Source: an uncultured Oligoflexia bacterium
GTDB taxonomy: Bacteria; Bdellovibrionota; Bacteriovoracia; Bacteriovoracales; Bacteriovoracaceae
Direction: 5' to 3'
Assembly (NCBI GenBank): GCA_913058265.1
Contig: CAJXPQ010000001.1
Location: 62,001 to 126,000, forward strand
DNA: 64,000 bases
The translations under genes were made by a program, and so were the position numbers. Shown piece after piece: positions 1 through 64,000 of the stretch (position 1 is the first letter of the stretch; each line of letters begins with the position of its first letter). The notes beneath the pieces were generated by a model. The model saw only the letters and a list, made by a program, of their open reading frames with translations. It was not told where the DNA came from and did not search any database.

Positions 1-789
1 AGTAACAATCAGATAACTAATCTTTCCTTCCTTGATATCGCAGCCTAACTCCCCTCTCAACTTATCACCATAGAGATCAAGGATATCATCTTGCATCTGA
101 AAGATATGACCTAGCTGGAAAAAGATAGATTCGATTTCAACAGAATTTTGTCTAGTTTCTTGGGCAATGAGAGAAACACCTAAAGCAAGACCAGAAAAAA
201 GAGTTGAGGTCTTCCCTGATATACAATGTTGATATTGCTCCATAAGGTTTTCAAGTTGAAAAGTCCTATTAAGTTCAAATTCATTAACTTGTCCAGCAAC
301 AACTCCTGCACTCATACGAGTAAAGAGATGAAGGAGCTGCTCTTTATTTTTATTCGGTCCAAGAATTATAGATTGAGGGGCGATCATAAGTAGAAAATCA
401 CCAACATTAATTGCTTGCTCTGGCCCATAAATTTTCCATAAAGTAGGTGCGCCTCTTCTGACTTCATCACCATCTTGTAGATCATCATGAACTAAAGTCG
501 CATTATGTAAAATCTCACAAGATATTGCCCAATCCAGAACATCTGACAATTCTAAATTAAGAGATAAAGCCAACTCTCTTATAAACATAGGCCTTATCAA
601 TTTACCTTTGGATTTAAAATGCTTAAGTGACATAGTTTCAAGCGGACCTTGAGTGTTTCTGGAAATAACTTGCTCAATCTGAATACAGACTTCATCTAAA
701 AAATTTAAAGAATTAATATCTGACACTAAATGCTTAGAATTTTCTAACTTAGGCCGTATTGAATAAGAACTTTCTACGAAATTTTGCAT
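1..789 (-). CDS. Polyprenyl synthetase (trans-isoprenyl diphosphate synthase), partial
   Basis: The frame is open from an ATG at 789 to the left edge, so the C-terminus is missing. The product would condense isopentenyl diphosphate with an allylic diphosphate to make a polyprenyl diphosphate for quinone or undecaprenyl carriers. Both aspartate-rich regions are visible: LVHDDLQDGDEVRRGAPT at about residues 95-112, and QMQDDILDLYGD followed by GCDIKEGK near the window edge. An in-frame ATG at 852 would add a poorly conserved extension, so 789 is preferred. The family is clear. The chain length (farnesyl, octaprenyl or other) cannot be decided, so no symbol is given. Confidence 0.93.
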   Translation of the reverse strand, partial: MQNFVESSYSIRPKLENSKHLVSDINSLNFLDEVCIQIEQVISRNTQGPLETMSLKHFKSKGKLIRPMFIRELALSLNLELSDVLDWAISCEILHNATLVHDDLQDGDEVRRGAPTLWKIYGPEQAINVGDFLLMIAPQSIILGPNKNKEQLLHLFTRMSAGVVAGQVNEFELNRTFQLENLMEQYQHCISGKTSTLFSGLALGVSLIAQETRQNSVEIESIFFQLGHIFQMQDDILDLYGDKLRGELGCDIKEGKISYLIVT

Positions 790-1008
790 ACATAACCTTG
801 AGTGAGTATTGGAGACAGCATAGCTGTATTTTACAAAGCAAGAGTATGCCATTTATGTTAAAATACGACAACTTATAACGACTCGAGTTGGACAGAAAGC
901 CAACGTGATAACAATGACTTGGCCAGAATTCCATGAACATCTTATTGATACAGCTTTGAAAATTACATAAATCTTGCAAACGTATAAGGCTAGATGTATT
1001 TCAAGTGA

Positions 1009-1812
1009 ATGAAAAAAGTAATATTCAAACTCATTTTCACAACAATATTAGTTAATTCTTTCCAAGTTTTGGCCAGCACAAAAGATCCTGTTGGTTTTAT
1101 TGAAAATAAACTTGATTATGAAATCAACTATGAAGAACTAAAAGCTGGCAATTACCAATATTTCTACTGTCTACTGAAGCAATCAAATGAGAATGGGCGC
1201 TTCTACTTCAAAAATCTTATATCAGAACAATCTGAAACGAAAGTAGAGGAAATCGTGAAAACTTTTTTACCTCTTGATACTAAAAAACTTTGGAGTCCAG
1301 AAGATAAAAACTACCTCGCAGTCGCAAAATTCAATTATATTTTGCCCATAAACATTAAGACGATTAATGAAGAAAAATTCACAGGTACAAAGTACCTTCA
1401 AAGTACGCTTCCCCTCTATAAAGTAACAAAACTTGAACGGCATTATCATATTGGTGGCTCCTTCATCACTCCTGACTTCAACCTCTATCTTAATTTTATT
1501 AATTTTGAGCATCCAGATGCAAACTTAATAGAAGGTATAGACAAGCAGAAAATGAGAGAAGGAAAGATCAAGATCTCAATTATGCATCAAGATACTTTTG
1601 GAAGAGTTATGTTTTTTAGAACTGCTAAAATGGCCACTGCTATAATCGTTTATGAAGAACATACGAGTAATCAAACCCTTGTGACACAATATATTTTGTC
1701 CAACATAATTAACGTTCCAACTAAAAGCTTAATAAGAAGTGGAATGATAGAAAATCTACAAAACGTTGTGAAGGGTTCTAGAGAAGCAGTTCTAAACTTA
1801 AATTCTTTATAG
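1009..1812 (+). CDS. Exported protein of unknown function, 267 aa
   Basis: The N-terminus is a typical Sec signal peptide: MKK, a hydrophobic run of about 15 residues, then VLAS as the likely cleavage region. The rest is soluble with no motif I recognise; a basic stretch in the middle and an amphipathic C-terminal helix can be seen. It is divergent from the upstream prenyl synthase gene and convergent with dbpA, whose stop codon lies only 2 nt beyond its own, so it is probably a single-gene unit. A periplasmic or outer-membrane location is inferred from the signal alone. Confidence 0.8.
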   Translation: MKKVIFKLIFTTILVNSFQVLASTKDPVGFIENKLDYEINYEELKAGNYQYFYCLLKQSNENGRFYFKNLISEQSETKVEEIVKTFLPLDTKKLWSPEDKNYLAVAKFNYILPINIKTINEEKFTGTKYLQSTLPLYKVTKLERHYHIGGSFITPDFNLYLNFINFEHPDANLIEGIDKQKMREGKIKISIMHQDTFGRVMFFRTAKMATAIIVYEEHTSNQTLVTQYILSNIINVPTKSLIRSGMIENLQNVVKGSREAVLNLNSL

Positions 1813-1814
1813 GA

Positions 1815-3197
1815 CTAGGTAACAAGGCCAACTCGGAAGTGACGATTCTTAATCCTTCCCTCAGAAAGCTTGGTTATAGCTTGATGTGAGCTTTCTTTTT
1901 TAATAGCAACATAGGTCACTATTGAGAGTATTGTTATATCACCTACATCGCTAGGCTCCAATAACGCTTCCTTAACTAGTGCACCAAGAATATCTCCAGG
2001 GCGAATTTTATCTTTCTTACCGCCGCTAATAAATATTGTATCCATTGGTGGTGTAGCAGAATAAACGAGGCCATCACCAACGCTATCTATTGAACTAATA
2101 GTGCAGTTATCCATTACCAATTCTTGTATCTGATCAATTTTGTACTGTTCGGCAGCGACAAAGAAACTAAATGCCAATCCTTTTTTTCCAGCACGTCCTG
2201 TTCGTCCAATTCTATGTACATAATCCTCACCATCTGTAGGTAGATCATAGTTTAGAACTGCATCTAAATCCTTAATATCGATTCCTCTCGCTGCAACATC
2301 TGTTGCCACTAAGATAGAGAGACTTTGATTTGAAAACCTTGTCAGTATTTTTGTTCTATCATTTTGATCAATATCACCATGAATACTTGCAGCTAAAATA
2401 TTATTCTTTTGTAAAAACGTTGAAAGATTATCGGTAATGACTTTGGTTTTACAAAAAATAATAATTCTAGCTGGGTTATATTTCCCTAAAACTTTAAGTA
2501 AAGCATCATTCTTATCTTTATGACTACCCAATTCATAAAAGTATTGCTCTATATTTCCTTCTTCATGTTGAGAGTCAACAATAATTTGTTCTACATCTTT
2601 TTGGATACGTTTACTTAAATCTAATATTTCATCAGGAAACGTTGCCGAAAAAAGCATAGTCTGTCGGTCTAAAGAAAGTTGTCTCTCAATACCCATAATT
2701 TCATCAAAAAATCCCATATCCAGAAGTCTATCTGCTTCATCTAGGACAAGTGTCTTGATATAATCAAGGAGGATATACTTTGATCCAATTAGCTTGGCCA
2801 CTCTGCCTGGTGTACCTACGATAATATGAGCGCCGTGGTCCAGGGAGCTTTCCTGATGGTGATACCCGACGCCTCCAGTTATAGTCAGGATCTTCACATT
2901 ACTCATCATTCTAGCAAGTTTACGTAATTCAGTTGAAACTTGCTCTGCAAGTTCACGTGTGGGACATAAGATAAGTGCTTGGGTATCAATATTTTTAATA
3001 TCTAAAGAGTTTAGAATTCCTAAACCAAATGCCGCTGTCTTACCACTTCCCGTCTTGGCCTGTCCGACAATATCCTTACCACTTAAAATAGTAGGTAAAG
3101 ATCCCGCTTGAATTGGTGTCATCTCATTAAAGCCAATCTCTGATAAATTGGTAGCTAGTTCTGATCGAAGCTTAAGTTCTAGAAACTCATTACTCAT
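1815..3197 (-). CDS. dbpA: ATP-dependent RNA helicase DbpA
   Basis: This is a DEAD-box helicase of 460 aa. Motif Q (TPIQ) lies near residue 27, Walker A AKTGSGKT near 47-54, DEAD near 150, SAT near 183 and HRIGRTGRAG near 330. The last roughly 75 residues match the DbpA RNA-binding domain, which in known DbpA proteins binds hairpin 92 of 23S rRNA and targets the helicase to late 50S subunit assembly. That C-terminal domain is why this is called DbpA rather than a generic DEAD-box protein. It is transcribed alone, convergent with the exported protein at 1009-1812. Confidence 0.93.
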   Translation of the reverse strand: MSNEFLELKLRSELATNLSEIGFNEMTPIQAGSLPTILSGKDIVGQAKTGSGKTAAFGLGILNSLDIKNIDTQALILCPTRELAEQVSTELRKLARMMSNVKILTITGGVGYHHQESSLDHGAHIIVGTPGRVAKLIGSKYILLDYIKTLVLDEADRLLDMGFFDEIMGIERQLSLDRQTMLFSATFPDEILDLSKRIQKDVEQIIVDSQHEEGNIEQYFYELGSHKDKNDALLKVLGKYNPARIIIFCKTKVITDNLSTFLQKNNILAASIHGDIDQNDRTKILTRFSNQSLSILVATDVAARGIDIKDLDAVLNYDLPTDGEDYVHRIGRTGRAGKKGLAFSFFVAAEQYKIDQIQELVMDNCTISSIDSVGDGLVYSATPPMDTIFISGGKKDKIRPGDILGALVKEALLEPSDVGDITILSIVTYVAIKKESSHQAITKLSEGRIKNRHFRVGLVT

Positions 3198-3271
3198 TTT
3201 TAATATTCCTTATTCGTTATTTAGTTATAAATAGCAATCAGAAGACAGATTCACTGCCATTATGAGAGAAA

Positions 3272-4222
3272 ATGAATTTTTTACATACTTTCACAAGAGT
3301 TCACTTTATGTTATTTAATCTAAATATGACAAACGCATTAGAAGCTTTGATTGCTCCAAAAACGAAACAACAATTTCTTGAGAACTATAGAAAGAATTCT
3401 CCGATGGTTTCTCATAACCTAAGAGAATCTACTGAAGAAATAGAAAAACTACCTTTTTTAAAATCCATAGAAGAGCTACTAGCATTTTGGCCAAAAACCG
3501 TAGACTGTTATCTACCCGGAATCGCAGATGAAGTTAACTCCGTTACAACTTCCACAGATGAAGCACTGAAATTATATCATAAAGGCAGTGGTCTAATTTT
3601 CAATGATGCTGATACAGAATCAAAGCTCCTACGGAAGTGGGTCGATGAACTGATCAGAGAACTAGGCTTACCTTTAATGACTTATGGTAGGTGTCTAATA
3701 TATGCAATTCCCGCTGGAAAAGTAACAGACCCACACTTTGATCAGAATATTAATTTTGTCTATCAAGTACATGGGACAAAGAGTTGGTGGGTTGCCGAGA
3801 ATCAGCACGTAGAGAATCCACTAACAAGACATACAATTGGAACGCAACCAGATCCAGAGCTCGCAAGTTATACAAGTGAATTACCTAAAAAGTTTCCAGA
3901 TAATGCTCAAGAATTCACCTTAAAGCCTGGATCATTTCTCTATGTTCCCCAAGGAGCATGGCATACGACAAAAGCGGCTTCAGAAGATACACTCTCAATA
4001 AGCTTTACTCTAACGGCCCCTTCTTGGATTGATTTGTTGACTGCAGCAATGAGGGGGCGACTAGCACAAAATAGTCAGTGGCGTGAAACAGCAAACTTTG
4101 TGAATGACAAAGAGCAAGTTGATGAAGCCGAAGATAAGCTCGATCTCTTATTATCAGAATTAGCATATGAAATTCCGCATTGGAGAGCACGAGATATACT
4201 TGGTGCCACAGAACAAAGATGA
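3272..4222 (+). CDS. JmjC/cupin-type 2-oxoglutarate oxygenase (ribosomal oxygenase-like)
   Basis: The protein of up to 316 aa has a JmjC-type double-stranded beta-helix. The iron-binding HxD is in DPHFDQN at about residue 153, and the second histidine is in PQGAWHTT at about residue 229, after a proline-rich LKPGSFLYVP strand. Bacterial relatives such as YcfD/RoxA hydroxylate ribosomal proteins; the substrate here is unknown. The ATG at 3272 follows GAGAG, but an internal ATG at 3326 gives a more family-like N-terminus and may be the real start. Its stop overlaps the next start (ATGA), so the two genes are translationally coupled. Confidence 0.82.
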   Translation: MNFLHTFTRVHFMLFNLNMTNALEALIAPKTKQQFLENYRKNSPMVSHNLRESTEEIEKLPFLKSIEELLAFWPKTVDCYLPGIADEVNSVTTSTDEALKLYHKGSGLIFNDADTESKLLRKWVDELIRELGLPLMTYGRCLIYAIPAGKVTDPHFDQNINFVYQVHGTKSWWVAENQHVENPLTRHTIGTQPDPELASYTSELPKKFPDNAQEFTLKPGSFLYVPQGAWHTTKAASEDTLSISFTLTAPSWIDLLTAAMRGRLAQNSQWRETANFVNDKEQVDEAEDKLDLLLSELAYEIPHWRARDILGATEQR

Positions 4223-4455
4223 CAGATCTAAAACACAAGTTCCTAGACGGGGTTACTCTTAAGACAATTTTAGAAGAATTAGTTAATCACCATGGATTTG
4301 AAGAATTAGGGCTAAAAATTAAAATACGATGTTTTACAGATGATCCAAGCATTAATTCTAGCCTTAAATTTTTGCGAAAAACTTCATGGGCAAAAAAAAA
4401 AGTTGAAAAGCTGTACCTTGAAATGAAAAAAATAATATTAAATATAAAAATTTAA
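4219..4455 (+). CDS. VF530-family (DUF2132) small DNA-binding protein, 78 aa
   Basis: The start is the ATG at 4219, which overlaps the TGA of the oxygenase gene. The product matches the VF530/DUF2132 family over its whole length: G(V/I)TLKTILEELV near the N-terminus, then HHGFEELG, IRCFTDDPSI, SSLKFLRKTSWAKKKVE and LYL. The family is known from a structural-genomics solution structure and is thought to bind DNA, but its role is not settled. A lysine-rich tail extends past the usual end. An in-frame ATG at 4180 would lie inside the upstream gene and is less likely. Confidence 0.88.
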   Translation: MTDLKHKFLDGVTLKTILEELVNHHGFEELGLKIKIRCFTDDPSINSSLKFLRKTSWAKKKVEKLYLEMKKIILNIKI

Positions 4456-4814
4456 AGACTGACTAACTTCAACGACTCCATTACCTTTAGGCCTAGAAAA
4501 GAAATTTCTTTTAGAACCTCTACAATACAGGCAGAAACTTTATTATTGTTCTCATCATCTTCAACAGGAGTAACATTGGCTTTTTTAACAGTTCGATCTT
4601 TTGAGATAATAAAGTGCATTTGAGACTTAAAGGAAAAAGGAGTCTTAGAAGTTGTAAGTATATTTTGATAACAAGACTTCAGCTTATTACCGTTGGCCAT
4701 TAATGTCTTTCTAATTACATCAGACTTAAGCTGGCCCATGACCATATTTTTATCTATTGCATAAGTATTCCCTAAAAGAAAGATAGAAAGGAGTGTAACT
4801 TTCAAAAGCATCAT
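4452..4814 (-). CDS. Exported AgmX/TonB-C-like small protein, 120 aa
   Basis: The signal peptide (MMLLKVTLLSIFLLGNTYA) is followed by a domain with the pattern seen in AgmX/PglI C-terminal proteins of predatory and social delta-type bacteria: a helix, KLKSCYQ, a basic beta strand with F.I..D..V..A.V, and a second cysteine in VSACIVEVLKEI. The two cysteines could form a disulfide. Its ATG overlaps the stop codon of the broken hydrolase gene upstream (ATGATG), so it was originally coupled to that gene. Function is unknown. Confidence 0.72.
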   Translation of the reverse strand: MMLLKVTLLSIFLLGNTYAIDKNMVMGQLKSDVIRKTLMANGNKLKSCYQNILTTSKTPFSFKSQMHFIISKDRTVKKANVTPVEDDENNNKVSACIVEVLKEISFLGLKVMESLKLVSL

Positions 4815-5596
4815 AATTCTTTTCCTTCTTTTTTATGACAGAATCCATAGCGATGAACCCAGGCACTTATAACTTCTGCTACATAACAGGAGTCTTCCTT
4901 ATTAGTTAACATATGGTCGGCACCATCAAGACTTATAAAACTTTTTGGATGTTTCGCCGCTTGAAATATTTGACCTGCATTTTCAACACCTACAATTGTA
5001 TCCAACTGACTGTGAAAGATTAGAATCGCCCTACCAAGATTTTTAATACAGTACTCTTGGTTCTGCCATTATAAATCCTCAAAAAATGATTTTTTCATGC
5101 GAAAGCCGCGACCACCTACATTAACTTCAGCTTTACCAGCATGCTCCAACACAGTAAGTGCCTCACCAAAATGGTGGGAAACATGGGCCGGATCAACGGG
5201 CACCGATAGTGCAAACACCTCTAACCTCAGGAATATGTTGTGCAGGTGCTATGACTGCTGCTCCACCAAGACTATGACCAACTAAAAAATCGGAGCTCGT
5301 TTTACATCTCTCAAGTATTTAGCTGCCGCTACCAAGTCTTCAACATTTGATGAAAATGTTGTATTTGTAAAATTACCCTCACTGTCACCTAGACCAGTAA
5401 AATCAAAGCGAAAGACTGCAAAACCTCTCAGCCAAAGTGATCTAGCAATTCTCTTGGCCGCTAGAACGTCCTTTGAACCTGTAAAACAATGTGCAAATAG
5501 TACGTAAGTACGAGGCTCACGATCGTCAGGAATATCTAGTCGACCACAAAGTTTCTCACCAAGGGCGCCTTCAAATACAATTTTTTCTCTTGCCAT
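4811..5596 (-). pseudogene. Alpha/beta hydrolase, broken by two frameshifts and a stop
   Basis: Read from the ATG at 5596, the first part matches a serine alpha/beta hydrolase of the OsmC-associated type (FAHCFTGSKD, FRFDFTGLGDSEG, TTFSSNVEDLVAA). The frame stops near 5282. One base is missing there, and the nucleophile elbow [10 protein letters not shown] continues in another frame. Near 5205 a second lesion (two bases short) is needed to read DPAHVSHHFGEAL. Near 5065 an in-frame TAA precedes WQNQEYC. The last part, from 5005, is intact and ends with the catalytic-histidine region GADHML. Three separate lesions make a pseudogene more likely than sequencing error, though errors cannot be excluded. 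Confidence 0.85.
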
Positions 5597-5668
5597 AGAT
5601 TAATTATATAATAGATATGAAATATGTCATATGAAATATTAAACAATACAAAAGGGATGAAAATAAAA

Positions 5669-6898
5669 TCAGAGTGTTCTACTTTTAAGTGTTTTTATGA
5701 TTTCACTCGTTACTTTGTCGGCCATGATTCTATTGCCTTCATTGTTTAGATGGCAACAATTATCAACATAAATAGTTTCTTGAGTATCTTTAAATAAATA
5801 GGTTAAGTCATGAACAGTAAGATCGTGTGATTGTTCCATCCGAGCCATTTCAAGTCGAAGTGCCTCGTAACTTTTTGATATTGGGGAAGTAATATTTGAA
5901 TAAAGCACTTTCTTATATTTTTTTTCAGTGGACGTGAATTCTTTAGAATCAGCAATCCACAAAGAAGGTTGAAGAAAAAAAAGTGCTTTTTTATTTTGGG
6001 CACTAAATAATTGATGCTGAAGCAATGTATATTTTGACCAATTTTTCGCATGTAGTGAAAGGATTTTATCTGCTGAAAAGTTGTCTTTATCATAAAATTT
6101 TACTTTAACATCAAAGTTGAGGTCATCTAGCTTTTCATGAAGTTCCAACTTGTGTTGAATGAATAACTTCATAATATTTCTTAGAGTAAAAAATAAGGTA
6201 TTAGAGTTGGCCAAGAAGCTATCAGATAAAAAGAGATTTATTCGATACAAATAATCAGCAATATACATTGTCTTTAATATACTTAGGTTCATCTCTTTAT
6301 TAAGAAAGATACTAGAAAAATCCATTGAAGGGTACTCAATGGGAGCTTTATTGTATTTCACACCGGTTACCTCATTAAAACCATCTAAGTTTATAAATAA
6401 ATCGATGGATTCAATAAAATATGAAGAAATAAAGAATTGCTGAGGCTGCTGACCAGAACCAAGAGAAAGGTTTAAGATTTTAATTTTTTTACCAACAATC
6501 TCCTCTATTTCGACTAAGAAAGGTGATTTTTCAAAATAAGCAGCGAATCCTTCAGCAACTGATCCTCCCAAGATAGCAATAGTTAGTTCATCCTTTTTTT
6601 TAAAATAAGGGTAATTAAGCTCGCTTAAGAATCCATAGTTGTTGACCTTTCTCTTGATAAGAGTGCCTGAAATGGCATCAGTATAGTATGAATCCTGCGG
6701 ATAAATAAAACCAAAGTACGGATGGATCTGCCTTTTAAGAAATGAATTCGTTTTGAAGTAATTTACAGATTTTTGATAGAAAGAGTGGTGCTTGTTATCA
6801 GTTTCTGAAAAACCGAGATTAAGAAAAAATGTACCCGTTTCGAGGACAAAAAGAACAAGAAAAATAGTCGTTAATGTAAAATAAATTTTTTTGAACAT
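5669..6898 (-). CDS. Membrane-anchored SGNH/GDSL-like hydrolase, 409 aa
   Basis: One N-terminal hydrophobic segment (residues 4-24) anchors or exports the protein. Block I of SGNH hydrolases is seen as ILGGSVAEGF at about residue 110, with the nucleophile serine. A glycine-containing block (GSGQQPQQ) and a block III-like NLDGFNEV follow. DNCCHLNNEGNRIMA near residue 381 carries the D..H pair of block V. Such proteins are esterases or acyl-group transferases acting on envelope polysaccharides or lipids; the substrate here is not visible. It lies alone, divergent from the membrane gene at 7003. Confidence 0.8.
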   Translation of the reverse strand: MFKKIYFTLTTIFLVLFVLETGTFFLNLGFSETDNKHHSFYQKSVNYFKTNSFLKRQIHPYFGFIYPQDSYYTDAISGTLIKRKVNNYGFLSELNYPYFKKKDELTIAILGGSVAEGFAAYFEKSPFLVEIEEIVGKKIKILNLSLGSGQQPQQFFISSYFIESIDLFINLDGFNEVTGVKYNKAPIEYPSMDFSSIFLNKEMNLSILKTMYIADYLYRINLFLSDSFLANSNTLFFTLRNIMKLFIQHKLELHEKLDDLNFDVKVKFYDKDNFSADKILSLHAKNWSKYTLLQHQLFSAQNKKALFFLQPSLWIADSKEFTSTEKKYKKVLYSNITSPISKSYEALRLEMARMEQSHDLTVHDLTYLFKDTQETIYVDNCCHLNNEGNRIMADKVTSEIIKTLKSRTL

Positions 6899-7002
6899 GT
6901 TAAAAATAATATATCTTTTTAAGGTAGCTTGTAAATATTCTATTCTTCCAAAAAAGCCAAAATAAATATTTTGATGTATAATATAAATTAATAAGGAAGA
7001 TT

Positions 7003-7647
7003 ATGAGAGTAATTTTAAGAATATTTGCACTATTTTTACTGGGGACAGAAATAGGTACGAGCTTATTGTACTTAGGCCTATCAATCTCACCCTCATTAAT
7101 TACACCATATGTAGACCCTGAGTTTATCTCAAAGCTAAGTATTATTATGATGATGGAATTTATAATGGCGCATTCAGGAGTCTTCTTTAATGTATTTGTT
7201 GGCAATATGAGAAAAGTTGATGCAAAAAATGATCCTTCAAATCTAATCAGTAATATAAATATATTTAATGGGAAAATGAAATTTTCCATTATTTTATCTC
7301 TCTACTTAATATATCTAACATTTGCTGCTGCATTTGCTGGATGGTATGGGGTTTTAATTTATACCCTTTTAACAATCTCTAGATCATATTTCATTCTCTT
7401 CAGAAAAGATTTTAAGATTAAACCTGAGATTATCAAAAGTTTTTCACGCGCAGGTATATATGTACTTTCGATTGGGTTTGTCTTGGTAACAGAAATGCGT
7501 CTTGGCTCATATGACTCGAATTTAAACATATCAAATCTAGGAGGAGATCTTACTCCGTTAAACTTCTTAAATTGGGGCTTTATTTATTTTGGATTTACCG
7601 GCTTACTTAACATGGCCATCGACTATAAGTTCTATAGTAAAAGGTAA
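7003..7647 (+). CDS. Integral membrane protein, 214 aa, unknown
   Basis: A good ribosome site (AAGGAAG) precedes the ATG. There are about five or six hydrophobic segments: residues 3-25, 42-62, 85-105, 108-125, 143-160 and 186-205. No catalytic motif is recognised. It is followed after 8 nt by a second membrane protein, so the two form a small operon and may make a two-component membrane complex. Confidence 0.75.
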   Translation: MRVILRIFALFLLGTEIGTSLLYLGLSISPSLITPYVDPEFISKLSIIMMMEFIMAHSGVFFNVFVGNMRKVDAKNDPSNLISNINIFNGKMKFSIILSLYLIYLTFAAAFAGWYGVLIYTLLTISRSYFILFRKDFKIKPEIIKSFSRAGIYVLSIGFVLVTEMRLGSYDSNLNISNLGGDLTPLNFLNWGFIYFGFTGLLNMAIDYKFYSKR

Positions 7648-7655
7648 CAATAGCG

Positions 7656-8270
7656 ATGAGAACGATTCTTAAATATTTAAACTTGCTACCCCATTCAGAA
7701 ATATCAAACTGTATAATGTTCTACATCATATTAGTCTTCCCAAAGACTGTTCTTGAATATTTTGAAATTGCCGATATAGAGTATATGGGTTTGTACTTCA
7801 TAATAGATATAATCTTTCTTCTTTTATGGGCATTTATCATTAAATTCAAGAAACTTGAGGATGACTTAGCTCATAGAAAGTTTCATTCAAAAATGTTCTC
7901 ACCAGAGATAATTACCGGACTTTTCATACTTTCTGCAGCTGTAGCAGCAATTTACAAAGGTAGCTTCTCCATATTTTTTCTTATACCAATATCAATGAAG
8001 TCATATGATATTTACACTGAAATCAGTACTAATCCAAATGATTACTTCTTGAAATTATTTTTTAATGGTATTGCACTTTATTCAAGTTTTCACATATACG
8101 ATTCTTTATCTAAGAATAGTTTTGTTCAGTCTCAAACTCTACATTTTGAATCATTAGGATTTGAAGATAATTGGATTTTTAAGGCCTTATTTACAGCATT
8201 CATATATTACTTAATTACAACCTTTATATATACTTTTACAAACTGCTTCGACTTAAAGAAACTAAAGTAG
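7656..8270 (+). CDS. Integral membrane protein, 204 aa, unknown
   Basis: This is the second gene of the pair, starting 8 nt after the previous stop. It has hydrophobic segments near residues 20-37, 45-62, 87-108, 130-150 and 175-195, and a charged loop KKLEDDLAHRKFHSK between segments two and three. No family is recognised. Both genes of the pair start with a similar MR.IL pattern but show no convincing similarity beyond that. Confidence 0.72.
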   Translation: MRTILKYLNLLPHSEISNCIMFYIILVFPKTVLEYFEIADIEYMGLYFIIDIIFLLLWAFIIKFKKLEDDLAHRKFHSKMFSPEIITGLFILSAAVAAIYKGSFSIFFLIPISMKSYDIYTEISTNPNDYFLKLFFNGIALYSSFHIYDSLSKNSFVQSQTLHFESLGFEDNWIFKALFTAFIYYLITTFIYTFTNCFDLKKLK

Positions 8271-8414
8271 TTTATTAATTACTGAATACTTCTCAACTAC
8301 TGAAGTATACATTAAGTCTGTTATTGTCATTTTATTTTTACTTTTAACAGTTCCAGCTGGCACACATGCATTAGTAAAATCAAAATACAATAATACTGAA
8401 CCTGAAGCGTAAAG

Positions 8415-8657
8415 CTAAAACCAACCTTGCATCCACTTATCTTCATTTTCTAAGTCTCTATAAAATATTTTATAATCTTTGCTAGTTAAAATGGCGGTTA
8501 AGATAATATAGAATACCACCTGCTCATCATCTTCGCTCAGGATAACTTTAGTTACATTAAAATGTTTCTCTTTATTCTCTGGCTTAATAGCAGTCCACTT
8601 ACTATTTAGAAGTTTCTTTTTATTAGGTATATTTCTTTTCTTGATATCATTCTTCAT
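8415..8657 (-). CDS. TIGR02450/DUF2389 tryptophan-rich protein, 80 aa
   Basis: The family signature is complete: N(P)KKLLNSKWTAIKPENKEKHF at the N-terminus, then VTKVI, an acidic strand pair, and a WMQGWF ending typical of the family (usually W(L/M)QGW). I start at the ATG at 8657 (MKNDIKK). An upstream ATG at 8711 gives an 18-residue extension that the family lacks. The function of this widespread small protein family is unknown. It is divergent from the DoxX gene, with about 60 nt between them. Confidence 0.85.
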   Translation of the reverse strand: MKNDIKKRNIPNKKKLLNSKWTAIKPENKEKHFNVTKVILSEDDEQVVFYIILTAILTSKDYKIFYRDLENEDKWMQGWF

Positions 8658-8720
8658 TAGTGAATATTTTAGTTTATATTTAACGAAACTTGAATATACT
8701 GGTATGAACAAAGGCCATAA

Positions 8721-9134
8721 ATGAATAAAATACTAACTGCATTTAATTTAATTGTAATAACATTGCTTGCATCGATGATGCTATTTGGTGCTTATAATCA
8801 CGTGGCCAATCCAGCCTTTTATAATGGGTTTATCCCAGATTTTCTACCAAAGCTGTTAGTAAATTACTTCACCGCCCTTATTGAACTTATCATTGGAATA
8901 CTTATCATTTTTCCAAACTTGAGAAGGTTAGGAATGTTGTTATTTATAGGATTAATGCTGACATTCTTCCCTGTCCATATATGGGACCTTCTAAAAGAAA
9001 CCCCAGCGATAGGAAGCAAAGAAGCGGCGATAGCAAGACTTGTAGTCCAATTCTTCTTAATCGGGATTGCATATTTTGCTTTAAAGAGGACAAAACCGCT
9101 AAAAAGCATTAAATCGGATGACACAACGAAGTAA
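8721..9134 (+). CDS. DoxX-like membrane protein, 137 aa
   Basis: Four transmembrane segments are seen with the DoxX-type layout: a first helix, a short loop NHVANPAFYNGFIPDFLP, a helix with a central glutamate (TALIELIIGILII), then two more helices. FLP..L..Y.T...EL is the usual family pattern. DoxX relatives are small membrane proteins linked to quinone or thiosulfate redox chemistry or stress; the role here is unknown. It ends 2 nt before the GTG of the radical SAM gene, so the two are co-transcribed. Confidence 0.75.
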   Translation: MNKILTAFNLIVITLLASMMLFGAYNHVANPAFYNGFIPDFLPKLLVNYFTALIELIIGILIIFPNLRRLGMLLFIGLMLTFFPVHIWDLLKETPAIGSKEAAIARLVVQFFLIGIAYFALKRTKPLKSIKSDDTTK

Positions 9135-9136
9135 AA

Positions 9137-10675
9137 GTGTCACATTACTCGTCTATGCAGCACTCAATCATTCTATCTACCGCTAATGCTAGATATTCCC
9201 ATTCATCAATGGGTCTAAGGTGCATTTATGCCAACCTAGAAGAGCTACAAGAAGAAGCTACAATTATAGAGCATACCATTAAAGACTCTCCAGAACTCAT
9301 GGTTGAGTCTTGGTTAGCTCATAACCCGAAAGTCATTGGCCTTGGTATCTATATTTGGAATATAGATGTGATGGAAAAAGCAATCGTCTTACTCAAAAGA
9401 ATAAAACCAGAAATAGCAATTGTTGTTGGTGGACCAGAAGTCAGTTATGGCGTGTCCCCGACAATGGATCAGAATGTAGATTTTGTTGTTCAACTTGAAG
9501 GTGAGCAAGTATTTAAAAATTTATGTAGAGATATAATTAGTGGTAACTTTCCTGAGAGAAAAGTCACTAAGGCCTCTGTTCTAGATACACTAAAACTTGA
9601 AATGCCTTACGTTTATTACACTGCTGAAGATATTCGTAATCGTAAAATTTATGTGGAAGCCTCTCGTGGTTGTGCCTTTAAGTGTCAGTTTTGTTTATCT
9701 GCTCTTGATGCAGGAGTTAGAAATTTTGATATTGATATCTTTTTAGAAGAAATGAAACGACTTTATAATCGCGGAGCTAGACAGTTTAAATTTATAGATC
9801 GCACATTTAACTTAAATATAAAAATCTCAACAAGAATTTTGAATTTTTTCATTGAGCTTGATCCAGAGCAAGAGTTCTTTTTACATTTTGAGGTTATACC
9901 TGACCGACTACCGCCTGAATTAAAGAAATACATCGAAATGTTTAAACCTGGAGTTTTGCAATTTGAAGTTGGAATACAAACTTTAAACAAAAATGTCTCA
10001 GACTTAATAGGACGTCGCCAAAATAAAGAAAAAGCCTTAGAAAATCTTTCTTACTTAAGACATAATACAAATGCCCACCTCCACGTTGACCTTATTATTG
10101 GTCTACCAGGTGCAGATATCAGTATATTTAGAAATGATTTCAATGAACTAATATCAATTGGACTTCAAGAGGTTCAGGTCGGCATACTCAAACTTCTTAA
10201 AGGTACTCCCATACATCAGCATATAAAACCTTTTGAAATGGAATTCGATAAAACACCCCCCTATGAGATCATATCGACCAAGAACATTAAGAGTAATCAG
10301 ATGATAGAACTCAGGGCCTTCCACAAGTTATTTGATAAATTTTATAACTCAGGAAATTTTCAGAAAAGTATGAAAGTATTGTTTGAAATATCAAATCCAT
10401 TTGACGAATTCTTTGCGCTTTCAAAGTTTAGTCACATGCGTTTTGGAAAGACATATGGAATCTCACTTGATCAATTATGTGAATCATTATATTTCTTCTT
10501 AATTGATGAAAGAGGTTTCTTGCACAAAGATGCGAGAGAATTAATTTTAATAGATATTCTTAAGAAAAAAGGTAGGAAAGTTCCATTATTCTTAAAAGAC
10601 TACGACCTTGGAATTCCAAAGGTTCAACAAAATCAATCAAATAGCTCATTAACAAGACAGTCAAACTACTCATAA
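9137..10675 (+). CDS. B12-binding radical SAM protein (DUF4080 type), 512 aa
   Basis: The N-terminal 130 residues form a cobalamin-binding-like Rossmann domain (VIGLGIYIWN, VVGGPEVSYG). The radical SAM core begins with EASRGCAFKCQFCLSA at about residue 175, with three cysteines in CxxxCxxC spacing for the 4Fe-4S cluster. HVDLIIGLPG lies in the second half of the barrel. The C-terminal region fits DUF4080. The reaction is unknown; relatives include methylases of poorly activated carbons. The start is GTG at 9137, directly after the DoxX stop; an ATG at 9155 is an alternative. Confidence 0.88.
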   Translation: MSHYSSMQHSIILSTANARYSHSSMGLRCIYANLEELQEEATIIEHTIKDSPELMVESWLAHNPKVIGLGIYIWNIDVMEKAIVLLKRIKPEIAIVVGGPEVSYGVSPTMDQNVDFVVQLEGEQVFKNLCRDIISGNFPERKVTKASVLDTLKLEMPYVYYTAEDIRNRKIYVEASRGCAFKCQFCLSALDAGVRNFDIDIFLEEMKRLYNRGARQFKFIDRTFNLNIKISTRILNFFIELDPEQEFFLHFEVIPDRLPPELKKYIEMFKPGVLQFEVGIQTLNKNVSDLIGRRQNKEKALENLSYLRHNTNAHLHVDLIIGLPGADISIFRNDFNELISIGLQEVQVGILKLLKGTPIHQHIKPFEMEFDKTPPYEIISTKNIKSNQMIELRAFHKLFDKFYNSGNFQKSMKVLFEISNPFDEFFALSKFSHMRFGKTYGISLDQLCESLYFFLIDERGFLHKDARELILIDILKKKGRKVPLFLKDYDLGIPKVQQNQSNSSLTRQSNYS

Positions 10676-10692
10676 ACAAAACAGGAGAAGAA

Positions 10693-10878
10693 ATGAAAAC
10701 AGAAACAATAGCAGAGTTCTTAGCAAGAGGCGGATCTGTAGAACAATCAACAACAGAATTAAGTCTGAACGAACTACTGGAGACAGAGGGAATCTTGAGT
10801 AAAGAAAAATCTGACAAAGTTGCAAAAGACCTAAACGAATCTCTGACAGCTAGTATAAATAATCTGACACAGAAATAA
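10693..10878 (+). CDS. Small protein, 61 aa, unknown
   Basis: A strong ribosome site (AGGAGAAG) sits just upstream of the ATG, 17 nt after the radical SAM gene. The short product is helical and charged, with IAEFLARGGSVE at the N-terminus. That pattern turns up in small regulatory or phage-type proteins, but I cannot assign a family. It is probably the last gene of the DoxX-radical SAM operon. Confidence 0.68.
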   Translation: MKTETIAEFLARGGSVEQSTTELSLNELLETEGILSKEKSDKVAKDLNESLTASINNLTQK

Positions 10879-10901
10879 TCACAACTAAAAAAAGAGAGCT
10901 A

Positions 10902-11441
10902 TTACTTCTCTAAACTTTCATATATCTGTAAAACTTTATTTAGCTCTTCAACGCTAAAGCCGTAATCATGAAAATAGACAATCTTAGCATTTTTATCGAG
11001 AAGAATAACTCTACTGCCTCGAGGCCTATCATTGCCAGTAAACCTCTGAAGCAGCTCACCATCCTTATAAACTGTAATAACACCCTTCCACAAAGGTTTA
11101 GGTATACCTTTTCTCATACCACCGTCAATTAATGTGGAAAACATCTGAGGAAACATACCACTAATAGTTGGTAGCTCATAAGTTGGAATAGTTGCTTTCT
11201 TCATATCAAGACCAATTAACCATCTATCAATATCAAATTGTGACTTATGCTTATAACCAAGGAGTAGCAAGGTAGGTTCACCTCGAAAGTCTTTTGGCAT
11301 ATACCAGCTTTTGCCATCAAGAGAAGTTCCTTGGACATCTGGAAATTGTTTACCGACCAATGATTGATTGGGAAAAGTAGAACAACCTGTGAAAATGAGA
11401 AAGGCTAAAGCAAATGTCGAAATCTTAGGTAAGTTCTTCAT
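10902..11441 (-). CDS. Lipoprotein with thioredoxin-like fold, 179 aa
   Basis: The lipobox is LIFTGC at about residues 15-20, so the mature protein would start at a lipidated cysteine. The body reads like an AhpC/ATP10-type thioredoxin fold: VGKQFPDVQGTSLDGKSW, GEPTLLLLGYKHKSQFDIDRW, then late strands (VITVYKDGELLQRF, VILLDKNAKIVYF). There is no CxxC pair, so it is unlikely to be a disulfide oxidoreductase. It is convergent with the small protein gene at 10693. Confidence 0.78.
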   Translation of the reverse strand: MKNLPKISTFALAFLIFTGCSTFPNQSLVGKQFPDVQGTSLDGKSWYMPKDFRGEPTLLLLGYKHKSQFDIDRWLIGLDMKKATIPTYELPTISGMFPQMFSTLIDGGMRKGIPKPLWKGVITVYKDGELLQRFTGNDRPRGSRVILLDKNAKIVYFHDYGFSVEELNKVLQIYESLEK

Positions 11442-11674
11442 AATATAAAGTTAGCACAACGATATAGTGATACCCAGTCTAAACAACCTTGTCCTAGTGA
11501 TGTATAGAGGTGATGTAATAAATCATATATTCCACAAGAACTTGGCAAAAATGATGAAAGCAAGAGCTTTTTATTTAAATATCAATTTCTAAGTAGCTGA
11601 ATAATCGATAGCAAATAATCCAGGATATAATTTCTAAATAATAATTCGAAGGAATTGTTTAACCTTTTTCAATC

Positions 11675-11851
11675 TCACGTTTATTGTACGTGAAAGGGGA
11701 ATTACCATTATGACATCATTTATTACATTAAGTGCATTTTTAAGGTCGTCTACTGAAGAGCATATATCTTCGAGTGCCCCACCCGGCCCCGTTGCTTAGT
11801 ATTATTTTATTTTTTTGAGTATATATAAGGCCATTAATTTGGCCTTTTTTT
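11675..11851 (+). other. Compact unit: hairpin, 29-codon ORF (11710-11799), terminator
   Basis: The roughly 470 bases between the lipoprotein and carboxypeptidase genes hold no long gene. A short inverted repeat (TCACGT/ACGTGA, 11675-11693) overlaps an AAAGGGG ribosome-site-like sequence. An ATG at 11710 opens 29 codons ending SSSAPPGPVA and a TAG at 11797. A hairpin AAGGCC/GGCCTT (11827-11844) with a T run follows. This could be a peptide gene or a small RNA with a peptide. It is supported only by this layout. Confidence 0.42.
11827..11851 (+). terminator. Rho-independent terminator
   Basis: The stem AAGGCC/GGCCTT with an 8-nt loop is followed directly by seven T residues. It closes the short unit at 11710-11799, just ahead of the carboxypeptidase gene. 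Confidence 0.75.
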
Positions 11852-11912
11852 ATATAATTTAGCTTAAGAATAGTAAGTTTACATAGTACAAGAGAATACG
11901 CTAAATTAAAAT

Positions 11913-12965
11913 ATGAAAAATCTTCTTATAATGCTCACTTTCGCTATCACACTTACTCACTCTTATGCATATGTAGACAAGCAAGACATTAGCCTCTATC
12001 AAGTTGCTAAGTCTGATATCGGTCTTAAGCAAATAACTATGGAGTTTGAGATTGTTGATACTGACGAAACCAATGTTTTTATCTATGTACCAACTTTTAG
12101 ATCAAAACATTTTGAAGCAATCGCCAAAACGGAAAAACTTCTTAAGTCATCTATATATAATGATCAGAAAGGATTAAAGCTCGAGAAAGGATATCGAAAT
12201 TTTGATGAAGTCGTTGCGAAACTAAAAGAATTTGAAACTCTTTATCCGCAGACTGTAAATCTAGAGAAGTATGGTGAGTCTGCATTAACAAATCAATTAT
12301 ACTATCTGAAAGTTTCACATAATGTTCATATTGATAATAAAAAACCCAAGCTTCTAATCACAGCAGCTACACATGGGGACGAGTTAATTACAACAGAAAG
12401 CTTACTGAGATTCTTAGAGAATTTCCTAGGATCACAAGGAATAGAACGCCATCAAGAAATTCTGAATAATTACCAATTATACTTTATCCCAGTGGTTAAC
12501 CCTGACGGATTTATGAGGCAGAGACGCTACACTGCAGACGGGACTGACCCAAACAGGTCATATCCCTACCCACTTAAGCCAAATATAGAACCTGTCAAAT
12601 GTATCGCTGAAGAAATAGCATTCTTTCATTCCCAAAACTTTGTGGGTAGTATAGACTTTCATGCAAGTGGAGAAATGATCATGTATCCTTGGGCATACAC
12701 ATACGACTCACCAATTGCTGGAGATCTTGCAAAGTTTGAATCAATTGGCAAGAAGATGTCCGTGAAGAATGGCTACAAAATTGGACAAATTTCAAAAATT
12801 ATCTATATTGCACCTGCCTCAAGTGTTGATTATTTCTATTGGAAAAATGGCACAATTTCTTATGGGATTGAACTAGCTAGAAGCAAAGCTCCTCGTGCAA
12901 AGAAGATTCCAGAGATTGTTAACGAGGCTTCAACAATACTATATAGTTTTATCTTAAGTTTTTAA
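11913..12965 (+). CDS. Exported M14-family zinc carboxypeptidase, 350 aa
   Basis: A signal peptide (first 19 residues) is followed by a pro-like region and an M14 catalytic domain. Zinc ligands are seen in THGDE (residues 153-156, HxxE) and the histidine of SIDFHASGE near 250. VNPDGF and DPNRSYP fit the substrate-binding loop. The general-base glutamate is in YGIELARSKAP near 318. It would trim C-terminal residues from peptides, or from peptidoglycan stem peptides, outside the cytoplasm. It may be co-transcribed with the Bax-inhibitor-like gene 19 nt downstream. Confidence 0.9.
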   Translation: MKNLLIMLTFAITLTHSYAYVDKQDISLYQVAKSDIGLKQITMEFEIVDTDETNVFIYVPTFRSKHFEAIAKTEKLLKSSIYNDQKGLKLEKGYRNFDEVVAKLKEFETLYPQTVNLEKYGESALTNQLYYLKVSHNVHIDNKKPKLLITAATHGDELITTESLLRFLENFLGSQGIERHQEILNNYQLYFIPVVNPDGFMRQRRYTADGTDPNRSYPYPLKPNIEPVKCIAEEIAFFHSQNFVGSIDFHASGEMIMYPWAYTYDSPIAGDLAKFESIGKKMSVKNGYKIGQISKIIYIAPASSVDYFYWKNGTISYGIELARSKAPRAKKIPEIVNEASTILYSFILSF

Positions 12966-12984
12966 TAAATATTGGAGAATAAAT

Positions 12985-13701
12985 ATGAACACAGCAATAC
13001 CACAACAACATAGAACGGCCGCAAGCGTGTCTGCAGAAAATGTAAGATTCATGACAGGTGTTTACAAATGGATGACCTTTGGATTGGCACTGACAGGGTA
13101 TATCGCCTACTCTTTAAGTCAAAATGAACAACTTGTTATGCAGTTAGTAACTAATAAATTATTATTTTATGGAATGATCTTTGCTCAGTTAGGTCTTGTC
13201 GTTTATCTATCTGCAAGGATATCAAAAATGTCTGCAACTCAAGCGACTATAATCTATCTAGCATACGCTGCATTAACAGGTGTTACATTCTCCACAATTT
13301 TCCTTGTATATACTAAGGATAGTATTCAATCTGTTTTCTTTTTGACTTCATTTGCCTTCGCGGGCTTAAGTACATTTGGATTTTTGACTAAGAGAGACTT
13401 AGGACCGATAGGAACATTTTGTCATATGGGGCTATATGGAATCATTGGTTTCTCAATCCTATCTATATTTTTTCCAAGCATGCTCGGTGGACAGATGGGA
13501 ACGATATTTAGCTTAGTGGGCGTTGTTGTTTTTGCTGGTTTGACAGCTTACGACACACAGAAGATTAAGAATTCAAATATTATTGGTAACGAAGGAACGG
13601 CAGAAAATCATAAAGAAACGATTAGTGGTGCGCTTACACTCTACCTAGACTTTATAAATTTATTTCTTATGCTACTTCGTTTAATGGGTAACCGTAAATA
13701 A
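12985..13701 (+). CDS. Bax inhibitor-1/YccA family membrane protein, 238 aa
   Basis: Seven hydrophobic segments are seen with BI-1 family hallmarks: VYKWMTFGLALTGYIAY at the first helix, TF..LTK.DL near the middle, and FAGLTAYDTQKIKN followed by a last segment, ALTLYLDFINLFLMLLRLMG. Bacterial relatives (YccA, YbhL) are inner-membrane proteins; YccA modulates FtsH. An ftsH gene lies in this window at 55683, though far away. A good ribosome site (TTGGAGAA) precedes the start. Confidence 0.92.
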   Translation: MNTAIPQQHRTAASVSAENVRFMTGVYKWMTFGLALTGYIAYSLSQNEQLVMQLVTNKLLFYGMIFAQLGLVVYLSARISKMSATQATIIYLAYAALTGVTFSTIFLVYTKDSIQSVFFLTSFAFAGLSTFGFLTKRDLGPIGTFCHMGLYGIIGFSILSIFFPSMLGGQMGTIFSLVGVVVFAGLTAYDTQKIKNSNIIGNEGTAENHKETISGALTLYLDFINLFLMLLRLMGNRK

Positions 13702-13702
13702 A

Positions 13703-14167
13703 CTAGTCATTGATAAAGCTGACTGACTCCTTAATAAATCTAAGATTTGGTCTTTTATAAAAAGGCTTTCCTTCAAAAGAAAGTCTTACTCTCCACTTTC
13801 CTACTGCAGGTACTTTACTAAAAAGCTTATAGCTAACAAAATCGCCAGAAGTATATATACCTTGGCCAACTACATCTACAGAATCCTGCAGTTTATTATT
13901 AGTATAAAGATCCATTCTAATGCTTTCATCTAGGCCAAGGTTTATTGGCATTAACTCCACAGTAAATGAAGTAAGCATAGACTTCTTGCTAGAGTAATTC
14001 TTGGAATTTCTAACAATTCGATTTTTTAAGTTATATGATTCACCAGGATAAACAGACTCTCCCCAGCCATCTGAGTAGGTGGAACCTACAGAGTATTCCA
14101 CTGGAAGCTCATAAGCTTGTGTCATAGAACTGATAAAGAAAGATAGAATGAAGACTAAATGATACAT
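13703..14167 (-). CDS. Exported protein of unknown function, 154 aa
   Basis: A signal peptide (about 18 residues ending SMTQAYE) precedes a beta-rich domain with strands such as VGKWRVRLSFEGKPFY near the end. The strand pattern recalls small beta-sandwich or pro-convertase-P-like domains, but no family is clear. AAGGGG lies just upstream of the ATG. It is convergent with the Bax-inhibitor-like gene. Confidence 0.72.
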   Translation of the reverse strand: MYHLVFILSFFISSMTQAYELPVEYSVGSTYSDGWGESVYPGESYNLKNRIVRNSKNYSSKKSMLTSFTVELMPINLGLDESIRMDLYTNNKLQDSVDVVGQGIYTSGDFVSYKLFSKVPAVGKWRVRLSFEGKPFYKRPNLRFIKESVSFIND

Positions 14168-14239
14168 AGTGAACCCCTTACTGGTTGAAGTACACTATTT
14201 ATATCAACTTAAATTATCATTTAAATTTAAAAGGATAAT

Positions 14240-15451
14240 TTAAATTGATATCGGTGAAAACTCAATTTTGCAAACATTCTCTGGAACATAGCAGCTTAGA
14301 TAGTCTTGTATTTCTTTGTTATATTTAACTAAATTGTAAAGACGATTTATTGGACTACTATGTCCAGCTTCTGAAATAGTATCTTGCACTAAGCCCTGTA
14401 TCTGTAGCTGACAAAGTCCACTAATAATTCCTTCAATCTTTCCAGGGCCTAAGGTCTCTTCATTCACTTGCATGATTTCAGCTGCTAACATATCTGCTAA
14501 GTCTTCACCAATTAGTCTCTCTGAATTCTCATCATTATAGAGGCAGGCCCTATGCTTTTCTAATATAGAGTTCATTGTGTTATCAGATAGTGGCCTTGCA
14601 TCAGTAATTCTTGCGGTATAAGTATGGGCCAACTCGTGAGCTAAAACCCAACTTGTAAAACCATGATGATTCTCATTCATATGATAATTAACAATTGAAG
14701 GATTAACATGTACTCTTTTGATAGGGCCATAAAAATATAATGTACTAAATCCAATATTTATTGATGAAATATCGGAGTAAGCTGCATTTATATCGCCCAG
14801 AAAGGCAGAATCATAATTAACCTTAACTCCAGCATTTGAGAAGCTATCAAGTGAATGTTTGAGTTTTCGAGCACTACTTTTTGACAATGGGGATTCGCTT
14901 AACCTTGCAAGTATTTTATTTGTTGGTGAACCCTGATTCAGCTCTAAACTAAAACTCCACTCATTTTTCAAAGTCGTCTCGAATCGGTCCAACAATTTAT
15001 GATACTTACTATTTATATCATTGACGGTTTTTTTCCAGCTATTAGTTTTTGACATTTTCTTGAGAAGTCTTGATAAACCCTTCTTTTTCCATTCAACAAA
15101 ACATTCAAGTTTTTCATAAGTAGCCTTCTCTAATTCTTGAAATGGAATCTTGCAATCATTCAACTGTTCGACTTTGATAAGATCTGGATAATTAAAGACA
15201 ATATTCATATCTCTTTGATTAATGAACTGATTGGTTAGGTTTTCATAATCCTTAAGGTATTTGGCGTAGGTTAAATCATCTTTGCTTATAGGCATGAATG
15301 AATAAGGACTAAAATTACAGTCTCCAGCTAGTCTTTCCTTTACAATATCTAGGCATGATTCCTTATAGATATTCTGAGAAAGTCCAGGAGAACAGGTTAG
15401 CGTCCATGCATAGGTTGGTATAAAAAGTAAAAGTATAACATATCTTTTCAC
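14240..15451 (-). CDS. Exported HExxH metallopeptidase, M13-like motif order, 403 aa
   Basis: The signal peptide ends near residue 18. The zinc motif HELAHT lies at about residues 268-273. It is followed 44 residues later by EDLADM (possible third ligand in ExxAD form), then HSSPINRLYNL near 363 and a cysteine-bearing tail SCYVPENVCKIEF. This order (HExxH, ExxAD, H(S/A)P..R, late Cys pair) resembles the catalytic end of M13 peptidases, but spacing is shorter and the NAxY substrate motif is not evident. A similar protein lies at 34431-36365. Probable substrates are extracellular proteins or peptides; this is inference. Confidence 0.78.
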   Translation of the reverse strand: MKRYVILLLFIPTYAWTLTCSPGLSQNIYKESCLDIVKERLAGDCNFSPYSFMPISKDDLTYAKYLKDYENLTNQFINQRDMNIVFNYPDLIKVEQLNDCKIPFQELEKATYEKLECFVEWKKKGLSRLLKKMSKTNSWKKTVNDINSKYHKLLDRFETTLKNEWSFSLELNQGSPTNKILARLSESPLSKSSARKLKHSLDSFSNAGVKVNYDSAFLGDINAAYSDISSINIGFSTLYFYGPIKRVHVNPSIVNYHMNENHHGFTSWVLAHELAHTYTARITDARPLSDNTMNSILEKHRACLYNDENSERLIGEDLADMLAAEIMQVNEETLGPGKIEGIISGLCQLQIQGLVQDTISEAGHSSPINRLYNLVKYNKEIQDYLSCYVPENVCKIEFSPISI

Positions 15452-15577
15452 TAAACTATTTTACCTTATCCATACCTTATTTCAAAGGCGGTAAATCCTA
15501 CATCTTGGATAAGCTATGGCCATTAAGTTAGTCAGGTGTTTCTTGTCTTGTTATATAAAACTCTCTATCCTATTAGA

Positions 15578-16378
15578 ATGAATCACTTGAGAAAAAAAAT
15601 TTACACCATAATCTTTGAAGCTGACACCAAATACGGCAAATTGTTTGATATCGTACTATTATGGTTTATTCTTCTTAGTGTATTAATAGTATGTCTAGAA
15701 AGTATCCAATCCTTAAATCAAAACTTTAAAAGCCTCTTTATAACAATAGAATGGATTTTAACTGGTTTCTTTACTATAGAATACTTTTTAAGAATCATAT
15801 CAACTGATAAACCAAAGAAATATATATTTAGTTTTTTTGGCCTGATCGACTTACTGGCCATTCTACCTGCCTTCATAGGTCTGTTCATAACGGGTGCGCA
15901 CTCGTTAGTTGTGATAAGACTTTTCCGCATACTCAGAATCTTTCGACTATTAAAATTATCTAGGTATATCGGAGAGGCCGAAGTGCTAAAAGCAGCAATA
16001 GTCTCCTCTAAGCAAAAAATCACCATTTTTCTACTAGTCGTTCTTATTATCGTCGTTTTTATGGGCTCTGTTATGTACTTAATAGAAGGCAGAGACTCTG
16101 GCTTTACCAGCATTCCTCATAGTATGTACTGGGCCATTGTAACTATGACTACAGTTGGCTACGGAGACCTGGCCCCACAAACAGATCTAGGAAAATTTCT
16201 GGCCGCAATCCTTATGATAATGGGATACGCTATAATTGCGGTACCAACAGGTATCATTACTGCAGAGTTAACAAGTGCAAAAAACCAAAAGATTGGCAAA
16301 AAATGTCCGGATTGTAAAAAACCAATAACGAATGATGACTTTAAATTTTGCCCTCAGTGCGCTGCAAGTCTAAAGTGA
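15578..16378 (+). CDS. Voltage-gated K+ channel-like protein with C-terminal zinc ribbon
   Basis: The 266-aa protein has six transmembrane segments. S4 carries spaced arginines (VIRLFRILRIFRLLKL), so a voltage sensor is present. The pore helix and selectivity filter are AIVTMTTVGYGDLAP at about residues 188-202. The cytoplasmic tail ends in a double CxxC zinc ribbon (CPDCKKP, FCPQC). An upstream GTG at 15536 would add 14 residues with no clear purpose; the ATG at 15578 is the likely start. It would conduct K+ across the inner membrane; the ribbon may be a folding or binding module. Confidence 0.9.
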   Translation: MNHLRKKIYTIIFEADTKYGKLFDIVLLWFILLSVLIVCLESIQSLNQNFKSLFITIEWILTGFFTIEYFLRIISTDKPKKYIFSFFGLIDLLAILPAFIGLFITGAHSLVVIRLFRILRIFRLLKLSRYIGEAEVLKAAIVSSKQKITIFLLVVLIIVVFMGSVMYLIEGRDSGFTSIPHSMYWAIVTMTTVGYGDLAPQTDLGKFLAAILMIMGYAIIAVPTGIITAELTSAKNQKIGKKCPDCKKPITNDDFKFCPQCAASLK

Positions 16379-16418
16379 GAACTTGTTAGAATAATCAACT
16401 CATTTTATGCTCTTTTTT

Positions 16419-16447
16419 TTGACCAACTTAAAGACTCTCGATAGGAT
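16419..16447 (+). promoter_or_regulatory. Sigma-70-type promoter for the gene at 16481
   Basis: The -35 box TTGACC (16419-16424) and -10 box TAGGAT (16442-16447) are separated by 17 nt. The transcript would have a leader of about 25 nt with the ribosome site AGGAG before the ATG at 16481. Confidence 0.6.
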
Positions 16448-16480
16448 TTCTCTGAACAAATAATTAACTAGGAGATCAAA

Positions 16481-16903
16481 ATGAAAAAATTAATAGCACT
16501 ATTAACGATAGCAATATCAACTTCAGTGATGGCATGCCCAAAATTAGCAGGACAGTATCAATGTTACGACGATGAAACTGGATATTATGACATGTCTATT
16601 TCTCAAAAAGGTTCTGGAACAAATACTGTTTATACAACAACTGAAAATAATGATGTGACTGTAGTTATGGCAGATAATAAATGGCGAACTGTTCAACTTG
16701 GTGGCAAGAAAACAGATATTAAAAGCTATTGTAAAGGATCTTACTTGCACATGGATGCTTTAATCAATGATCCAAATATGGGTGCGGTTAAAATGTTTTC
16801 TAAAACGACTTTAACGGCTTCTGGCCAACTAGCGACTGATGCATCAATAGAAATTGCAGGTCATAATTACCCAGCACAAACAACTTCATGTACTAAGTTA
16901 TAG
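16481..16903 (+). CDS. Exported protein of unknown function, 140 aa
   Basis: An 18-residue signal peptide (ending SVMAC) is followed by a small beta-rich protein with five cysteines: CPKL, QYQCYDD, SYCKG and TSC near the end, the last suggesting disulfides. The pattern LAGQYQC..D looks like a lipocalin-like or META-like start (a G.Y.C strand), but I cannot assign it. A sigma-70 promoter, a strong ribosome site and a terminator make it a single-gene, probably well-expressed unit. Confidence 0.78.
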   Translation: MKKLIALLTIAISTSVMACPKLAGQYQCYDDETGYYDMSISQKGSGTNTVYTTTENNDVTVVMADNKWRTVQLGGKKTDIKSYCKGSYLHMDALINDPNMGAVKMFSKTTLTASGQLATDASIEIAGHNYPAQTTSCTKL

Positions 16904-16928
16904 ATACAAAATAATCACAGTAGACTCA

Positions 16929-16958
16929 GGCATCCGGTTGAAGGATGCCTTTTTTTTT
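16929..16958 (+). terminator. Rho-independent terminator
   Basis: The perfect 7-bp stem GGCATCC/GGATGCC with a 7-nt loop is followed by nine T residues. It ends the transcript of 16481-16903. Confidence 0.92.
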
Positions 16959-17388
16959 ATTTAAATTTGAAACTATTAGTTGAAATATTTAACTCTATCT
17001 GAAAAGGACTTGTTTTAATGGTGTTCTTTGATGTTCTTATAAAGTTTATACATTCTTGAGATGATTTGAAATCATAGAAATAGTCAGTTGAATCTGAGTA
17101 CATTAACTCTCTGTAGTCCGCATTATCAATCAAGGCAAGTTTTAGTCTTGGTACACTAAAGATATTAATGCCTTTAGATGTACAAGAAAAGTGAACACGA
17201 ATATTTTCGTTACGATTAAAAAAGTAATCTACTTCCATTTCATTATCAATTACGATGCCGATAGTTGGGTAAACTTTCTCTATCTCAGTTTCGGTATCCA
17301 TTTTAACAAGTGTAATTTGATTTTCAGATGCCCAAGATGAAGACATAATGGTCGCCAGAACACATAATAAACATAATAATTTTTTCAT
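16957..17388 (-). CDS. Exported protein of unknown function, 143 aa
   Basis: The signal peptide (about 20 residues, ending SSWAS) precedes a soluble domain with cysteines in VHFSCTSKG and SQECINFI. No family is recognised. AAGAGG precedes the ATG at the right spacing. The stop codon sits in the T run of the opposing terminator, so the two genes are tightly convergent. Confidence 0.7.
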   Translation of the reverse strand: MKKLLCLLCVLATIMSSSWASENQITLVKMDTETEIEKVYPTIGIVIDNEMEVDYFFNRNENIRVHFSCTSKGINIFSVPRLKLALIDNADYRELMYSDSTDYFYDFKSSQECINFIRTSKNTIKTSPFQIELNISTNSFKFK

Positions 17389-17552
17389 GCTAATACCTCT
17401 TGTGATTTTTTCTATTCTACCTAATTAATGAATTTGAAGTGTGTAGATTGTAAGAAGTTCAGTTGATGTTCGATTTCTATACATATTTTCCTTAAAACAG
17501 CGGGTTGGGCCAGAAATAAACCTATAAATGTCTAATATTTCGCTTTAATAAT

Positions 17553-17579
17553 TACGTTTTTGTTGAATAATTCCGATAA
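17553..17579 (+). promoter_or_regulatory. Sigma-28 (FliA)-like promoter, leaderless type
   Basis: TACGTTTT, 11 nt, TCCGATAA compares with the FliA consensus TAAAGTTT-N11-GCCGATAA (12 of 16 positions). The -10 box ends 7 nt before the ATG at 17587, so transcription would start at or next to the start codon. Confidence 0.55.
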
Positions 17580-17586
17580 CTTAAAT

Positions 17587-20500
17587 ATGAAAGGATTAGT
17601 TTTTACCATTTTTATTTTCATATTTTTTTCAAATAATGAAATTATGGCAAAAAATTATAGTTTCCAAAGTTGCCAGCAATTTAATCCAGATAATAATACA
17701 TCTCCACAAGTTATTTGCGAAGACAATCAAGAACATGCATTACCAATTGAAAATGACGATGAGCTTATATTGATTTTAGAAAATATAGATGAAGAAGCAC
17801 AAAAGTCTGAATTCGCAGGAAAATTAAAAACAAAGCTATTGATGGATTTTGATAATGCCAAAAATGATTTATTTGAAAAAGAAGCTTGTCTTAGAATTTA
17901 TGCGAATTCAAAAAGATGGTCTATTCCAGAAAGTCTTGCTCGCAACCCAATTGCTTTAGACAGTAATAAGTTACCTGAATGTGAAATTTACACAAAATCA
18001 GTAGTCACCTTATTAAAAGACTCATGGCCAAAACTTAGAAGGTCTATGGCGATATCCAGTTCGAATTTGTGGGCAGTTCCAAGACAAAACCCGGGACAAA
18101 TCCCTAATAGTAGTGCCGCTAAAGAGATGAGTAATGATATTATTTTAGGTGAAGGTGCTTTTAATGATGATCTAAAGTTTTATATAGATAAAAAGGTTAA
18201 ACCTGATGGTGTGTGTGCCCCTTTTCAAAATTGCAGAAATCGACCTAAATTAACACTCAATAGCTCCGAGCAACGAATGGCCATCAATGAGTTCTATGCA
18301 TCAACAATTAAAGCAGATCAAGCTTACCTGGCCGGGAATATAGGTCGCCATCCAGAAGATATATTTAAAGCAGATAAATTTATGGTGCGAGGGTATGAAA
18401 ATGTAATTGATAGTGGAGAAATTTCTAGAAATCATGACAGCTCATTCTATGCACTTTGTACCGGCATACATGAAGAAATAAATCGCCTACCGTCGGCGGA
18501 AGAAAAACAGCTTCGCCTTCAAGAGATTACAGAAACTCAAAATGGAAAGACATGTGTTGTTGAGCCTGAACAATACTATCTTATTCCATACTCAAATAGT
18601 CCACGTTCAGTTAGATCCGCCAATTTTAAGCAATCAAGAAATGCCAATATGGTAAGTGGACTAGCAGCAGATCATAAAACATTAGTTAAGAGTGCGATTG
18701 AAATAGAGCCTGCTCTCGCCTTTCTTGACTTAGGTGACATTAATGAAATATCACCAACACAACAAGATCAAAGAATTATTGAAGAGTATCTATTAGCACA
18801 AAATAAAAACCTCGCTGAAATTGATAAAAAACGTAATCGTATCTTGGATATGGATGAAGAAGATATTTTAAAAATGATGACCATGCCCGGATTAACTGAT
18901 GGAATATTAAAACTACAGAAGCCACTCAAAAAAAATCAATGTGATATAGCACAAAGTTTAGTTGATGAAGTTAAAGATGATGAATTTTGGCGTGATATTG
19001 CATTTGGAGCTGTAAGTATTGTGGGCTGTGGAGCACTAGGAGTTGCTACTCTTGGAACAGCTGCCGTAGCTTGTGGAGTCATAACTGGAAGCGCAATAAC
19101 AGGGGAAATGATCTACCGTGATGGAGTGCAACTCTCACGTGCAAACTTACTGTATGAGATTGACTCCATCCCTGAATCTGATCTAAAAAGTGCTCAAGTA
19201 CAAATGAGTATTAGCGTGCTATCTATGCCAGTTGGTGCCGTTCTCGGTGCTGGAATCATAAAAGGTGCTGGTGCCGTCTCAAGACGAGTTGCAAACTCTA
19301 GTGCGGGACAAGCTGCGGGAAGAAGACTAACTGAATTAAAAAATAAAATAAATCTTGGTCCCTTTAGAAATTCCCAAGGACTTCTAGATGATATCTCAAG
19401 TCTGCAAAGTTCACTGGTCAGTAAAAGATTACCAGCTGATCAGAAGGCAAAGATAACGTCTCAAATTATATCCAAAAAAGAGAAGTTATTCAAAAAGCTT
19501 AAATTAGAGGGCTTTTTCTCACAGAACAATTCTAACGATGGATTCACAAGAGAAATCTATGTCATGCTCAACAGAGGTGATCAGGCCGACTTAGATATGC
19601 TTCAAAAACTTGGAGAGTTATCTCCTGGGGAACAAAGGGCAATTGTCTCATCATTTGAAGGCCTATCTGGTATGAGAAGAGCATTTGATCAATCTTATGA
19701 AGGTTTTTCAGTTGAGTCACTAGTAGATTTAGAAGGAAAATTATATCCTGCAAACTTCTTAAGACTGATAACAAAGGATGCTAAAGAAGGTGATAATATT
19801 GCTGATACTGCAAAGGCACTTGAAAATAAAGTTTACGAGGCCGTACTACCCTTTATTAGAAATAAACAAAATATTAATGAAGCTGAACTAGACAGGTTAC
19901 TACTTATTGCAAATAGTTCAAATGGTATAAATTTAGAAAATTTAGATGACCCAGTTGTAAATTATATAAAAGATCTTGGTAGGATTAATAAACCATACTT
20001 CAACGAAAGTTTAGAACTGTTAACAACTGCCGAGAAAACAAAAATCACACAGCTTCGATCTCTCTATAATTCAACAAGAGAAAGGGAGCAAAGAAAACTT
20101 TTTGATGAAAACCAAGCAAGTATCAGACAACATTTTGAAGAGGTTTTAGTTGATAATCCAAATGATGCTGAGGCCAGACTAGCGCTTTCAATGTCAGCAA
20201 GTGATTTATATGCAGCAAGATTTACTGGGTCAGTTGATGAGATGGCAAGAGGAGCAGCCTTTAAAAACGATGCTATATACCAACAAAATAGAAATTTATG
20301 GTGGAGAGAATCTGCAATGATACCTTCTACCAATAGTAGAAGTCCCTTGCTCGGACTCTATGGTAATAAGGCCACAAGAAAGATCTTTTGGCCTAAAAAT
20401 ATGACATCAGCACAAGACTCTCCAACAAACGCTGCAATGTTTGATTTAGATATGACTGACATGCGAGCATCAATAAATTATGCACCAAATGAGCAAGGAC

Positions 20501-20787
20501 AGATGCTTGAGGAATCAATGGAAATTATAGCCAAGAATAGAGATACAGGGGAATTTGAGCCATTCTTTTATGTTAAAAAAGGATCCGCATGGATTCAATC
20601 CAAAACATTTCAAGGTAAACCAGTAAGGGATGCATGCATTAAATGTCATAGTTCAAAATCAAAGCCGAATGTATTTATACCGCTTCCAAAAAGTGCGGCA
20701 AGAAGTCCAGAAAGCTTAGTTAAGGCCGGATACACGCAAGATGAAGCCAACGCTTTTGTTGAAGCTTTTAAAGGTATGCATGATTAA
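17587..20787 (+). CDS. Large exported protein with c-type haem motif, about 1066 aa
   Basis: The ATG at 17587 begins a clean signal peptide (MKGLVFTIFIFIFFSNNEIMA); the TTG at 17560 would only add residues before it. The body is long and helical. A glycine/alanine-rich hydrophobic stretch near residues 475-515 may cross or insert into a membrane. Near the C-terminus lies one CIKCH motif (about residue 1018), the covalent haem site of c-type cytochromes, in a domain with a preceding FFYVKKGSAW strand. No domain match is recognised. A FliA-like promoter precedes it. Confidence 0.85.
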   Translation: MKGLVFTIFIFIFFSNNEIMAKNYSFQSCQQFNPDNNTSPQVICEDNQEHALPIENDDELILILENIDEEAQKSEFAGKLKTKLLMDFDNAKNDLFEKEACLRIYANSKRWSIPESLARNPIALDSNKLPECEIYTKSVVTLLKDSWPKLRRSMAISSSNLWAVPRQNPGQIPNSSAAKEMSNDIILGEGAFNDDLKFYIDKKVKPDGVCAPFQNCRNRPKLTLNSSEQRMAINEFYASTIKADQAYLAGNIGRHPEDIFKADKFMVRGYENVIDSGEISRNHDSSFYALCTGIHEEINRLPSAEEKQLRLQEITETQNGKTCVVEPEQYYLIPYSNSPRSVRSANFKQSRNANMVSGLAADHKTLVKSAIEIEPALAFLDLGDINEISPTQQDQRIIEEYLLAQNKNLAEIDKKRNRILDMDEEDILKMMTMPGLTDGILKLQKPLKKNQCDIAQSLVDEVKDDEFWRDIAFGAVSIVGCGALGVATLGTAAVACGVITGSAITGEMIYRDGVQLSRANLLYEIDSIPESDLKSAQVQMSISVLSMPVGAVLGAGIIKGAGAVSRRVANSSAGQAAGRRLTELKNKINLGPFRNSQGLLDDISSLQSSLVSKRLPADQKAKITSQIISKKEKLFKKLKLEGFFSQNNSNDGFTREIYVMLNRGDQADLDMLQKLGELSPGEQRAIVSSFEGLSGMRRAFDQSYEGFSVESLVDLEGKLYPANFLRLITKDAKEGDNIADTAKALENKVYEAVLPFIRNKQNINEAELDRLLLIANSSNGINLENLDDPVVNYIKDLGRINKPYFNESLELLTTAEKTKITQLRSLYNSTREREQRKLFDENQASIRQHFEEVLVDNPNDAEARLALSMSASDLYAARFTGSVDEMARGAAFKNDAIYQQNRNLWWRESAMIPSTNSRSPLLGLYGNKATRKIFWPKNMTSAQDSPTNAAMFDLDMTDMRASINYAPNEQGQMLEESMEIIAKNRDTGEFEPFFYVKKGSAWIQSKTFQGKPVRDACIKCHSSKSKPNVFIPLPKSAARSPESLVKAGYTQDEANAFVEAFKGMHD

Positions 20788-21312
20788 TCATAAAAGAATA
20801 TTATTCCAAATATAGCAAAGTTCTAAGACTTTCTGCTCGCCGATTTCATCTTCTTTTGTTCTACCTTTATGTATTCCTCCAACTTTTTCATAAAAAGAAA
20901 TAGTCGGATTGTCTGCAAGAACCCAGAGATAGCCTTTCTTAAAACCTAAATCAATATGGGCATCGAAAAATGCTTTAAGTAGATTAAAACCAACTTTTTT
21001 TCCATGATACTTCTTTAATAAGTAAATACACCACACTTCAGCAAAATCATGAAGGTCTGTATCTCGTCCTTTTGTGCCATTTATAAATCCGATGACTCCA
21101 TTAGTGCTACACTCTGCAACTATTGTTACCTGAGAAGTGTTAACGGTAACTTTTTTCCAAAGATCGTATCTATTTTTAAAAGATAAAGGTCTATCATCAA
21201 GAAACTCATCTGGGAGAAGTCCTTTGTATGCTTCACGCCAAGAACTTATATGTACATTAGCAATTTCTGCGGCATCATCAAGCACTGCCCTTCTAATTGT
21301 TATATTATCCAT
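20788..21312 (-). CDS. GNAT-family N-acetyltransferase, 174 aa
   Basis: The protein follows the GNAT fold: ITIRRAVLDDAAEIANVH at the start, SWREAYKGLLPDEFL, GVIGFIN strand, then EVWCIYLLKKYHGKKVGFNLL as the acetyl-CoA pyrophosphate loop (K/R-x-x-G-x-G/V form), and a final WVLADNPTISFYEKVGG, which is typical of this group. The substrate is unknown. Its stop abuts the stop of the large haem-motif gene. Confidence 0.92.
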   Translation of the reverse strand: MDNITIRRAVLDDAAEIANVHISSWREAYKGLLPDEFLDDRPLSFKNRYDLWKKVTVNTSQVTIVAECSTNGVIGFINGTKGRDTDLHDFAEVWCIYLLKKYHGKKVGFNLLKAFFDAHIDLGFKKGYLWVLADNPTISFYEKVGGIHKGRTKEDEIGEQKVLELCYIWNNILL

Positions 21313-21341
21313 ATTTATATATTACATTTTTGAAGAAATTA

Positions 21342-22763
21342 TTACCACTTATATTCGAGACTTATTTCCAAAGTATCATCACTAAGAGGTGGGAAATCAC
21401 CAAAGGCGCTAGATCTAGATGAAACAAAGTTTCTTTCCCCATCAAATGATTGTTTAGACTTCCTGTATTGGATTTTTGCAGTATATGTCTTAGTTCCGTA
21501 ACCAATCTCTACATACTGGCCGTCCACTTTTGACCCATCATTATAAAATCTTGTTCTATGTCCACCGCCAACAATCAATGAGTCACCGTTACCTTGCCTC
21601 ATTCTCCTAAAGGCACCTAAGTCCCCCTCAACGAAACTAGCTTCGTCAGTAGTTGCACCTCGAATAGTGCTCTCACCTTGAAAGAACAACCTAGATTTCA
21701 AATTTTCACTAATAGTTAATCTCTTACCTAACTTTGTTTCAACAAACATACCTTCTAAACTTTTATCTTCTTCCTCTTTAAAGTCTCTGTATAGTTTTGG
21801 GGAGCCTGGATTTGCTTGTCCAGCAATGTCCTTATGAACTTCACTACCTTTAGAGTTTGAGTGTTTGGCGATATCAAAATCAGATTGATCAGAATCAATT
21901 TGATACAAACCTCCCCCTACACTCCAGTACATTGCATCCCCTTGCTTTTCTTTTTCAAGGAGTATTTTTCCAAAATTTTCCTCAACAAGGTGCTTTTCAA
22001 TAATCCGATTAACTGGATCCAGATCAGTTCCCAAAGAATCCTCAGGTACAAGAGATAACGTGCCACTATCACCTCTTGAATATCTCCTAGTTTCATATTC
22101 AGCGGTGAGGAAATATGCAATTCCGTCCATACCTTTTTTAATAGAAAACTTAACACCGTCTAGATAGACTTCATCGCCTTCATCAAAAGCAATATGATCA
22201 CTTCCCTCAAGAAGAAAAATAAGGCCAGAAGTTGAAGGTGAACTAAGTTCCTTAGTCCCTAGAAGACTTTTTAATATATCCTCCCCTTCACGTAGGCTCT
22301 TCAGACTAATTCTAATATTTTCACGAATCTTATTTGGGGTCTCAAGGGCATGGAGCTCGGACTTCAAATTATCTTGCTCACATCCCTCAAAGACTACCAA
22401 TGAGGTAGGGTCAAACTTTTCAGGGTTAATAATCATCTGGGAAGATAGGCTCGCATTCAAAATTTCAACAGCGACTTCCCTTCCCAATAGCTCTGTACAC
22501 TTCATCACCTTAAGCTTGTTACTTTGAGCATTGATACCATCAGACGAACAATTCCACTGAACAGAGAGCACCTCATTAGCATTCTCACAAATTAAATCAC
22601 TCTTAAATCTAGAAAAAACTTCTTCCGCAATAGCGAGCTTACATTCATCTTCCGTTTTAACATTTAAATCAAGGAATTGAACGGAGCTTTCCTGCGCGAC
22701 ACAATGACAATTTGCATAGATCTGAGATGAGAAGAATAAGAGAAATAAAACTATTTTAGTCAC
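21342..22763 (-). CDS. Exported protein with C-terminal outer-membrane beta-barrel, 473 aa
   Basis: A signal peptide (ending IYANC) and a cysteine-rich first 100 residues are followed by alternating beta strands from about residue 200 to the end. The final strand DTLEISLEYKW has the terminal aromatic residue expected for BAM-inserted barrels, and preceding strands (YVEIGYGTKTYTAKIQYRKS) have the amphipathic pattern. No enzyme motif is seen; LpxR-type lipid A deacylase was considered but its signature is absent. The start is GTG at 22763, right behind a FliA-like promoter. Confidence 0.72.
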   Translation of the reverse strand: MTKIVLFLLFFSSQIYANCHCVAQESSVQFLDLNVKTEDECKLAIAEEVFSRFKSDLICENANEVLSVQWNCSSDGINAQSNKLKVMKCTELLGREVAVEILNASLSSQMIINPEKFDPTSLVVFEGCEQDNLKSELHALETPNKIRENIRISLKSLREGEDILKSLLGTKELSSPSTSGLIFLLEGSDHIAFDEGDEVYLDGVKFSIKKGMDGIAYFLTAEYETRRYSRGDSGTLSLVPEDSLGTDLDPVNRIIEKHLVEENFGKILLEKEKQGDAMYWSVGGGLYQIDSDQSDFDIAKHSNSKGSEVHKDIAGQANPGSPKLYRDFKEEEDKSLEGMFVETKLGKRLTISENLKSRLFFQGESTIRGATTDEASFVEGDLGAFRRMRQGNGDSLIVGGGHRTRFYNDGSKVDGQYVEIGYGTKTYTAKIQYRKSKQSFDGERNFVSSRSSAFGDFPPLSDDTLEISLEYKW

Positions 22764-22769
22764 ATATAC

Positions 22770-22796
22770 TTTTCGGGTTTTAGACTGGTAGCTTGA
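22770..22796 (-). promoter_or_regulatory. Sigma-28 (FliA)-like promoter, leaderless type
   Basis: On the minus strand TCAAGCTA, 11 nt, CCCGAAAA. The -10 box matches GCCGATAA at 6 of 8 positions and the -35 box at 5 of 8. It ends 6 nt before the GTG start at 22763, so the transcript would be leaderless. Confidence 0.45.
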
Positions 22797-22863
22797 GATA
22801 AAAAAGTATGAAAGTGGTGTGCATATACCATTGTCTTTTAAATCATAAGTTATTTAAATTACG

Positions 22864-23214
22864 TTGATACTACTCAAAAGAAACATTCAAAGTTTCGCAG
22901 GTGAAATCTTCTTGGTTTATCTGATGCCTATTTTCGGATTAATTTACCTCACAAGTATAAATACATTCTTATCAAGGCCATCACACATAGAGTTTAAGCC
23001 ACCAATTTATAAATATGGTCCCCATATTTCACCATTAGGTATACTTTTCTATACTGGTAATATGTTTCCCGCCAAATACAAGAATAAGCTTTTCGTTACT
23101 GAGCATGGATCTATCTTAATCAGTGATGATTTTGCAAATAAGATCTATCGTATTACATATGAAAGAAGTCTCATTGAAGAGATTTCTAACTGGTTCCAGT
23201 CTTTATTCAACTGA
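22864..23214 (+). pseudogene. Remnant of a PQQ-type sugar/sorbosone dehydrogenase
   Basis: The reading frame holds two pieces that normally lie far apart in this secreted beta-propeller enzyme family: SPLGILFYTGNMFPAKYKNKLFVTEHGS, and then directly LISDDFANKIYRITYE from the very C-terminus. The intervening roughly 60-90 residues (usually starting WNRS) are missing, and so are the first several hundred residues. The N-terminal hydrophobic segment appears unrelated. This is a deletion remnant, not a working enzyme. Its end overlaps the stop of the opposing transglycosylase remnant by 12 bases. Confidence 0.75.
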
Positions 23215-23950
23215 GTTGACAGCAAGCTCTGACAACTTATTTTCAAAACCTACAATATCAAAATAAGTTATAATTCTCTTTGCATACAATTCCTCACTAC
23301 CATTAGGATCACAATTATAATCTCTTAAAGCATAAAAGATGTTTTCCTCTGGATCTGATGCCTTATCTCGTGCAAGGTAAACCTTTAGCAAGATAGCACC
23401 ATAAGTAATAGCAAGTTCAATGTCTTGTCTAAAAAATGTTCTTGAATCTGAAATGTCCTCATCTCTTTGCCAGAGTTGAATCCATTCTGAGTTTACGCAT
23501 TCATATATGGAAGATGTTAAGTATTTTGTACTACTACTTCGTGCATTGTCCAGCACCTCGGATTCCAAGTTGATCATTTACTTCTTGAATCCCGATTGTA
23601 GTGAATTGAGTCAGACCACTGGCTCCAGAAAAGCTAACAGCATCCTGGTTATATTCAAATTCTAGCTTAATTAATCCCAAAAGAATCCGTGAATCGATAT
23701 CAAAGCAACTTGAAATCCTAATGACCTCAGAGCCCATACACATTGCCTCAGAAGCGCTTAGATGCTTATTGGCATCCATAATATACCTAGAGAAGAAAAG
23801 TTCATTAGGAGAGTCAGTATCAAGGTAGTAAGAAGTCATTAGTTTTTCGTTAGATACAAAGAATCCCTCAATGCTCAATCCGTAGACAGTAAAGTTAGTT
23901 AAAATACATGAAGAGATAATGATACAACAATATAGTGATGTCAGGGGATG
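23203..23950 (-). pseudogene. Lytic transglycosylase (SLT-like) gene with frameshift and no ATG
   Basis: The first frame (to 23534) includes FDIDSRILLGLIKLEFEYNQDAVS followed by GASGLTQFT, the pattern of the SLT transglycosylase fold with its catalytic glutamate in place. It stops after GIRGAGQCTK. The second frame (from about 23577 to 23203) continues with NARSSSTKYL and a plausible helical C-terminus, so one frameshift lies between about 23540 and 23580. Upstream of the first TTG the frame stays open through a signal-peptide-like hydrophobic run with no ATG or GTG. Its original role would have been cutting peptidoglycan. Confidence 0.7.
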
Positions 23951-24018
23951 GTTATTAATACAGAATATCTACACATGTTGATGCACAGCATATGAAGCGA
24001 AGTTGAAATTATTACAAT

Positions 24019-24225
24019 TCATAAAAATGGCCCGATAACCTTACTTAAGGAGGCCCTTCTTAAAAGTAATGAGTATTTTTTGGAATCATTAAGGCTAGAT
24101 TCTAGATTTTCGATATCTGGCAAAAGATTGTCTGTTGCCATACTTTTAAGTTTTCTAATCTTACCTTCCATTGCCATTAATTTATTTGAAAGATCATGGA
24201 TAAAATGATCTTGTTCAAAACTCAT
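24019..24225 (-). CDS. Tiny histidine-kinase DHp-like protein, 68 aa
   Basis: The ATG at 24225 lies 1 nt after the stop of the hybrid kinase, and its ribosome site AAGGAGAAG overlaps the end of the kinase gene. The product is one helical hairpin. DHFIHDLSNKLMAMEG resembles the H-box of kinase dimerisation domains (H(D/E)(L/I)xNxL), followed by a second helix with KKYSLLLRRA. There is no ATPase domain. It may be a phosphotransfer or dimerisation partner of the kinase upstream. That is inference from motif and coupling only. Confidence 0.72.
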   Translation of the reverse strand: MSFEQDHFIHDLSNKLMAMEGKIRKLKSMATDNLLPDIENLESSLNDSKKYSLLLRRASLSKVIGPFL

Positions 24226-24226
24226 C

Positions 24227-26233
24227 TTACTTCTCCTTAAAGGCCATATTTATAGATTTAATTAAGTCTTTCTCTTCAAAGGGTTTGTCTACGAAACCAT
24301 TACATAACTTAAATACCTCTTGATATTTTTCGGTATTTTGGACATTGATCCCTCCGGTAATAAATATCATTTTTGGTTGAGTTAAAGACTCATCTTGTCG
24401 GATTAACTGAAGTAAGTCAGGACCAGTTAATTCAGGCATTTGAATATCAGATAGGACTAAATCATAAGTGTTCTCTTGGATTTTTTGGAAAGCAATATTA
24501 CCATTCTCACAGGAATCAACAGCAATGCCAAAATCTAGGAACATATACTCTAAGATTTCTCGAATACCTTCCTCGTCATCCACAATTAAAACTTTTAAAT
24601 CTTTATTAAAAATCTCTACAAAATTCTGATCATCTTCGGCCTTAGCTACAGTCTCATTAATTTCTAATGGTAACTCAATGATAAAAGTTGTTCCCTTCTC
24701 AATCTCAGACTCAAAGGAGACATTACCGTCATGTTCGGTAATAATTTTATTAACAAGAAAGAGTCCAATACCGGTTCCCTTACCAACTTCTTTTGAAGTA
24801 AAGAAAGAATCAAAAATTTTATCTTGGATGGATTTAGGAATTCCATCTCCGTTATCACGAACTTTGACAACTGCAGAATTACCCACATCTTCTAATGTAA
24901 TTAATATCTCTCTTGTCTTTTTACCCTCAGATGCGTCTTTAGCATTTGAAATAAGATTCATAAGTACTTGTTGGATTTCAGTACGATTACAACTAACCAC
25001 CAGCTTCTTAGTACTCTTATCATCAAATGAAACTCTCACCCCATATGTTTTATAAATATCTTTAACAAAATTGAGGGAATCAAAAAGAACATCAACTAAA
25101 TCAAGAGCTGACTTCTGTTTGTCAAAATGAGAAAATTCTCTAAGTCCATCAGTTATTTTTTGGATTCTTCTAGAAGCATTATCAATGAGGTCAATTTGAG
25201 ACTTTACTTCGTCATCGAATTTTGAATTCTTCTTTAATTTAGAAATGTTCCCCATAGCAATTGTTAAAGGGTTATTGATTTCATGTCCAACACCGGCTGC
25301 AAGTTCACCTATAGAGGCCAGCTTTGTGTTTTGAAATGCAATCGCTTTTTGTTTCGCATAATCCTCTTCGTCATTAATTTTCTTAGATATATCATTCGTA
25401 ATTGCAATATGAGCGACTTCACCACTCTGAAGATTATATGGAGCTGCGTATGTTTCCATCCACCTCTTTGTTCCTTTAAGGCCTATAATTTCAAATATAA
25501 AAGTTCCATTCTCGCCTGAGCATATCTTTTCATTAAACTCTTTGAATTCCTCTCTATGTTTCTCATCGACAATATCATAAACGTTCGCAAGCTTTACGGA
25601 TTCAAAATCATTGGCTTCAATTAGTTTCAAACCTTGCCTGTTCATGTCTAAAAGTTCACCCTTTGAGTTAATTATTTTTGAGCAGGATGGAGAAGAAGAA
25701 AGAATATTGTATAGTTCATTCTTACTCTCCTCTTGAGTTGAGAATAATTTCTTTGACTCAAAGATTGTAACAATCATCTTAGAAAAAACTTGCAACAAAA
25801 TCTTTTGTTTTTCATCTAGTTTTTTAGATTCAGAGTCAATAACACATAAAGTACCTATTCGATGACCACTAGACGTAACTAAAGGCGCACCTGTATAGAA
25901 TCTGACATGTGGTACTCCTGTAAAAAGTGGATTATCACAAAATCTTTCATCTAGCTCAGCATCCTCAACAATGAAGAGATCGTCATCCATAATAGCATGA
26001 CCACAATATGATATATCTCTTGGTGTCTCATCAGCATCAAGACCATGTTTCGATTTAAACCACTGTCTATCTGTATCAATGAGAGAGATCAAAGAAATAC
26101 TACAGTCACATAAAAGTGCTGCCGCCTCAGTGATTTCATCTAGTTGCTCATCTAGTAAAGTATCAAGAATACGTAACTCTTTAAGTGCAGTAAGTCTTTC
26201 AGACTCATTTTTTGGAATAGGTGCTTTTAGCAT
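24227..26233 (-). CDS. Hybrid sensor histidine kinase (GAF-PAS-HisKA-HATPase-REC), 668 aa
   Basis: Domain order from the sequence: GAF at about residues 25-165 (with a ISYCGHAI pattern), PAS at about 175-290, HisKA with the phosphorylated histidine in GVGHEINNPLT near 315, HATPase with N box NLISNAKDA, G1 DNGDGIP and G2 GKGTGIGLFLV, then a receiver domain with LIVDDEEG near 550, the phospho-aspartate in LVLSDIQMP near 600 and lysine in DKPFEEKD. It has no transmembrane segment, so it senses a cytoplasmic signal. It is co-transcribed with the DHp-like small gene downstream. No separate output regulator lies nearby. Confidence 0.95.
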   Translation of the reverse strand: MLKAPIPKNESERLTALKELRILDTLLDEQLDEITEAAALLCDCSISLISLIDTDRQWFKSKHGLDADETPRDISYCGHAIMDDDLFIVEDAELDERFCDNPLFTGVPHVRFYTGAPLVTSSGHRIGTLCVIDSESKKLDEKQKILLQVFSKMIVTIFESKKLFSTQEESKNELYNILSSSPSCSKIINSKGELLDMNRQGLKLIEANDFESVKLANVYDIVDEKHREEFKEFNEKICSGENGTFIFEIIGLKGTKRWMETYAAPYNLQSGEVAHIAITNDISKKINDEEDYAKQKAIAFQNTKLASIGELAAGVGHEINNPLTIAMGNISKLKKNSKFDDEVKSQIDLIDNASRRIQKITDGLREFSHFDKQKSALDLVDVLFDSLNFVKDIYKTYGVRVSFDDKSTKKLVVSCNRTEIQQVLMNLISNAKDASEGKKTREILITLEDVGNSAVVKVRDNGDGIPKSIQDKIFDSFFTSKEVGKGTGIGLFLVNKIITEHDGNVSFESEIEKGTTFIIELPLEINETVAKAEDDQNFVEIFNKDLKVLIVDDEEGIREILEYMFLDFGIAVDSCENGNIAFQKIQENTYDLVLSDIQMPELTGPDLLQLIRQDESLTQPKMIFITGGINVQNTEKYQEVFKLCNGFVDKPFEEKDLIKSINMAFKEK

Positions 26234-26719
26234 ATTAATCTCTTTATTTGCTTATCTATTAACTACTTGTAGAAACCTACGATTATATCTTAATCATAAA
26301 TTAAAAAAGTATCAACATAGTCTTTATTTACTGTTATAAGACAGAGTATCTATCCAATCACTTTCAAATTATCTTTGAGAATTGATAAAAGCACAGACAT
26401 ATCCAAAGAATCGGCAGTATAATCACAAGTAAGACTTCCAACGAGCACAAAATACTCAGAATTGGAAAAAAGCCAAGGGTTAAGATCAATCTTTTTGAAA
26501 ACTTAAGTGCAATACTTGTAAACACTACAAACTGCCTCAGATTAAAGTTGATGAATCTACTCAGCAAAATTTCATAATAATATTCTAAGATAAAATTAAT
26601 AAATGTCATTATAATAATACGAAAAAGACAAACCTTTTTAAGCTGTAAATATTAAATACTTGCTCACTTGTAAAAAAAAGAAATAGTCACATATCTAAGG
26701 TATTTAAAACAATTTTAGT
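26234..26719. other. Intergenic stretch of about 490 bases
   Basis: Very AT-rich. A possible AAAGAGA ribosome site for the kinase lies at 26238-26244. An 81-codon hydrophobic frame on the minus strand (26364-26609) has no ribosome site and no recognisable family, and I do not call it a gene. Nothing else is visible. Confidence 0.5.
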
Positions 26720-27121
26720 TTATTCTCTCTTAAAGTTCATAAATAATTCATTACCATAAAGAGATGAGTATACAGGTGCCGAAAAATCATCAAAGTTAAG
26801 AACATTTGAAAAGTCTACGGTTTGTGTAAACGTAGACCCATTCAAGCATACAACATTTGATACTAAGACATTTTGCTGAATAACAGCATATCCTGAACAG
26901 GTAAGCTCCCCAAAGGGTGATTTCTCTGTTAATTCTACTCTTCCATCTGGAGATATTTCAATAATATTTACAATCGGAGCGTAATCTGTTGTGACACTGT
27001 AAGTTCCAGAGATATCAGAGAACTCAACTGCGAAGGCAGAAAATGATGATATTAAAGGAAACAAAATATGAAATATTTTCAAAATTAACCCTTTGTATAA
27101 AATTAATATTAACTTAGACAT
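26720..27121 (-). CDS. Exported protein of unknown function, 133 aa
   Basis: The N-terminal 30 residues form a long but plausible signal peptide ending SAFAVEF. The mature part, about 100 residues, starts DISGTYSVTTDYAP and contains two cysteines (LTCSGYA, VVCLNG). The opening G.Y.V pattern is like that of other small exported beta-rich proteins in this window (for example 16481), which may be a loose family; I did not establish homology. Confidence 0.65.
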   Translation of the reverse strand: MSKLILILYKGLILKIFHILFPLISSFSAFAVEFSDISGTYSVTTDYAPIVNIIEISPDGRVELTEKSPFGELTCSGYAVIQQNVLVSNVVCLNGSTFTQTVDFSNVLNFDDFSAPVYSSLYGNELFMNFKRE

Positions 27122-27265
27122 AATATATGTTCACTCTTTTATGACAAGCTATACAGAAAAAAGTACAGAGTAATTGCATAGGGTAGAAATTAAGTAATTA
27201 TTAAGACTAAAAATGAAGACATTATTTCCTCTATGCTAAAGATCCTGCTAAATCATTTATAATAG

Positions 27266-28171
27266 AGTTATAAGATAGTACTAATATATCTATTTTATTT
27301 ATCGTCTGCGTTTGCAATAAGAAATGGTTTTAACACAACGCTGAAAGAAGGTATGTTTCCTAACGTTGCTTATATTAAAGCGAATGGTGAGTGTACTGGA
27401 GAGAGAATTTTATATAATACAATTATAACTGTTTCACACTGTATTGATAAATCTTATAGCTCACAAAGAAAATTCAAAGTGACTTATATGGATGGTGAGA
27501 CAATACGTACAGAGAAAGTAAGCTTTAATAAAGTCAAAAAATTAAGTAAGAATTTAGATAAAGAATTATCAATTTTTTCTATAACTCCTAAGAGTTCAAA
27601 GCAAAGCTTCAAAGCGACAAGAGTATTGCCTTTTGAGGGTAACGAAGAAATTATACCAAAAAGCGTCATTATTGCTGGTTTTGGAACGACGACTAAGAAT
27701 AATTCCTCTGGAAAGTTACGATATGGAAGATCTTTTTACAGAGGTTTTAGTCTAACAAAAAGTGGAAGTTATAGATTGTACTTTCAGGCTAAGCCAAAAG
27801 AAAACTCATATGAGGTCTTAAAAGATTGTATTAAAGTGGCCAGCGCTAGCACAAATCCAATTGATGGAAATGGTAGCTACAAAGAACTATTAAATATTTC
27901 AGAATCACTTAAACCTAGAAAAACAGTCATTAATCAAGCAGTATGTAGAGGTGATAGCGGTGGTCCTGTATATTTCAAAACAAATGAAGGTGAGCTCGTA
28001 TTAATTGGAATTAATTCCGTTGGAATTTATGATAAAAATAAATATCCAAATTTAAAAAAAGCAAGCGATCACAAGCAATGCGAGGCATTTCATGCATCTG
28101 CCATTGTACCACTTTATTCAAATAGAGATTTTTTGGAAAAATATAATGTGAAAGTTCAAATATACGATTAA
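27266..28171 (+). pseudogene. Trypsin-like (S1) serine protease gene lacking a normal start codon
   Basis: The catalytic triad is present: VSHCID (His), KELSIFS (Asp side) and CRGDSGGPVYF (Ser, near the C-terminus). The first ATG (27353) lies inside the mature protease. Upstream, the same frame stays open back to a TAG at 27263 and encodes a good signal peptide, IVLIYLFYLSSAFA, but without ATG, GTG or TTG; only ATA codons are available. Either an ATA start is used or the start was lost. A cytoplasmic product from 27353 would be misplaced for a secreted protease, so I treat the gene as probably inactive. Confidence 0.65.
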
Positions 28172-28312
28172 ATCTTAATACATAAAGGCTGGCAATACTC
28201 TTTTTCCAATAACATGGATTGGCTTCGTTGCAGCTTTAATGATTCATTTGATATAGTTTGAGCAAATTACTATACCTCAATACTTCCTTATTTCAGCAAT
28301 ACTAATGTATAT

Positions 28313-29821
28313 TAACTATTCAGCGTAACCTTAGTCTTCTGTAAAAAATAGATGGTTTAATTTATCGTAAAGTGAGTTTCCTATCTTTTTTCGCTGTTAT
28401 CAAATAACTTCTTATTCTGTAAAAGTGGCGAGCACTCTTCATTGATTTAAATTGACCTGATATCTTTTGATGAACTTTTATCATTCTTTTATCATTCTTT
28501 TATCTCGCTCCGCCTGATTATTTGAAAATGGAACATCTTTATTTTTCATAAAAAGTAAAACCTAGCCTTCATAATCTCGAAGACGTTTTAATGGATTTCG
28601 CTCTTTTGTTTGCTTCTCTCTTTTTTTTCTGAACCAAGTGCCGGCATTATAAACGGGCATTCTAGATTTCGTAAAATTGCCAATTCTCTGTAGCGCTTAA
28701 TTCTTCTTTTTTGAATTTCGACTTGTAAAACGCCACCATACTCATCGACTTCTATATTTAACTTTGTTTAAAAAAATATCGAAGTTGCCCATTTTTTTTT
28801 CTTAAAGTCTATTACCCACTGTAACTCCCGAAGGTGGTGGGCGTTGCAAAGACCGTCTTCATAGTCTTATCAAAGATAAGGTTTCCAGTGATAGTGAACT
28901 AAAACTCCTTTATACTCTGGAATTATTCCCATTTGCCACCATCGCATCACGACCTCGTTTTTCATAAGAATAAATAAAAGTAAATTTAGGCGTGCAAAGA
29001 ACATGTGCCCATGCAAGATTCGCATCAATTTTTATTCTTGTCTCATCAGCGTTTAAAACCTTTTCCAATTGAAGTTTTTCATATGCTTCACGGTTAAAGT
29101 TACAAAGAGTACGTTGAGATATTTTTAAATCAAATTGATCTTTAAAAACTTCCTAAACTCTTGCTTATGGAATTAATTGATATTGAGACATGTAAACGGC
29201 AAAAGATTTTACTGATGGATCATATTGAATTGACTTTGTTATGTTCTCTGGAAATGGGGCTACAAAACTCATTCCATCAGCTCCAATTAAAACTTCAGCT
29301 TGATATTCTCGAACTAAAAATTCAATATTCAAGTCGATAACTTGCCTTGTTTCTGGATCAGATTTAGTGAACTTTTCTCCTTGAGGAAGAGTTCTTCTAT
29401 CAATTGGAATTTCAATTATCTCGTCGACTTCTTCATATTGAGTTAAAGTTGTTCCAGCATGGCATTCTTGTCCACCGATATTTTTTTTCACCTTTCTTCC
29501 GTCGTACCTTTTTATCTTTCCCTCTTGATCTTCTTTGATTATCAGTTGATGGGGATAAGGAACTATTACTGCTGTTCACGGACTGGCGATCAAAAAACAT
29601 TTGAATCACAACAATCAAAAGTTCAATTAAAGAGATTAAAATGGGAGATATAGACTTATCTTTAGATATTTTTTTTGAATTCTTTCAATCGTAGATTTCA
29701 CGTTCAGGTGTCCAACAGTCATGAGAAGCATTATGGAATAAAAAATATGAATGGCCCAGACAAAAAATACTTTTATGGCCTTACATTTGAGCGTTTTTTT
29801 AAGAATTACGCTTAATAGTTA
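28313..29821 (-). mobile_element. IS66-family (tnpC-only) element, decayed
   Basis: Terminal inverted repeats of 16 bp bound it: TAACTATTCAGCGTAA at 28313-28328 and TTACGCTTAATAGTTA at 29806-29821 (15 of 16 match). Inside, on the minus strand, TnpC pieces appear in order but in several frames: NSSNSSLSPSTDN, GGQECHAGTTL, RQVIDLN and YMSQYQLIP, then TRIKIDANLAWAHV (the transposase Asp region) and FSNNQAERDKRM near the end. Stops and frameshifts throughout make it non-functional. The length of 1509 bp fits the IS66 subgroup that lacks tnpA and tnpB. Confidence 0.82.
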
Positions 29822-30000
29822 CTAAGGATGATAAAAGTTCATCAAAAGATATCAGGTCAATTTAAATCAATAAAGAGCGCTTGCCACTTTTACAGAATAA
29901 GAAGTTATTTGATAACAGCGAAAAAAGATAGGAAATTCACCTTACGATAAATTAAATCATCTGTTTTTTCCCGAAAACAAAAAATTACAGTGAATACTTA
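29822..30000 (+). mobile_element. Second IS66 remnant, 3' end only, opposite orientation
   Basis: About 130 bases are a near-identical inverted copy of the transposase C-terminus seen in the first IS66 element (RMIKVHQKISGQFKS, then RSYLITAKKDRK and a stop). It ends with TTACAGTGAATACTTA at 29985-30000, which matches the element terminus at 13 of 16 positions. The rest of this copy is missing; the first element starts exactly where it begins. Confidence 0.78.
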
Positions 30001-30002
30001 CG

Positions 30003-30577
30003 ATTGTACAAGAAGGGAAATACCCTGAGGGCCCTGGATATTTCATTCATCCAGCAAATAATACACTTCTAACAGAGGGCCATGCCAGTATCGCAAAAGA
30101 AATCCTAGAAGACCTTCCAAACATTGATGCAATTCTGATTCCCTTTGGCGTAGGAGGTCCTACCCTTGGTGTCGCAAGTTTTTTAAAAAATCATAATTCT
30201 AATATTAAAATTTATACTGTAGAACATGAAACTTCTCGACCACTATATCGGTTAATCAAAGAGAAGGACTCATCATTTATTTCAGTGAGAAAATCTATCG
30301 TTGATGCAATCGGAACTCCTGAAGTCATCCCATCTGTTCGAGAAGTAATTGAATCTCTAGTGGATATACCAATATTTTAACAATTGCTCAGATTAAGTAT
30401 ACAATTTCTATACTTTTTAATAAACATCATATTATTGCGGAAGGTGCAGGAGCTGCATCATTAGCGGCTGCCTTAACAGATAAAGTAAGTGGTGAAAACA
30501 TTGCGTGTATTATTTCTGGCGGCAATATTGATTTTGATAAATTCTTAGAGATTCAAAAGGATTTCCCTGCGATTTGA
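30003..30577 (+). pseudogene. Threonine/serine dehydratase-like PLP enzyme, 3' remnant
   Basis: The frame after the IS66 end encodes the C-terminal two thirds of a fold-type II PLP enzyme: ASIAKEILEDLP, AILIPFGVGGPTLGVASFL (phosphate-binding glycine loop region) and IYTVEHE. A TAA at 30378 stops it. In another frame it goes on with AQIKYTISILFNKHHIIAEGAGAASLAAAL and IISGGNIDF. The N-terminus with the PLP lysine is gone, lost where the IS66 remnant ends. One frameshift lies near 30365-30375. Confidence 0.8.
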
Positions 30578-30722
30578 TTTAGTACTTAAACTAGTTAAAG
30601 CTCGAGGATAAACTCTAGCAAGATAAAATCACTCCATATCACCATGCATTAACCATATATTTCTACTTGTTTTCCTTTAAATTTCCCATATAATATAAAT
30701 AATGAATTTTAATGATATATAA

Positions 30723-32273
30723 AGAAATTCATGTAAAAACGGATGGAATTCTACACAGTTTTCATCAGATTATTTACCTCATGATATATCTTTTTTTAAG
30801 AAAAGTATTTCGGGTATAATAACTCCTCACTCAAAAGATCAAGTTATTCAACTGGTGAAGATTGTTAGTGAAAGTACATTTTGTCTTTACCCTATTTCTC
30901 GTGGAAATAATTGGGGCTTTGGAGGGAAAACTCCTTTTAAAGATAATTGCATAGTTCTCGACCTATCAATGCTGAATCGGGTAAGTGAATACGAAGAAAG
31001 TTTTGGAACCATTCGAATTACACCTGGAGTCAGTCAAGGTGATCTATCAGAATACTTAAAAAATAAAAACAGTAAATTCTACTTAGATGTAACTGGTTCT
31101 GGAACTGAAACAAGTGTTTTAGGAAATACATTAGAGCGTGGTATTGCATATAATTCACTTCGAGTTGATTCCTTACAATCTCTTGAGGTACTTTTGCCTA
31201 ATGGTGTAGTGATCAATACAGGCTTCTCAGGTTATTTAAATTGCGATGTTAAAAACTTATATCAACATGGAATAGGACCTGAATTAAAGGGCTTATTCCT
31301 ACAATCTAATTTAGGTATTGTCTTATCAGCGACAATAAAATTAAAAAAGCGACAAGAAAAAGTCGTCTCTTTCAGAATAAGTATCGCTGAAACCAAAGTC
31401 GGCTCATTGATTGAAGTGATTTCTTCTTTACTAAGTGATGGAGTTATTGATTGCATCGCTCATATTGGCGATCCACTTAGAATCAGAAGTACCAAAGAAC
31501 CTATTTTACAAAACTCAAAAGATTTTTCTGACAATGATTTAAAGTTAGTTTTAAAAAAGTTGCAATTAATTGATTCAGAAAGTCCTATATGGTCTTGCCT
31601 AGGAAATATTCAAGGACCTAAAGGGCTTGTACGAGCAAAACAGAAAATCATAAAAAAGAGGATGAGTCATATAGGAAAAGTTCAGTTTTACGACGAAGAT
31701 ACAATATGTCTTGTAACAACATATTTAAACTGGGGGCCTTTCAAAAATACAATTAAATTTTTACGGGCCACTGAATCACTAAGAGGACTTATAAATGGCA
31801 ATGCGACTAGTGAAGCAGTAAAAATGCTTTTTTGGTCTCCCAAAAAGAAAAATATCGTACCCTACAAAGATAATGGAGATATCGATGTCGATAAATCCCC
31901 TAGCGGTTGTATTTTTTGTGTTCCGCTTACAACAATGAATAAAAAAGGAGCTGATAAGCTTATCAATCATTTTAGAAGTTTTAGTTCAAAACATGGCTTA
32001 TTAATGGGGGCAACACTTAACACTCTTAACGCCAATGTTTTAGAAGCAGTCATAAGTTTTCATTTTGATCCCAGCACCGAAGAGATACAAAATATTCACA
32101 AGCTTTTCATAGAATTTAACCAAGAGCTAATTCGTGATGGTTTATTTCCTTAAAGGATGAACCCAGAGCTTATGGCCCATTGCTCAGAAATATTACCACA
32201 TAGAGAGCTAAGCCTAGAGCATAAAAAAGCACTTGATCCAAGCTCGATTTTTTCACCAAATCACTATATTTAA
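30723..32273 (+). pseudogene. FAD-linked oxidase (VAO/PCMH type) with nonsense codon
   Basis: The FAD-binding half is clear: IITPHSKDQVIQLVKI, then SRGNNWGFGGKTP, a glycine-rich VTPGV-like ITPGVSQG, and VTGSGTETSVLGNTLERG for the pyrophosphate loop. The frame from 30723 holds no start codon before the conserved part. An ATG at 30731 is one base out of frame (ATG then an extra T). At 32151 an in-frame TAA replaces what is usually a tyrosine in GLFPxRMNPELM, and the conserved end continues to a second stop at 32271. It was probably a flavin oxidase of an alcohol or phenol; both ends look broken. Confidence 0.75.
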
Positions 32274-32284
32274 AGGTATAGTAA

Positions 32285-32581
32285 ATGAACTTCGATTCCT
32301 GGGATATACCAGAATATTTTAATTTTTTAGAATCAATAACTTGGTTTTATGTTTCATTTTTTGTTTATTAACAAAGTAAACTAGATAAGTATATCGACAT
32401 AAAATCCCTACAACAGAGAATGTCTTTATTTTTTATAATCTTTGCTATTACTGATCTTATAGAAATAAGCACTGGTGCTTGGTATAGTCCCTGGTGGCTA
32501 TGCCTAATAAAAGTAGCTTGCGCATTATTTTTTATTTATGGCTTTTACAGATGGTTTAAATTTGATAAATTAAGCAAATAG
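32285..32581 (+). pseudogene. Small membrane protein gene with an in-frame TAA
   Basis: One frame of 99 codons starts with an ATG 11 nt after the end of the FAD oxidase frame, so the two were an operon. It encodes about three hydrophobic helices (ITWFYVSFFVY, MSLFFIIFAITDLIEI, LCLIKVACALFFIYGFY) but is cut by a TAA after residue 28. The family is not recognised. The end at 32581 lies just before the copy of the mutM 5' region. Confidence 0.6.
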
Positions 32582-32604
32582 TCTATTACCTACTTAACAA
32601 TAGT

Positions 32605-32638
32605 ATAACTAGAGACATCCCATTCCAGAACTACCCGA
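32605..32638 (+). repeat. Left copy of the mutM 5' region (candidate attL)
   Basis: ATAACTAGAGA followed by CCAGAACTACCCGA (32625-32638) matches the region around the real mutM start (ATAACCTAGAGA at 41507 and CCAGAACTACCCGA at 41526-41539). After this point the sequence diverges from mutM. The start codon position reads ATT here. Confidence 0.6.
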
Positions 32639-32759
32639 TGTGACGGGAGGCTATTTTCAAAACTCAAGAATATCTTTTACTTAGCTGTGTTTAAAGGCTT
32701 CTTCGTCATTTTTTGTTTTCATTCTATTTCATGAATATTAACTATTTTTAACGAAAAAG

Positions 32760-32777
32760 GTTGGCATGGTTGGCATT
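32760..32777 (+). repeat. GTTGGCAT direct repeats, left end of the element
   Basis: Two copies of GTTGGCAT lie next to each other (GTTGGCATGGTTGGCATT). The same octamer occurs three times at the right end, at 41421, 41454 and 41464. Spacing to the candidate attL is about 120 nt. They may be arm-type recombinase binding sites. Confidence 0.5.
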
Positions 32778-32812
32778 AGAGAGGCAAGCCACATTTTCCA
32801 TTAAATATCTTC

Positions 32813-34071
32813 CTAAAGAAATCTTGAAGGGATTTGTATTATATTTTCAGAAATCATTTCAATATTATTAGAGTTATTGATTAAAATACCTAAGGGTAAT
32901 TCGTGATTTTAAAAAAATTACTCAAACCAGTTAGCTGTTTTAACCTTGTAGAGCTACCGTACTTGATCTCTATTGGAAGAGTTCCAAATTCACCTTCTAT
33001 GATAAAATCCACTTCGCTCCCACTCTTTGTTCTGTAGTAGTAATAGTTAATTCCTACATGATCCGTTGCTTGAAAACCTCTAATAAGTTCTTCTATGATA
33101 AAGGACTCAAAATTTTGAACAACCAATGAAGAATTGTGTAGCTTTTCAAAATCAAATATTGCTTGTAGAGAATTACATAAACCTGAATCTCTAAAGATCC
33201 CTTTAGGCATTTTTATCAGTGACTTAACTTTAGAACTTTCATAGCTTGGAATATTTCTCCAAACCATCGTTCCGTCTGCGATATCAAGATAATTTTTAAC
33301 TGTTGATTCATTTACATCCAAAGATCTTCCAAACTGAGACCTATAAACTATAGTTCCAGAGTGCGCTGTTAACATGTTAATAAAGCGGCGAAACTTAACA
33401 CTATCTAATTTAGGGAAAAAAGAGCGAATATCTCTTTCAACATAGGTTTTAAAGTAGTTTTCCATCCATGTTTTGAAGTAATTCAAATCATCTGCTTTCT
33501 GTATTGGCTGGGGATAACCTCCAAACACCAAACCATTTAACATATCTTCTTGGCTTACCTCTGAGGTTAATTTTTTAAACTTACTTATAGTCAAGGTATT
33601 GATCTGGGATTCAAAGCACTTATAAAGTGAGGATAAGCTTTTATTTTTTAATTCAGTAATTTTAAAAGGTGATAGTTCAAATACAGCAACCCTACCGGCT
33701 AAACTTTCTGATACATTTTTTAGTAAATCTGGGGAGCTTAAAACCGTTAAGATAAATCTACCATTGGCCTCTCGATTATTATCGATAACTCCTCTTAGGG
33801 TACGAAACAAGTCACCTGAAAGCAGAGCCTCATCTATAATAATATGTTCTGGATTTTGGTTGAAAAAAAAGTTCAAATCATCGTGGATTTTGTCAAAAGT
33901 CTGGGGGTTTTCAAGGTCAATATACTTCCAATCAGGTCTCAGTCTTTTACTTAGAGAAGTTTTTCCACACTGTCTCGGACCAATTATCACGACACATGGG
34001 AAGGAGTCTAGTAACCTATTAATTTTATGTTCACAATGTCTTTTTAAGTAGTCCATATTCAGATAATACAT
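32813..34071 (-). pseudogene. DUF4143-type AAA ATPase, frameshifted near the C-terminus
   Basis: The Walker A motif GPRQCGKTS lies near residue 32 and IIIDEALLSG near 76. The DUF4143 half ends with a PD-(D/E)xK-like motif: SEVDFII and LPIEIKYGSS near 355-375. The frame stops at 32890 after FFKITNYP. If one base is restored there, the typical family ending (LGILINN and IIQIPSRFL) follows in the next frame to 32813. Family members occur in mobile or accessory DNA and their role is uncertain. The loss of the last 25 residues may or may not kill the protein. Confidence 0.78.
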
Positions 34072-34396
34072 ATGAATATGGACGGTCTAAAGACTAAAAA
34101 AACATCGTGCATCAGAGCGATCCAATGTAGCGAACGGATACAAGGTCAAGATCGAAGTAGATAACTCTGGTAAGACGTAAATACTTATATCTGTTTATTC
34201 CTGGCTAAAATTAAATGGAAGATGCCAAAATCTTTCAACTAATTTCAGGTCTGTTTTTTGAGTGTTATTAAAAAGAAAAGCCGGTCATTATTATTTGCCG
34301 GCTTTGATAATTTCTACTTTATTTTAGTGGTTAAAATCTAGAGGGATCATCGGTTTACGGAATATTTACCCGCTTATTGATTATAAAGCTTGTAAC
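34072..34396. other. Intergenic stretch with a hairpin at 34277-34305
   Basis: No gene is seen. The stem AAAGCCGG/CCGGCTTT (34277-34284 with 34298-34305) has a T-rich run on its minus-strand side, so it looks like a terminator for leftward transcription. No minus-strand gene lies immediately upstream, so it may be a leftover. Confidence 0.45.
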
Positions 34397-34424
34397 TAAA
34401 CTAAAATAGTAAAAATTCCGATGT
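34397..34424 (+). promoter_or_regulatory. Sigma-28 (FliA)-like promoter, leaderless type
   Basis: TAAACTAA, 12 nt, TCCGATGT. The -10 box keeps CCGAT of the GCCGATAA consensus. It ends 6 nt before the ATG at 34431. Weaker than the copies at 17553 and 43774. Confidence 0.4.
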
Positions 34425-34430
34425 GTGTGT

Positions 34431-36365
34431 ATGTTAAGAATAATCATGTTTTTTACTTATTTTTTATGTTTTTCAAGAACTAGTTACTCAAATGACTTAT
34501 TTAAAGAGCTAGATGCTCTCAATAACCTTTCAATTGGTAATGTCCAATATACGAATCAATGTATTCAAGAGAACGAAGAAAACGAAATTGAAAAAAATGA
34601 AGCCTTACTAAATAAGTGTGCTATAGACTTGTGTGGACCTCCAAAAAATAATCCAAGCTTTATTCTAACTGATACTAACTTTTCTAGCTACTTATCAAGT
34701 GAACATATAAAAAAGATTGATGATTTTGGTGCAAAAGTGAAACTAATTGCAGAGAACAATGCCAAAAAATTGGAGGAGATTCTTGATAAGTTGAACCAAA
34801 CAGAAAGGGAAGCCCCTGTAAAAATAGATATAGGAGATTGGGATCCATTAAATAGAATTAAAGCAGGATTTATTTTCGAAGAATTTGTAGATTACGATAT
34901 TGATATTAATAAAAACTGGGATGAAAGACTTCAAGTGAAGGTACGCTACCCAGAGGGGGCGAATGAAAAAATAAAACGTGGAATTCAGGCATTTGCTAAG
35001 GAAGAGAAAAAAAGGATAATGAATGATTTTTGGATGTCATTAGGTGAAGATCTCTTCTCTATGGAAGAGTTAAAAAAGACTTTAATAGAAAGATGGAACC
35101 AATTTAACCAAGATTATGAAAAGTTGGAATTAGACTTTTCAGATAAAGAGAACTTTCAAAACATGGATAATTTAAGAGCCATCATAAAAAAAGGAGTATT
35201 TGAGAGTGCAAATGAACTTGGTGTTGCTTTAGATGAGTTGGATACATTAGAAGGAGAAGTTTATCGGGCTAAATTTAATCGCCCTCGACTGGATTTACTT
35301 CCAGAACCATGTGAATCCAAAGAGTGTCGTGAGGGAGTTGGAGAATACATAGAGTTGATGAAACTTTCATCAATAACTCAAGAGCTTAAGTCACAGTACA
35401 AAAACACAAATAATTTTATTTCAAAGAATATTTCTAGATGTAAATCAGAAATGGCATTAAATCTGATTGAAAATGATCATCAAAACTTTATTCGTTCAGT
35501 AATACCCAGAATTAAAGAATCTTTAAGAAACAATTTATTAGCGAATTACAGTAGTGAATCAAAAAAAAACATTCTAGATTTTATTGAAAATCGATTAGGT
35601 TTTAATTTTACTCCAGTTCCAAATAAATCTGAAGATTTAGAAACAAGAATAGATAATGGATTAGCAATTTAAAAAAACAATAAACTAAAAATGAGTAAAA
35701 CTAATATTAGTAAAGTTATTGAGGCATTAATTAATCCTGAAGGTAATAAAGTAATTCCTGGAGTTATTAAAACAGGTTGTTCATACGGAATAACTGTATG
35801 GGACTCATTTGGAAGGAATATCTCTAAGAGTCAATTAGATAGAATATTAAATAATAGTAATCAAGAACAAGAACCTCAAAAAGATAAATATATTAATATA
35901 TCCTATTATAGTTGTACTCATCATGACCGTGGGGAGGGAATTTTTGCACATGAACTGGGGCATGCTTTATCTCACATAGTTGTAAATGGTGAATTAAGTA
36001 AGGAAAGCTTAAAAAAATATAAAAAACTTAGGAACTGCGCAACTACACAAAAAGGGAGTGACGAGGTCCCATTAATTGATGAAATAATGGGAGATAAATT
36101 ATATACAGAGGAAGATACTGCGGATCTAATCAGTTATATACTAACACCTAAAGATTTGATTTATTCCTGCTCTCTTTTATTACATTCAAATCTTGAAGAG
36201 TATTCAAATCTAAAAATTGAAAATCCCGATAAAAATGATAATCATTCAACAAGCTTATCTAGAGTTATTATGGAGGCAGTGAATAAAGGACTAGAGATTC
36301 CGCAATCGTGCAAAAAAGGAATTAAAAACTCTAATACAAAAATAAGGTTTGAAAAATGCATTTAA
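34431..36365 (+). pseudogene. Exported HExxH protein split by an in-frame TAA (34431-35672 and 35691-36365)
   Basis: Starting at the ATG at 34431, a signal peptide (FFTYFLCFSRTSYS) leads a long coiled, charged domain that ends at a TAA at 35670. The following ATG at 35691 is in the same frame (six codons between), and the next 224 residues carry the catalytic part: IFAHELGHALSH (HExxH), EEDTADLIS (ExxAD) 60-70 residues later, then NHSTSLSRVI and a cysteine tail. This matches the order in the protein at 14240-15451. A stop between the exported domain and the metallopeptidase domain leaves the catalytic part without a signal, hence pseudogene; two coupled genes are the alternative. Confidence 0.65.
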
Positions 36366-36751
36366 AACATGTCATCCTTATAATCCTATTGTATTCAGGC
36401 ACAACATCATCAAAAGAGATACATGTAAAATATGATTTAAAAAGCTATCAATTATCTTTAGATGCAAAAAAAATCTCAATCAAAACAAATCTATTGAATA
36501 TATCATTAGCCAGGAAAAAGTGTAACGAGATACTGTATGATAGATTTATTAGTAATTTGAAAACAAAATTAAGTACCTTAAATGATGGAATCTCAATAGA
36601 TTCAGGGCATGTACTGGTAAAATCAAATGGCAAAAAAAAATATATCCAGAAAGGAAACAAGTTAGAAGATTATTTTATAAGTATGCCTCGGGAATTCAAA
36701 AGAGTTAAGTTTGAAGATCACTTTTTATGTAAAAAAGATTCGAATTATTAA
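36356..36751 (+). CDS. Exported protein of unknown function, 131 aa
   Basis: The ATG at 36356 overlaps the end of the metallopeptidase frame by 10 nt in another frame, so the genes are coupled. A signal peptide (about 19 residues, ending GTTSSKE) precedes a basic beta-rich domain of 110 residues. No family is recognised. Its position suggests a partner or inhibitor of the HExxH protein, but only context supports that. Confidence 0.62.
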   Translation: MHLKHVILIILLYSGTTSSKEIHVKYDLKSYQLSLDAKKISIKTNLLNISLARKKCNEILYDRFISNLKTKLSTLNDGISIDSGHVLVKSNGKKKYIQKGNKLEDYFISMPREFKRVKFEDHFLCKKDSNY

Positions 36752-37236
36752 TATGGAAGTAGCACGACTTGCATTTACAAACCTAATGGTTTTTATTTAA
36801 CCGTTGGTTTCTAATTCCTAATTTTTAAGAACATTCATGAGCCTTGTGTGGAGCTTAAGTATCATGTGTCGTTTAAATCTTTATTGCACGGTGAAGAATA
36901 CTTAAATTGTAATCCATATAGTTTTGATTTCAGATGATTCGCTAGGTTTTAGATATCTAAATAAGAAAGTTGCAATGTGAAATTAGTTGAAAGAATCTGC
37001 CTTAATTGTTTATTGATGATGTACAAAACAATTAACTTACTGATTTAATATGATATATTCTTTTTTTCAAGATTTATGCTGTTTTTGAATGAGTAATTAA
37101 AACTGTCGCTGATTGGTAAAAGCAATTGCTCATGGACACTATTATCAGAATCGTACGTAGCCATTGAATTTTTAGGATAAAATGACTTATTCAGCATCAT
37201 ATTATCAATCAAATCTAAGAGGTAGATAGTCTTAGC
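36752..37236. other. Intergenic stretch of about 485 bases
   Basis: AT-rich, without a frame that looks coding. A small imperfect inverted repeat (AAACCTAATGGTTT region near 36779) is the only structure seen. It is probably decayed element DNA. Confidence 0.5.
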
Positions 37237-37712
37237 TCACCTAGAGTTAATAACTTTTATAAGTATCCTGTATCTACCATTACCAAACGTCCATGACTGG
37301 TCACCTGTATTTGGAAGAGGAGCTGGAGTATTCGGGTTTTGTTTTATAAATTCTTTGACACGATCGTGTTCATTTTCAAATTTTTCTAAGTCATCAAGAC
37401 TAGGTGTGCACTCAACAAGAAAGTATTATATTTACTAGTAGACCTCAAGGCACTTCTATGAGCTTTAATTGTACCAGATCTATGCCTTAAATCTACTTAA
37501 GCGATCTTCTGAAGTAGGAACGTCTTCAACTTCGCCATCAATTATATTAGACATTGAGAGAAGTCTTCTTTGAAGAGAGCCTAAATCAAATTTCATCTCC
37601 ACGTATTGATCTTCTTTGATTAGGATGTAGTTCCCTGATGATTCTGTCTGAATTCTGACAGGTTCAGTTGACGCTAATTCCAAGTATTCTTTTATATCTT
37701 TAATAAACCTTC
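37237..37712 (-). pseudogene. Decayed antitoxin-like and toxin-like pair
   Basis: From about 37712 to 37480 a frame reads like a Phd/YefM-type antitoxin (YLELASTEPVRIQ, then GNYILIKEDQY and LQRRLLSMSN), but its N-terminus is cut by a TGA and the only usable start is TTG at 37683. Downstream, overlapping frames encode RSGTIKAHRSALRSTSKY and then, after a frameshift at about 37425, FLVECTPSLDDLEKFENEH and DQSWTFGNGRYRILIKV. The second part would be the partner. The toxin family is not recognised; the pairing is inference. Confidence 0.45.
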
Positions 37713-37754
37713 CTCACACCAATACCAAAATTCTACTCTTGCTATATATAATCA

Positions 37755-38039
37755 CTAAGCTGCTTCTTCTAGTTTACTTTTTAACCTTTCTAACTTCTTG
37801 TAACCTTTTAATCCTTTAAGACCATTTGGAAATAAAAGCCTCTCGACACGTACACCATAAATAACTGAAAATCGTCCTGCCAGTTCAGCTCCAATATTAC
37901 GCTTATCATTCTCAAGAGCTGATAAGTTGGATACTGATACATCAACGGCCTTTGCAACCTCTTTTTGAGTTAAGCCAAACCTATTACGGAATGCTTTTAA
38001 AATTTTTCCTGTAGTTAATTTGCCTGTTTTAAAGTTCAT
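37755..38039 (-). CDS. XRE-family HTH transcriptional regulator, 94 aa
   Basis: A helix-turn-helix of the XRE type covers residues 11-65: GKILKAFRNRFGLTQKEVAKAVDVSVSNLSALENDKR with a canonical recognition helix. The C-terminus is lysine-rich and helical. It follows the RelE-like gene by 8 nt, in a three-gene cluster with the Phd-like antitoxin, so it is likely the autorepressor of that operon or a second antitoxin. Confidence 0.88.
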   Translation of the reverse strand: MNFKTGKLTTGKILKAFRNRFGLTQKEVAKAVDVSVSNLSALENDKRNIGAELAGRFSVIYGVRVERLLFPNGLKGLKGYKKLERLKSKLEEAA

Positions 38040-38047
38040 TGTTTCTC

Positions 38048-38395
38048 CTAGCTATAATCATGGTCAGAAGTTATTTTAATAACTTTAATGACTATTGCAT
38101 TTTTTATTACTGAGTAAATAAGACGGCCACCAGTTTGGTTTAGGGTTATTGAATGTTGCCCGTCTCTTTCATTTTTTAAGCTATGATCATTTAACATCTT
38201 AAAGAGTTCAGATTTTGTATAATCAGCATAACCTAGGTCTTCAATCTCTGTTATCCAGTACTCAATGAGATCCCTCACTTCAGAGTTAAATAGACCATTT
38301 TTCATGTCTTTATAAAACTTACTCTCAATATTCTTACTTATTAGGACTTTAGTTATCATCATTGGTAACTTATCATTTATGATAATATAATTCAA
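38048..38395 (-). CDS. RelE/ParE-like toxin candidate, 115 aa
   Basis: The C-terminus GRLIYSVIKNAIVIKVIKITSDHDYS has the RelE/ParE-fold ending pattern (RxxYxV...IxVxxVxxHDxY). The front half is helical (SEVRDLIEYWITEIEDLGYADYTKSELF). An ATG 12 codons in (MITKVL) is an alternative start. It sits between a Phd-like antitoxin gene (8 nt upstream) and an XRE gene (8 nt downstream). Assignment as the toxin rests on the C-terminal strand pattern and position. Confidence 0.6.
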   Translation of the reverse strand: MNYIIINDKLPMMITKVLISKNIESKFYKDMKNGLFNSEVRDLIEYWITEIEDLGYADYTKSELFKMLNDHSLKNERDGQHSITLNQTGGRLIYSVIKNAIVIKVIKITSDHDYS

Positions 38396-38403
38396 TTCTA
38401 ATC

Positions 38404-38715
38404 TTAGAGAATAGTGTCTTTTTCACTGTTTTTGACCTTCTCAATCAATTTATCTAGTTTTTTCATTTTGCTATCAAAGTCGGCCATAAGTTGGTCTGGA
38501 TTATAGTCAGCTCTCTTTACAGTTCCTTCAGCTTTTTCGAGACGAGACATAAGAGTAAAGAAATATTCTTGTGTCATCATTACTTTAACGTCCTGCCCTC
38601 TATGAAAAACTTGAAATACCTCACCATCTTGCATTTCAGAAATAGATGTTGGGTCACTTTTTAGTTCACTAAAATTTAATGTCTTTTTAAACATGATATC
38701 CTCCACGGTCAACAA
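38404..38715 (-). CDS. Phd/YefM-like antitoxin, 103 aa
   Basis: FSELKSDPTSISEMQDGEVFQVFHRGQDVKVMMTQEYFFTLMSRLE fits the N-terminal DNA-binding fold of Phd/YefM antitoxins (a strand-helix start, G..V.V...G..V.VM....Y..L). The charged helical tail (KKLDKLIEKVKN) would wrap the toxin. First gene of the cluster 38715-37755. The ATG at 38691 (MFKKTL) is an alternative start. About 290 bases of AT-rich promoter DNA lie upstream. Confidence 0.75.
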   Translation of the reverse strand: MLTVEDIMFKKTLNFSELKSDPTSISEMQDGEVFQVFHRGQDVKVMMTQEYFFTLMSRLEKAEGTVKRADYNPDQLMADFDSKMKKLDKLIEKVKNSEKDTIL

Positions 38716-39007
38716 AAGACCATTAATGATCTATTATATATCCATTAATCCTCATATTCAATGAAACTTTGCGTATTACATAGTATTTAAGATACTGATA
38801 TTACGTAAAATTAAAAAGTAAATAAAAATACTCTTGCCAAATATCCTCCATTTTTGGTTTGGAGTAGTTCAAATTCAAAAAAGAACACATGAGTTAGCTT
38901 AAATCTGTAGGGGCCCAATATACTGAGGCGACCTTGAAGATAACTGAAAATAGTACAACTCACCTTCTTTCTAAAAATTGTTAACTCAAACTTTTAGGAG
39001 GAAAATC

Positions 39008-39730
39008 ATGGGTATCTTCATACCAATTGATTATTACGCACAAATTTTAAATGAAGTCGGTCGCTTCAAAATTATCACCATGAGAAATCTCTACGGGACT
39101 TTAAATGTAGAACTCTCATACTCACTCTTTTGCAGAAAGGTTAAAAAGCTAGAATACGAAGGTCTCATTAGATCTATAACTGGAATGCGTAAATCTAAGA
39201 TTTTAACTTTAACCAACAAAGGCTCTCAGTACAGTAAATTCGGCGCTCAATACTCTGACAGTGACAAAGAGCTCAATCATGACTTAATTGCCTCTAACGT
39301 GATCTTGGAGCTTAATAAGCTACCTACATTCGAAGCAGGAAGTGTAATTCATTCAGCGGATCAGACTGGAATCGAATCTGATGGCCTAATTTTTTTCAGC
39401 AAAGGTGATAAGAAAGGCACGCTTGGAATTGAAGTTGAACTTACTCAAAAGTCTAAGATTAGAATTGTAAAAAAGTTTTGTGATTACACAGATTCCAAAG
39501 AGATTTCTTATTCCCTATTCATTTTTAACAAAGAAAGCGTTTTTAGGGCCTATAAGAATCAACTCGATTCAATGGTTAATGAAGTCTCTGATTCAAATTT
39601 ACTACTTTTGGATGAAGGGCTTTCATCGAATTCATTTTCATTTTTTGATAAGGAAGTTTACTTCAGGCGTAAGTACACAAACTTCAAAGATATTTTTGGA
39701 ATTGAGCATTTTAGCGGTTCACATACGTGA
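39008..39730 (+). CDS. Replication-relaxation-family winged-helix protein, 240 aa
   Basis: The strong ribosome site TAGGAGGAAAATC makes the ATG at 39008 the start. Residues 5-65 form a winged helix (LNEVGRFKIITMRNLYG, then YSLFCRKVKKLEYEGLIRSI). A conserved LNHDL and a later EVELTQKSKIRIVKKFCDYT fit the replication-relaxation (PF13814) family, whose members are found on conjugative plasmids and mobile elements near relaxases. No relaxase is present here. It would act on element DNA processing or its regulation. Confidence 0.72.
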   Translation: MGIFIPIDYYAQILNEVGRFKIITMRNLYGTLNVELSYSLFCRKVKKLEYEGLIRSITGMRKSKILTLTNKGSQYSKFGAQYSDSDKELNHDLIASNVILELNKLPTFEAGSVIHSADQTGIESDGLIFFSKGDKKGTLGIEVELTQKSKIRIVKKFCDYTDSKEISYSLFIFNKESVFRAYKNQLDSMVNEVSDSNLLLLDEGLSSNSFSFFDKEVYFRRKYTNFKDIFGIEHFSGSHT

Positions 39731-39806
39731 CACTAAAGCTTCAATTGAGTTCACAGTCTCCTTCGCCATACCTAAAATCCTTAATCATTTAAGTGATTTG
39801 TCTGAT

Positions 39807-39863
39807 GTGATTCCTGACTCACCCTCTCTCACGAAATAGAGAGAGAGTGAGTCAGGAAGTCAC
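39807..39863. repeat. Long hairpin, about 24-bp stem
   Basis: The left arm (39807-39830) and right arm (39839-39863) pair over about 24 positions with one bulge and one mismatch; the loop is ACGAAATA. The stem includes TTCCTGACTCAC and CTCTCTC. There is no T run on either side, so this is not an ordinary terminator. It lies between the replication-relaxation gene and the excisionase-like gene. Confidence 0.85.
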
Positions 39864-39935
39864 GACAAATAAAAATGAGAAAGGAAAGATAAGGCGAAGG
39901 AGAAAATAAAAAGAGAAAAGACAAGGAATTAAAAG

Positions 39936-40184
39936 ATGTTAGGAAATACAAAAAATGATTACAAGAAAGCGGGTACAAGTTATAATGGAAATACGTTAGG
40001 CAATATAACGAATAGGCTCTTTGAAAAGTTAATATGGGGAATAGATGATGTATGTAGGGTTACTACGTACAAGAAAGGAACAATTTACAACTTAGTTAGT
40101 TGTGGAGAAATTCCGTATAGAAAACGACGAGGAAAGCTCTTTTTCATACCAAGTGAAATTTTATCTTGGGTTCAAAATGATTAA
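39936..40184 (+). CDS. Excisionase-like helix-turn-helix protein, 82 aa
   Basis: The C-terminal 50 residues form a MerR/Xis-like domain (HTH_17 type): WGIDDVCRVTTYKKGTIYNLVSCGEIPYRKRRGKLFFIPSEILSWVQ. The first 30 residues are low in order. It ends 10 nt before the integrase ATG, with the integrase ribosome site (AAGGAG) directly at its stop. Such proteins steer the integrase toward excision. Confidence 0.85.
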   Translation: MLGNTKNDYKKAGTSYNGNTLGNITNRLFEKLIWGIDDVCRVTTYKKGTIYNLVSCGEIPYRKRRGKLFFIPSEILSWVQND

Positions 40185-40194
40185 GGAGAACCTC

Positions 40195-41439
40195 ATGAGT
40201 AAAAAAGATTACAGAAAACTTTCTGGTCAGACTGGTATCTACAAACACCAAACTACTAAAAATTATTTAGCTATGAAGAAAGTTGATGGAAAGATCCACC
40301 AAAAAACTTTTAGCTCTCTCTTCGAAGCAAAAAAGTGGCGTCAGTCTTTTGATGGAGTTGAACTAGAAGTTAGAACTTCTAACTGCTCTACCTTAAAAGA
40401 TGTATGGGAGACTATGCAAAGAGTTCACTTTCCAACGCTAGCGACTACCACTAAGGCCATCTGGCTTAGAAGGTATGAACCGTGGAAAAAACTTGAAGGG
40501 CTGCCCATGGATGAAATTACTCCCTCAAGAGTAACCAAGTTCGTGCAAAACTTAATTGAGTTCTACAAGTCAGATTATTATACTAGTTCCGGTAGAGGCA
40601 GGGCCTCAAGGTGCAATTTAAACAATGAGCTTAATTTATTTGTTACAATCTTCAATTGGTATAAAGAAAGCGAGGAATTTGAGAAAGAAGCTCTTAGCCT
40701 TACAAATCCCATCAAGAAGAAACATAAAAAAATGGGCTTTATCAAACCTGTACCAGACAAAAGAAAGAAAATCACACTTGAGCATGCTCTAGATTTCTTT
40801 AACTACCTAAGACCTTTGTATAGGAACTTAGCAAAAATGCAGTTCTTTACAGCAGGTCGTGTTGGAGAGATCTCAGGACTTCAATGGTCCAATATTGATA
40901 TGGATAATAAAAGGCTTCTAATAAAACATTCTTGCATTTGGGATATGACTCATAAGACATTTATTGAGTTAAAGCCCTTTCCTAAGAATAAAGAACCTAG
41001 AGCTGTTTATATTACTAATGAGATCATGGAAATTTTAACTGAGCGTATGGCGTTTAAGAAGCCTATGTGTGATTACGTATTTCATGTGGAAGGAAAACCA
41101 CTCAATTATGGAACTATCCAGCTTAATTACAGAGAGGCACAGAGAAAAGGTAAGCTCCCCTACTCAGGCACTCATATATTAAGACATGGAATGGCCACAC
41201 TGGCCCGTAAAGTCGGAGGTGGACTTGATGCGGTTATAGCAATGACGGGACATAAAGACCTAAAGCTTGCTGACCATTATTCAAAGTGCGATGAAGAGGA
41301 TCAAAAAGAAGTGTCTTTAAAGATTATGGAGTACATCAAAAAACAAAGTGAGTTTGAAAAAATAGAATTAGAAAAAGTTGATCAAAAACATGAGAATGTG
41401 ATCTCAATATTTTCTAAAAAGTTGGCATCAAATCACTAA
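40195..41439 (+). CDS. Tyrosine recombinase/integrase, 414 aa
   Basis: The start is the ATG at 40195 behind AAGGAGAACC; the longer frame from 40102 overlaps the excisionase gene and is not needed. An N-terminal arm-binding region (GIYKHQTTKNYLAM) and a SAM-like core-binding domain precede the catalytic domain. Catalytic residues: R in FTAGRVGEISGLQW, HxxR in HILRHGMATLA, H in AMTGHKD and the nucleophile Y in ADHYSK. It is the recombinase of the element and lies 83 nt from the mutM start, where its target appears to be. Confidence 0.93.
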   Translation: MSKKDYRKLSGQTGIYKHQTTKNYLAMKKVDGKIHQKTFSSLFEAKKWRQSFDGVELEVRTSNCSTLKDVWETMQRVHFPTLATTTKAIWLRRYEPWKKLEGLPMDEITPSRVTKFVQNLIEFYKSDYYTSSGRGRASRCNLNNELNLFVTIFNWYKESEEFEKEALSLTNPIKKKHKKMGFIKPVPDKRKKITLEHALDFFNYLRPLYRNLAKMQFFTAGRVGEISGLQWSNIDMDNKRLLIKHSCIWDMTHKTFIELKPFPKNKEPRAVYITNEIMEILTERMAFKKPMCDYVFHVEGKPLNYGTIQLNYREAQRKGKLPYSGTHILRHGMATLARKVGGGLDAVIAMTGHKDLKLADHYSKCDEEDQKEVSLKIMEYIKKQSEFEKIELEKVDQKHENVISIFSKKLASNH

Positions 41440-41472
41440 AAAGTTAGTATAAAGTTGGCATGGGTTGGCATT
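41421..41472 (+). repeat. GTTGGCAT direct repeats, right end of the element
   Basis: GTTGGCAT occurs at 41421, 41454 and 41464, the last two as GTTGGCATGGGTTGGCATT. They match the repeats at 32760-32777 in the same orientation, just inside the mutM core copy. Confidence 0.5.
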
Positions 41473-41506
41473 GGCCAATCCATGTTTCTAAAAATTAATA
41501 ATTTTA

Positions 41507-41539
41507 ATAACCTAGAGAAGATATGCCAGAACTACCCGA
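41507..41539 (+). repeat. mutM 5' region, right core copy (candidate attR)
   Basis: ATAACCTAGAGA plus CCAGAACTACCCGA spanning the mutM ribosome site and first codons. It is duplicated at 32605-32638. Confidence 0.55.
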
Positions 41540-42326
41540 AGTAAAAACCATTCAAGATCAACTAAATAAGGTTATGCCTTTTAAAATTACTTCATCAGCA
41601 ATGAGTAATGTGGCCGGATCAATCATCCATACGAAAATGGATAAGCTAAAAGGTAAGGTTATACTTGCAGTTAATCGTAAAGGTAAGATGCTCGACTTCT
41701 TACTTGATGATGGAAGACATATACTCTCTCATCTCGGCATGACTGGAACTTGGCTAATTTCTAAGGATAAAATCACAGAAAAACATACTCACTTACAGTT
41801 TAAATCTGATACAGGATATTTGGCCTACGTGGATCCAAGACGCTTTGGTCATATGTATCTCTACAATGAAGATCAATCACAAAAAAAATTAGCAGAGCTC
41901 GGGATTGATTTATTAGATAAGGATTTTACACTTGAGTACTTTAAAACCTCACTCCTAAGGTACCCTAATAGACATTTGAAGGTCACACTCCTCGATCAAA
42001 GTCTTTTTGCAGGGACTGGTAATTATATTGCCAGCGAAATCTGTGCACACGGTGGTGTAAGGCCTGAACGCTTGATTAAAGATCTTAAAAAGTCTGAATT
42101 TAAAAAGTTATATGATGGTGTCTTCAAAGTCATTAACCCAACTGTCGCCTCTGGTGGTGCGGCCTTTGCAGGAGGCTATAGGGATGCCACAGGTGAGAAA
42201 GGAGATGGTGTCCAGCATCTGGTTGTCTTCTATCAAAAAGAATGTCAGCTCTGTAATAAAACGAAAGTTGTAAAAATTGTATTAGGACAACGTGGTACTT
42301 ACTATTGCCCCAGGTGCCAAAAGTAG
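41523..42326 (+). CDS. mutM: Formamidopyrimidine-DNA glycosylase (MutM/Fpg)
   Basis: MPELPEVKT is the invariant N-terminus; Pro2 is the catalytic nucleophile and Glu3 assists. NRKGKM carries the conserved lysine of the intercalation region, HLGMTG and DPRRFG follow, and the helix-two-turn-helix region (LFAGTGNYIASEI) is complete. The zinc finger at the end has four cysteines (CQLC and YYCPRC). It removes oxidised purines such as 8-oxoguanine. Its 5' end appears to be the attachment site of the element on its left, yet the gene itself is intact. Confidence 0.97.
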   Translation: MPELPEVKTIQDQLNKVMPFKITSSAMSNVAGSIIHTKMDKLKGKVILAVNRKGKMLDFLLDDGRHILSHLGMTGTWLISKDKITEKHTHLQFKSDTGYLAYVDPRRFGHMYLYNEDQSQKKLAELGIDLLDKDFTLEYFKTSLLRYPNRHLKVTLLDQSLFAGTGNYIASEICAHGGVRPERLIKDLKKSEFKKLYDGVFKVINPTVASGGAAFAGGYRDATGEKGDGVQHLVVFYQKECQLCNKTKVVKIVLGQRGTYYCPRCQK

Positions 42327-43766
42327 TTAATCTAGAATCGCTTCCATCAAGATGCTTGTTTGATCCACCATCCACTCATAGGCCGCTTCAGACTTCACAA
42401 CAATATTACCAACTTCTTTATTTTCAGCGTCTGGTGAGAGTTCAATAACTTCATCGGTATCAGTAATTTCTTCCATTTCAAAAGCGCCATCTTCTTCCAC
42501 CGAAAAGGAAAGATTCAGTGCTTGATAACCCATAAAGCCACCCAGTAAATAGATAAATGATCTAAAGGGACTACGTTTATAGTCTGGGGACAGTCCACCC
42601 TTCTTTATGGCGACTTTTTCAGCTTCAACCATTTTATTATGAAATCTATTATCACTTGTTTTAGCAAAATCTTTTAACTCTTTCCAAGAATCAATTGCAC
42701 GTTGATCAAGTCTTCTTGCAAACGTCACCATCATCTCATCATTTGGAAAAATTACATTTTGATTTCTTAATCTATCAAACCTTTTTGCTATTTCTCTATT
42801 GGATCGCATAAGTCTGTTTATTATCGGATAATGATTTGTAACTGACTCTACTTCCGCTAGAACCTTATCTATAAGTTGAGCGGTAAGTTTATGATTTGGA
42901 ACAAGTTTATCTAGAGTTTTATAAACTGAATTTGAAAAAGCTCTTCTGGTATTAGGCAAGGTGATGATATCTCTAATCGCCGCTTTGAGTTCAGATAAGG
43001 CCTCATGCAGAATCATTGATTCATAGGCCTGTGGTGTTGAGTTAACCAAGGCTTTCACTTCGGATAAGACAGGACGTTTTAAGTCTCTAAACATGGGAAA
43101 CCTGACTTTCTCATCAAGACCACCAACACCAAGTAATTCTTTAAACTCAGATATTCTTTTGACACAAACCGAGTCACAATTTTTACTGGTGATAATATAG
43201 TCAATATGTTCACGAATAAGTCTATATCTCGTAAAATGCCTTCCCATATATCTTGCACTCTTCTTTATCTCTTTTTCAATAACTTTAACCATGTCATCAA
43301 CACTAGAACTTCTTTTTGAAGAAAGTACTTTTATAAGTTCAATTGAAAATGGATCATTTTTATAAGATACAGATAAATTAGAAAATAAATTATCTAATGA
43401 TCCACCACGCAGGTTTTTTGTCTCTGCAAGTATTTTGGTATATTGTTGATGTTTATAGAAATTACTTTCAGTTTCTCTAAAAAATGCGCGCCACTCTTTA
43501 TCAGCTAAAAAATAATTTCCTTCAAATAAATTATGATCCATTCGTATAAGTTGTTCAATGTGAAACCTGTCGACTTCAACGATGCCTGTATTTGCTTTTA
43601 GGTTCCTAAATCTATTTGTAAGTGACTCAAGCTTTGCAACTCTAGTAGCTCGCTTAAACTGACTAGGCTTAACTAGATTTTGTAATCCTAAGTATTCCAT
43701 TGAACAAATATCAATAGCACTTGAATATAGAGGGAAAAGTAATGTGAATAGCATAAGCATTTTCAT
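42327..43766 (-). CDS. Exported helical protein of unknown function, 479 aa
   Basis: A signal peptide (MKMLMLFTLLFPLYSSAIDIC) starts the protein. The body is almost all helix, with a CDSVCVKRI cysteine pair near residue 200. Near residue 420 there is one more hydrophobic segment (FIYLLGGFMGYQALNLSFSV), so the C-terminus may be membrane-associated, followed by a very acidic stretch. No family is recognised. The stop abuts that of mutM. A FliA-like promoter lies directly upstream. Confidence 0.78.
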   Translation of the reverse strand: MKMLMLFTLLFPLYSSAIDICSMEYLGLQNLVKPSQFKRATRVAKLESLTNRFRNLKANTGIVEVDRFHIEQLIRMDHNLFEGNYFLADKEWRAFFRETESNFYKHQQYTKILAETKNLRGGSLDNLFSNLSVSYKNDPFSIELIKVLSSKRSSSVDDMVKVIEKEIKKSARYMGRHFTRYRLIREHIDYIITSKNCDSVCVKRISEFKELLGVGGLDEKVRFPMFRDLKRPVLSEVKALVNSTPQAYESMILHEALSELKAAIRDIITLPNTRRAFSNSVYKTLDKLVPNHKLTAQLIDKVLAEVESVTNHYPIINRLMRSNREIAKRFDRLRNQNVIFPNDEMMVTFARRLDQRAIDSWKELKDFAKTSDNRFHNKMVEAEKVAIKKGGLSPDYKRSPFRSFIYLLGGFMGYQALNLSFSVEEDGAFEMEEITDTDEVIELSPDAENKEVGNIVVKSEAAYEWMVDQTSILMEAILD

Positions 43767-43773
43767 ACTTAGC

Positions 43774-43800
43774 TTATCGGTAAAATTTAAAGAACTTTGA
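43774..43800 (-). promoter_or_regulatory. Sigma-28 (FliA)-like promoter, leaderless type
   Basis: On the minus strand TCAAAGTT, 11 nt, ACCGATAA. The -10 box matches GCCGATAA at 7 of 8 positions. It ends 7 nt before the ATG at 43766. Best -10 match of the set together with 17572-17579. Confidence 0.6.
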
Positions 43801-43811
43801 CTAACGGATGA

Positions 43812-44303
43812 CTATAGTCGGGTATAAGTATAAGCGGTCCATGCCAGGGAGTTCTTTTCACCTACAGGCATAGAAGCTACTTCTAGTTTCGTATATTTTT
43901 CTTGATCAAAACTTGGAAAAAACACATCGCCATCTTGAACAAAGTCCACAACTGTAAGATAGATTTTATCAACTAAAGGAAGAAAAGCTTCATATATTTG
44001 ACCGCCACCTGTAATAAAGGCCTCTGTTTCTCCTTTAGATTTGGCATAGTCTAGCGCTGCTTCAATGGAGTTTACGACTATGCAGCCTTCGATTTTAAGC
44101 TCAGTATCTCTAGTAACAATAATATTCGTTCTTCCAGGTAATGGTCTGCCAATCGCCTCATAGTTCTTGCGGCCAGTGATAACACAATGACCTAAAGTCG
44201 TTTCTTTAAAGTACTTATACTCTAGAGGGAGGTGCCACATCATCTGATTGTTTTTACCAATCACATGATTTTTTCCCATTGCTGCAATCATTGATACAAT
44301 CAT
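43812..44303 (-). CDS. folA: Dihydrofolate reductase
   Basis: The 163-aa protein has the DHFR pattern: MIVSMIAAMGKNHVIGKNNQMMWHLPLEYKYFKETTLG at the N-terminus (the W.LP..(D/E) substrate region), GRKNYEAIGRPLPGRTNIIVT, and FITGGGQIYEAFL for NADPH binding. It reduces dihydrofolate produced by thymidylate synthase, whose gene lies 13 nt upstream in the same operon. Confidence 0.96.
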   Translation of the reverse strand: MIVSMIAAMGKNHVIGKNNQMMWHLPLEYKYFKETTLGHCVITGRKNYEAIGRPLPGRTNIIVTRDTELKIEGCIVVNSIEAALDYAKSKGETEAFITGGGQIYEAFLPLVDKIYLTVVDFVQDGDVFFPSFDQEKYTKLEVASMPVGEKNSLAWTAYTYTRL

Positions 44304-44316
44304 TATATTTCCTTAT

Positions 44317-45111
44317 TTATATGGCTACGACACCTTTAATATGTGGGTGTGGGTCGTAACCAATAATTTCAAAGTCTTCAAATTTGAAACCATCAATGCT
44401 TTTAACATCTGGATTCATTTTAAGTTGTGGTAAAGATCTTATATCTCTAGACATCTGTAGTTCACATTGTTCCATATGATTTGAATAAATATGAGCATCA
44501 CCTAGAGTATGAACAAAGTCTCCTACTTCAAGATCACAAACTTGGGCGATCATATGAGTGAGTAATGCGTAACTTGCAATATTAAAGGGAACACCCAAAA
44601 AGATATCTGCTGAACGTTGATATAACTGACAACTTAGCTTTCCATCGGCAACATAAAATTGAAAAAACATATGACATGGTGGTAGTGCCATGTTTTCTAA
44701 CTCTCCAACATTCCAAGCGTTAACGATCAGGCGTCTAGAATTGGGATTCGTTTTAATTTGTTCGATAACATTGTTTATTTGATCGTGAGTTTTACCGTCG
44801 GCACCTTGCCAACTTCTCCACTGAACTCCATAGACTGGACCGAGATCACCATTTTCGTCGGCCCATTCGTTCCATATACGAACACCATTATCTTGAAGGT
44901 ATTTAACATTTCCAGAGCCCTTAAGAAACCAAAGCAATTCATGAACGATTGATTTTAAGTGGACTTTCTTGGTTGTCACCATGGGAAACCCATCTGCAAG
45001 ATTGAAACGCATCTGATGGCCAAAGACTGATTTAATACCAGTACCAGTCCTATCTTCTTTCATTACACCTGAATCGTAAGCACGCTTCATAAGATCAATA
45101 TATTCTTGCAT
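44317..45111 (-). CDS. thyA: Thymidylate synthase
   Basis: The 264-aa protein is of the classical ThyA family: [29 protein letters not shown], the catalytic cysteine in [13 protein letters not shown] near residue 146, [20 protein letters not shown] and [12 protein letters not shown]. It methylates dUMP with methylenetetrahydrofolate. It starts the thyA-folA operon and has an ordinary leader. Confidence 0.98.
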
Positions 45112-45277
45112 AATATTAGTTCCTCCGAACTTTAAACTTTTTGAAAATGTATTTTATGTGTATAATTTACTGAAGACACAATATCAAAAGCGTGACTCTT
45201 TGAGAAGAGAAATGGAGCTCTGAGTGCACTCTTAGAGCGTCAATTAATTGTCACAGTCACCTACAAAATGAGGAAAT

Positions 45278-46471
45278 ATGAGTATAGTTCAAACAGGTTT
45301 AATGCGACTCAAAACTGAGTCTGAGCTTCGCTCTCAATACAAAGGTAACATTGGTGTTTTGTGTCATAGTGCGAGTATTGATGAAAACTATCAACATACA
45401 CTAGATCTTTTCTTAGAAATGTTTCCGGATCAAGTAAAAAAAGTTTACGGGCCTCAGCATGGTTTTGTAACAGATGTTCAAGATAATATGATAGAGACTG
45501 ATCATTTTGTTCATCCTCACTACAAACTTCCTATTTACTCACTCTACTCTGAAACAAGAGTCCCAACAGATGCTATGCTAGATGGTATTGATCACCTCTT
45601 TGTAGACCTTCAAGATGTTGGAACAAGAATTTATACATATATTTATACAATGACTTTACTGCTTGAGAAGTGCGCAGATAAAGATATAGAGATTATAATT
45701 CTAGACCGGCCTAATCCAATCAATGCAAAAGATATTGAAGGTAATATCCTTGATGAGAAGTTTTCAAGTTTTGTCGGTAGACATGCCATGCCTGTTCGAC
45801 ATGGTTTAACCATTGGGGAAGTGGCTTTAATGCATCAAAAATATTGGTGTGAGAAGACAGCTAATGTAAAAGTCATAGAGATGAAAAACTACAAAAGATC
45901 TATGAGCTTTTATGAAACAAATCTCCCCTACGTAAATCCATCACCAAACCTTTCAACTGTAGAGGGATGTTACACTTTTGCTGGGACAGTACTATTTGAA
46001 GGGACAAATATATCAGAAGGTAGAGGAACAACTAGGGCGTTAGAACAAATTGGTCATCCAAAGTTTGCCCCACTTAAGTCTCAACAGCATTTTAAAGATA
46101 TATTTAAAAGCCTAAATCTAGAGGGATTCGAACTAAGACCTGTATCATTTCATCCCATGTTCCAAAAGCATGAACATCAAAGCTGTGGTGGATATTTTAT
46201 TCATATCACAAACCATAATCAATTTAAGCCATGGCGTGTTTCACAAATTCTTCTTAAGGAAATGAAGCAGATTTTAAAATACGACTTTCACTACAAGACG
46301 GATCCATATGAATATGAGCCCGACATGAATCCAATGGATATGATTAATGGAACAGACAGGTTTAACTCTTGGTATGACTCTGAAGGCGATTATGGCTTTC
46401 TAGATCGATGTGAAAGTGAAGGCTTGAGTGCCTATAATGAAAAAAGAGAAAATATTTTACTGTATAAGTAG
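45278..46471 (+). CDS. namZ: DUF1343 exo-beta-N-acetylmuramidase (NamZ family), 397 aa
   Basis: Family motifs run the whole length: GPQHGF, PIYSLYSETR.PT, DLQDVGTRIYTYIYT, LDRPNPI, the MPVRHGLTIGE stretch and PSPNLS. NamZ removes terminal MurNAc from peptidoglycan fragments. No signal peptide is seen, which suggests cytoplasmic recycling of wall fragments, either its own or, in a predator, those of prey. It starts with ATG behind TGAGGAAAT and stands alone. Confidence 0.9.
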   Translation: MSIVQTGLMRLKTESELRSQYKGNIGVLCHSASIDENYQHTLDLFLEMFPDQVKKVYGPQHGFVTDVQDNMIETDHFVHPHYKLPIYSLYSETRVPTDAMLDGIDHLFVDLQDVGTRIYTYIYTMTLLLEKCADKDIEIIILDRPNPINAKDIEGNILDEKFSSFVGRHAMPVRHGLTIGEVALMHQKYWCEKTANVKVIEMKNYKRSMSFYETNLPYVNPSPNLSTVEGCYTFAGTVLFEGTNISEGRGTTRALEQIGHPKFAPLKSQQHFKDIFKSLNLEGFELRPVSFHPMFQKHEHQSCGGYFIHITNHNQFKPWRVSQILLKEMKQILKYDFHYKTDPYEYEPDMNPMDMINGTDRFNSWYDSEGDYGFLDRCESEGLSAYNEKRENILLYK

Positions 46472-46501
46472 TTGAATACACGTTTACCCGTCGTTTTCAG
46501 T

Positions 46502-46529
46502 TAAGTATTATTGCCGTTTCTTCCGATAC
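46502..46529 (+). promoter_or_regulatory. Sigma-28 (FliA)-like promoter with a leader
   Basis: TAAGTATT, 12 nt, TCCGATAC. The leader to the ATG at 46550 is about 20 nt and has a ribosome site (AAGGGAGAA), unlike the other promoters of this type in the window. Confidence 0.5.
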
Positions 46530-46549
46530 CTTAAGAGTTAAGGGAGAAT

Positions 46550-49500
46550 ATGCGTAAAATTTTTATTTTACTTACATTTTTAATATCAAGCGCTATTGCT
46601 GACGAGTGGTTTACAATCACTCCTCTACCTAGTTGTGAACAGATGAGTCTTCAGTATCAAATTACTGAATCAGGAAAGTACAATATTAGATATTTATCAT
46701 CTCCTGATAATGATCAATACACTTACTACCCAAAACCTATTGAAGATATAAATAACCTCATAGATCTAAACAATATTTTGAGCGAGATTGAATTTAATTA
46801 TTGCCCGCTGTCAGATCTAAGTCTCCAGGAACAAAGTGATTATATTTGTGAACAAAGACAAAACCCAGCACCTCTAGTACTAAGCGAAGATTATTCAAAC
46901 TTGATCAAAGATATATTTGATATAGCTAATAATGAAAAGTCCTGTGATGATGTTGCTCCAATTATAGAGTTACAATCAAGAATTACCAATTTATCTAATG
47001 AAGAACTTATAAAGTTTAATAAACATAGAGGAATTCTAAATATTTTCACAGGTTCTGAAAATGATAAACTTCTTGATCATTATTACACATGTGCCGGTAG
47101 AAAGGGTTCAGACAAATTTATAAAAAATATGATTATGATTGAGGCCTACAATGCTTGTATCATACCTGGCCCCCAGGGGCTGATGTCATATGATAGTGCC
47201 TTAAAGATTGCTGAAGAAATTGGTGAGAGTTATAAAGGGCTTGGAGTGTTAGGTCTCGTAAAAAAACAAGATACACTTATTCATGAAGTGGTTGGTAAAT
47301 TTTTAGATCAAATAATAATTGATCAAGGAAGCTCATTACTTGGTTCAAGCTTTAATGCTGAAGAATTAAAAACAATGCTACCAAGTATTCAAAATTTTTA
47401 CAATATTGGTCATAATAAAACATTAGACTATACAATGAATATTATAGCCATAGACACACCTCTTGAATTAGTAGATCGAGCTTTACCGGAAATAATAAGT
47501 CATAATGTTGGTCCTTTAGTAAAAGATCTGCTTTCTAAAGAGCAAACAGAAGAGTTCTTAAGTGAGTTTAGTCCAATGGTAAATAATGATTATCAACAAT
47601 GTATTGCCAGTGCAAAAGAGAGAGTCAACTTTAACAAGAATACGACATTGAAGGCCAAAATCAAACATCGTAAGAATTTGGCCAAGAGATTTTGTGACCT
47701 TAATCCTGAAACCTGTAATGGTAGACGCTGTGAAGGTAAAACAAATATTCTCACAGATGATCCTAAAACAAGTGATTTCAATATTATTCAAGCATGTATT
47801 TTAGAAGCTATAAATAATAATCTTGATAGCTTGATTGCTTCAATAATAGAAGGTCAGGCATCAGAGATGGAAGACCTACTTGTATTAAGTTCAACGAACA
47901 AAAATTCAATTGCTAGTGATACAAAGGAAATTATATTAGGTTGTGCAAACCAAACATTCAACACAAAGCACCAAATGATTATGCCCGAAGTACTAAAGTA
48001 TATTGATGCAACAGAATATTCAGACACACTTGGAGCATGTACACCTCTGGCCGAAAAAAAGATTGTTACCGATATTGCAGTACTCGCCTTATCGCAAATG
48101 GATACATTAATCGAACTTACACCAATTAGAACGACATCTCAGTTTCATGGGACAACTGTTAATGGTGGAACATTAGTACTCTCAAAAGGCTTAGTTAACT
48201 CAGCACTTAATAGCTGTATAAAGTCTCAAGAGGAAAGAGGAATGGAGTACTCTTCAACACTATGTTTACCTGCGATTGAGATGAAGGTCGCATCTCATGT
48301 CATTCAAACAAGTCTTGAGAAATCATTAGAACAAATTCCATTTGATAAAAAAAATATAATCAGTACAAAATTTAGCATGTGTAAGAACTTAGCTGAATTA
48401 GATTTTCATCAAGCTGTAAATAACGAGAACCATCACTTTGGTGTACTCGATTCCGAAGATGCATCTAATTTTTTGAAAGATAATAATAACTTCTATAATT
48501 GTGCAAAAACAGCTTTAAACGAAGCTGCAGTGGTTACGATTGACAATTTATTAGAAGAACAAGAAAAAGACTTAAAAGAGCAACTGAGTGATTTTGATTA
48601 TTTTTTGAGTATAAAGGATGAACTTAAGCGTGTACCTACAGAATGTATAAAAGAGGAAATTGATAGTATTCCAAACTGGCCGGCCTTTATGGAGTATATG
48701 GACAAAGACGGGCTAGCTGAGACTCAAGTAAAATGTGAACAAATATCTACCGAGTTTGCCTTAACTAAATTAATAAACAATGAGATCTCAAATCAAATTG
48801 AGAATCTAAGGGGTATTAACCTCACAAATATTGATTTGGAGAATATTACCGCTAATATTGCAGATCATTATGACGTAGATCTAAGGCTATCAAGCTCTGA
48901 GAATAAGAACGAAGTCATTATCGCAAAAGCTTATCGTAAATTCCAGAAGAAGAACCCCGATGTTAAACTAGAAGTCTTTATTGATAGTCTTGTCGTAATT
49001 GCAACTGACTCAGTTATAAGTAATCTGCACAACAGACTAACAGAACGAGTAATATTATTAGGTAAATCGAGTGAACCAGCTTATGACTTCTCAGACTTCA
49101 AAGATAAACTAACAGATGGTTGTTTAAGTGAAATATATGAACATCATAAAGATAATATAGAAAAATTAATTGATGATATTTCAAAAGTTGAAGGTGTGCC
49201 AGAAAAGGAAGAAGAAACAGATTTTCTAATGTTGTTTGTTGATTTTATCTATCGCGGTCTTGGAAGGGCCAAGGCAGTAAATCAGTATGATGAATATTTA
49301 ACATCTCTAAACAACCTTTGTGCAAACCCAACTAAACAAAGTGATATAGACGGCATAATAAGAACAGGAATTGCAGATCATATTATTCTGGCGCAAGTTG
49401 AAAAACAAACTGTTGAAGCGTTTAATGACCTTGCTAGTTCACAATGTTATGAAGTCTTTAACAGTACAATTTCTCTTGTAGGAGCGCCTTTTGAAAATCT

Positions 49501-50332
49501 ATGTGATAAGAGAAATATATCAAATCTAGAAAAAAGACAGATACAAGCATACTTTACTAAATCATCGAGATTCAGTTCACAGCAAAAAAATATAATTTCT
49601 TTTGCCTTAGCAAGGATGTTTAAAACCCAAAAGCTTACAAGAGATTACCTAGACTCTAAAAATCTTAAAGAGGTATTACAAAATGACAAAGAAGTTATGA
49701 GCCTAATATATGATAATTTGACTGAAGTCGCCGCAGGCCATCCCCCCACAATGGGCATGCTAACAAAGAAGCTAGTCTCAACTCTATTTGAGGATCGCAC
49801 TAAAGACAGTTTTGCCTCTAAGTTTGTGGAGTCACAACTTATTGCAGGAATTGGAATTAGTGGATATGAAATCGCATCTCAAACAATAAAAGATAAGTTA
49901 AACAGCTATATAATAAGGGCCGATTTTGTAGAAGAAAAAGCAATAGATTCTCTTCATCGAAAATGGAACAATATTAATTTATCTAATATTTTAAATTGGG
50001 ATGCTATAGATGAAACGAGTAGAAATGGTCTCATTGACGCAGTCTTTGCACATGCCGTAATCCCAACTGTTGATGTTGAAACAACTGAAGGGCAAAAAGA
50101 AGTAGAATTCGACAAGTTAGTTGTTCATTTAACTGAACATCTCTCTGACTACCCTTCTGCTAAAAACCCAGACTACAAATCTGCAAGAGAGGTTTTATTC
50201 TTTTCAAATCTTGGTACGCCATACTGGGTAGAAATAGGTCCTGAAGGTGATGAGTTCATCAGTGTTGCAGATAGAATGACTAAGGATATTACCAGTGAAA
50301 CATTCGCAGATATTATGAAATTTTGGGATTAA
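46550..50332 (+). CDS. Very large exported helical protein, 1260 aa
   Basis: A signal peptide (ending SSAIADE) precedes more than 1200 residues of charged, mostly helical sequence. Cysteines recur through the protein at intervals of 30-80 residues, often in pairs, suggesting repeated disulfide-stabilised helical units, although I did not find an exact sequence repeat. No catalytic motif is recognised. It is preceded by a FliA-like promoter and followed by a strong terminator. Surface or periplasmic location is inferred. Confidence 0.85.
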   Translation: MRKIFILLTFLISSAIADEWFTITPLPSCEQMSLQYQITESGKYNIRYLSSPDNDQYTYYPKPIEDINNLIDLNNILSEIEFNYCPLSDLSLQEQSDYICEQRQNPAPLVLSEDYSNLIKDIFDIANNEKSCDDVAPIIELQSRITNLSNEELIKFNKHRGILNIFTGSENDKLLDHYYTCAGRKGSDKFIKNMIMIEAYNACIIPGPQGLMSYDSALKIAEEIGESYKGLGVLGLVKKQDTLIHEVVGKFLDQIIIDQGSSLLGSSFNAEELKTMLPSIQNFYNIGHNKTLDYTMNIIAIDTPLELVDRALPEIISHNVGPLVKDLLSKEQTEEFLSEFSPMVNNDYQQCIASAKERVNFNKNTTLKAKIKHRKNLAKRFCDLNPETCNGRRCEGKTNILTDDPKTSDFNIIQACILEAINNNLDSLIASIIEGQASEMEDLLVLSSTNKNSIASDTKEIILGCANQTFNTKHQMIMPEVLKYIDATEYSDTLGACTPLAEKKIVTDIAVLALSQMDTLIELTPIRTTSQFHGTTVNGGTLVLSKGLVNSALNSCIKSQEERGMEYSSTLCLPAIEMKVASHVIQTSLEKSLEQIPFDKKNIISTKFSMCKNLAELDFHQAVNNENHHFGVLDSEDASNFLKDNNNFYNCAKTALNEAAVVTIDNLLEEQEKDLKEQLSDFDYFLSIKDELKRVPTECIKEEIDSIPNWPAFMEYMDKDGLAETQVKCEQISTEFALTKLINNEISNQIENLRGINLTNIDLENITANIADHYDVDLRLSSSENKNEVIIAKAYRKFQKKNPDVKLEVFIDSLVVIATDSVISNLHNRLTERVILLGKSSEPAYDFSDFKDKLTDGCLSEIYEHHKDNIEKLIDDISKVEGVPEKEEETDFLMLFVDFIYRGLGRAKAVNQYDEYLTSLNNLCANPTKQSDIDGIIRTGIADHIILAQVEKQTVEAFNDLASSQCYEVFNSTISLVGAPFENLCDKRNISNLEKRQIQAYFTKSSRFSSQQKNIISFALARMFKTQKLTRDYLDSKNLKEVLQNDKEVMSLIYDNLTEVAAGHPPTMGMLTKKLVSTLFEDRTKDSFASKFVESQLIAGIGISGYEIASQTIKDKLNSYIIRADFVEEKAIDSLHRKWNNINLSNILNWDAIDETSRNGLIDAVFAHAVIPTVDVETTEGQKEVEFDKLVVHLTEHLSDYPSAKNPDYKSAREVLFFSNLGTPYWVEIGPEGDEFISVADRMTKDITSETFADIMKFWD

Positions 50333-50334
50333 AA

Positions 50335-50360
50335 AAGGGCCCAATAATAAAGGCCCTTTA
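50335..50360. terminator. Bidirectional Rho-independent terminator
   Basis: AAAGGGCC and GGCCCTTT (50335-50342 with 50353-50360) form a stem with flanking A and T runs, placed between the convergent 1260-aa gene and the symporter gene. Confidence 0.88.
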
Positions 50361-50383
50361 ATATTATAAAATAAATATAAAAA

Positions 50384-51811
50384 TTAATCGTGTTTAACTA
50401 TTTTTCCAGACTTAAGATCAGCTTTATACTCAGTTAAAATCTTTTTAACAACTGGCATAAGTAAAAAACAAGCAATAATATTTGGAATAGCTAGTAATCC
50501 ATAAACTGCATCTGATAAGTTTAATACAACGCTCAACTTGGCAATCGCTCCCAAGAATACAAAGACAACAAATATATATCTATATGGCTTTATACCTTTT
50601 TCACCAAAGACATAAGTTACACCTTGCTCACCATAGTATGACCATGAGATTAGTGTTGAAAATGCAAACATTGTTACAGCAATAGTCACGATCCATGTAC
50701 CAGGAGCGCCCATAACAGAAGCAAATGCACGTGCAGTAAGGTCTACCCCAGCAACATCACCATCAGACCACACTCCACTTGATAAAAGAGCAAGAGCAGT
50801 AATAGTACAAACAACAATAGTATCAATAAATGGTTCAAGTAGTGCAACTACACCTTCCTGAATGGGAGTTGACTTCGCTGCAGCATGGGCCATAGCTGAA
50901 GACCCCATACCGGCTTCACTTGAAAATGAAGCTCTTCTAATACCTTGAACAATAACTTCCTTAACAACAACCCCTGCAAAACCACCAACAGCAGCGGTAC
51001 CACCAAAGGCACCAGCAAAGATCATACCAAACATACTTGGAACACTTTCAAGATTTGCGAATACAACAACAAGTGCACCACCAACATATAAAACAACCAT
51101 TGCTGGAACTAATTTTTCTGTTACCTGTGCAATTCTTTTAATTCCACCAATAAGAACAACAAAAGCTAGTCCTGCGAAAATCAAACCAGAAAGCCATGTA
51201 GGCATTCCGGTAGAAGTTTCTATAATAGAGGCCATCTGATTAGACTGAAACATATTCCCAGCACCAAAAGAACTTAAAATAACAAAGAATGCATATATCC
51301 AAGCTAATCCACCAAAGAACTTACCTAGCCCAAAAGTCTCAGGCAGATGTGTTAAAAGGTTTTCTCTGAAAGCATTTCTTAAAACAAACATCGGACCACC
51401 ATGAACGTGACCTGAGTCTGAAGTGTATCTATATTTAAGAGCTAAGGTAACTTCTGTAAACTTCGTCGCCATTCCGATAAATCCAGCAACCCATAACCAA
51501 AAAACGGCTCCAGGACCACCAACAGAGACAGCAACAGCAACACCGGCAATATTACCGAGACCAACAGTAGCAGATAATGCAGTTGTTAAGGCTTGAAAGT
51601 GAGAGATCTCACCTTTATCTTCGGGTTTATCATATTTTCCACGGACAATATCAATGGCGTGCCTAAACATAGATATTTGAGGAAATCCGAAGTAAACCGT
51701 AAAGATTACACCTGCACCAACGAGCATACCAACCAGAGGTAAACCCCAAACCATACCTACAAATTCACCAGTAAGCATCTCTAGCGATTTAACAAATTCA
51801 ACTTCTTCCAT
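50384..51811 (-). CDS. Sodium:alanine/glycine symporter (AGCS family), 475 aa
   Basis: Eleven or so hydrophobic segments and the AGCS signature are visible: GEISHFQALTTALSATVGLGNIAGVAVA, GGPGAVFWLW, GPMFVLR near residue 150 and SEAGMGSSAMAHAAAKS. The family imports alanine or glycine with Na+ or H+. It lies between two terminators, so it is a single-gene unit. Amino-acid uptake suits a bacterium feeding on prey protein, but the gene occurs in many bacteria. Confidence 0.94.
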   Translation of the reverse strand: MEEVEFVKSLEMLTGEFVGMVWGLPLVGMLVGAGVIFTVYFGFPQISMFRHAIDIVRGKYDKPEDKGEISHFQALTTALSATVGLGNIAGVAVAVSVGGPGAVFWLWVAGFIGMATKFTEVTLALKYRYTSDSGHVHGGPMFVLRNAFRENLLTHLPETFGLGKFFGGLAWIYAFFVILSSFGAGNMFQSNQMASIIETSTGMPTWLSGLIFAGLAFVVLIGGIKRIAQVTEKLVPAMVVLYVGGALVVVFANLESVPSMFGMIFAGAFGGTAAVGGFAGVVVKEVIVQGIRRASFSSEAGMGSSAMAHAAAKSTPIQEGVVALLEPFIDTIVVCTITALALLSSGVWSDGDVAGVDLTARAFASVMGAPGTWIVTIAVTMFAFSTLISWSYYGEQGVTYVFGEKGIKPYRYIFVVFVFLGAIAKLSVVLNLSDAVYGLLAIPNIIACFLLMPVVKKILTEYKADLKSGKIVKHD

Positions 51812-51876
51812 GTTTTCTCCTAATTGTGTCTAAAAAAAACTAACTAGAACAGAATAACAAACTAATACAGTTATGC

Positions 51877-51903
51877 AAAAAAAAGGCGACCCGAAGATCG
51901 CCT
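51877..51903 (-). terminator. Rho-independent terminator of the subtilase gene
   Basis: On the minus strand GGCGA and TCGCC form a stem with a short TTCG-containing loop, followed by eight T residues. Confidence 0.85.
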
Positions 51904-51927
51904 TATACAATAAAATGTAATTTAGTT

Positions 51928-53301
51928 TTACTTAAAAAGTGGTGTCAGTGGAATAGGAACAATTGCAAATGCTCTAGAGCTTGCTTTTGTCATACCTGTG
52001 TCCTGAACCTCATCTGAAATCTGAATAATTGCTTCACTGATCGCTGAATCTACATCTGTTGCAAGTGTTAGTTTTGCAGCATGAGTTGCTCTCTTCATAT
52101 TTACAATTCCCTGAGCTTTAACTTTTGCAGATAAATAACTTTTTTTATCTACAGTACCCATAAGAATCTTTTTAATCTGAACTGGTAATAGTTCTGGATT
52201 TGCATCTTTGATTTGAGCAGCAACATTTGCAACATAAGGAGCAGCTTGTGAAGTCCCACTAACCTTTAAGTATTCATTCCCAGGAATAGTTGAGTTAATC
52301 AACATACCAGGAGCAGCAACATCAACAGTTTTTGTACCATAGTTTGAGAATGGCGCAATAAAATCATGCTTATAAGTAGCTGCGACAGAAATAACATTGC
52401 CTGCATCAATATTTGTAGGGCTTGTTGGATAGATATCATTGTTCATACCATCATTTCCTGAAGCAAAAACAAATAAAGTATTTGGCGCAGCATTTACCAT
52501 ATTCTGGCCTTCAGTAATTAATGTACTCAAGAAAAACTTTGCAACCTTATCACTTTCATCAGCAGTAGGATCTCTTTGAAATAATAGTTTAAATGCATTG
52601 TCAGTAATCATTTTGGATTGATTATAACCAGTTCCAAAAGATCCGTTTGCAATATCGGCCTTATGTCCAGCAACATAAGCAGCGATTTCTTCAAGAAGAA
52701 CCATTTGCTGAGTTGCAAGTAAAGCTAGTCCTGCTTTTAGAATTCCCATTCTAATGCCATCACTATCTTCAGAGCTCACAGTTTTAAACAAATTACTCTG
52801 AGTTTTTAAGCCATGAAAAAATGGTGAAATTTCAGTTGGTATAAGTTTAACAGAAAGAATTGATCCATTTGAGTTCCCATCAACAGTAATACCTGCAACG
52901 TGTGTTCCATGTACAAAGTTTCCAAACTTACCCATTTCTTTTGCAAAAAGTGGATCTTTTCTTTTTTCTTCAACCCATTTAAGCTCTGCTGCTGAAGCTG
53001 TTCCCATGAACATCTTCCCTTGAATATCAAAGAATAAATAAGGATCAGCAGAAAAAGTACCTAGATACTTTCTATCCATAACTAAGTTATTTGATTCAGC
53101 AAAGTTCCAACCGTAAATATCGTCTTGATATCCATTACCATCTTCATCTCTTCCATTATTATCAACTTCACCAGCATTCATCCAGATATTATTGATCAAG
53201 TCCACATGCTTAACATCTGTTCCCGAATCAATTACTGCAATTGTCGCTGCCATTGTTGTATGCGCTGAAAACGCAATTAAAATCCATAAGGCTAATTTCA
53301 T
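51928..53301 (-). CDS. Secreted subtilisin-like serine protease (S8), 457 aa
   Basis: The signal peptide ends about residue 18. The catalytic residues are in AVIDSGTD (Asp25), HGTHVAGI (His near 131), FASGNDG (oxyanion Asn) and GTSQAAPY (Ser near 348). A long insert with VLLEEIAAYVAGH lies between His and Asn. There is no clear pro-peptide, which is unusual for an exported subtilase. It has its own terminator and a CGGAGAG ribosome site. It is next to a second secreted serine protease. Confidence 0.93.
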   Translation of the reverse strand: MKLALWILIAFSAHTTMAATIAVIDSGTDVKHVDLINNIWMNAGEVDNNGRDEDGNGYQDDIYGWNFAESNNLVMDRKYLGTFSADPYLFFDIQGKMFMGTASAAELKWVEEKRKDPLFAKEMGKFGNFVHGTHVAGITVDGNSNGSILSVKLIPTEISPFFHGLKTQSNLFKTVSSEDSDGIRMGILKAGLALLATQQMVLLEEIAAYVAGHKADIANGSFGTGYNQSKMITDNAFKLLFQRDPTADESDKVAKFFLSTLITEGQNMVNAAPNTLFVFASGNDGMNNDIYPTSPTNIDAGNVISVAATYKHDFIAPFSNYGTKTVDVAAPGMLINSTIPGNEYLKVSGTSQAAPYVANVAAQIKDANPELLPVQIKKILMGTVDKKSYLSAKVKAQGIVNMKRATHAAKLTLATDVDSAISEAIIQISDEVQDTGMTKASSRAFAIVPIPLTPLFK

Positions 53302-53384
53302 ATACTCTCCGTTCTAGTTTAAGACAAAATCTTCGTAGATCACGGAATCTCTGTCAACTGATGTAAGTTATTGTATAAAAAAAA

Positions 53385-53404
53385 AGGGGAGTATTAACTC
53401 CCCT
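53385..53404 (-). terminator. Rho-independent terminator of the trypsin-like gene
   Basis: AGGGGAG/CTCCCCT stem with a 6-nt loop, followed on the minus strand by nine T residues. Confidence 0.92.
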
Positions 53405-53431
53405 AGTCATAATAAAAATGTATTATTTATT

Positions 53432-54286
53432 TTATAGTTGCGGGATATTTGTAATGAAAGTTACATCCTCTCCACTTCCTTCATTCTGACGAAGAACGTT
53501 AGAAACTCTACACCCTTGACGTGAATCATATACATAATCAGTTGCACCACGAACTAGAATTCCTTCTATAAGTCCCGTGTTTGCATTAAATACTGCTGAT
53601 CCAGAGTTACCACCGTAAGTATCAAGATTAGCAGAGAAATACTTACCACTTAATGACTTAACAGTTGCACCATCAGCAATTTTGGTTGGTAATCCTGAAG
53701 GGTGACCAATAACTACTAGATCTTCACCAACAGATACTTGACCTGATCTTCTATAATCAAGAACTCTTCGATCAGTAACCTTTCTCTCTAGTTGAATAAG
53801 AGCAAAGTCATTCATAGTACTTCTACTTAAAACAGAATTAATTACTTTCTTACAGCTATAAACACTCGATTCAGGAACTGAAACATGTCCTGTAGTATTA
53901 GCGCTCATCTTGTAATCGAAGACCCATTGATATTTTCGACAGTCACTCATGTTTTCAATACAGTGACCAGCAGTAACAAGAAGGTCCTCACCAACTAGAA
54001 AGCCTGAACAATTAGCTGCTGTAGTTTGCTGAGCAAATCTTTCTGAAGCACACATACCTCTTGATTGAAGAGTTGAACCCTTTACTGAAACAGTTCCGTC
54101 TCCATTATTAGATAAATTATATTTTGAAATCATACCTGCAGTAGATTTAGATAATTCTACATACATATTATTAGTTGAATTCATAACATCTTCACGGTTA
54201 TCGTCACCGTAGATGACTTTTGTGCCAGTCGTACCGGCAAATGCAATAGAAGTCGTAAGTAACGACATTAAAATAAGAGTTTTCAT
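53432..54286 (-). CDS. Secreted trypsin/V8-like serine protease, 284 aa
   Basis: A signal peptide (ending SIAFAG) precedes an S1-fold domain. The triad is TAGHCIE (His near 107), NDFALIQLE (Asp near 160) and GGNSGSAVFN (Ser near 229). The GNSGS form resembles glutamyl endopeptidases rather than GDSGG trypsins. Paired cysteines (CASERF, CSGFLVG, CRKYQW) suggest disulfides. It has a strong ribosome site and its own terminator. Confidence 0.92.
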   Translation of the reverse strand: MKTLILMSLLTTSIAFAGTTGTKVIYGDDNREDVMNSTNNMYVELSKSTAGMISKYNLSNNGDGTVSVKGSTLQSRGMCASERFAQQTTAANCSGFLVGEDLLVTAGHCIENMSDCRKYQWVFDYKMSANTTGHVSVPESSVYSCKKVINSVLSRSTMNDFALIQLERKVTDRRVLDYRRSGQVSVGEDLVVIGHPSGLPTKIADGATVKSLSGKYFSANLDTYGGNSGSAVFNANTGLIEGILVRGATDYVYDSRQGCRVSNVLRQNEGSGEDVTFITNIPQL

Positions 54287-54364
54287 TGGATTTCCTTTTC
54301 CTTAAACATTCCTTCGTCAGAAAATAATACAAAGAATGTCTTAAAAATGACAACTAAAAGAATC

Positions 54365-54775
54365 TTACATTTCCAAGGGAGAAAACCGACTAATAGACTC
54401 AGAAACTTCTTGATGATTAGGTATTTGAAGTTTTACTTCCCAGTGGCGGCCGTCTGGATCAACAAACGACAAAGATGATTTGGATAATGAGTAACGGGGT
54501 TTTCTACTACTCTCTTTATATGCATAGAACTCTAACATTTGCGCAAGTTCCGCCAACTCATCAGCACTCTTAGTCGATAAAGAGAAGATAAGATTCTTAT
54601 CTAATGTTTTCTTTTCTGTTTGTAGAAGATTTAGCCTAACACCATCAACTACAACATAGACTGACTCTGTATTTGAGTTTTCTCCTGATTCTAAATCAAA
54701 AATAAAGCTTAAGAAACTATAGAGCCTTGAGGGGTTATGAGTAAGAATGTTTATTTGGTCAAATTTTACTTCCAT
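54365..54775 (-). CDS. VOC-fold (glyoxalase-like) protein, 136 aa
   Basis: A vicinal-oxygen-chelate pattern is seen: VKFDQINILTHNPSRLYSFLSFIFDLE, an inner strand VRLNLLQTEK, and SLSFVDPDGRHWEVK at the end, typical of the last beta strand. Metal ligands are only partly preserved, so enzymatic activity is doubtful. It follows folP by about 30 nt and may be in the ftsH-folP operon. Confidence 0.78.
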   Translation of the reverse strand: MEVKFDQINILTHNPSRLYSFLSFIFDLESGENSNTESVYVVVDGVRLNLLQTEKKTLDKNLIFSLSTKSADELAELAQMLEFYAYKESSRKPRYSLSKSSLSFVDPDGRHWEVKLQIPNHQEVSESISRFSPLEM

Positions 54776-54806
54776 AACTTAATAGTAAGGGCAAATACTA
54801 AAAGAA

Positions 54807-55676
54807 TCAAATTTCTAATATTTTTAAAGCATGAATAGCTGCATCAACTACAGAGTCATCATGAACTCTTAAGACAAAATCATGCTCTTTGTTCAGGAAA
54901 AGATTTTTAGCAATAAAGATACTATGCATATGCTCAAGAGTGGCGAGGTTTCTCTCCTCTTTAATATTGAGCTCAATTGGAAAGCGAAGGAACGATTTTT
55001 TAGAGATGCCGAAAACAATTTTAGATGATGGGAATAATTTCACAAAATCGCTGAAATGGTTTAACAAATACTGGTTTTGATCTCTCGTTTTAGAAAAGCC
55101 AAAACATGGATCAATTAAAACTCTATCACTAAATGGTTCCAGCAGCTTTAGGTTTTGAATAAAAAAGTCGTTTATATGTTGAATAAAATAAATCCCCTCA
55201 TAGTCTGAACAAAAATTCATATGGTGCGAGGATTCTGATCTTTCAGTTACTAAGTTATGAGAGAGTATGTATGTAAAAGGAATTTCATATTCTTTAAAGA
55301 GGTCTAGAAGTTCTGCATCTACAATACCTGAAATATCATTAAAGATGATGCTTGATTCAGGCCAAAACTTATGTATTTCCCTGGCAACAATTTTAAAGAC
55401 ATCAACTTTATAGGTATCAATGGATATGCATACTTTAGGATCTGGGTTCTTGGATAGAAAGGGAAAGAATACATCACGGTATCGCTTAAGTTCTTCACTA
55501 GAGTCTATAGAGCTATTCATCGGAGCAGTTGACTCTGCACCAATATCAACAATATCCGCCCACGAAATGATATCTAAGAATTTTTTTCTAAATGAAGATA
55601 TTGAATTAGCAAGGTTTCCATCTGAGAAAGAATCGGGAGTGATATTAATCACCCCCATTTTTTGAACTTTACGCAT
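54807..55676 (-). CDS. folP: Dihydropteroate synthase
   Basis: KMGVINITPDSFSDG is the first pterin-binding signature; DIGAESTAP, then ISIDTYKVDV, FNDISGI, SHNL and LIDPCFGFSKT follow in order. It joins pterin diphosphate with p-aminobenzoate. It lies 6 nt after ftsH, as in many bacteria. At 289 aa it is of normal length. Some residues, such as IRVHD (here LRVHDDSV), also fit. Confidence 0.94.
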   Translation of the reverse strand: MRKVQKMGVINITPDSFSDGNLANSISSFRKKFLDIISWADIVDIGAESTAPMNSSIDSSEELKRYRDVFFPFLSKNPDPKVCISIDTYKVDVFKIVAREIHKFWPESSIIFNDISGIVDAELLDLFKEYEIPFTYILSHNLVTERSESSHHMNFCSDYEGIYFIQHINDFFIQNLKLLEPFSDRVLIDPCFGFSKTRDQNQYLLNHFSDFVKLFPSSKIVFGISKKSFLRFPIELNIKEERNLATLEHMHSIFIAKNLFLNKEHDFVLRVHDDSVVDAAIHALKILEI

Positions 55677-55682
55677 AAATAG

Positions 55683-57629
55683 TTAAGCTGGGGAGGGTTT
55701 CATAGAAGTTGGTTCATCAACTTCGGGCTCATCGCCTTCATCTTCGTCGTCTTTATGATCTCGAGTGCTTTCTTTAGCAACTTCGCCATTACTTCCCTCG
55801 GTCTTAAGAACCGGAAGACCAATATCTTCACCATCCATAATTAAATTAACTTGCTCAGCATCAAGAGTTTCCCAAAGGATAAGAGCTTCACTCATATTCT
55901 CTAAGATTTCTATTTTATCCATCAATATTTTTTTAGCAAGTTCATAGTTTCTTTTAACGATACTTGCAATTTCGTCATCGATCATCTTGGCAGTGTGCTC
56001 AGAGTATGAAGAGTTATCTGCACCCGGACCCATGGCAAAAGGCTGATTAGGATTTTGTGTATAATTAATAGGACCAAGAGCTGAACTCATTCCCCAATTA
56101 CAAACCATATGCTTGGCAAAGGAGGTCGCTCGCTCGATATCATTAGATGCTCCAGAAGTGAAATCAGTAAAAATTAACTCCTCAGCAAGTCTACCACCAA
56201 GTAACATTGCAATTTGATTATTCGCTTTCTCTTTACTCATTGAAAGTCTATCTTCGTTTGGAAGAGTAACAGTTACACCTAAAGCTCCACCACGTGGAAT
56301 AATAGAAACTTTATGAATAGGATCATTACCTGGTAGACTTAAACCGACAATACAATGACCGGCTTCATGATAAGCAGTATTCCTCTTTTCTTCATCAGAG
56401 ATCATCATTGATTTTCTCTCGACTCCCATTAAAACTTTATCTTTTGCATTTTCAAAATCAATATTAAAAATTTGTGACTTATTCTCTCTTGCTGCAAGTA
56501 AAGCAGCTTCATTAACTAAGTTTGCAAGATCAGCACCAGTAAAGCCAGGAGTCCCCTTTGCAATTGTTTCAAGATTAACATCATCTGAAAGAGGAGACTT
56601 TCTAGCATGAACTTTTAAAATCCCTAGTCTACCTCGAACGTCCGGTCTACCAACAGTTACTCTCCTATCAAAACGTCCTGGTCTAAGTAAAGCTGGATCA
56701 AGAACATCGGCCCTATTTGTCGCGGCCATAATAATAACACCCTCATTGGATTCAAAACCATCCATCTCAACAAGCATCTGGTTTAGAGTTTGCTCTCGCT
56801 CATCGTTTCCACCGCCCATACCTTGGCCTCTGTGACGTCCGACAGCATCAATTTCATCAATAAATATAATACATGGAGCATTCTTCTTACCCTGCTCAAA
56901 TAAATCTCTTACTCTTGAAGCACCAACACCAACAAACATCTCTACAAAGTCAGAACCTGAAATTGAGAAGAAAGGAACACCTGCTTCCCCTGCAACTGCT
57001 CGTGCTAGTAGAGTCTTACCAGTACCTGGAGGACCTACAAGAAGAACACCTTTTGGAATCTTACCACCAAGTTTCGTATATTTTCTTGGATCCTTAAGGA
57101 AGTCTACAACTTCAACTAATTCTTCTTTTGCTTCTTCTACACCTGAAACATCACTGAATGTTACTTTTTTATCTGACTCATTAAGCATCTTAGCTTTTGA
57201 TTTTCCAAAACTCATTGCCTTCCCACCACCAGATTGTAGCTGGCGCATAAAGAACATAAATATGACAAATATAAGTATCATTGGGAACCAATTTACAAAT
57301 AATGTTGCAAGAAAACTTTGCTTTTCCTCTGCTTTATAATTTGGAACGATTCCTTTATTTCGAAGAATTTTAAAAGTCTCGTCACCTGTATTGCCGACTA
57401 ATTCGAAGTAAATTCCGTTTTCATAACCGTCTACATACTTACCTTGAATTTTATTTGTTCCTTGGAAAGTAACTTCTTTAACATTATCATTTTCAACAGA
57501 GCTTACGAACTGAGAATACGTTATAGATTTAGTCGTTCCTGTCTTTTGTTTTTCTAAAGTCTTCATAAAGAAGGCCATAAGAAGAATAAAGAAGATCCAC
57601 GCAGCAATGGTTTTTTGTTGTTTTTTCAT
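55683..57629 (-). CDS. ftsH: ATP-dependent zinc metalloprotease FtsH
   Basis: Two transmembrane helices (residues 9-26 and about 111-130) flank a periplasmic domain. The AAA domain has GPPGTGKT near 202, [15 protein letters not shown] and the second-region-of-homology arginines in [10 protein letters not shown]. The protease domain has HEAGH near 419. It extracts and degrades membrane and unstable cytoplasmic proteins. The acidic tail is long. It is first in an operon with folP and probably the VOC gene. Confidence 0.98.
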
Positions 57630-57807
57630 TAAAAGTTTTCCTTAAGATTATGTCTTTACTAAGACTTGATCTATTGTAAGTATATGCACTTAACAAATCA
57701 AGTAGTGATCTTTAACAAAGATAAAAACAAATTATTTCGACTCAATGCATTTTAAAATAGAAGATCTATATCATTTTACTCTTGTAATTAATAAGTATAA
57801 TTAAACA

Positions 57808-58968
57808 ATGATTAATAAAATATCTAAACACCCATATTTTGAAAATTCAGTACGGACATTTTTCCCACTAGCAGCGCTGTGGGCAGTGCTAATACCGGCT
57901 TACACTGTTTGTGTTCTTGTGAATAACTACCCGTTTATAGATCATTTTTTTAGTATAATCCAATGGCATGCTTACGAATTATTATTTAATTTCTTTTATA
58001 CTTTGGTCGCTGGTTTTATTCTCACCGCCGCCGGACATTGGACAAATGTAGGACCGCTCGGTGGAAGGCCACTTTTTTTTCTATGGACGCTTTGGATTTT
58101 TGATAAAATTGCCATATATATAACATCGAATGGATTTGTTGCTGCAACACTAAGTCTCGTATTTCCAATTATGTTTACCTACCATCTTTATCAGCTACTA
58201 AAAACATATAAAATACGAAATCTGTTCATCGGTATGATATCAGTTATTCCCATATTAAGAATTAACTATATTTTAAATTATTCAAACGTTATAGATGTTA
58301 ATATCTCCAGCTTGTATGAAGTTTTAATGTGGGTGATCTTAATGTTGATATCGATTATCGCAGGAAGAGTTATCCCAGTATTTACCAAAAATTATTTAGA
58401 ACTCAAAAGCAAACCTGCTGAGCCGACAGCAGTAAAAATCACAACATTTCTTTTAACTGGCGCTATACTTCTTACTGGTCTTGAACAGCTACCGGACTTT
58501 ATAAAGTTTGTGATTGTCACCATCGCCGGAATACTTCACTGTATCAGACTTGGATTCTGGAAAGGTAACCTCGCGTTGAGACATCCAATAATTGCTGTTC
58601 TTCATTTTGGTTATTTAATTTTTGCCTTATCAATAATATTTAAAGGGTTTTCATATATCCTTCCAGAACTAACAGTCTTTAGAGCAGAGATTCACTTTAT
58701 GCTCGCAGGAGGTGTAAGTTTGATAGCTCTAAATATTATGATTCGGGCAACTCTTGGTCATACGGGCAGAGAAATTAAAATGGATAAATCAATTGCCTCA
58801 ATGAATCTCTTTTTGTTTCTTGGATTCATGATTCGCGTATTTGTTCCAATATATGATGCGAGCTTATTCTTGAGGAGCCTCCACCATGCCATGGGATTTT
58901 GGACACTGGCATTTTTAATATATCTCATTAAGTTTCTGCCTATGTGCTTACGTAAAAGAATTGGCTAA
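57808..58968 (+). CDS. NnrS-family membrane protein, 386 aa
   Basis: Twelve hydrophobic segments with NnrS patterns: HPYFENSVRTFFPLAALWAVL, WHAYELLFNFFYTLVAGFILTA, GRVIPVFT in the middle, ALRHPIIAVLHFGY, and HFMLAGGVSLIALNIMIRATLGHTGR near 310. NnrS is a haem- and copper-containing membrane protein linked to nitric oxide tolerance. The histidines in these motifs are in place. It is convergent with tilS. Confidence 0.9.
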   Translation: MINKISKHPYFENSVRTFFPLAALWAVLIPAYTVCVLVNNYPFIDHFFSIIQWHAYELLFNFFYTLVAGFILTAAGHWTNVGPLGGRPLFFLWTLWIFDKIAIYITSNGFVAATLSLVFPIMFTYHLYQLLKTYKIRNLFIGMISVIPILRINYILNYSNVIDVNISSLYEVLMWVILMLISIIAGRVIPVFTKNYLELKSKPAEPTAVKITTFLLTGAILLTGLEQLPDFIKFVIVTIAGILHCIRLGFWKGNLALRHPIIAVLHFGYLIFALSIIFKGFSYILPELTVFRAEIHFMLAGGVSLIALNIMIRATLGHTGREIKMDKSIASMNLFLFLGFMIRVFVPIYDASLFLRSLHHAMGFWTLAFLIYLIKFLPMCLRKRIG

Positions 58969-58971
58969 TTT

Positions 58972-60264
58972 TCAAATTGAATTTCTAAGAAAATTTAATT
59001 TAAGGACTTTATGATTATTTCTTTTTTTAGACCATTCACGCAATAATCGTAATGCTGGATAAAAATGTACACCACTCTTCTTTAAGTCCAGAATAATTTG
59101 TTCATTAAAAGTAAAATTTGAAGAGTTAGACTTCATAAATGAATGCTCACAAAGCGTGATAAATGGAAAATCCATGTTAGATGTACTCGAATACAACCAG
59201 GCATGAAGATAGTTTCGATATTGGGATAAAGTAAAAGGTTGATAGTCATCATAAGCTGGTTTTAAGACAGCAGTTTCTTTTTTTGCAATCATTAATACCG
59301 TATTAAAGTCAAGATAGGCCAGGATACCATTGGTGAGTGTGAGAGGTCCGTGCTTACCATTGGCCAAAGCTGTTTTAATATTTTCAATTTGTTTCGCAAG
59401 TGTTCCACGAGAATTTGGATTAAGCCTCTTCATAGCTTGAGTAATCAAACGTGTTAAACCGGAGAGATCTGCTCCCATTTGCTGAGAGAAAATAACAACA
59501 GTACTAACCCCAAAGCTAATATCAAAGTGACTTTTATTCTTATCCCTTAAGTGCATACCGAGTCGTCTAGCGATCTCATTATGACGATAAACATAATGCT
59601 TAAGGTACCTCTTATAGCGAGCTTTAAAAGCTGGCACAACCTCAAGACGAATATAATTGCGTTCATACTTTGTTTGCTCATTAGTTGGATCTTCAATGAA
59701 AGGTAGATCAAAACAAGAAGCATATCGAATAATCTGATCTTTAGTCACGCACATAAAAGGCCTAACAACTCTGTCATTAATAAGAGGAATTCCAACAAGG
59801 CCCTCAACACCAGAGCTTCTTAGAGTCTGTAGCATACTCCACTCAAAACTATCATCAATATGATGTGCAAGAATAATCTTCTCATCAGGAAGAGCTAGTT
59901 TATACATTTCATCATAGCGCTTAACTCTTGCAGTATACTCAAAATTCTTGTGAGGATTCAAATCTGAAAATTTCTTAGTGATACATTCAATATCAAGTGA
60001 ATCACAAAATTGTGTGACAAATTCTTCTTCTTTTAATTGGCCTGATCTAGTTCCATGATTGATATGTAGAACACGCAGCCCATTGGAATATCCGAATCTT
60101 CTTAAGCTATTTATAGCAAATAAGATTGCAATTGAATCTATACCACCAGAGACCGCTACTAATAACGGTGTCGACTTCCCAAAGAGCTCATATTGATTAA
60201 GAAAACCTTCAAAGTGATTAATAAAGCGGTAACTATAATTTTTATCGCTTGAGATATATTCCAT
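58972..60264 (-). CDS. tilS: tRNA(Ile)-lysidine synthetase
   Basis: The PP-loop SGGIDS is at residues 39-44, then LHINHGTRS, EEFVTQFC, ILAHHIDD and RNYIRLEVVP, all standard for TilS. The C-terminal part (about 200 residues) is more divergent. TilS modifies C34 of the CAU anticodon in tRNA-Ile2 to lysidine so that AUA is read as isoleucine. A tRNA gene with a CAT anticodon lies 100 nt upstream on the other strand. Confidence 0.93.
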   Translation of the reverse strand: MEYISSDKNYSYRFINHFEGFLNQYELFGKSTPLLVAVSGGIDSIAILFAINSLRRFGYSNGLRVLHINHGTRSGQLKEEEFVTQFCDSLDIECITKKFSDLNPHKNFEYTARVKRYDEMYKLALPDEKIILAHHIDDSFEWSMLQTLRSSGVEGLVGIPLINDRVVRPFMCVTKDQIIRYASCFDLPFIEDPTNEQTKYERNYIRLEVVPAFKARYKRYLKHYVYRHNEIARRLGMHLRDKNKSHFDISFGVSTVVIFSQQMGADLSGLTRLITQAMKRLNPNSRGTLAKQIENIKTALANGKHGPLTLTNGILAYLDFNTVLMIAKKETAVLKPAYDDYQPFTLSQYRNYLHAWLYSSTSNMDFPFITLCEHSFMKSNSSNFTFNEQIILDLKKSGVHFYPALRLLREWSKKRNNHKVLKLNFLRNSI

Positions 60265-60367
60265 AAAATTAGTCTAATTTTTTATTTTTTAACTGTACAG
60301 AATTATTGACATTTACAGTGCTTAACATTACTATTCTTATTACTTTTGGACATATGTTCATTCATGT

Positions 60368-60444
60368 AGCGACGTAGCTCAGTTGGTTAGAGCACCGGAT
60401 TCATATCCCGGATGTCGGCAGTTCAACTCTGCCCGTCGCTACCA
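60368..60444 (+). tRNA. tRNA with anticodon CAT (probably elongator tRNA-Met), CCA encoded
   Basis: The acceptor stem AGCGACG/CGTCGCT pairs fully, the discriminator is A and CCA is encoded. The D arm GCTC/GAGC, anticodon loop TTCATAT (anticodon CAT) and T arm GGCAG/CTGCC are all present; the T loop reads TTCAACT, and the anticodon stem has one A-C mismatch at its base. The fully paired acceptor excludes an initiator. Against tRNA-Ile2: bases 4-5 and 29 are not those known to favour TilS. tRNA-Met is preferred, not proven. Confidence 0.88.
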
Positions 60445-60510
60445 TTTTACAAAAAAATTCGATCAAAATATGATTCCTGCTCAGGACAAGTATTCTGGAT
60501 CTAGAAACTT

Positions 60511-62023
60511 AGTGGTGGGCAAACCTTGAAGAAGCCCAATGACAAACCAATCTGAATGACTGATTTCAGTTTTTCAAATACCACATCGCACCTTTTTTCT
60601 TTAAATTCAACCAGTTTTGAACATTTTGGATACAGAACTTTCTGCCCGGCCATTGCGGGAGGAAGACGTGCGTCCAAAATCCAAGCTGAGTTCAGTCTTA
60701 GTGACCTCGCACCTGAAGCCCTAACTACAACTGTAGAGTGCTCGTAATCGATAGTTTTCAAAGGATTTGAGTCCATAAGATGTTCTCTGAATGAGTTTAC
60801 ACTTCCTATTGAAACCTTCGATAAGTCCATTGGTGAGACCCGTCTTAAAATAGCGTAGAATTTCTGCTCGCCACTTCATCAACGTTTTTCTTAGCGTTCG
60901 TATTTCTCGTAAATGTGATCTGGCCATGTCATCTGTGATCTTTGTGAGGACACGACTTGCTTGATTAAAACCTTTTATATTATAAAAATTTGTTATCTGC
61001 TCCTTGAATCTGTAAACCTCATTAACGTTTAGGTTTTGTTGGCAAAATTTTGTAACAGCTCTCTTTTGATAAGGTTGAAGTCGCTTTCTATTTTTTAAAA
61101 GAAGATGTCTTATAGGGTTTGATCTAACATCTCCGGTTGCTTCTTTTCTGTACTTCTTAATTGCTGGATGAATAAGTTTAATTACATGAAATTTATCAAC
61201 GATAATCTTTGCGTTTGGTAAATAACTTTCAATAAATTTTTTATAAGTTCCCTTCATATCAATTACAGCGTGAGTAACATTTTCTCTGCCAGGAATATGA
61301 TCAATAGAAGCTGCCATCTCATCGTGAAAACGACTTGGTGCAAGCTCTCTGAGTCATTTACGATTGTTATCGACGAATGATGTAACAAAAGTTTTTCGTC
61401 CTGTTTTTGGATCTCTAGTAAAAGCATGTTCATCAATCAGAACAGAGCTTCCCCATGGTGTATTCTTTGATTTTCGTAGTTCGAGTTCAAGTCTTTCATT
61501 AACGACTTTAGTAACTAAAGTGTCGGAGCATCTCACGACATTTGCGACTGCTTTTGTTGTGTTAAAGTTTTTATAATCGTAAAGAAGTTGATTGCGATAT
61601 TTCTCTGAAGTCCTAAGGCCTGTTCTAATTCCATCAATTGATTCAGTAAAAACAGATTTACATTTAGGACATCTGAACCTTCTTTTCTTAATGATGAGGC
61701 GAATATTTTTAAGAGCAAACTTGCGATCACGAATTGTAACCGTTCTATGATCATGAACTTTATATGATTTAGTCGGACATTTTCTACAAACTTCCCACTC
61801 AGTTTTCTTTATACAGTGAAAATGAAGGGTCTTGTTTGATATTTTTTCAACATAAGTGAGTTTTAAGTGTGGAAGCATTAGCTTTCTTGAGAGATAATTC
61901 TCTGGAGTCATGAGTGATGGCCTTTTGTAAAAATTAACGTCGAAATTAAATTTTACTGGAAAAAGTCACTCATGGTTTATATCGAACTTTTTTCTTCAAG
62001 ATTCAGCGCGCACACCACCAAAT
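60511..62023 (-). mobile_element. ISL3-type insertion sequence with imperfect ends
   Basis: The ends share GTGGTGGGC and CTTGAAGAA on the left with GTGGTGTGC and CTTGAAGAA on the right (reverse complement), though with a spacing difference of about 5 nt. Total length is about 1.5 kb. It contains one transposase gene broken by a stop. No target duplication was found, and the flanks belong to different contexts (tRNA region left, histidine kinase right). Confidence 0.65.
60721..61911 (-). pseudogene. ISL3-family transposase with an in-frame TGA
   Basis: The N-terminal part (61911-61354) has the ISL3 zinc-finger start (VCRKCPTKSYKVHDHR, RFRCPKCKSVFTE) and LIDEHAFTRD with a catalytic Asp. A TGA at 61354 interrupts it. 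In the same frame, 36 nt later, an ATG at 61317 begins the second half (VTHAVIDMKGTYKKFIE, ADKFHVI-like VDKFHVIKL, GLIEGFNRKCKLIQRTSYG near the end). One codon change would restore the full-length protein of about 395 residues. Confidence 0.85.
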
Positions 62024-62033
62024 TTGGAGACCC

Positions 62034-62672
62034 GGTATAGCTCATGAGGTAAATAATCCTCTAACAGTTATTTCTGGAAGCTTAGGACTAATTAAAAAGA
62101 GTCTAGGAACCCCGGAACTATGTTTGATAAAAATTGATAAAGTTCATAGTTCTGTCGAGCTAATAGAAAAAATCATTCAAAAATTAAAGAACTTTTCAAG
62201 ATCAAGTAATGATCATGTGAGTGAGCCAGTTTATGTTAAAAAGCTAATCTCAGATTCTGTTGCCCTTGCTGAATTAAAGGCTAAAGAAACAGCAACAGTA
62301 ATTTCCACTACAGGCGACTCTAATCCTCAAATTGCATGTAATGAAATTGAGATAGAACAAGTACTCCTAAATCTAATTAATAATGCCATAGATGCAACTA
62401 AAGACCTGAAAGAAAGGTGGGTTGAGGTTTCCCTTCAAGAAACGGCCGATAAAGTTATCATCAAGATTACAGATGCCGGTGCCGGGACCCCCAAAGAAAT
62501 ACAAGCTAGTATCTTCGATCCTTTTTACTCAACAAAACCAATTGGAAAAGGAACAGGGCTTGGTCTGTCGATAACAAAAGGTATTCTTAAGTCCCATGAT
62601 GCTAGAATAGAAGTAGACTCGGATTCAAAAAATACATGTTTCATACTAACCTTTAAAAAATACAAATCTTAA
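62034..62672 (+). pseudogene. Histidine kinase, N-terminally truncated at the IS end
   Basis: Coding similarity starts right after the ISL3 end with GIAHEVNNPLTVISGSLG (the H-box), then LKNFSRSS, N box LINNAIDAT, DAGAGTP, the FDPFYSTKPIGKGTGLGLSI G2 region and a normal C-terminus. The sensor part and start codon are missing. A TTG at 62124 lies inside the DHp domain and would not give a working kinase. G in the first G box is replaced (GAGTP for G.GIP). Confidence 0.82.
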
Positions 62673-62696
62673 GAATATCGCCAGAATATCCCGCGA

Positions 62697-63428
62697 CTAC
62701 TTACGAGTCTCACTTACATCACTGACTTCAAAGAAAAGCTGTCCAGCATCATAAATCATAGTGCTAAAACGATCTGACAAGTAAACACCCAGCATTGCAA
62801 TCTTTCCCTTATTACCATTGAAAACTTTCTCACAACGTAGAAGTTTAATGCTGAGACCATAATTTGAAAAAAATTGATTCAGATCTGACAGAGCACTTGA
62901 ATCATTTACAATACTAACAAATATTGAATTTATATGGAGCTTACTCTTATGCTTAGGATAATTGTCTTTGTATTCGGAGAGAATTTCATCCTCTAACCCC
63001 GTTTCAACAATAGTTTTATTCCATGCTCCGTCGTGATTAATCTGACTAAAGGATGGTGTCGTAATAGACTTAATATCTTCCGGTTTCCAGGTTTCAAAAA
63101 GAGTACCCAAAATTTGTCCATGAAACTTCTTTTGTTCATCAAAACTATATTTACAGACATTACGAGAAGAGTATCGAAGAGATAAATTTAGATTTTTAAA
63201 ACCTGTACTTCCAATTTTTTCAACATTCCACTCAATTTCACAGTCTTCAATATTTATTGAGTATCTTGTAAGTTTTCCGTCTTTTAAAACTTTTACTTTT
63301 CCCGTCATATCAATAGCATTTATAGCGCTTTGACTAAATTGCGATTGAGTATCATTTTGTACCCTGAATACTCCAAAAACAAACAGAAGAACTGCCAAGG
63401 TTAAAAGAATTGTTTTACTATTTTTCAT
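62697..63428 (-). CDS. Membrane-anchored or exported protein, 243 aa
   Basis: One N-terminal hydrophobic segment (residues 7-22) without a clear cleavage site suggests a signal anchor. The rest is soluble, with cysteines in IEDCEIEW, NVCKYSF and LLRCEKVF. No family is recognised. It is a single-gene unit between the kinase remnant and a divergent DUF3617-like gene. Confidence 0.72.
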   Translation of the reverse strand: MKNSKTILLTLAVLLFVFGVFRVQNDTQSQFSQSAINAIDMTGKVKVLKDGKLTRYSINIEDCEIEWNVEKIGSTGFKNLNLSLRYSSRNVCKYSFDEQKKFHGQILGTLFETWKPEDIKSITTPSFSQINHDGAWNKTIVETGLEDEILSEYKDNYPKHKSKLHINSIFVSIVNDSSALSDLNQFFSNYGLSIKLLRCEKVFNGNKGKIAMLGVYLSDRFSTMIYDAGQLFFEVSDVSETRK

Positions 63429-63567
63429 AAATCACTTACCAGTTAAGAGGGTTCTAGATTGATGTTTAATATACAGAAAGAAATACCTACTGGATACCAA
63501 TGAGCAATTGAATGCAATAATGAGGAATACATTCAATATTAATTCAACATAAGAAAGAAGGTTTATT

Positions 63568-64000
63568 GTGAAATTAATTCTAGCGACTTTAATGCTTACT
63601 ATTTGTGCAGTTCATGCTTCACCAGCGCTCCAAATGGAAGTTGGCTACTGGAAGTCTGAAGTTGATATGAGCTCCAATACTATGATGCAAGAAGCCATGA
63701 AGAGTCTAGCAAAAATGCCAAAGTCTATCAGAGACAAAGTCATCCAGAAAATGGGTGGAAGTGGTAATATTAAAAAGTTCTATAACTGTGTAACGACTAA
63801 AGACCTCAAGGACGGTGCGAAAAAGCTTATGAATACAAATAAGAGTCCTGACTGTAAAATGGTAGTCACAGAAATAAATAGCAAAGGTTATGATGCTGAA
63901 CATAGATGTAAAAATAATAAAATGAATTCAAAAACCGTATTTCGAATTATAAATGAAAAAAGTGCAAAGGCACATACGACCACGGCAATGTCTCCAGGTC
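63568..64000 (+). CDS. DUF3617-like exported protein, partial
   Basis: A GTG start behind AAGAAGG begins a signal peptide (KLILATLMLTICAVHASP). The mature start MEVGYWKSEVDM fits DUF3617 (xPGxWExx), as does the pair of cysteines in YNCVTTKDLKDG and PDCKMVV, with a third in HRCKN. The window ends before the stop. Function of the family is unknown. Confidence 0.75.
   Translation, partial: MKLILATLMLTICAVHASPALQMEVGYWKSEVDMSSNTMMQEAMKSLAKMPKSIRDKVIQKMGGSGNIKKFYNCVTTKDLKDGAKKLMNTNKSPDCKMVVTEINSKGYDAEHRCKNNKMNSKTVFRIINEKSAKAHTTTAMSPG

Follow-up and report, generated by a model that had tools for sequence, protein, structure and literature searches.

Islands dedicated to the 5′ end of a single gene are known from dusA, which has its own specific integrases and islands (Farrugia et al. 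2015, PMC4482086; IMEVchUSA3, PMC8409611), and from mutL, whose 5′ end is occupied by the SpyCI chromosomal islands (PMC3430984, PMC4129442). The 8.9-kb element that we analyzed at the start of mutM, within the window (the whole 64,000-nucleotide stretch of DNA under study), resembles the dusA islands in having a tyrosine integrase reserved for one conserved housekeeping gene, at its 5′ end, in supplying a new promoter and 5′ coding end while keeping the reading frame, and in combining varied cargo with an integrase that is the sole universal gene. Unlike the dusA islands, it targets mutM codons 2 to 6 and changes the leader and start codon of the gene but not the N-terminus of its product; mutM elements differ further in their starts, which range from ATG to ATT and ATC, in forming arrays with many integrase-less units, and in their hosts, which are Bdellovibrionota. 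Membership in the dusA integrase family was also considered and rejected, as 46 of 49 integrase loci adjoin the mutM core.

Like SpyCI, the mutM element is a mobile island that occupies the start of a gene for DNA repair and could in principle alter the mutation rate, but SpyCI severs mutL from its operon promoter and acts as a growth-phase switch, whereas the mutM element restores a complete gene start. The SXT/R391 ICE, found at the prfC 5′ end, is a large conjugative element, in contrast to the mutM element, in which no conjugation gene was recognized within the 8.9 kb; with its supplied 5′ end and retained frame, the latter belongs among the gene-restoring 5′-end islands of the dusA and prfC type. 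The arrays at mutM recall integron cassette arrays and island accretion at tRNA sites, where units are likewise added at one site and pushed outward with an att copy each, many of them without a recombinase of their own; they differ in growing at a chromosomal gene start and in carrying the recombinase in some units. Within the freely accessible literature searched, no relevant paper names mutM as an attachment site. The mechanism is known; the target gene, the rare-codon start exchange and the array habit are, as far as that literature shows, new.

Boundaries and gene content of the element

The window lies in the 3.23-Mb genome of a predatory-type bacterium of the Bacteriovoracaceae, and marine Halobacteriovoraceae MAGs are among its congeners. 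We conclude with high confidence that positions 32625 to 41539 form an integrative element whose integrase recombines an attP core with mutM codons 2 to 6, replacing everything 5′ of codon 2 (Table 1). The 14-bp core CCAGAACTACCCGA is present in two copies, one at the left end and one within mutM, separated by an interval of 8,901 bp that contains no additional core; a search of the whole genome allowing at most one mismatch returned these two sites and no others, compared with one for a reversed control pattern. The original prediction that the core is repeated at the true mutM start and at the left end is thus borne out, with both copies exact. Its companion claim, that a preceding ATAAC(C)TAGAGA is repeated as well, holds in part: ATAACTAGAGA on the left and ATAACCTAGAGA on the right are present but lie about 2 nt out of register with respect to the core, and since TTAGAGA/GGTTAG-like strings precede the core in other elements, they look like a core-flanking binding site and not a copied mutM leader.

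Both termini are shared with elements from two other genera (comparison genomes G079, G059 and G064), the left end resembling theirs immediately past CCCGA and the right end being alike up to ATGCC. Pairs of GTTGGCAT lie just inside each end and, with one extra copy at 41421, account for five of the six occurrences of this motif in the 64 kb (shuffle-tested); the repeats, with periods of 9 on the left and 10 on the right, also occur in relatives, and we regard them as putative integrase arm sites. The comparison yielded no strain pair differing in the presence of this element, and the DNA to its left is accessory: neither congener (G001 or G002) has this flank or the FAD-oxidase gene at 30855. 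The left border is accordingly placed by the core copy and the conserved terminus. The boundaries demonstrated by these sequence comparisons predict a circular junction reading, from the right end, GAGAAGATATG-CCAGAACTACCCGA-TGTGACGGGAGG and a restored mutM site of GACATCCCATT-CCAGAACTACCCGA-AGTAAAAACC; excision from the window would restore a mutM with an ATT start.

Table 1. Coordinates of the mutM element, its genes and its attachment sites in the window
Feature	Position	Strand	Basis
Displaced start codon ATT, earlier mutM 5′ end	32622–32624	+	In-frame TAG stop at 32610, no other start between
attL core CCAGAACTACCCGA	32625–32638	+	Element-specific DNA starts directly after; conserved with G079, G059, G064
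Left terminus, conserved in elements of other genera	32639–32776	+	Terminus comparison
Left arm-type direct repeat GGTTGGCAT, two copies, period 9	32759–32776	+	Repeat analysis
Cargo: AAA_14-DUF4143 ATPase, PADLOC candidate defence gene PDC-S01	32890–34071	-	Pfam 3e-34; PADLOC 2.7e-81
Cargo: unknown 415-aa protein, apparent signal peptide	34425–35672	+	No clear family
Cargo: 224-aa protein, HELGH zinc-peptidase-like motif	35691–36365	+	Sequence; weak M6 peptidase match (0.03)
Cargo: unknown, 131 aa	36356–36751	+	No credible family
Cargo: HTH_3 antitoxin-like regulator	37755–38039	-	89–94% identical relatives in mutM loci of G005, G012, G021
Cargo: partner of HTH gene, possible toxin	38048–38395	-	No family
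Cargo: small protein, possible antitoxin	38404–38715	-	No credible family
Backbone: winged-helix-like protein	38978–39730	+	Also in 8 other loci, about 2.5–3.3 kb upstream of mutM
Backbone: excisionase-like HTH protein	39936–40184	+	PHROG 2790 'excisionase' 3e-3; NCBIfam 'excise' 5e-3
Backbone: tyrosine integrase, ends 84 bp before mutM	40195–41439	+	Pfam PF00589 Phage_integrase 2.3e-16; PHROG 1 6.8e-42
Right arm-type repeats GTTGGCAT at 41421, 41454 and 41464 (last two: period 10)	41421–41471	+	Repeat analysis
Element-supplied leader, ribosome site and mutM ATG start	41472–41525	+	Near-identical 5′ of mutM in G079 (another genus)
mutM (Fpg), intact target gene	41523–42326	+	ORF and homology
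attR core within mutM, codons Pro2–Glu6	41526–41539	+	Core search and codon analysis

Family matches agree with the integrase and excisionase-like gene that had been predicted at the right end. The catalytic residues of the integrase (R222, H327, R330, H353 and Y362) are invariant across eight relatives, and the 82-aa HTH protein is the probable excisionase. The proposed toxin–antitoxin cluster is clear for the HTH antitoxin, but its partners match no family; no family match supports a proposed replication-relaxation gene, whose 250-aa product resembles a winged helix only. Profile searches recovered no capsid, terminase or tail genes among the scanned proteins of the element, which places it outside the definition of a prophage. 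Between the integrase and mutM, no terminator was found by scan, yet an inverted repeat is visible there, and a promoter scan performed no better than on shuffled sequence. The right-end repeats fall 50–70 bp before the start codon and, speculatively, could overlap the mutM promoter.

Repeated use of the mutM site across genera and classes

We extracted 95 mutM loci of the Bacteriovoracaceae together with their upstream DNA. In 44 of them, an integrase of the same family as that in the window stops no more than 300 bp short of mutM; the comparison genomes used throughout are mostly metagenome-assembled. Across named genomes of the Bacteriovoracaceae and Bdellovibrionales, a degenerate core (CCNGARYTNCCNGA) lies 81–260 nt downstream of the integrase in 46 of 49 loci, 36 of which continue into mutM at full length, the other 10 into a displaced stub. 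Of the three integrase loci lacking a core, two are contig ends. For Bdellovibrionia, the integrase adjoins mutM in six of seven integrase-bearing genomes, two of them decayed, and in one genus of this class with 17 loci the integrase occurs in G154 alone, whose homology to nearly all congeners begins at the mutM start codon. Some of the elements are fossils, as their integrase copies are degraded, with stops in G202 and G151. We read this distribution as a lineage-wide system of islands whose integrase has a dedicated landing site in mutM. The lineage-wide system and the ATT-to-ATG exchange described below are both points beyond the original prediction.

The strongest test of integration at the mutM core is a comparison between classes. 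The integrase ends of G152 (Bdellovibrionia) and G062 (Bacteriovoracia) are approximately 99% identical over 1.2 kb, through the leader, the ATG and the core, and this identity collapses past mutM codon 6–7. The MutM of L196 (Bdellovibrionaceae UBA1609), a probable public counterpart of G152, is just 33% identical to that of the window, with divergence directly after the common N-terminus. Identity that ends in the core, followed by unlike MutM proteins, indicates that one element entered two different mutM genes by crossover in the core. Two IMG/VR contigs carry the integrase and core followed by their own DNA rather than mutM, and one of these, 35.5 kb in length, encodes an amidase endolysin and an HNH gene. 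Since the core of this probable phage precedes its own DNA and not mutM, the contig shows the unintegrated attP, the counterpart of the circular junction that had been predicted for the element; a search with one Pfam model found no terminase in the record, which may be a fragment. The same integrase type is likely carried by at least one phage.

Degenerate cores displaced upstream of mutM form tandem arrays; over 0.91 Mb, 47 of these cores are in sense orientation and 2 are antisense. Fifteen att-bounded intervals end in an integrase and measure 4.7–13.6 kb; 31 of the 47 intervals are without one, range from 54 bp to 9 kb, and in several cases retain the terminal repeats. These integrase-less units may be decayed or may be mobilized in trans. 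The array cargo is mixed, comprising regulators, HigB-like toxins, metabolism and some defence-like genes; an idea of defence-only cargo was dropped, the 97 cargo proteins having mixed functions. Several right ends sit against mutM in one genome but have been pushed upstream in another, with homology reaching the core, and these displaced or pre-insertion ends are the counterparts, for other elements, of an empty site: the end at -9610 in G051 matches the one next to mutM in G053 and G052 (94%), that at -2143 in G109 matches the right end of G108 (89%), that at -4163 in G018 matches the right end of G140 (84%), and that at -10488 in G064 matches G058 (88% over 234 bp). The native leader of G058 matched no structured RNA in Rfam. 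Integrase specificity, repeated use of the site, array formation and spread over genera and classes are established here at the level of sequence comparison. The prediction that the element had integrated within the first mutM codons, carrying a replacement 5′ end and leaving mutM intact, is upheld by the position of the integrase, the terminal repeats, the conserved termini, the displaced ends and the cross-class identity.

In the mechanism that we propose, the integrase would bind the core and the terminal repeats, and the attP core would recombine with the near-identical mutM codons 2 to 6, which encode Pro-Glu-Leu-Pro-Glu, the catalytic N-terminus. With a crossover inside these codons, the mutM reading frame would be kept, the leader, ribosome site and start codon would be those of the right end of the element, and the former 5′ end, which in the window begins with ATT, would remain at the left junction. 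PELPE is near-invariant (93 of 95 MutM), which makes a site available in every host that has mutM; the protein itself stays unchanged, with the expression signals alone changing. Codon usage at the target is strongly skewed: Leu4 is CTA in 73% of cases versus 10% of leucine codons elsewhere in mutM, and Pro5 is CCC in 86% versus 22% elsewhere. None of the other conserved four- or sixfold columns, 34 in all with these two, is as biased, whereas Pro2 is free at its third base. The mutM genes of Bdellovibrionia, where the element is rarer, have CTA in 14% and CCC in 50%. This bias fits repeated reintroduction of the att sequence, other causes of codon bias at gene starts also being possible.

Exchange of the mutM start codon

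The left core copy in the window has ATT where mutM has ATG; the 8.9-kb element evidently supplies the mutM leader, ribosome site and start codon, with ATT left behind and ATG brought in. Start codons inferred from frame and conservation are ATG in most of the 95 family genomes and something else in 17 (ATT in 12, ATC in 4 and GTT in 1). At 14 of these 17 loci, no standard in-frame start lies between the nearest upstream stop and the ATT, ATC or GTT, the exceptions being G018, G071 and G101. The catalytic proline of MutM must be N-terminal, and an upstream start would bury this residue. Exchange from ATT or ATA to ATG is found in G000, G040, G132 and G060, and from ATG to ATT or ATC in G041, G045, G010, G018 and G118. 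We compared quick trees of 35 rows with 7 non-NTG cases, of which some are related. Along the integrase tree, start class changes 4 times, a count as low in 4 of 500 shuffles, and 6 times along the mutM tree, as low in 184 of 500. Start class thus tracks the integrase tree and not the mutM tree, demonstrating by comparison an element-borne start codon that travels with its integrase.

Alternative readings and significance

A second mutM 5′ copy that arose as a chance match or an ordinary duplication, without site-specific recombination, would suit the shortness of the shared stretch (14 bp exact), and we give this reading practically no weight: the core occurs only twice genome-wide, displaced cores keep to one strand at 47:2, the integrase adjoins mutM in two classes, and the cross-class identity ending in the core refutes it in practice. 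Given that tandem arrays are common at the mutM site, the 8.9 kb could comprise more than one unit, with the left core derived from an older, different element; this is very improbable, as the same GTTGGCAT arm repeats stand at both ends with no further core between them, and G079, G059 and G064 share both ends jointly, along with the same integrase clade. A more serious alternative, though one we consider unlikely, accepts the integration as genuine but takes the copy in the window for a fossil unable to excise, mutM merely having a new leader. The integrase-less majority of att-bounded units and the integrase stops noted above do indicate that decay is common at mutM, but in this copy the integrase is intact with its catalytic residues, the excisionase-like gene is open, the two cores match exactly and each end has its arm repeat. 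We prefer an element at mutM codons 2 to 6 whose copy in the window may still excise and transfer.

The start-codon exchange may be neutral, a reading to which we give about even weight: AUG, UUG, AUU and AUC leaders would yield equal MutM output, and mutM would simply be a safe, conserved landing site. Intact ATT-start mutM genes favor this, in that the pair G071 and G072 has a dN of 0.05 and a dS of 1.9 (the latter near saturation, and G071 having an alternative ATG four codons upstream), so that such genes look functional and under purifying selection. AUU and AUC are, however, much weaker initiators in E. coli, the usual natural examples being infC and pcnB, and equal output would need compensation elsewhere. 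The dusA islands, for their part, keep their target gene expressed, though at a lower level (PMC8409611), which is again in keeping with neutrality. An AUU/AUG swap could alter the MutM level or the mutation rate. A further-reaching idea, which we advance tentatively and regard as doubtful, is that the islands are exchangeable translation-start cassettes for mutM (AUG, UUG or rare AUU/AUC, each with its leader) that set the MutM level and, through it, the rate at which the host acquires oxidative G:C to T:A mutations, an effect that would be heritable, reversible by excision and mobile between species.

The integrases described here target a short, widely conserved coding sequence and have a possible use as an integration tool. 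For the bacteria themselves, a DNA-repair gene is the dedicated landing site of a widespread family of islands and phage in predatory-type hosts, and a mobile element replaces the start codon of a host gene, with rare AUU and AUC starts that would escape gene finders. The mutM islands thereby offer a natural system for asking whether mobile DNA tunes the mutation rate.

Flanking sequences of mutM

The gene for an FAD-binding oxidase to the left of the element is missing in both congeners of the window genome (G001 and G002), showing that the DNA on this side is accessory too.

Coordinates of features near the element and mutM
Feature	Coordinates	Location
FAD-binding oxidase gene	window 30855-32153	left of element
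Duplicate mutM 3′ segment	G013:C1:659168-659296	~3.5 kb downstream of mutM

Immediately 5′ of the mutM ATG in G058 (L123) lies a 234-bp leader with many nested inverted repeats, which occurs a second time in this genome at -5656 (distance upstream of mutM) and once in G064 (L125; at -10488), and which had no match in Rfam. At the other end of the gene, the last 43 mutM codons are present again in G013 (L039), with 65% identity to the window mutM and a large ORF in between; the mutM 3′ end may be a target of another kind of element.

Divergent and possibly transferred mutM genes

Extra, divergent mutM-like genes (32-36% identity to the window MutM) were found upstream of native mutM, at 5 kb in G108 (L149) and 47 kb in G125 (L148); for G108, the att core also matched at the start of the extra gene. 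Among Bdellovibrionia, the window MutM shares 55% identity with that of G161 and 44% with that of G163 (L209, L210), compared with approximately 32-35% for most others in the class, and possibly the mutM gene itself was transferred in these two genomes.

Integrase array

The 199-kb contig JABFRR010000005.1 (L170, L185, L188) carries this integrase in three copies, one at mutM and two with displaced cores behind them, a large array at a single mutM.
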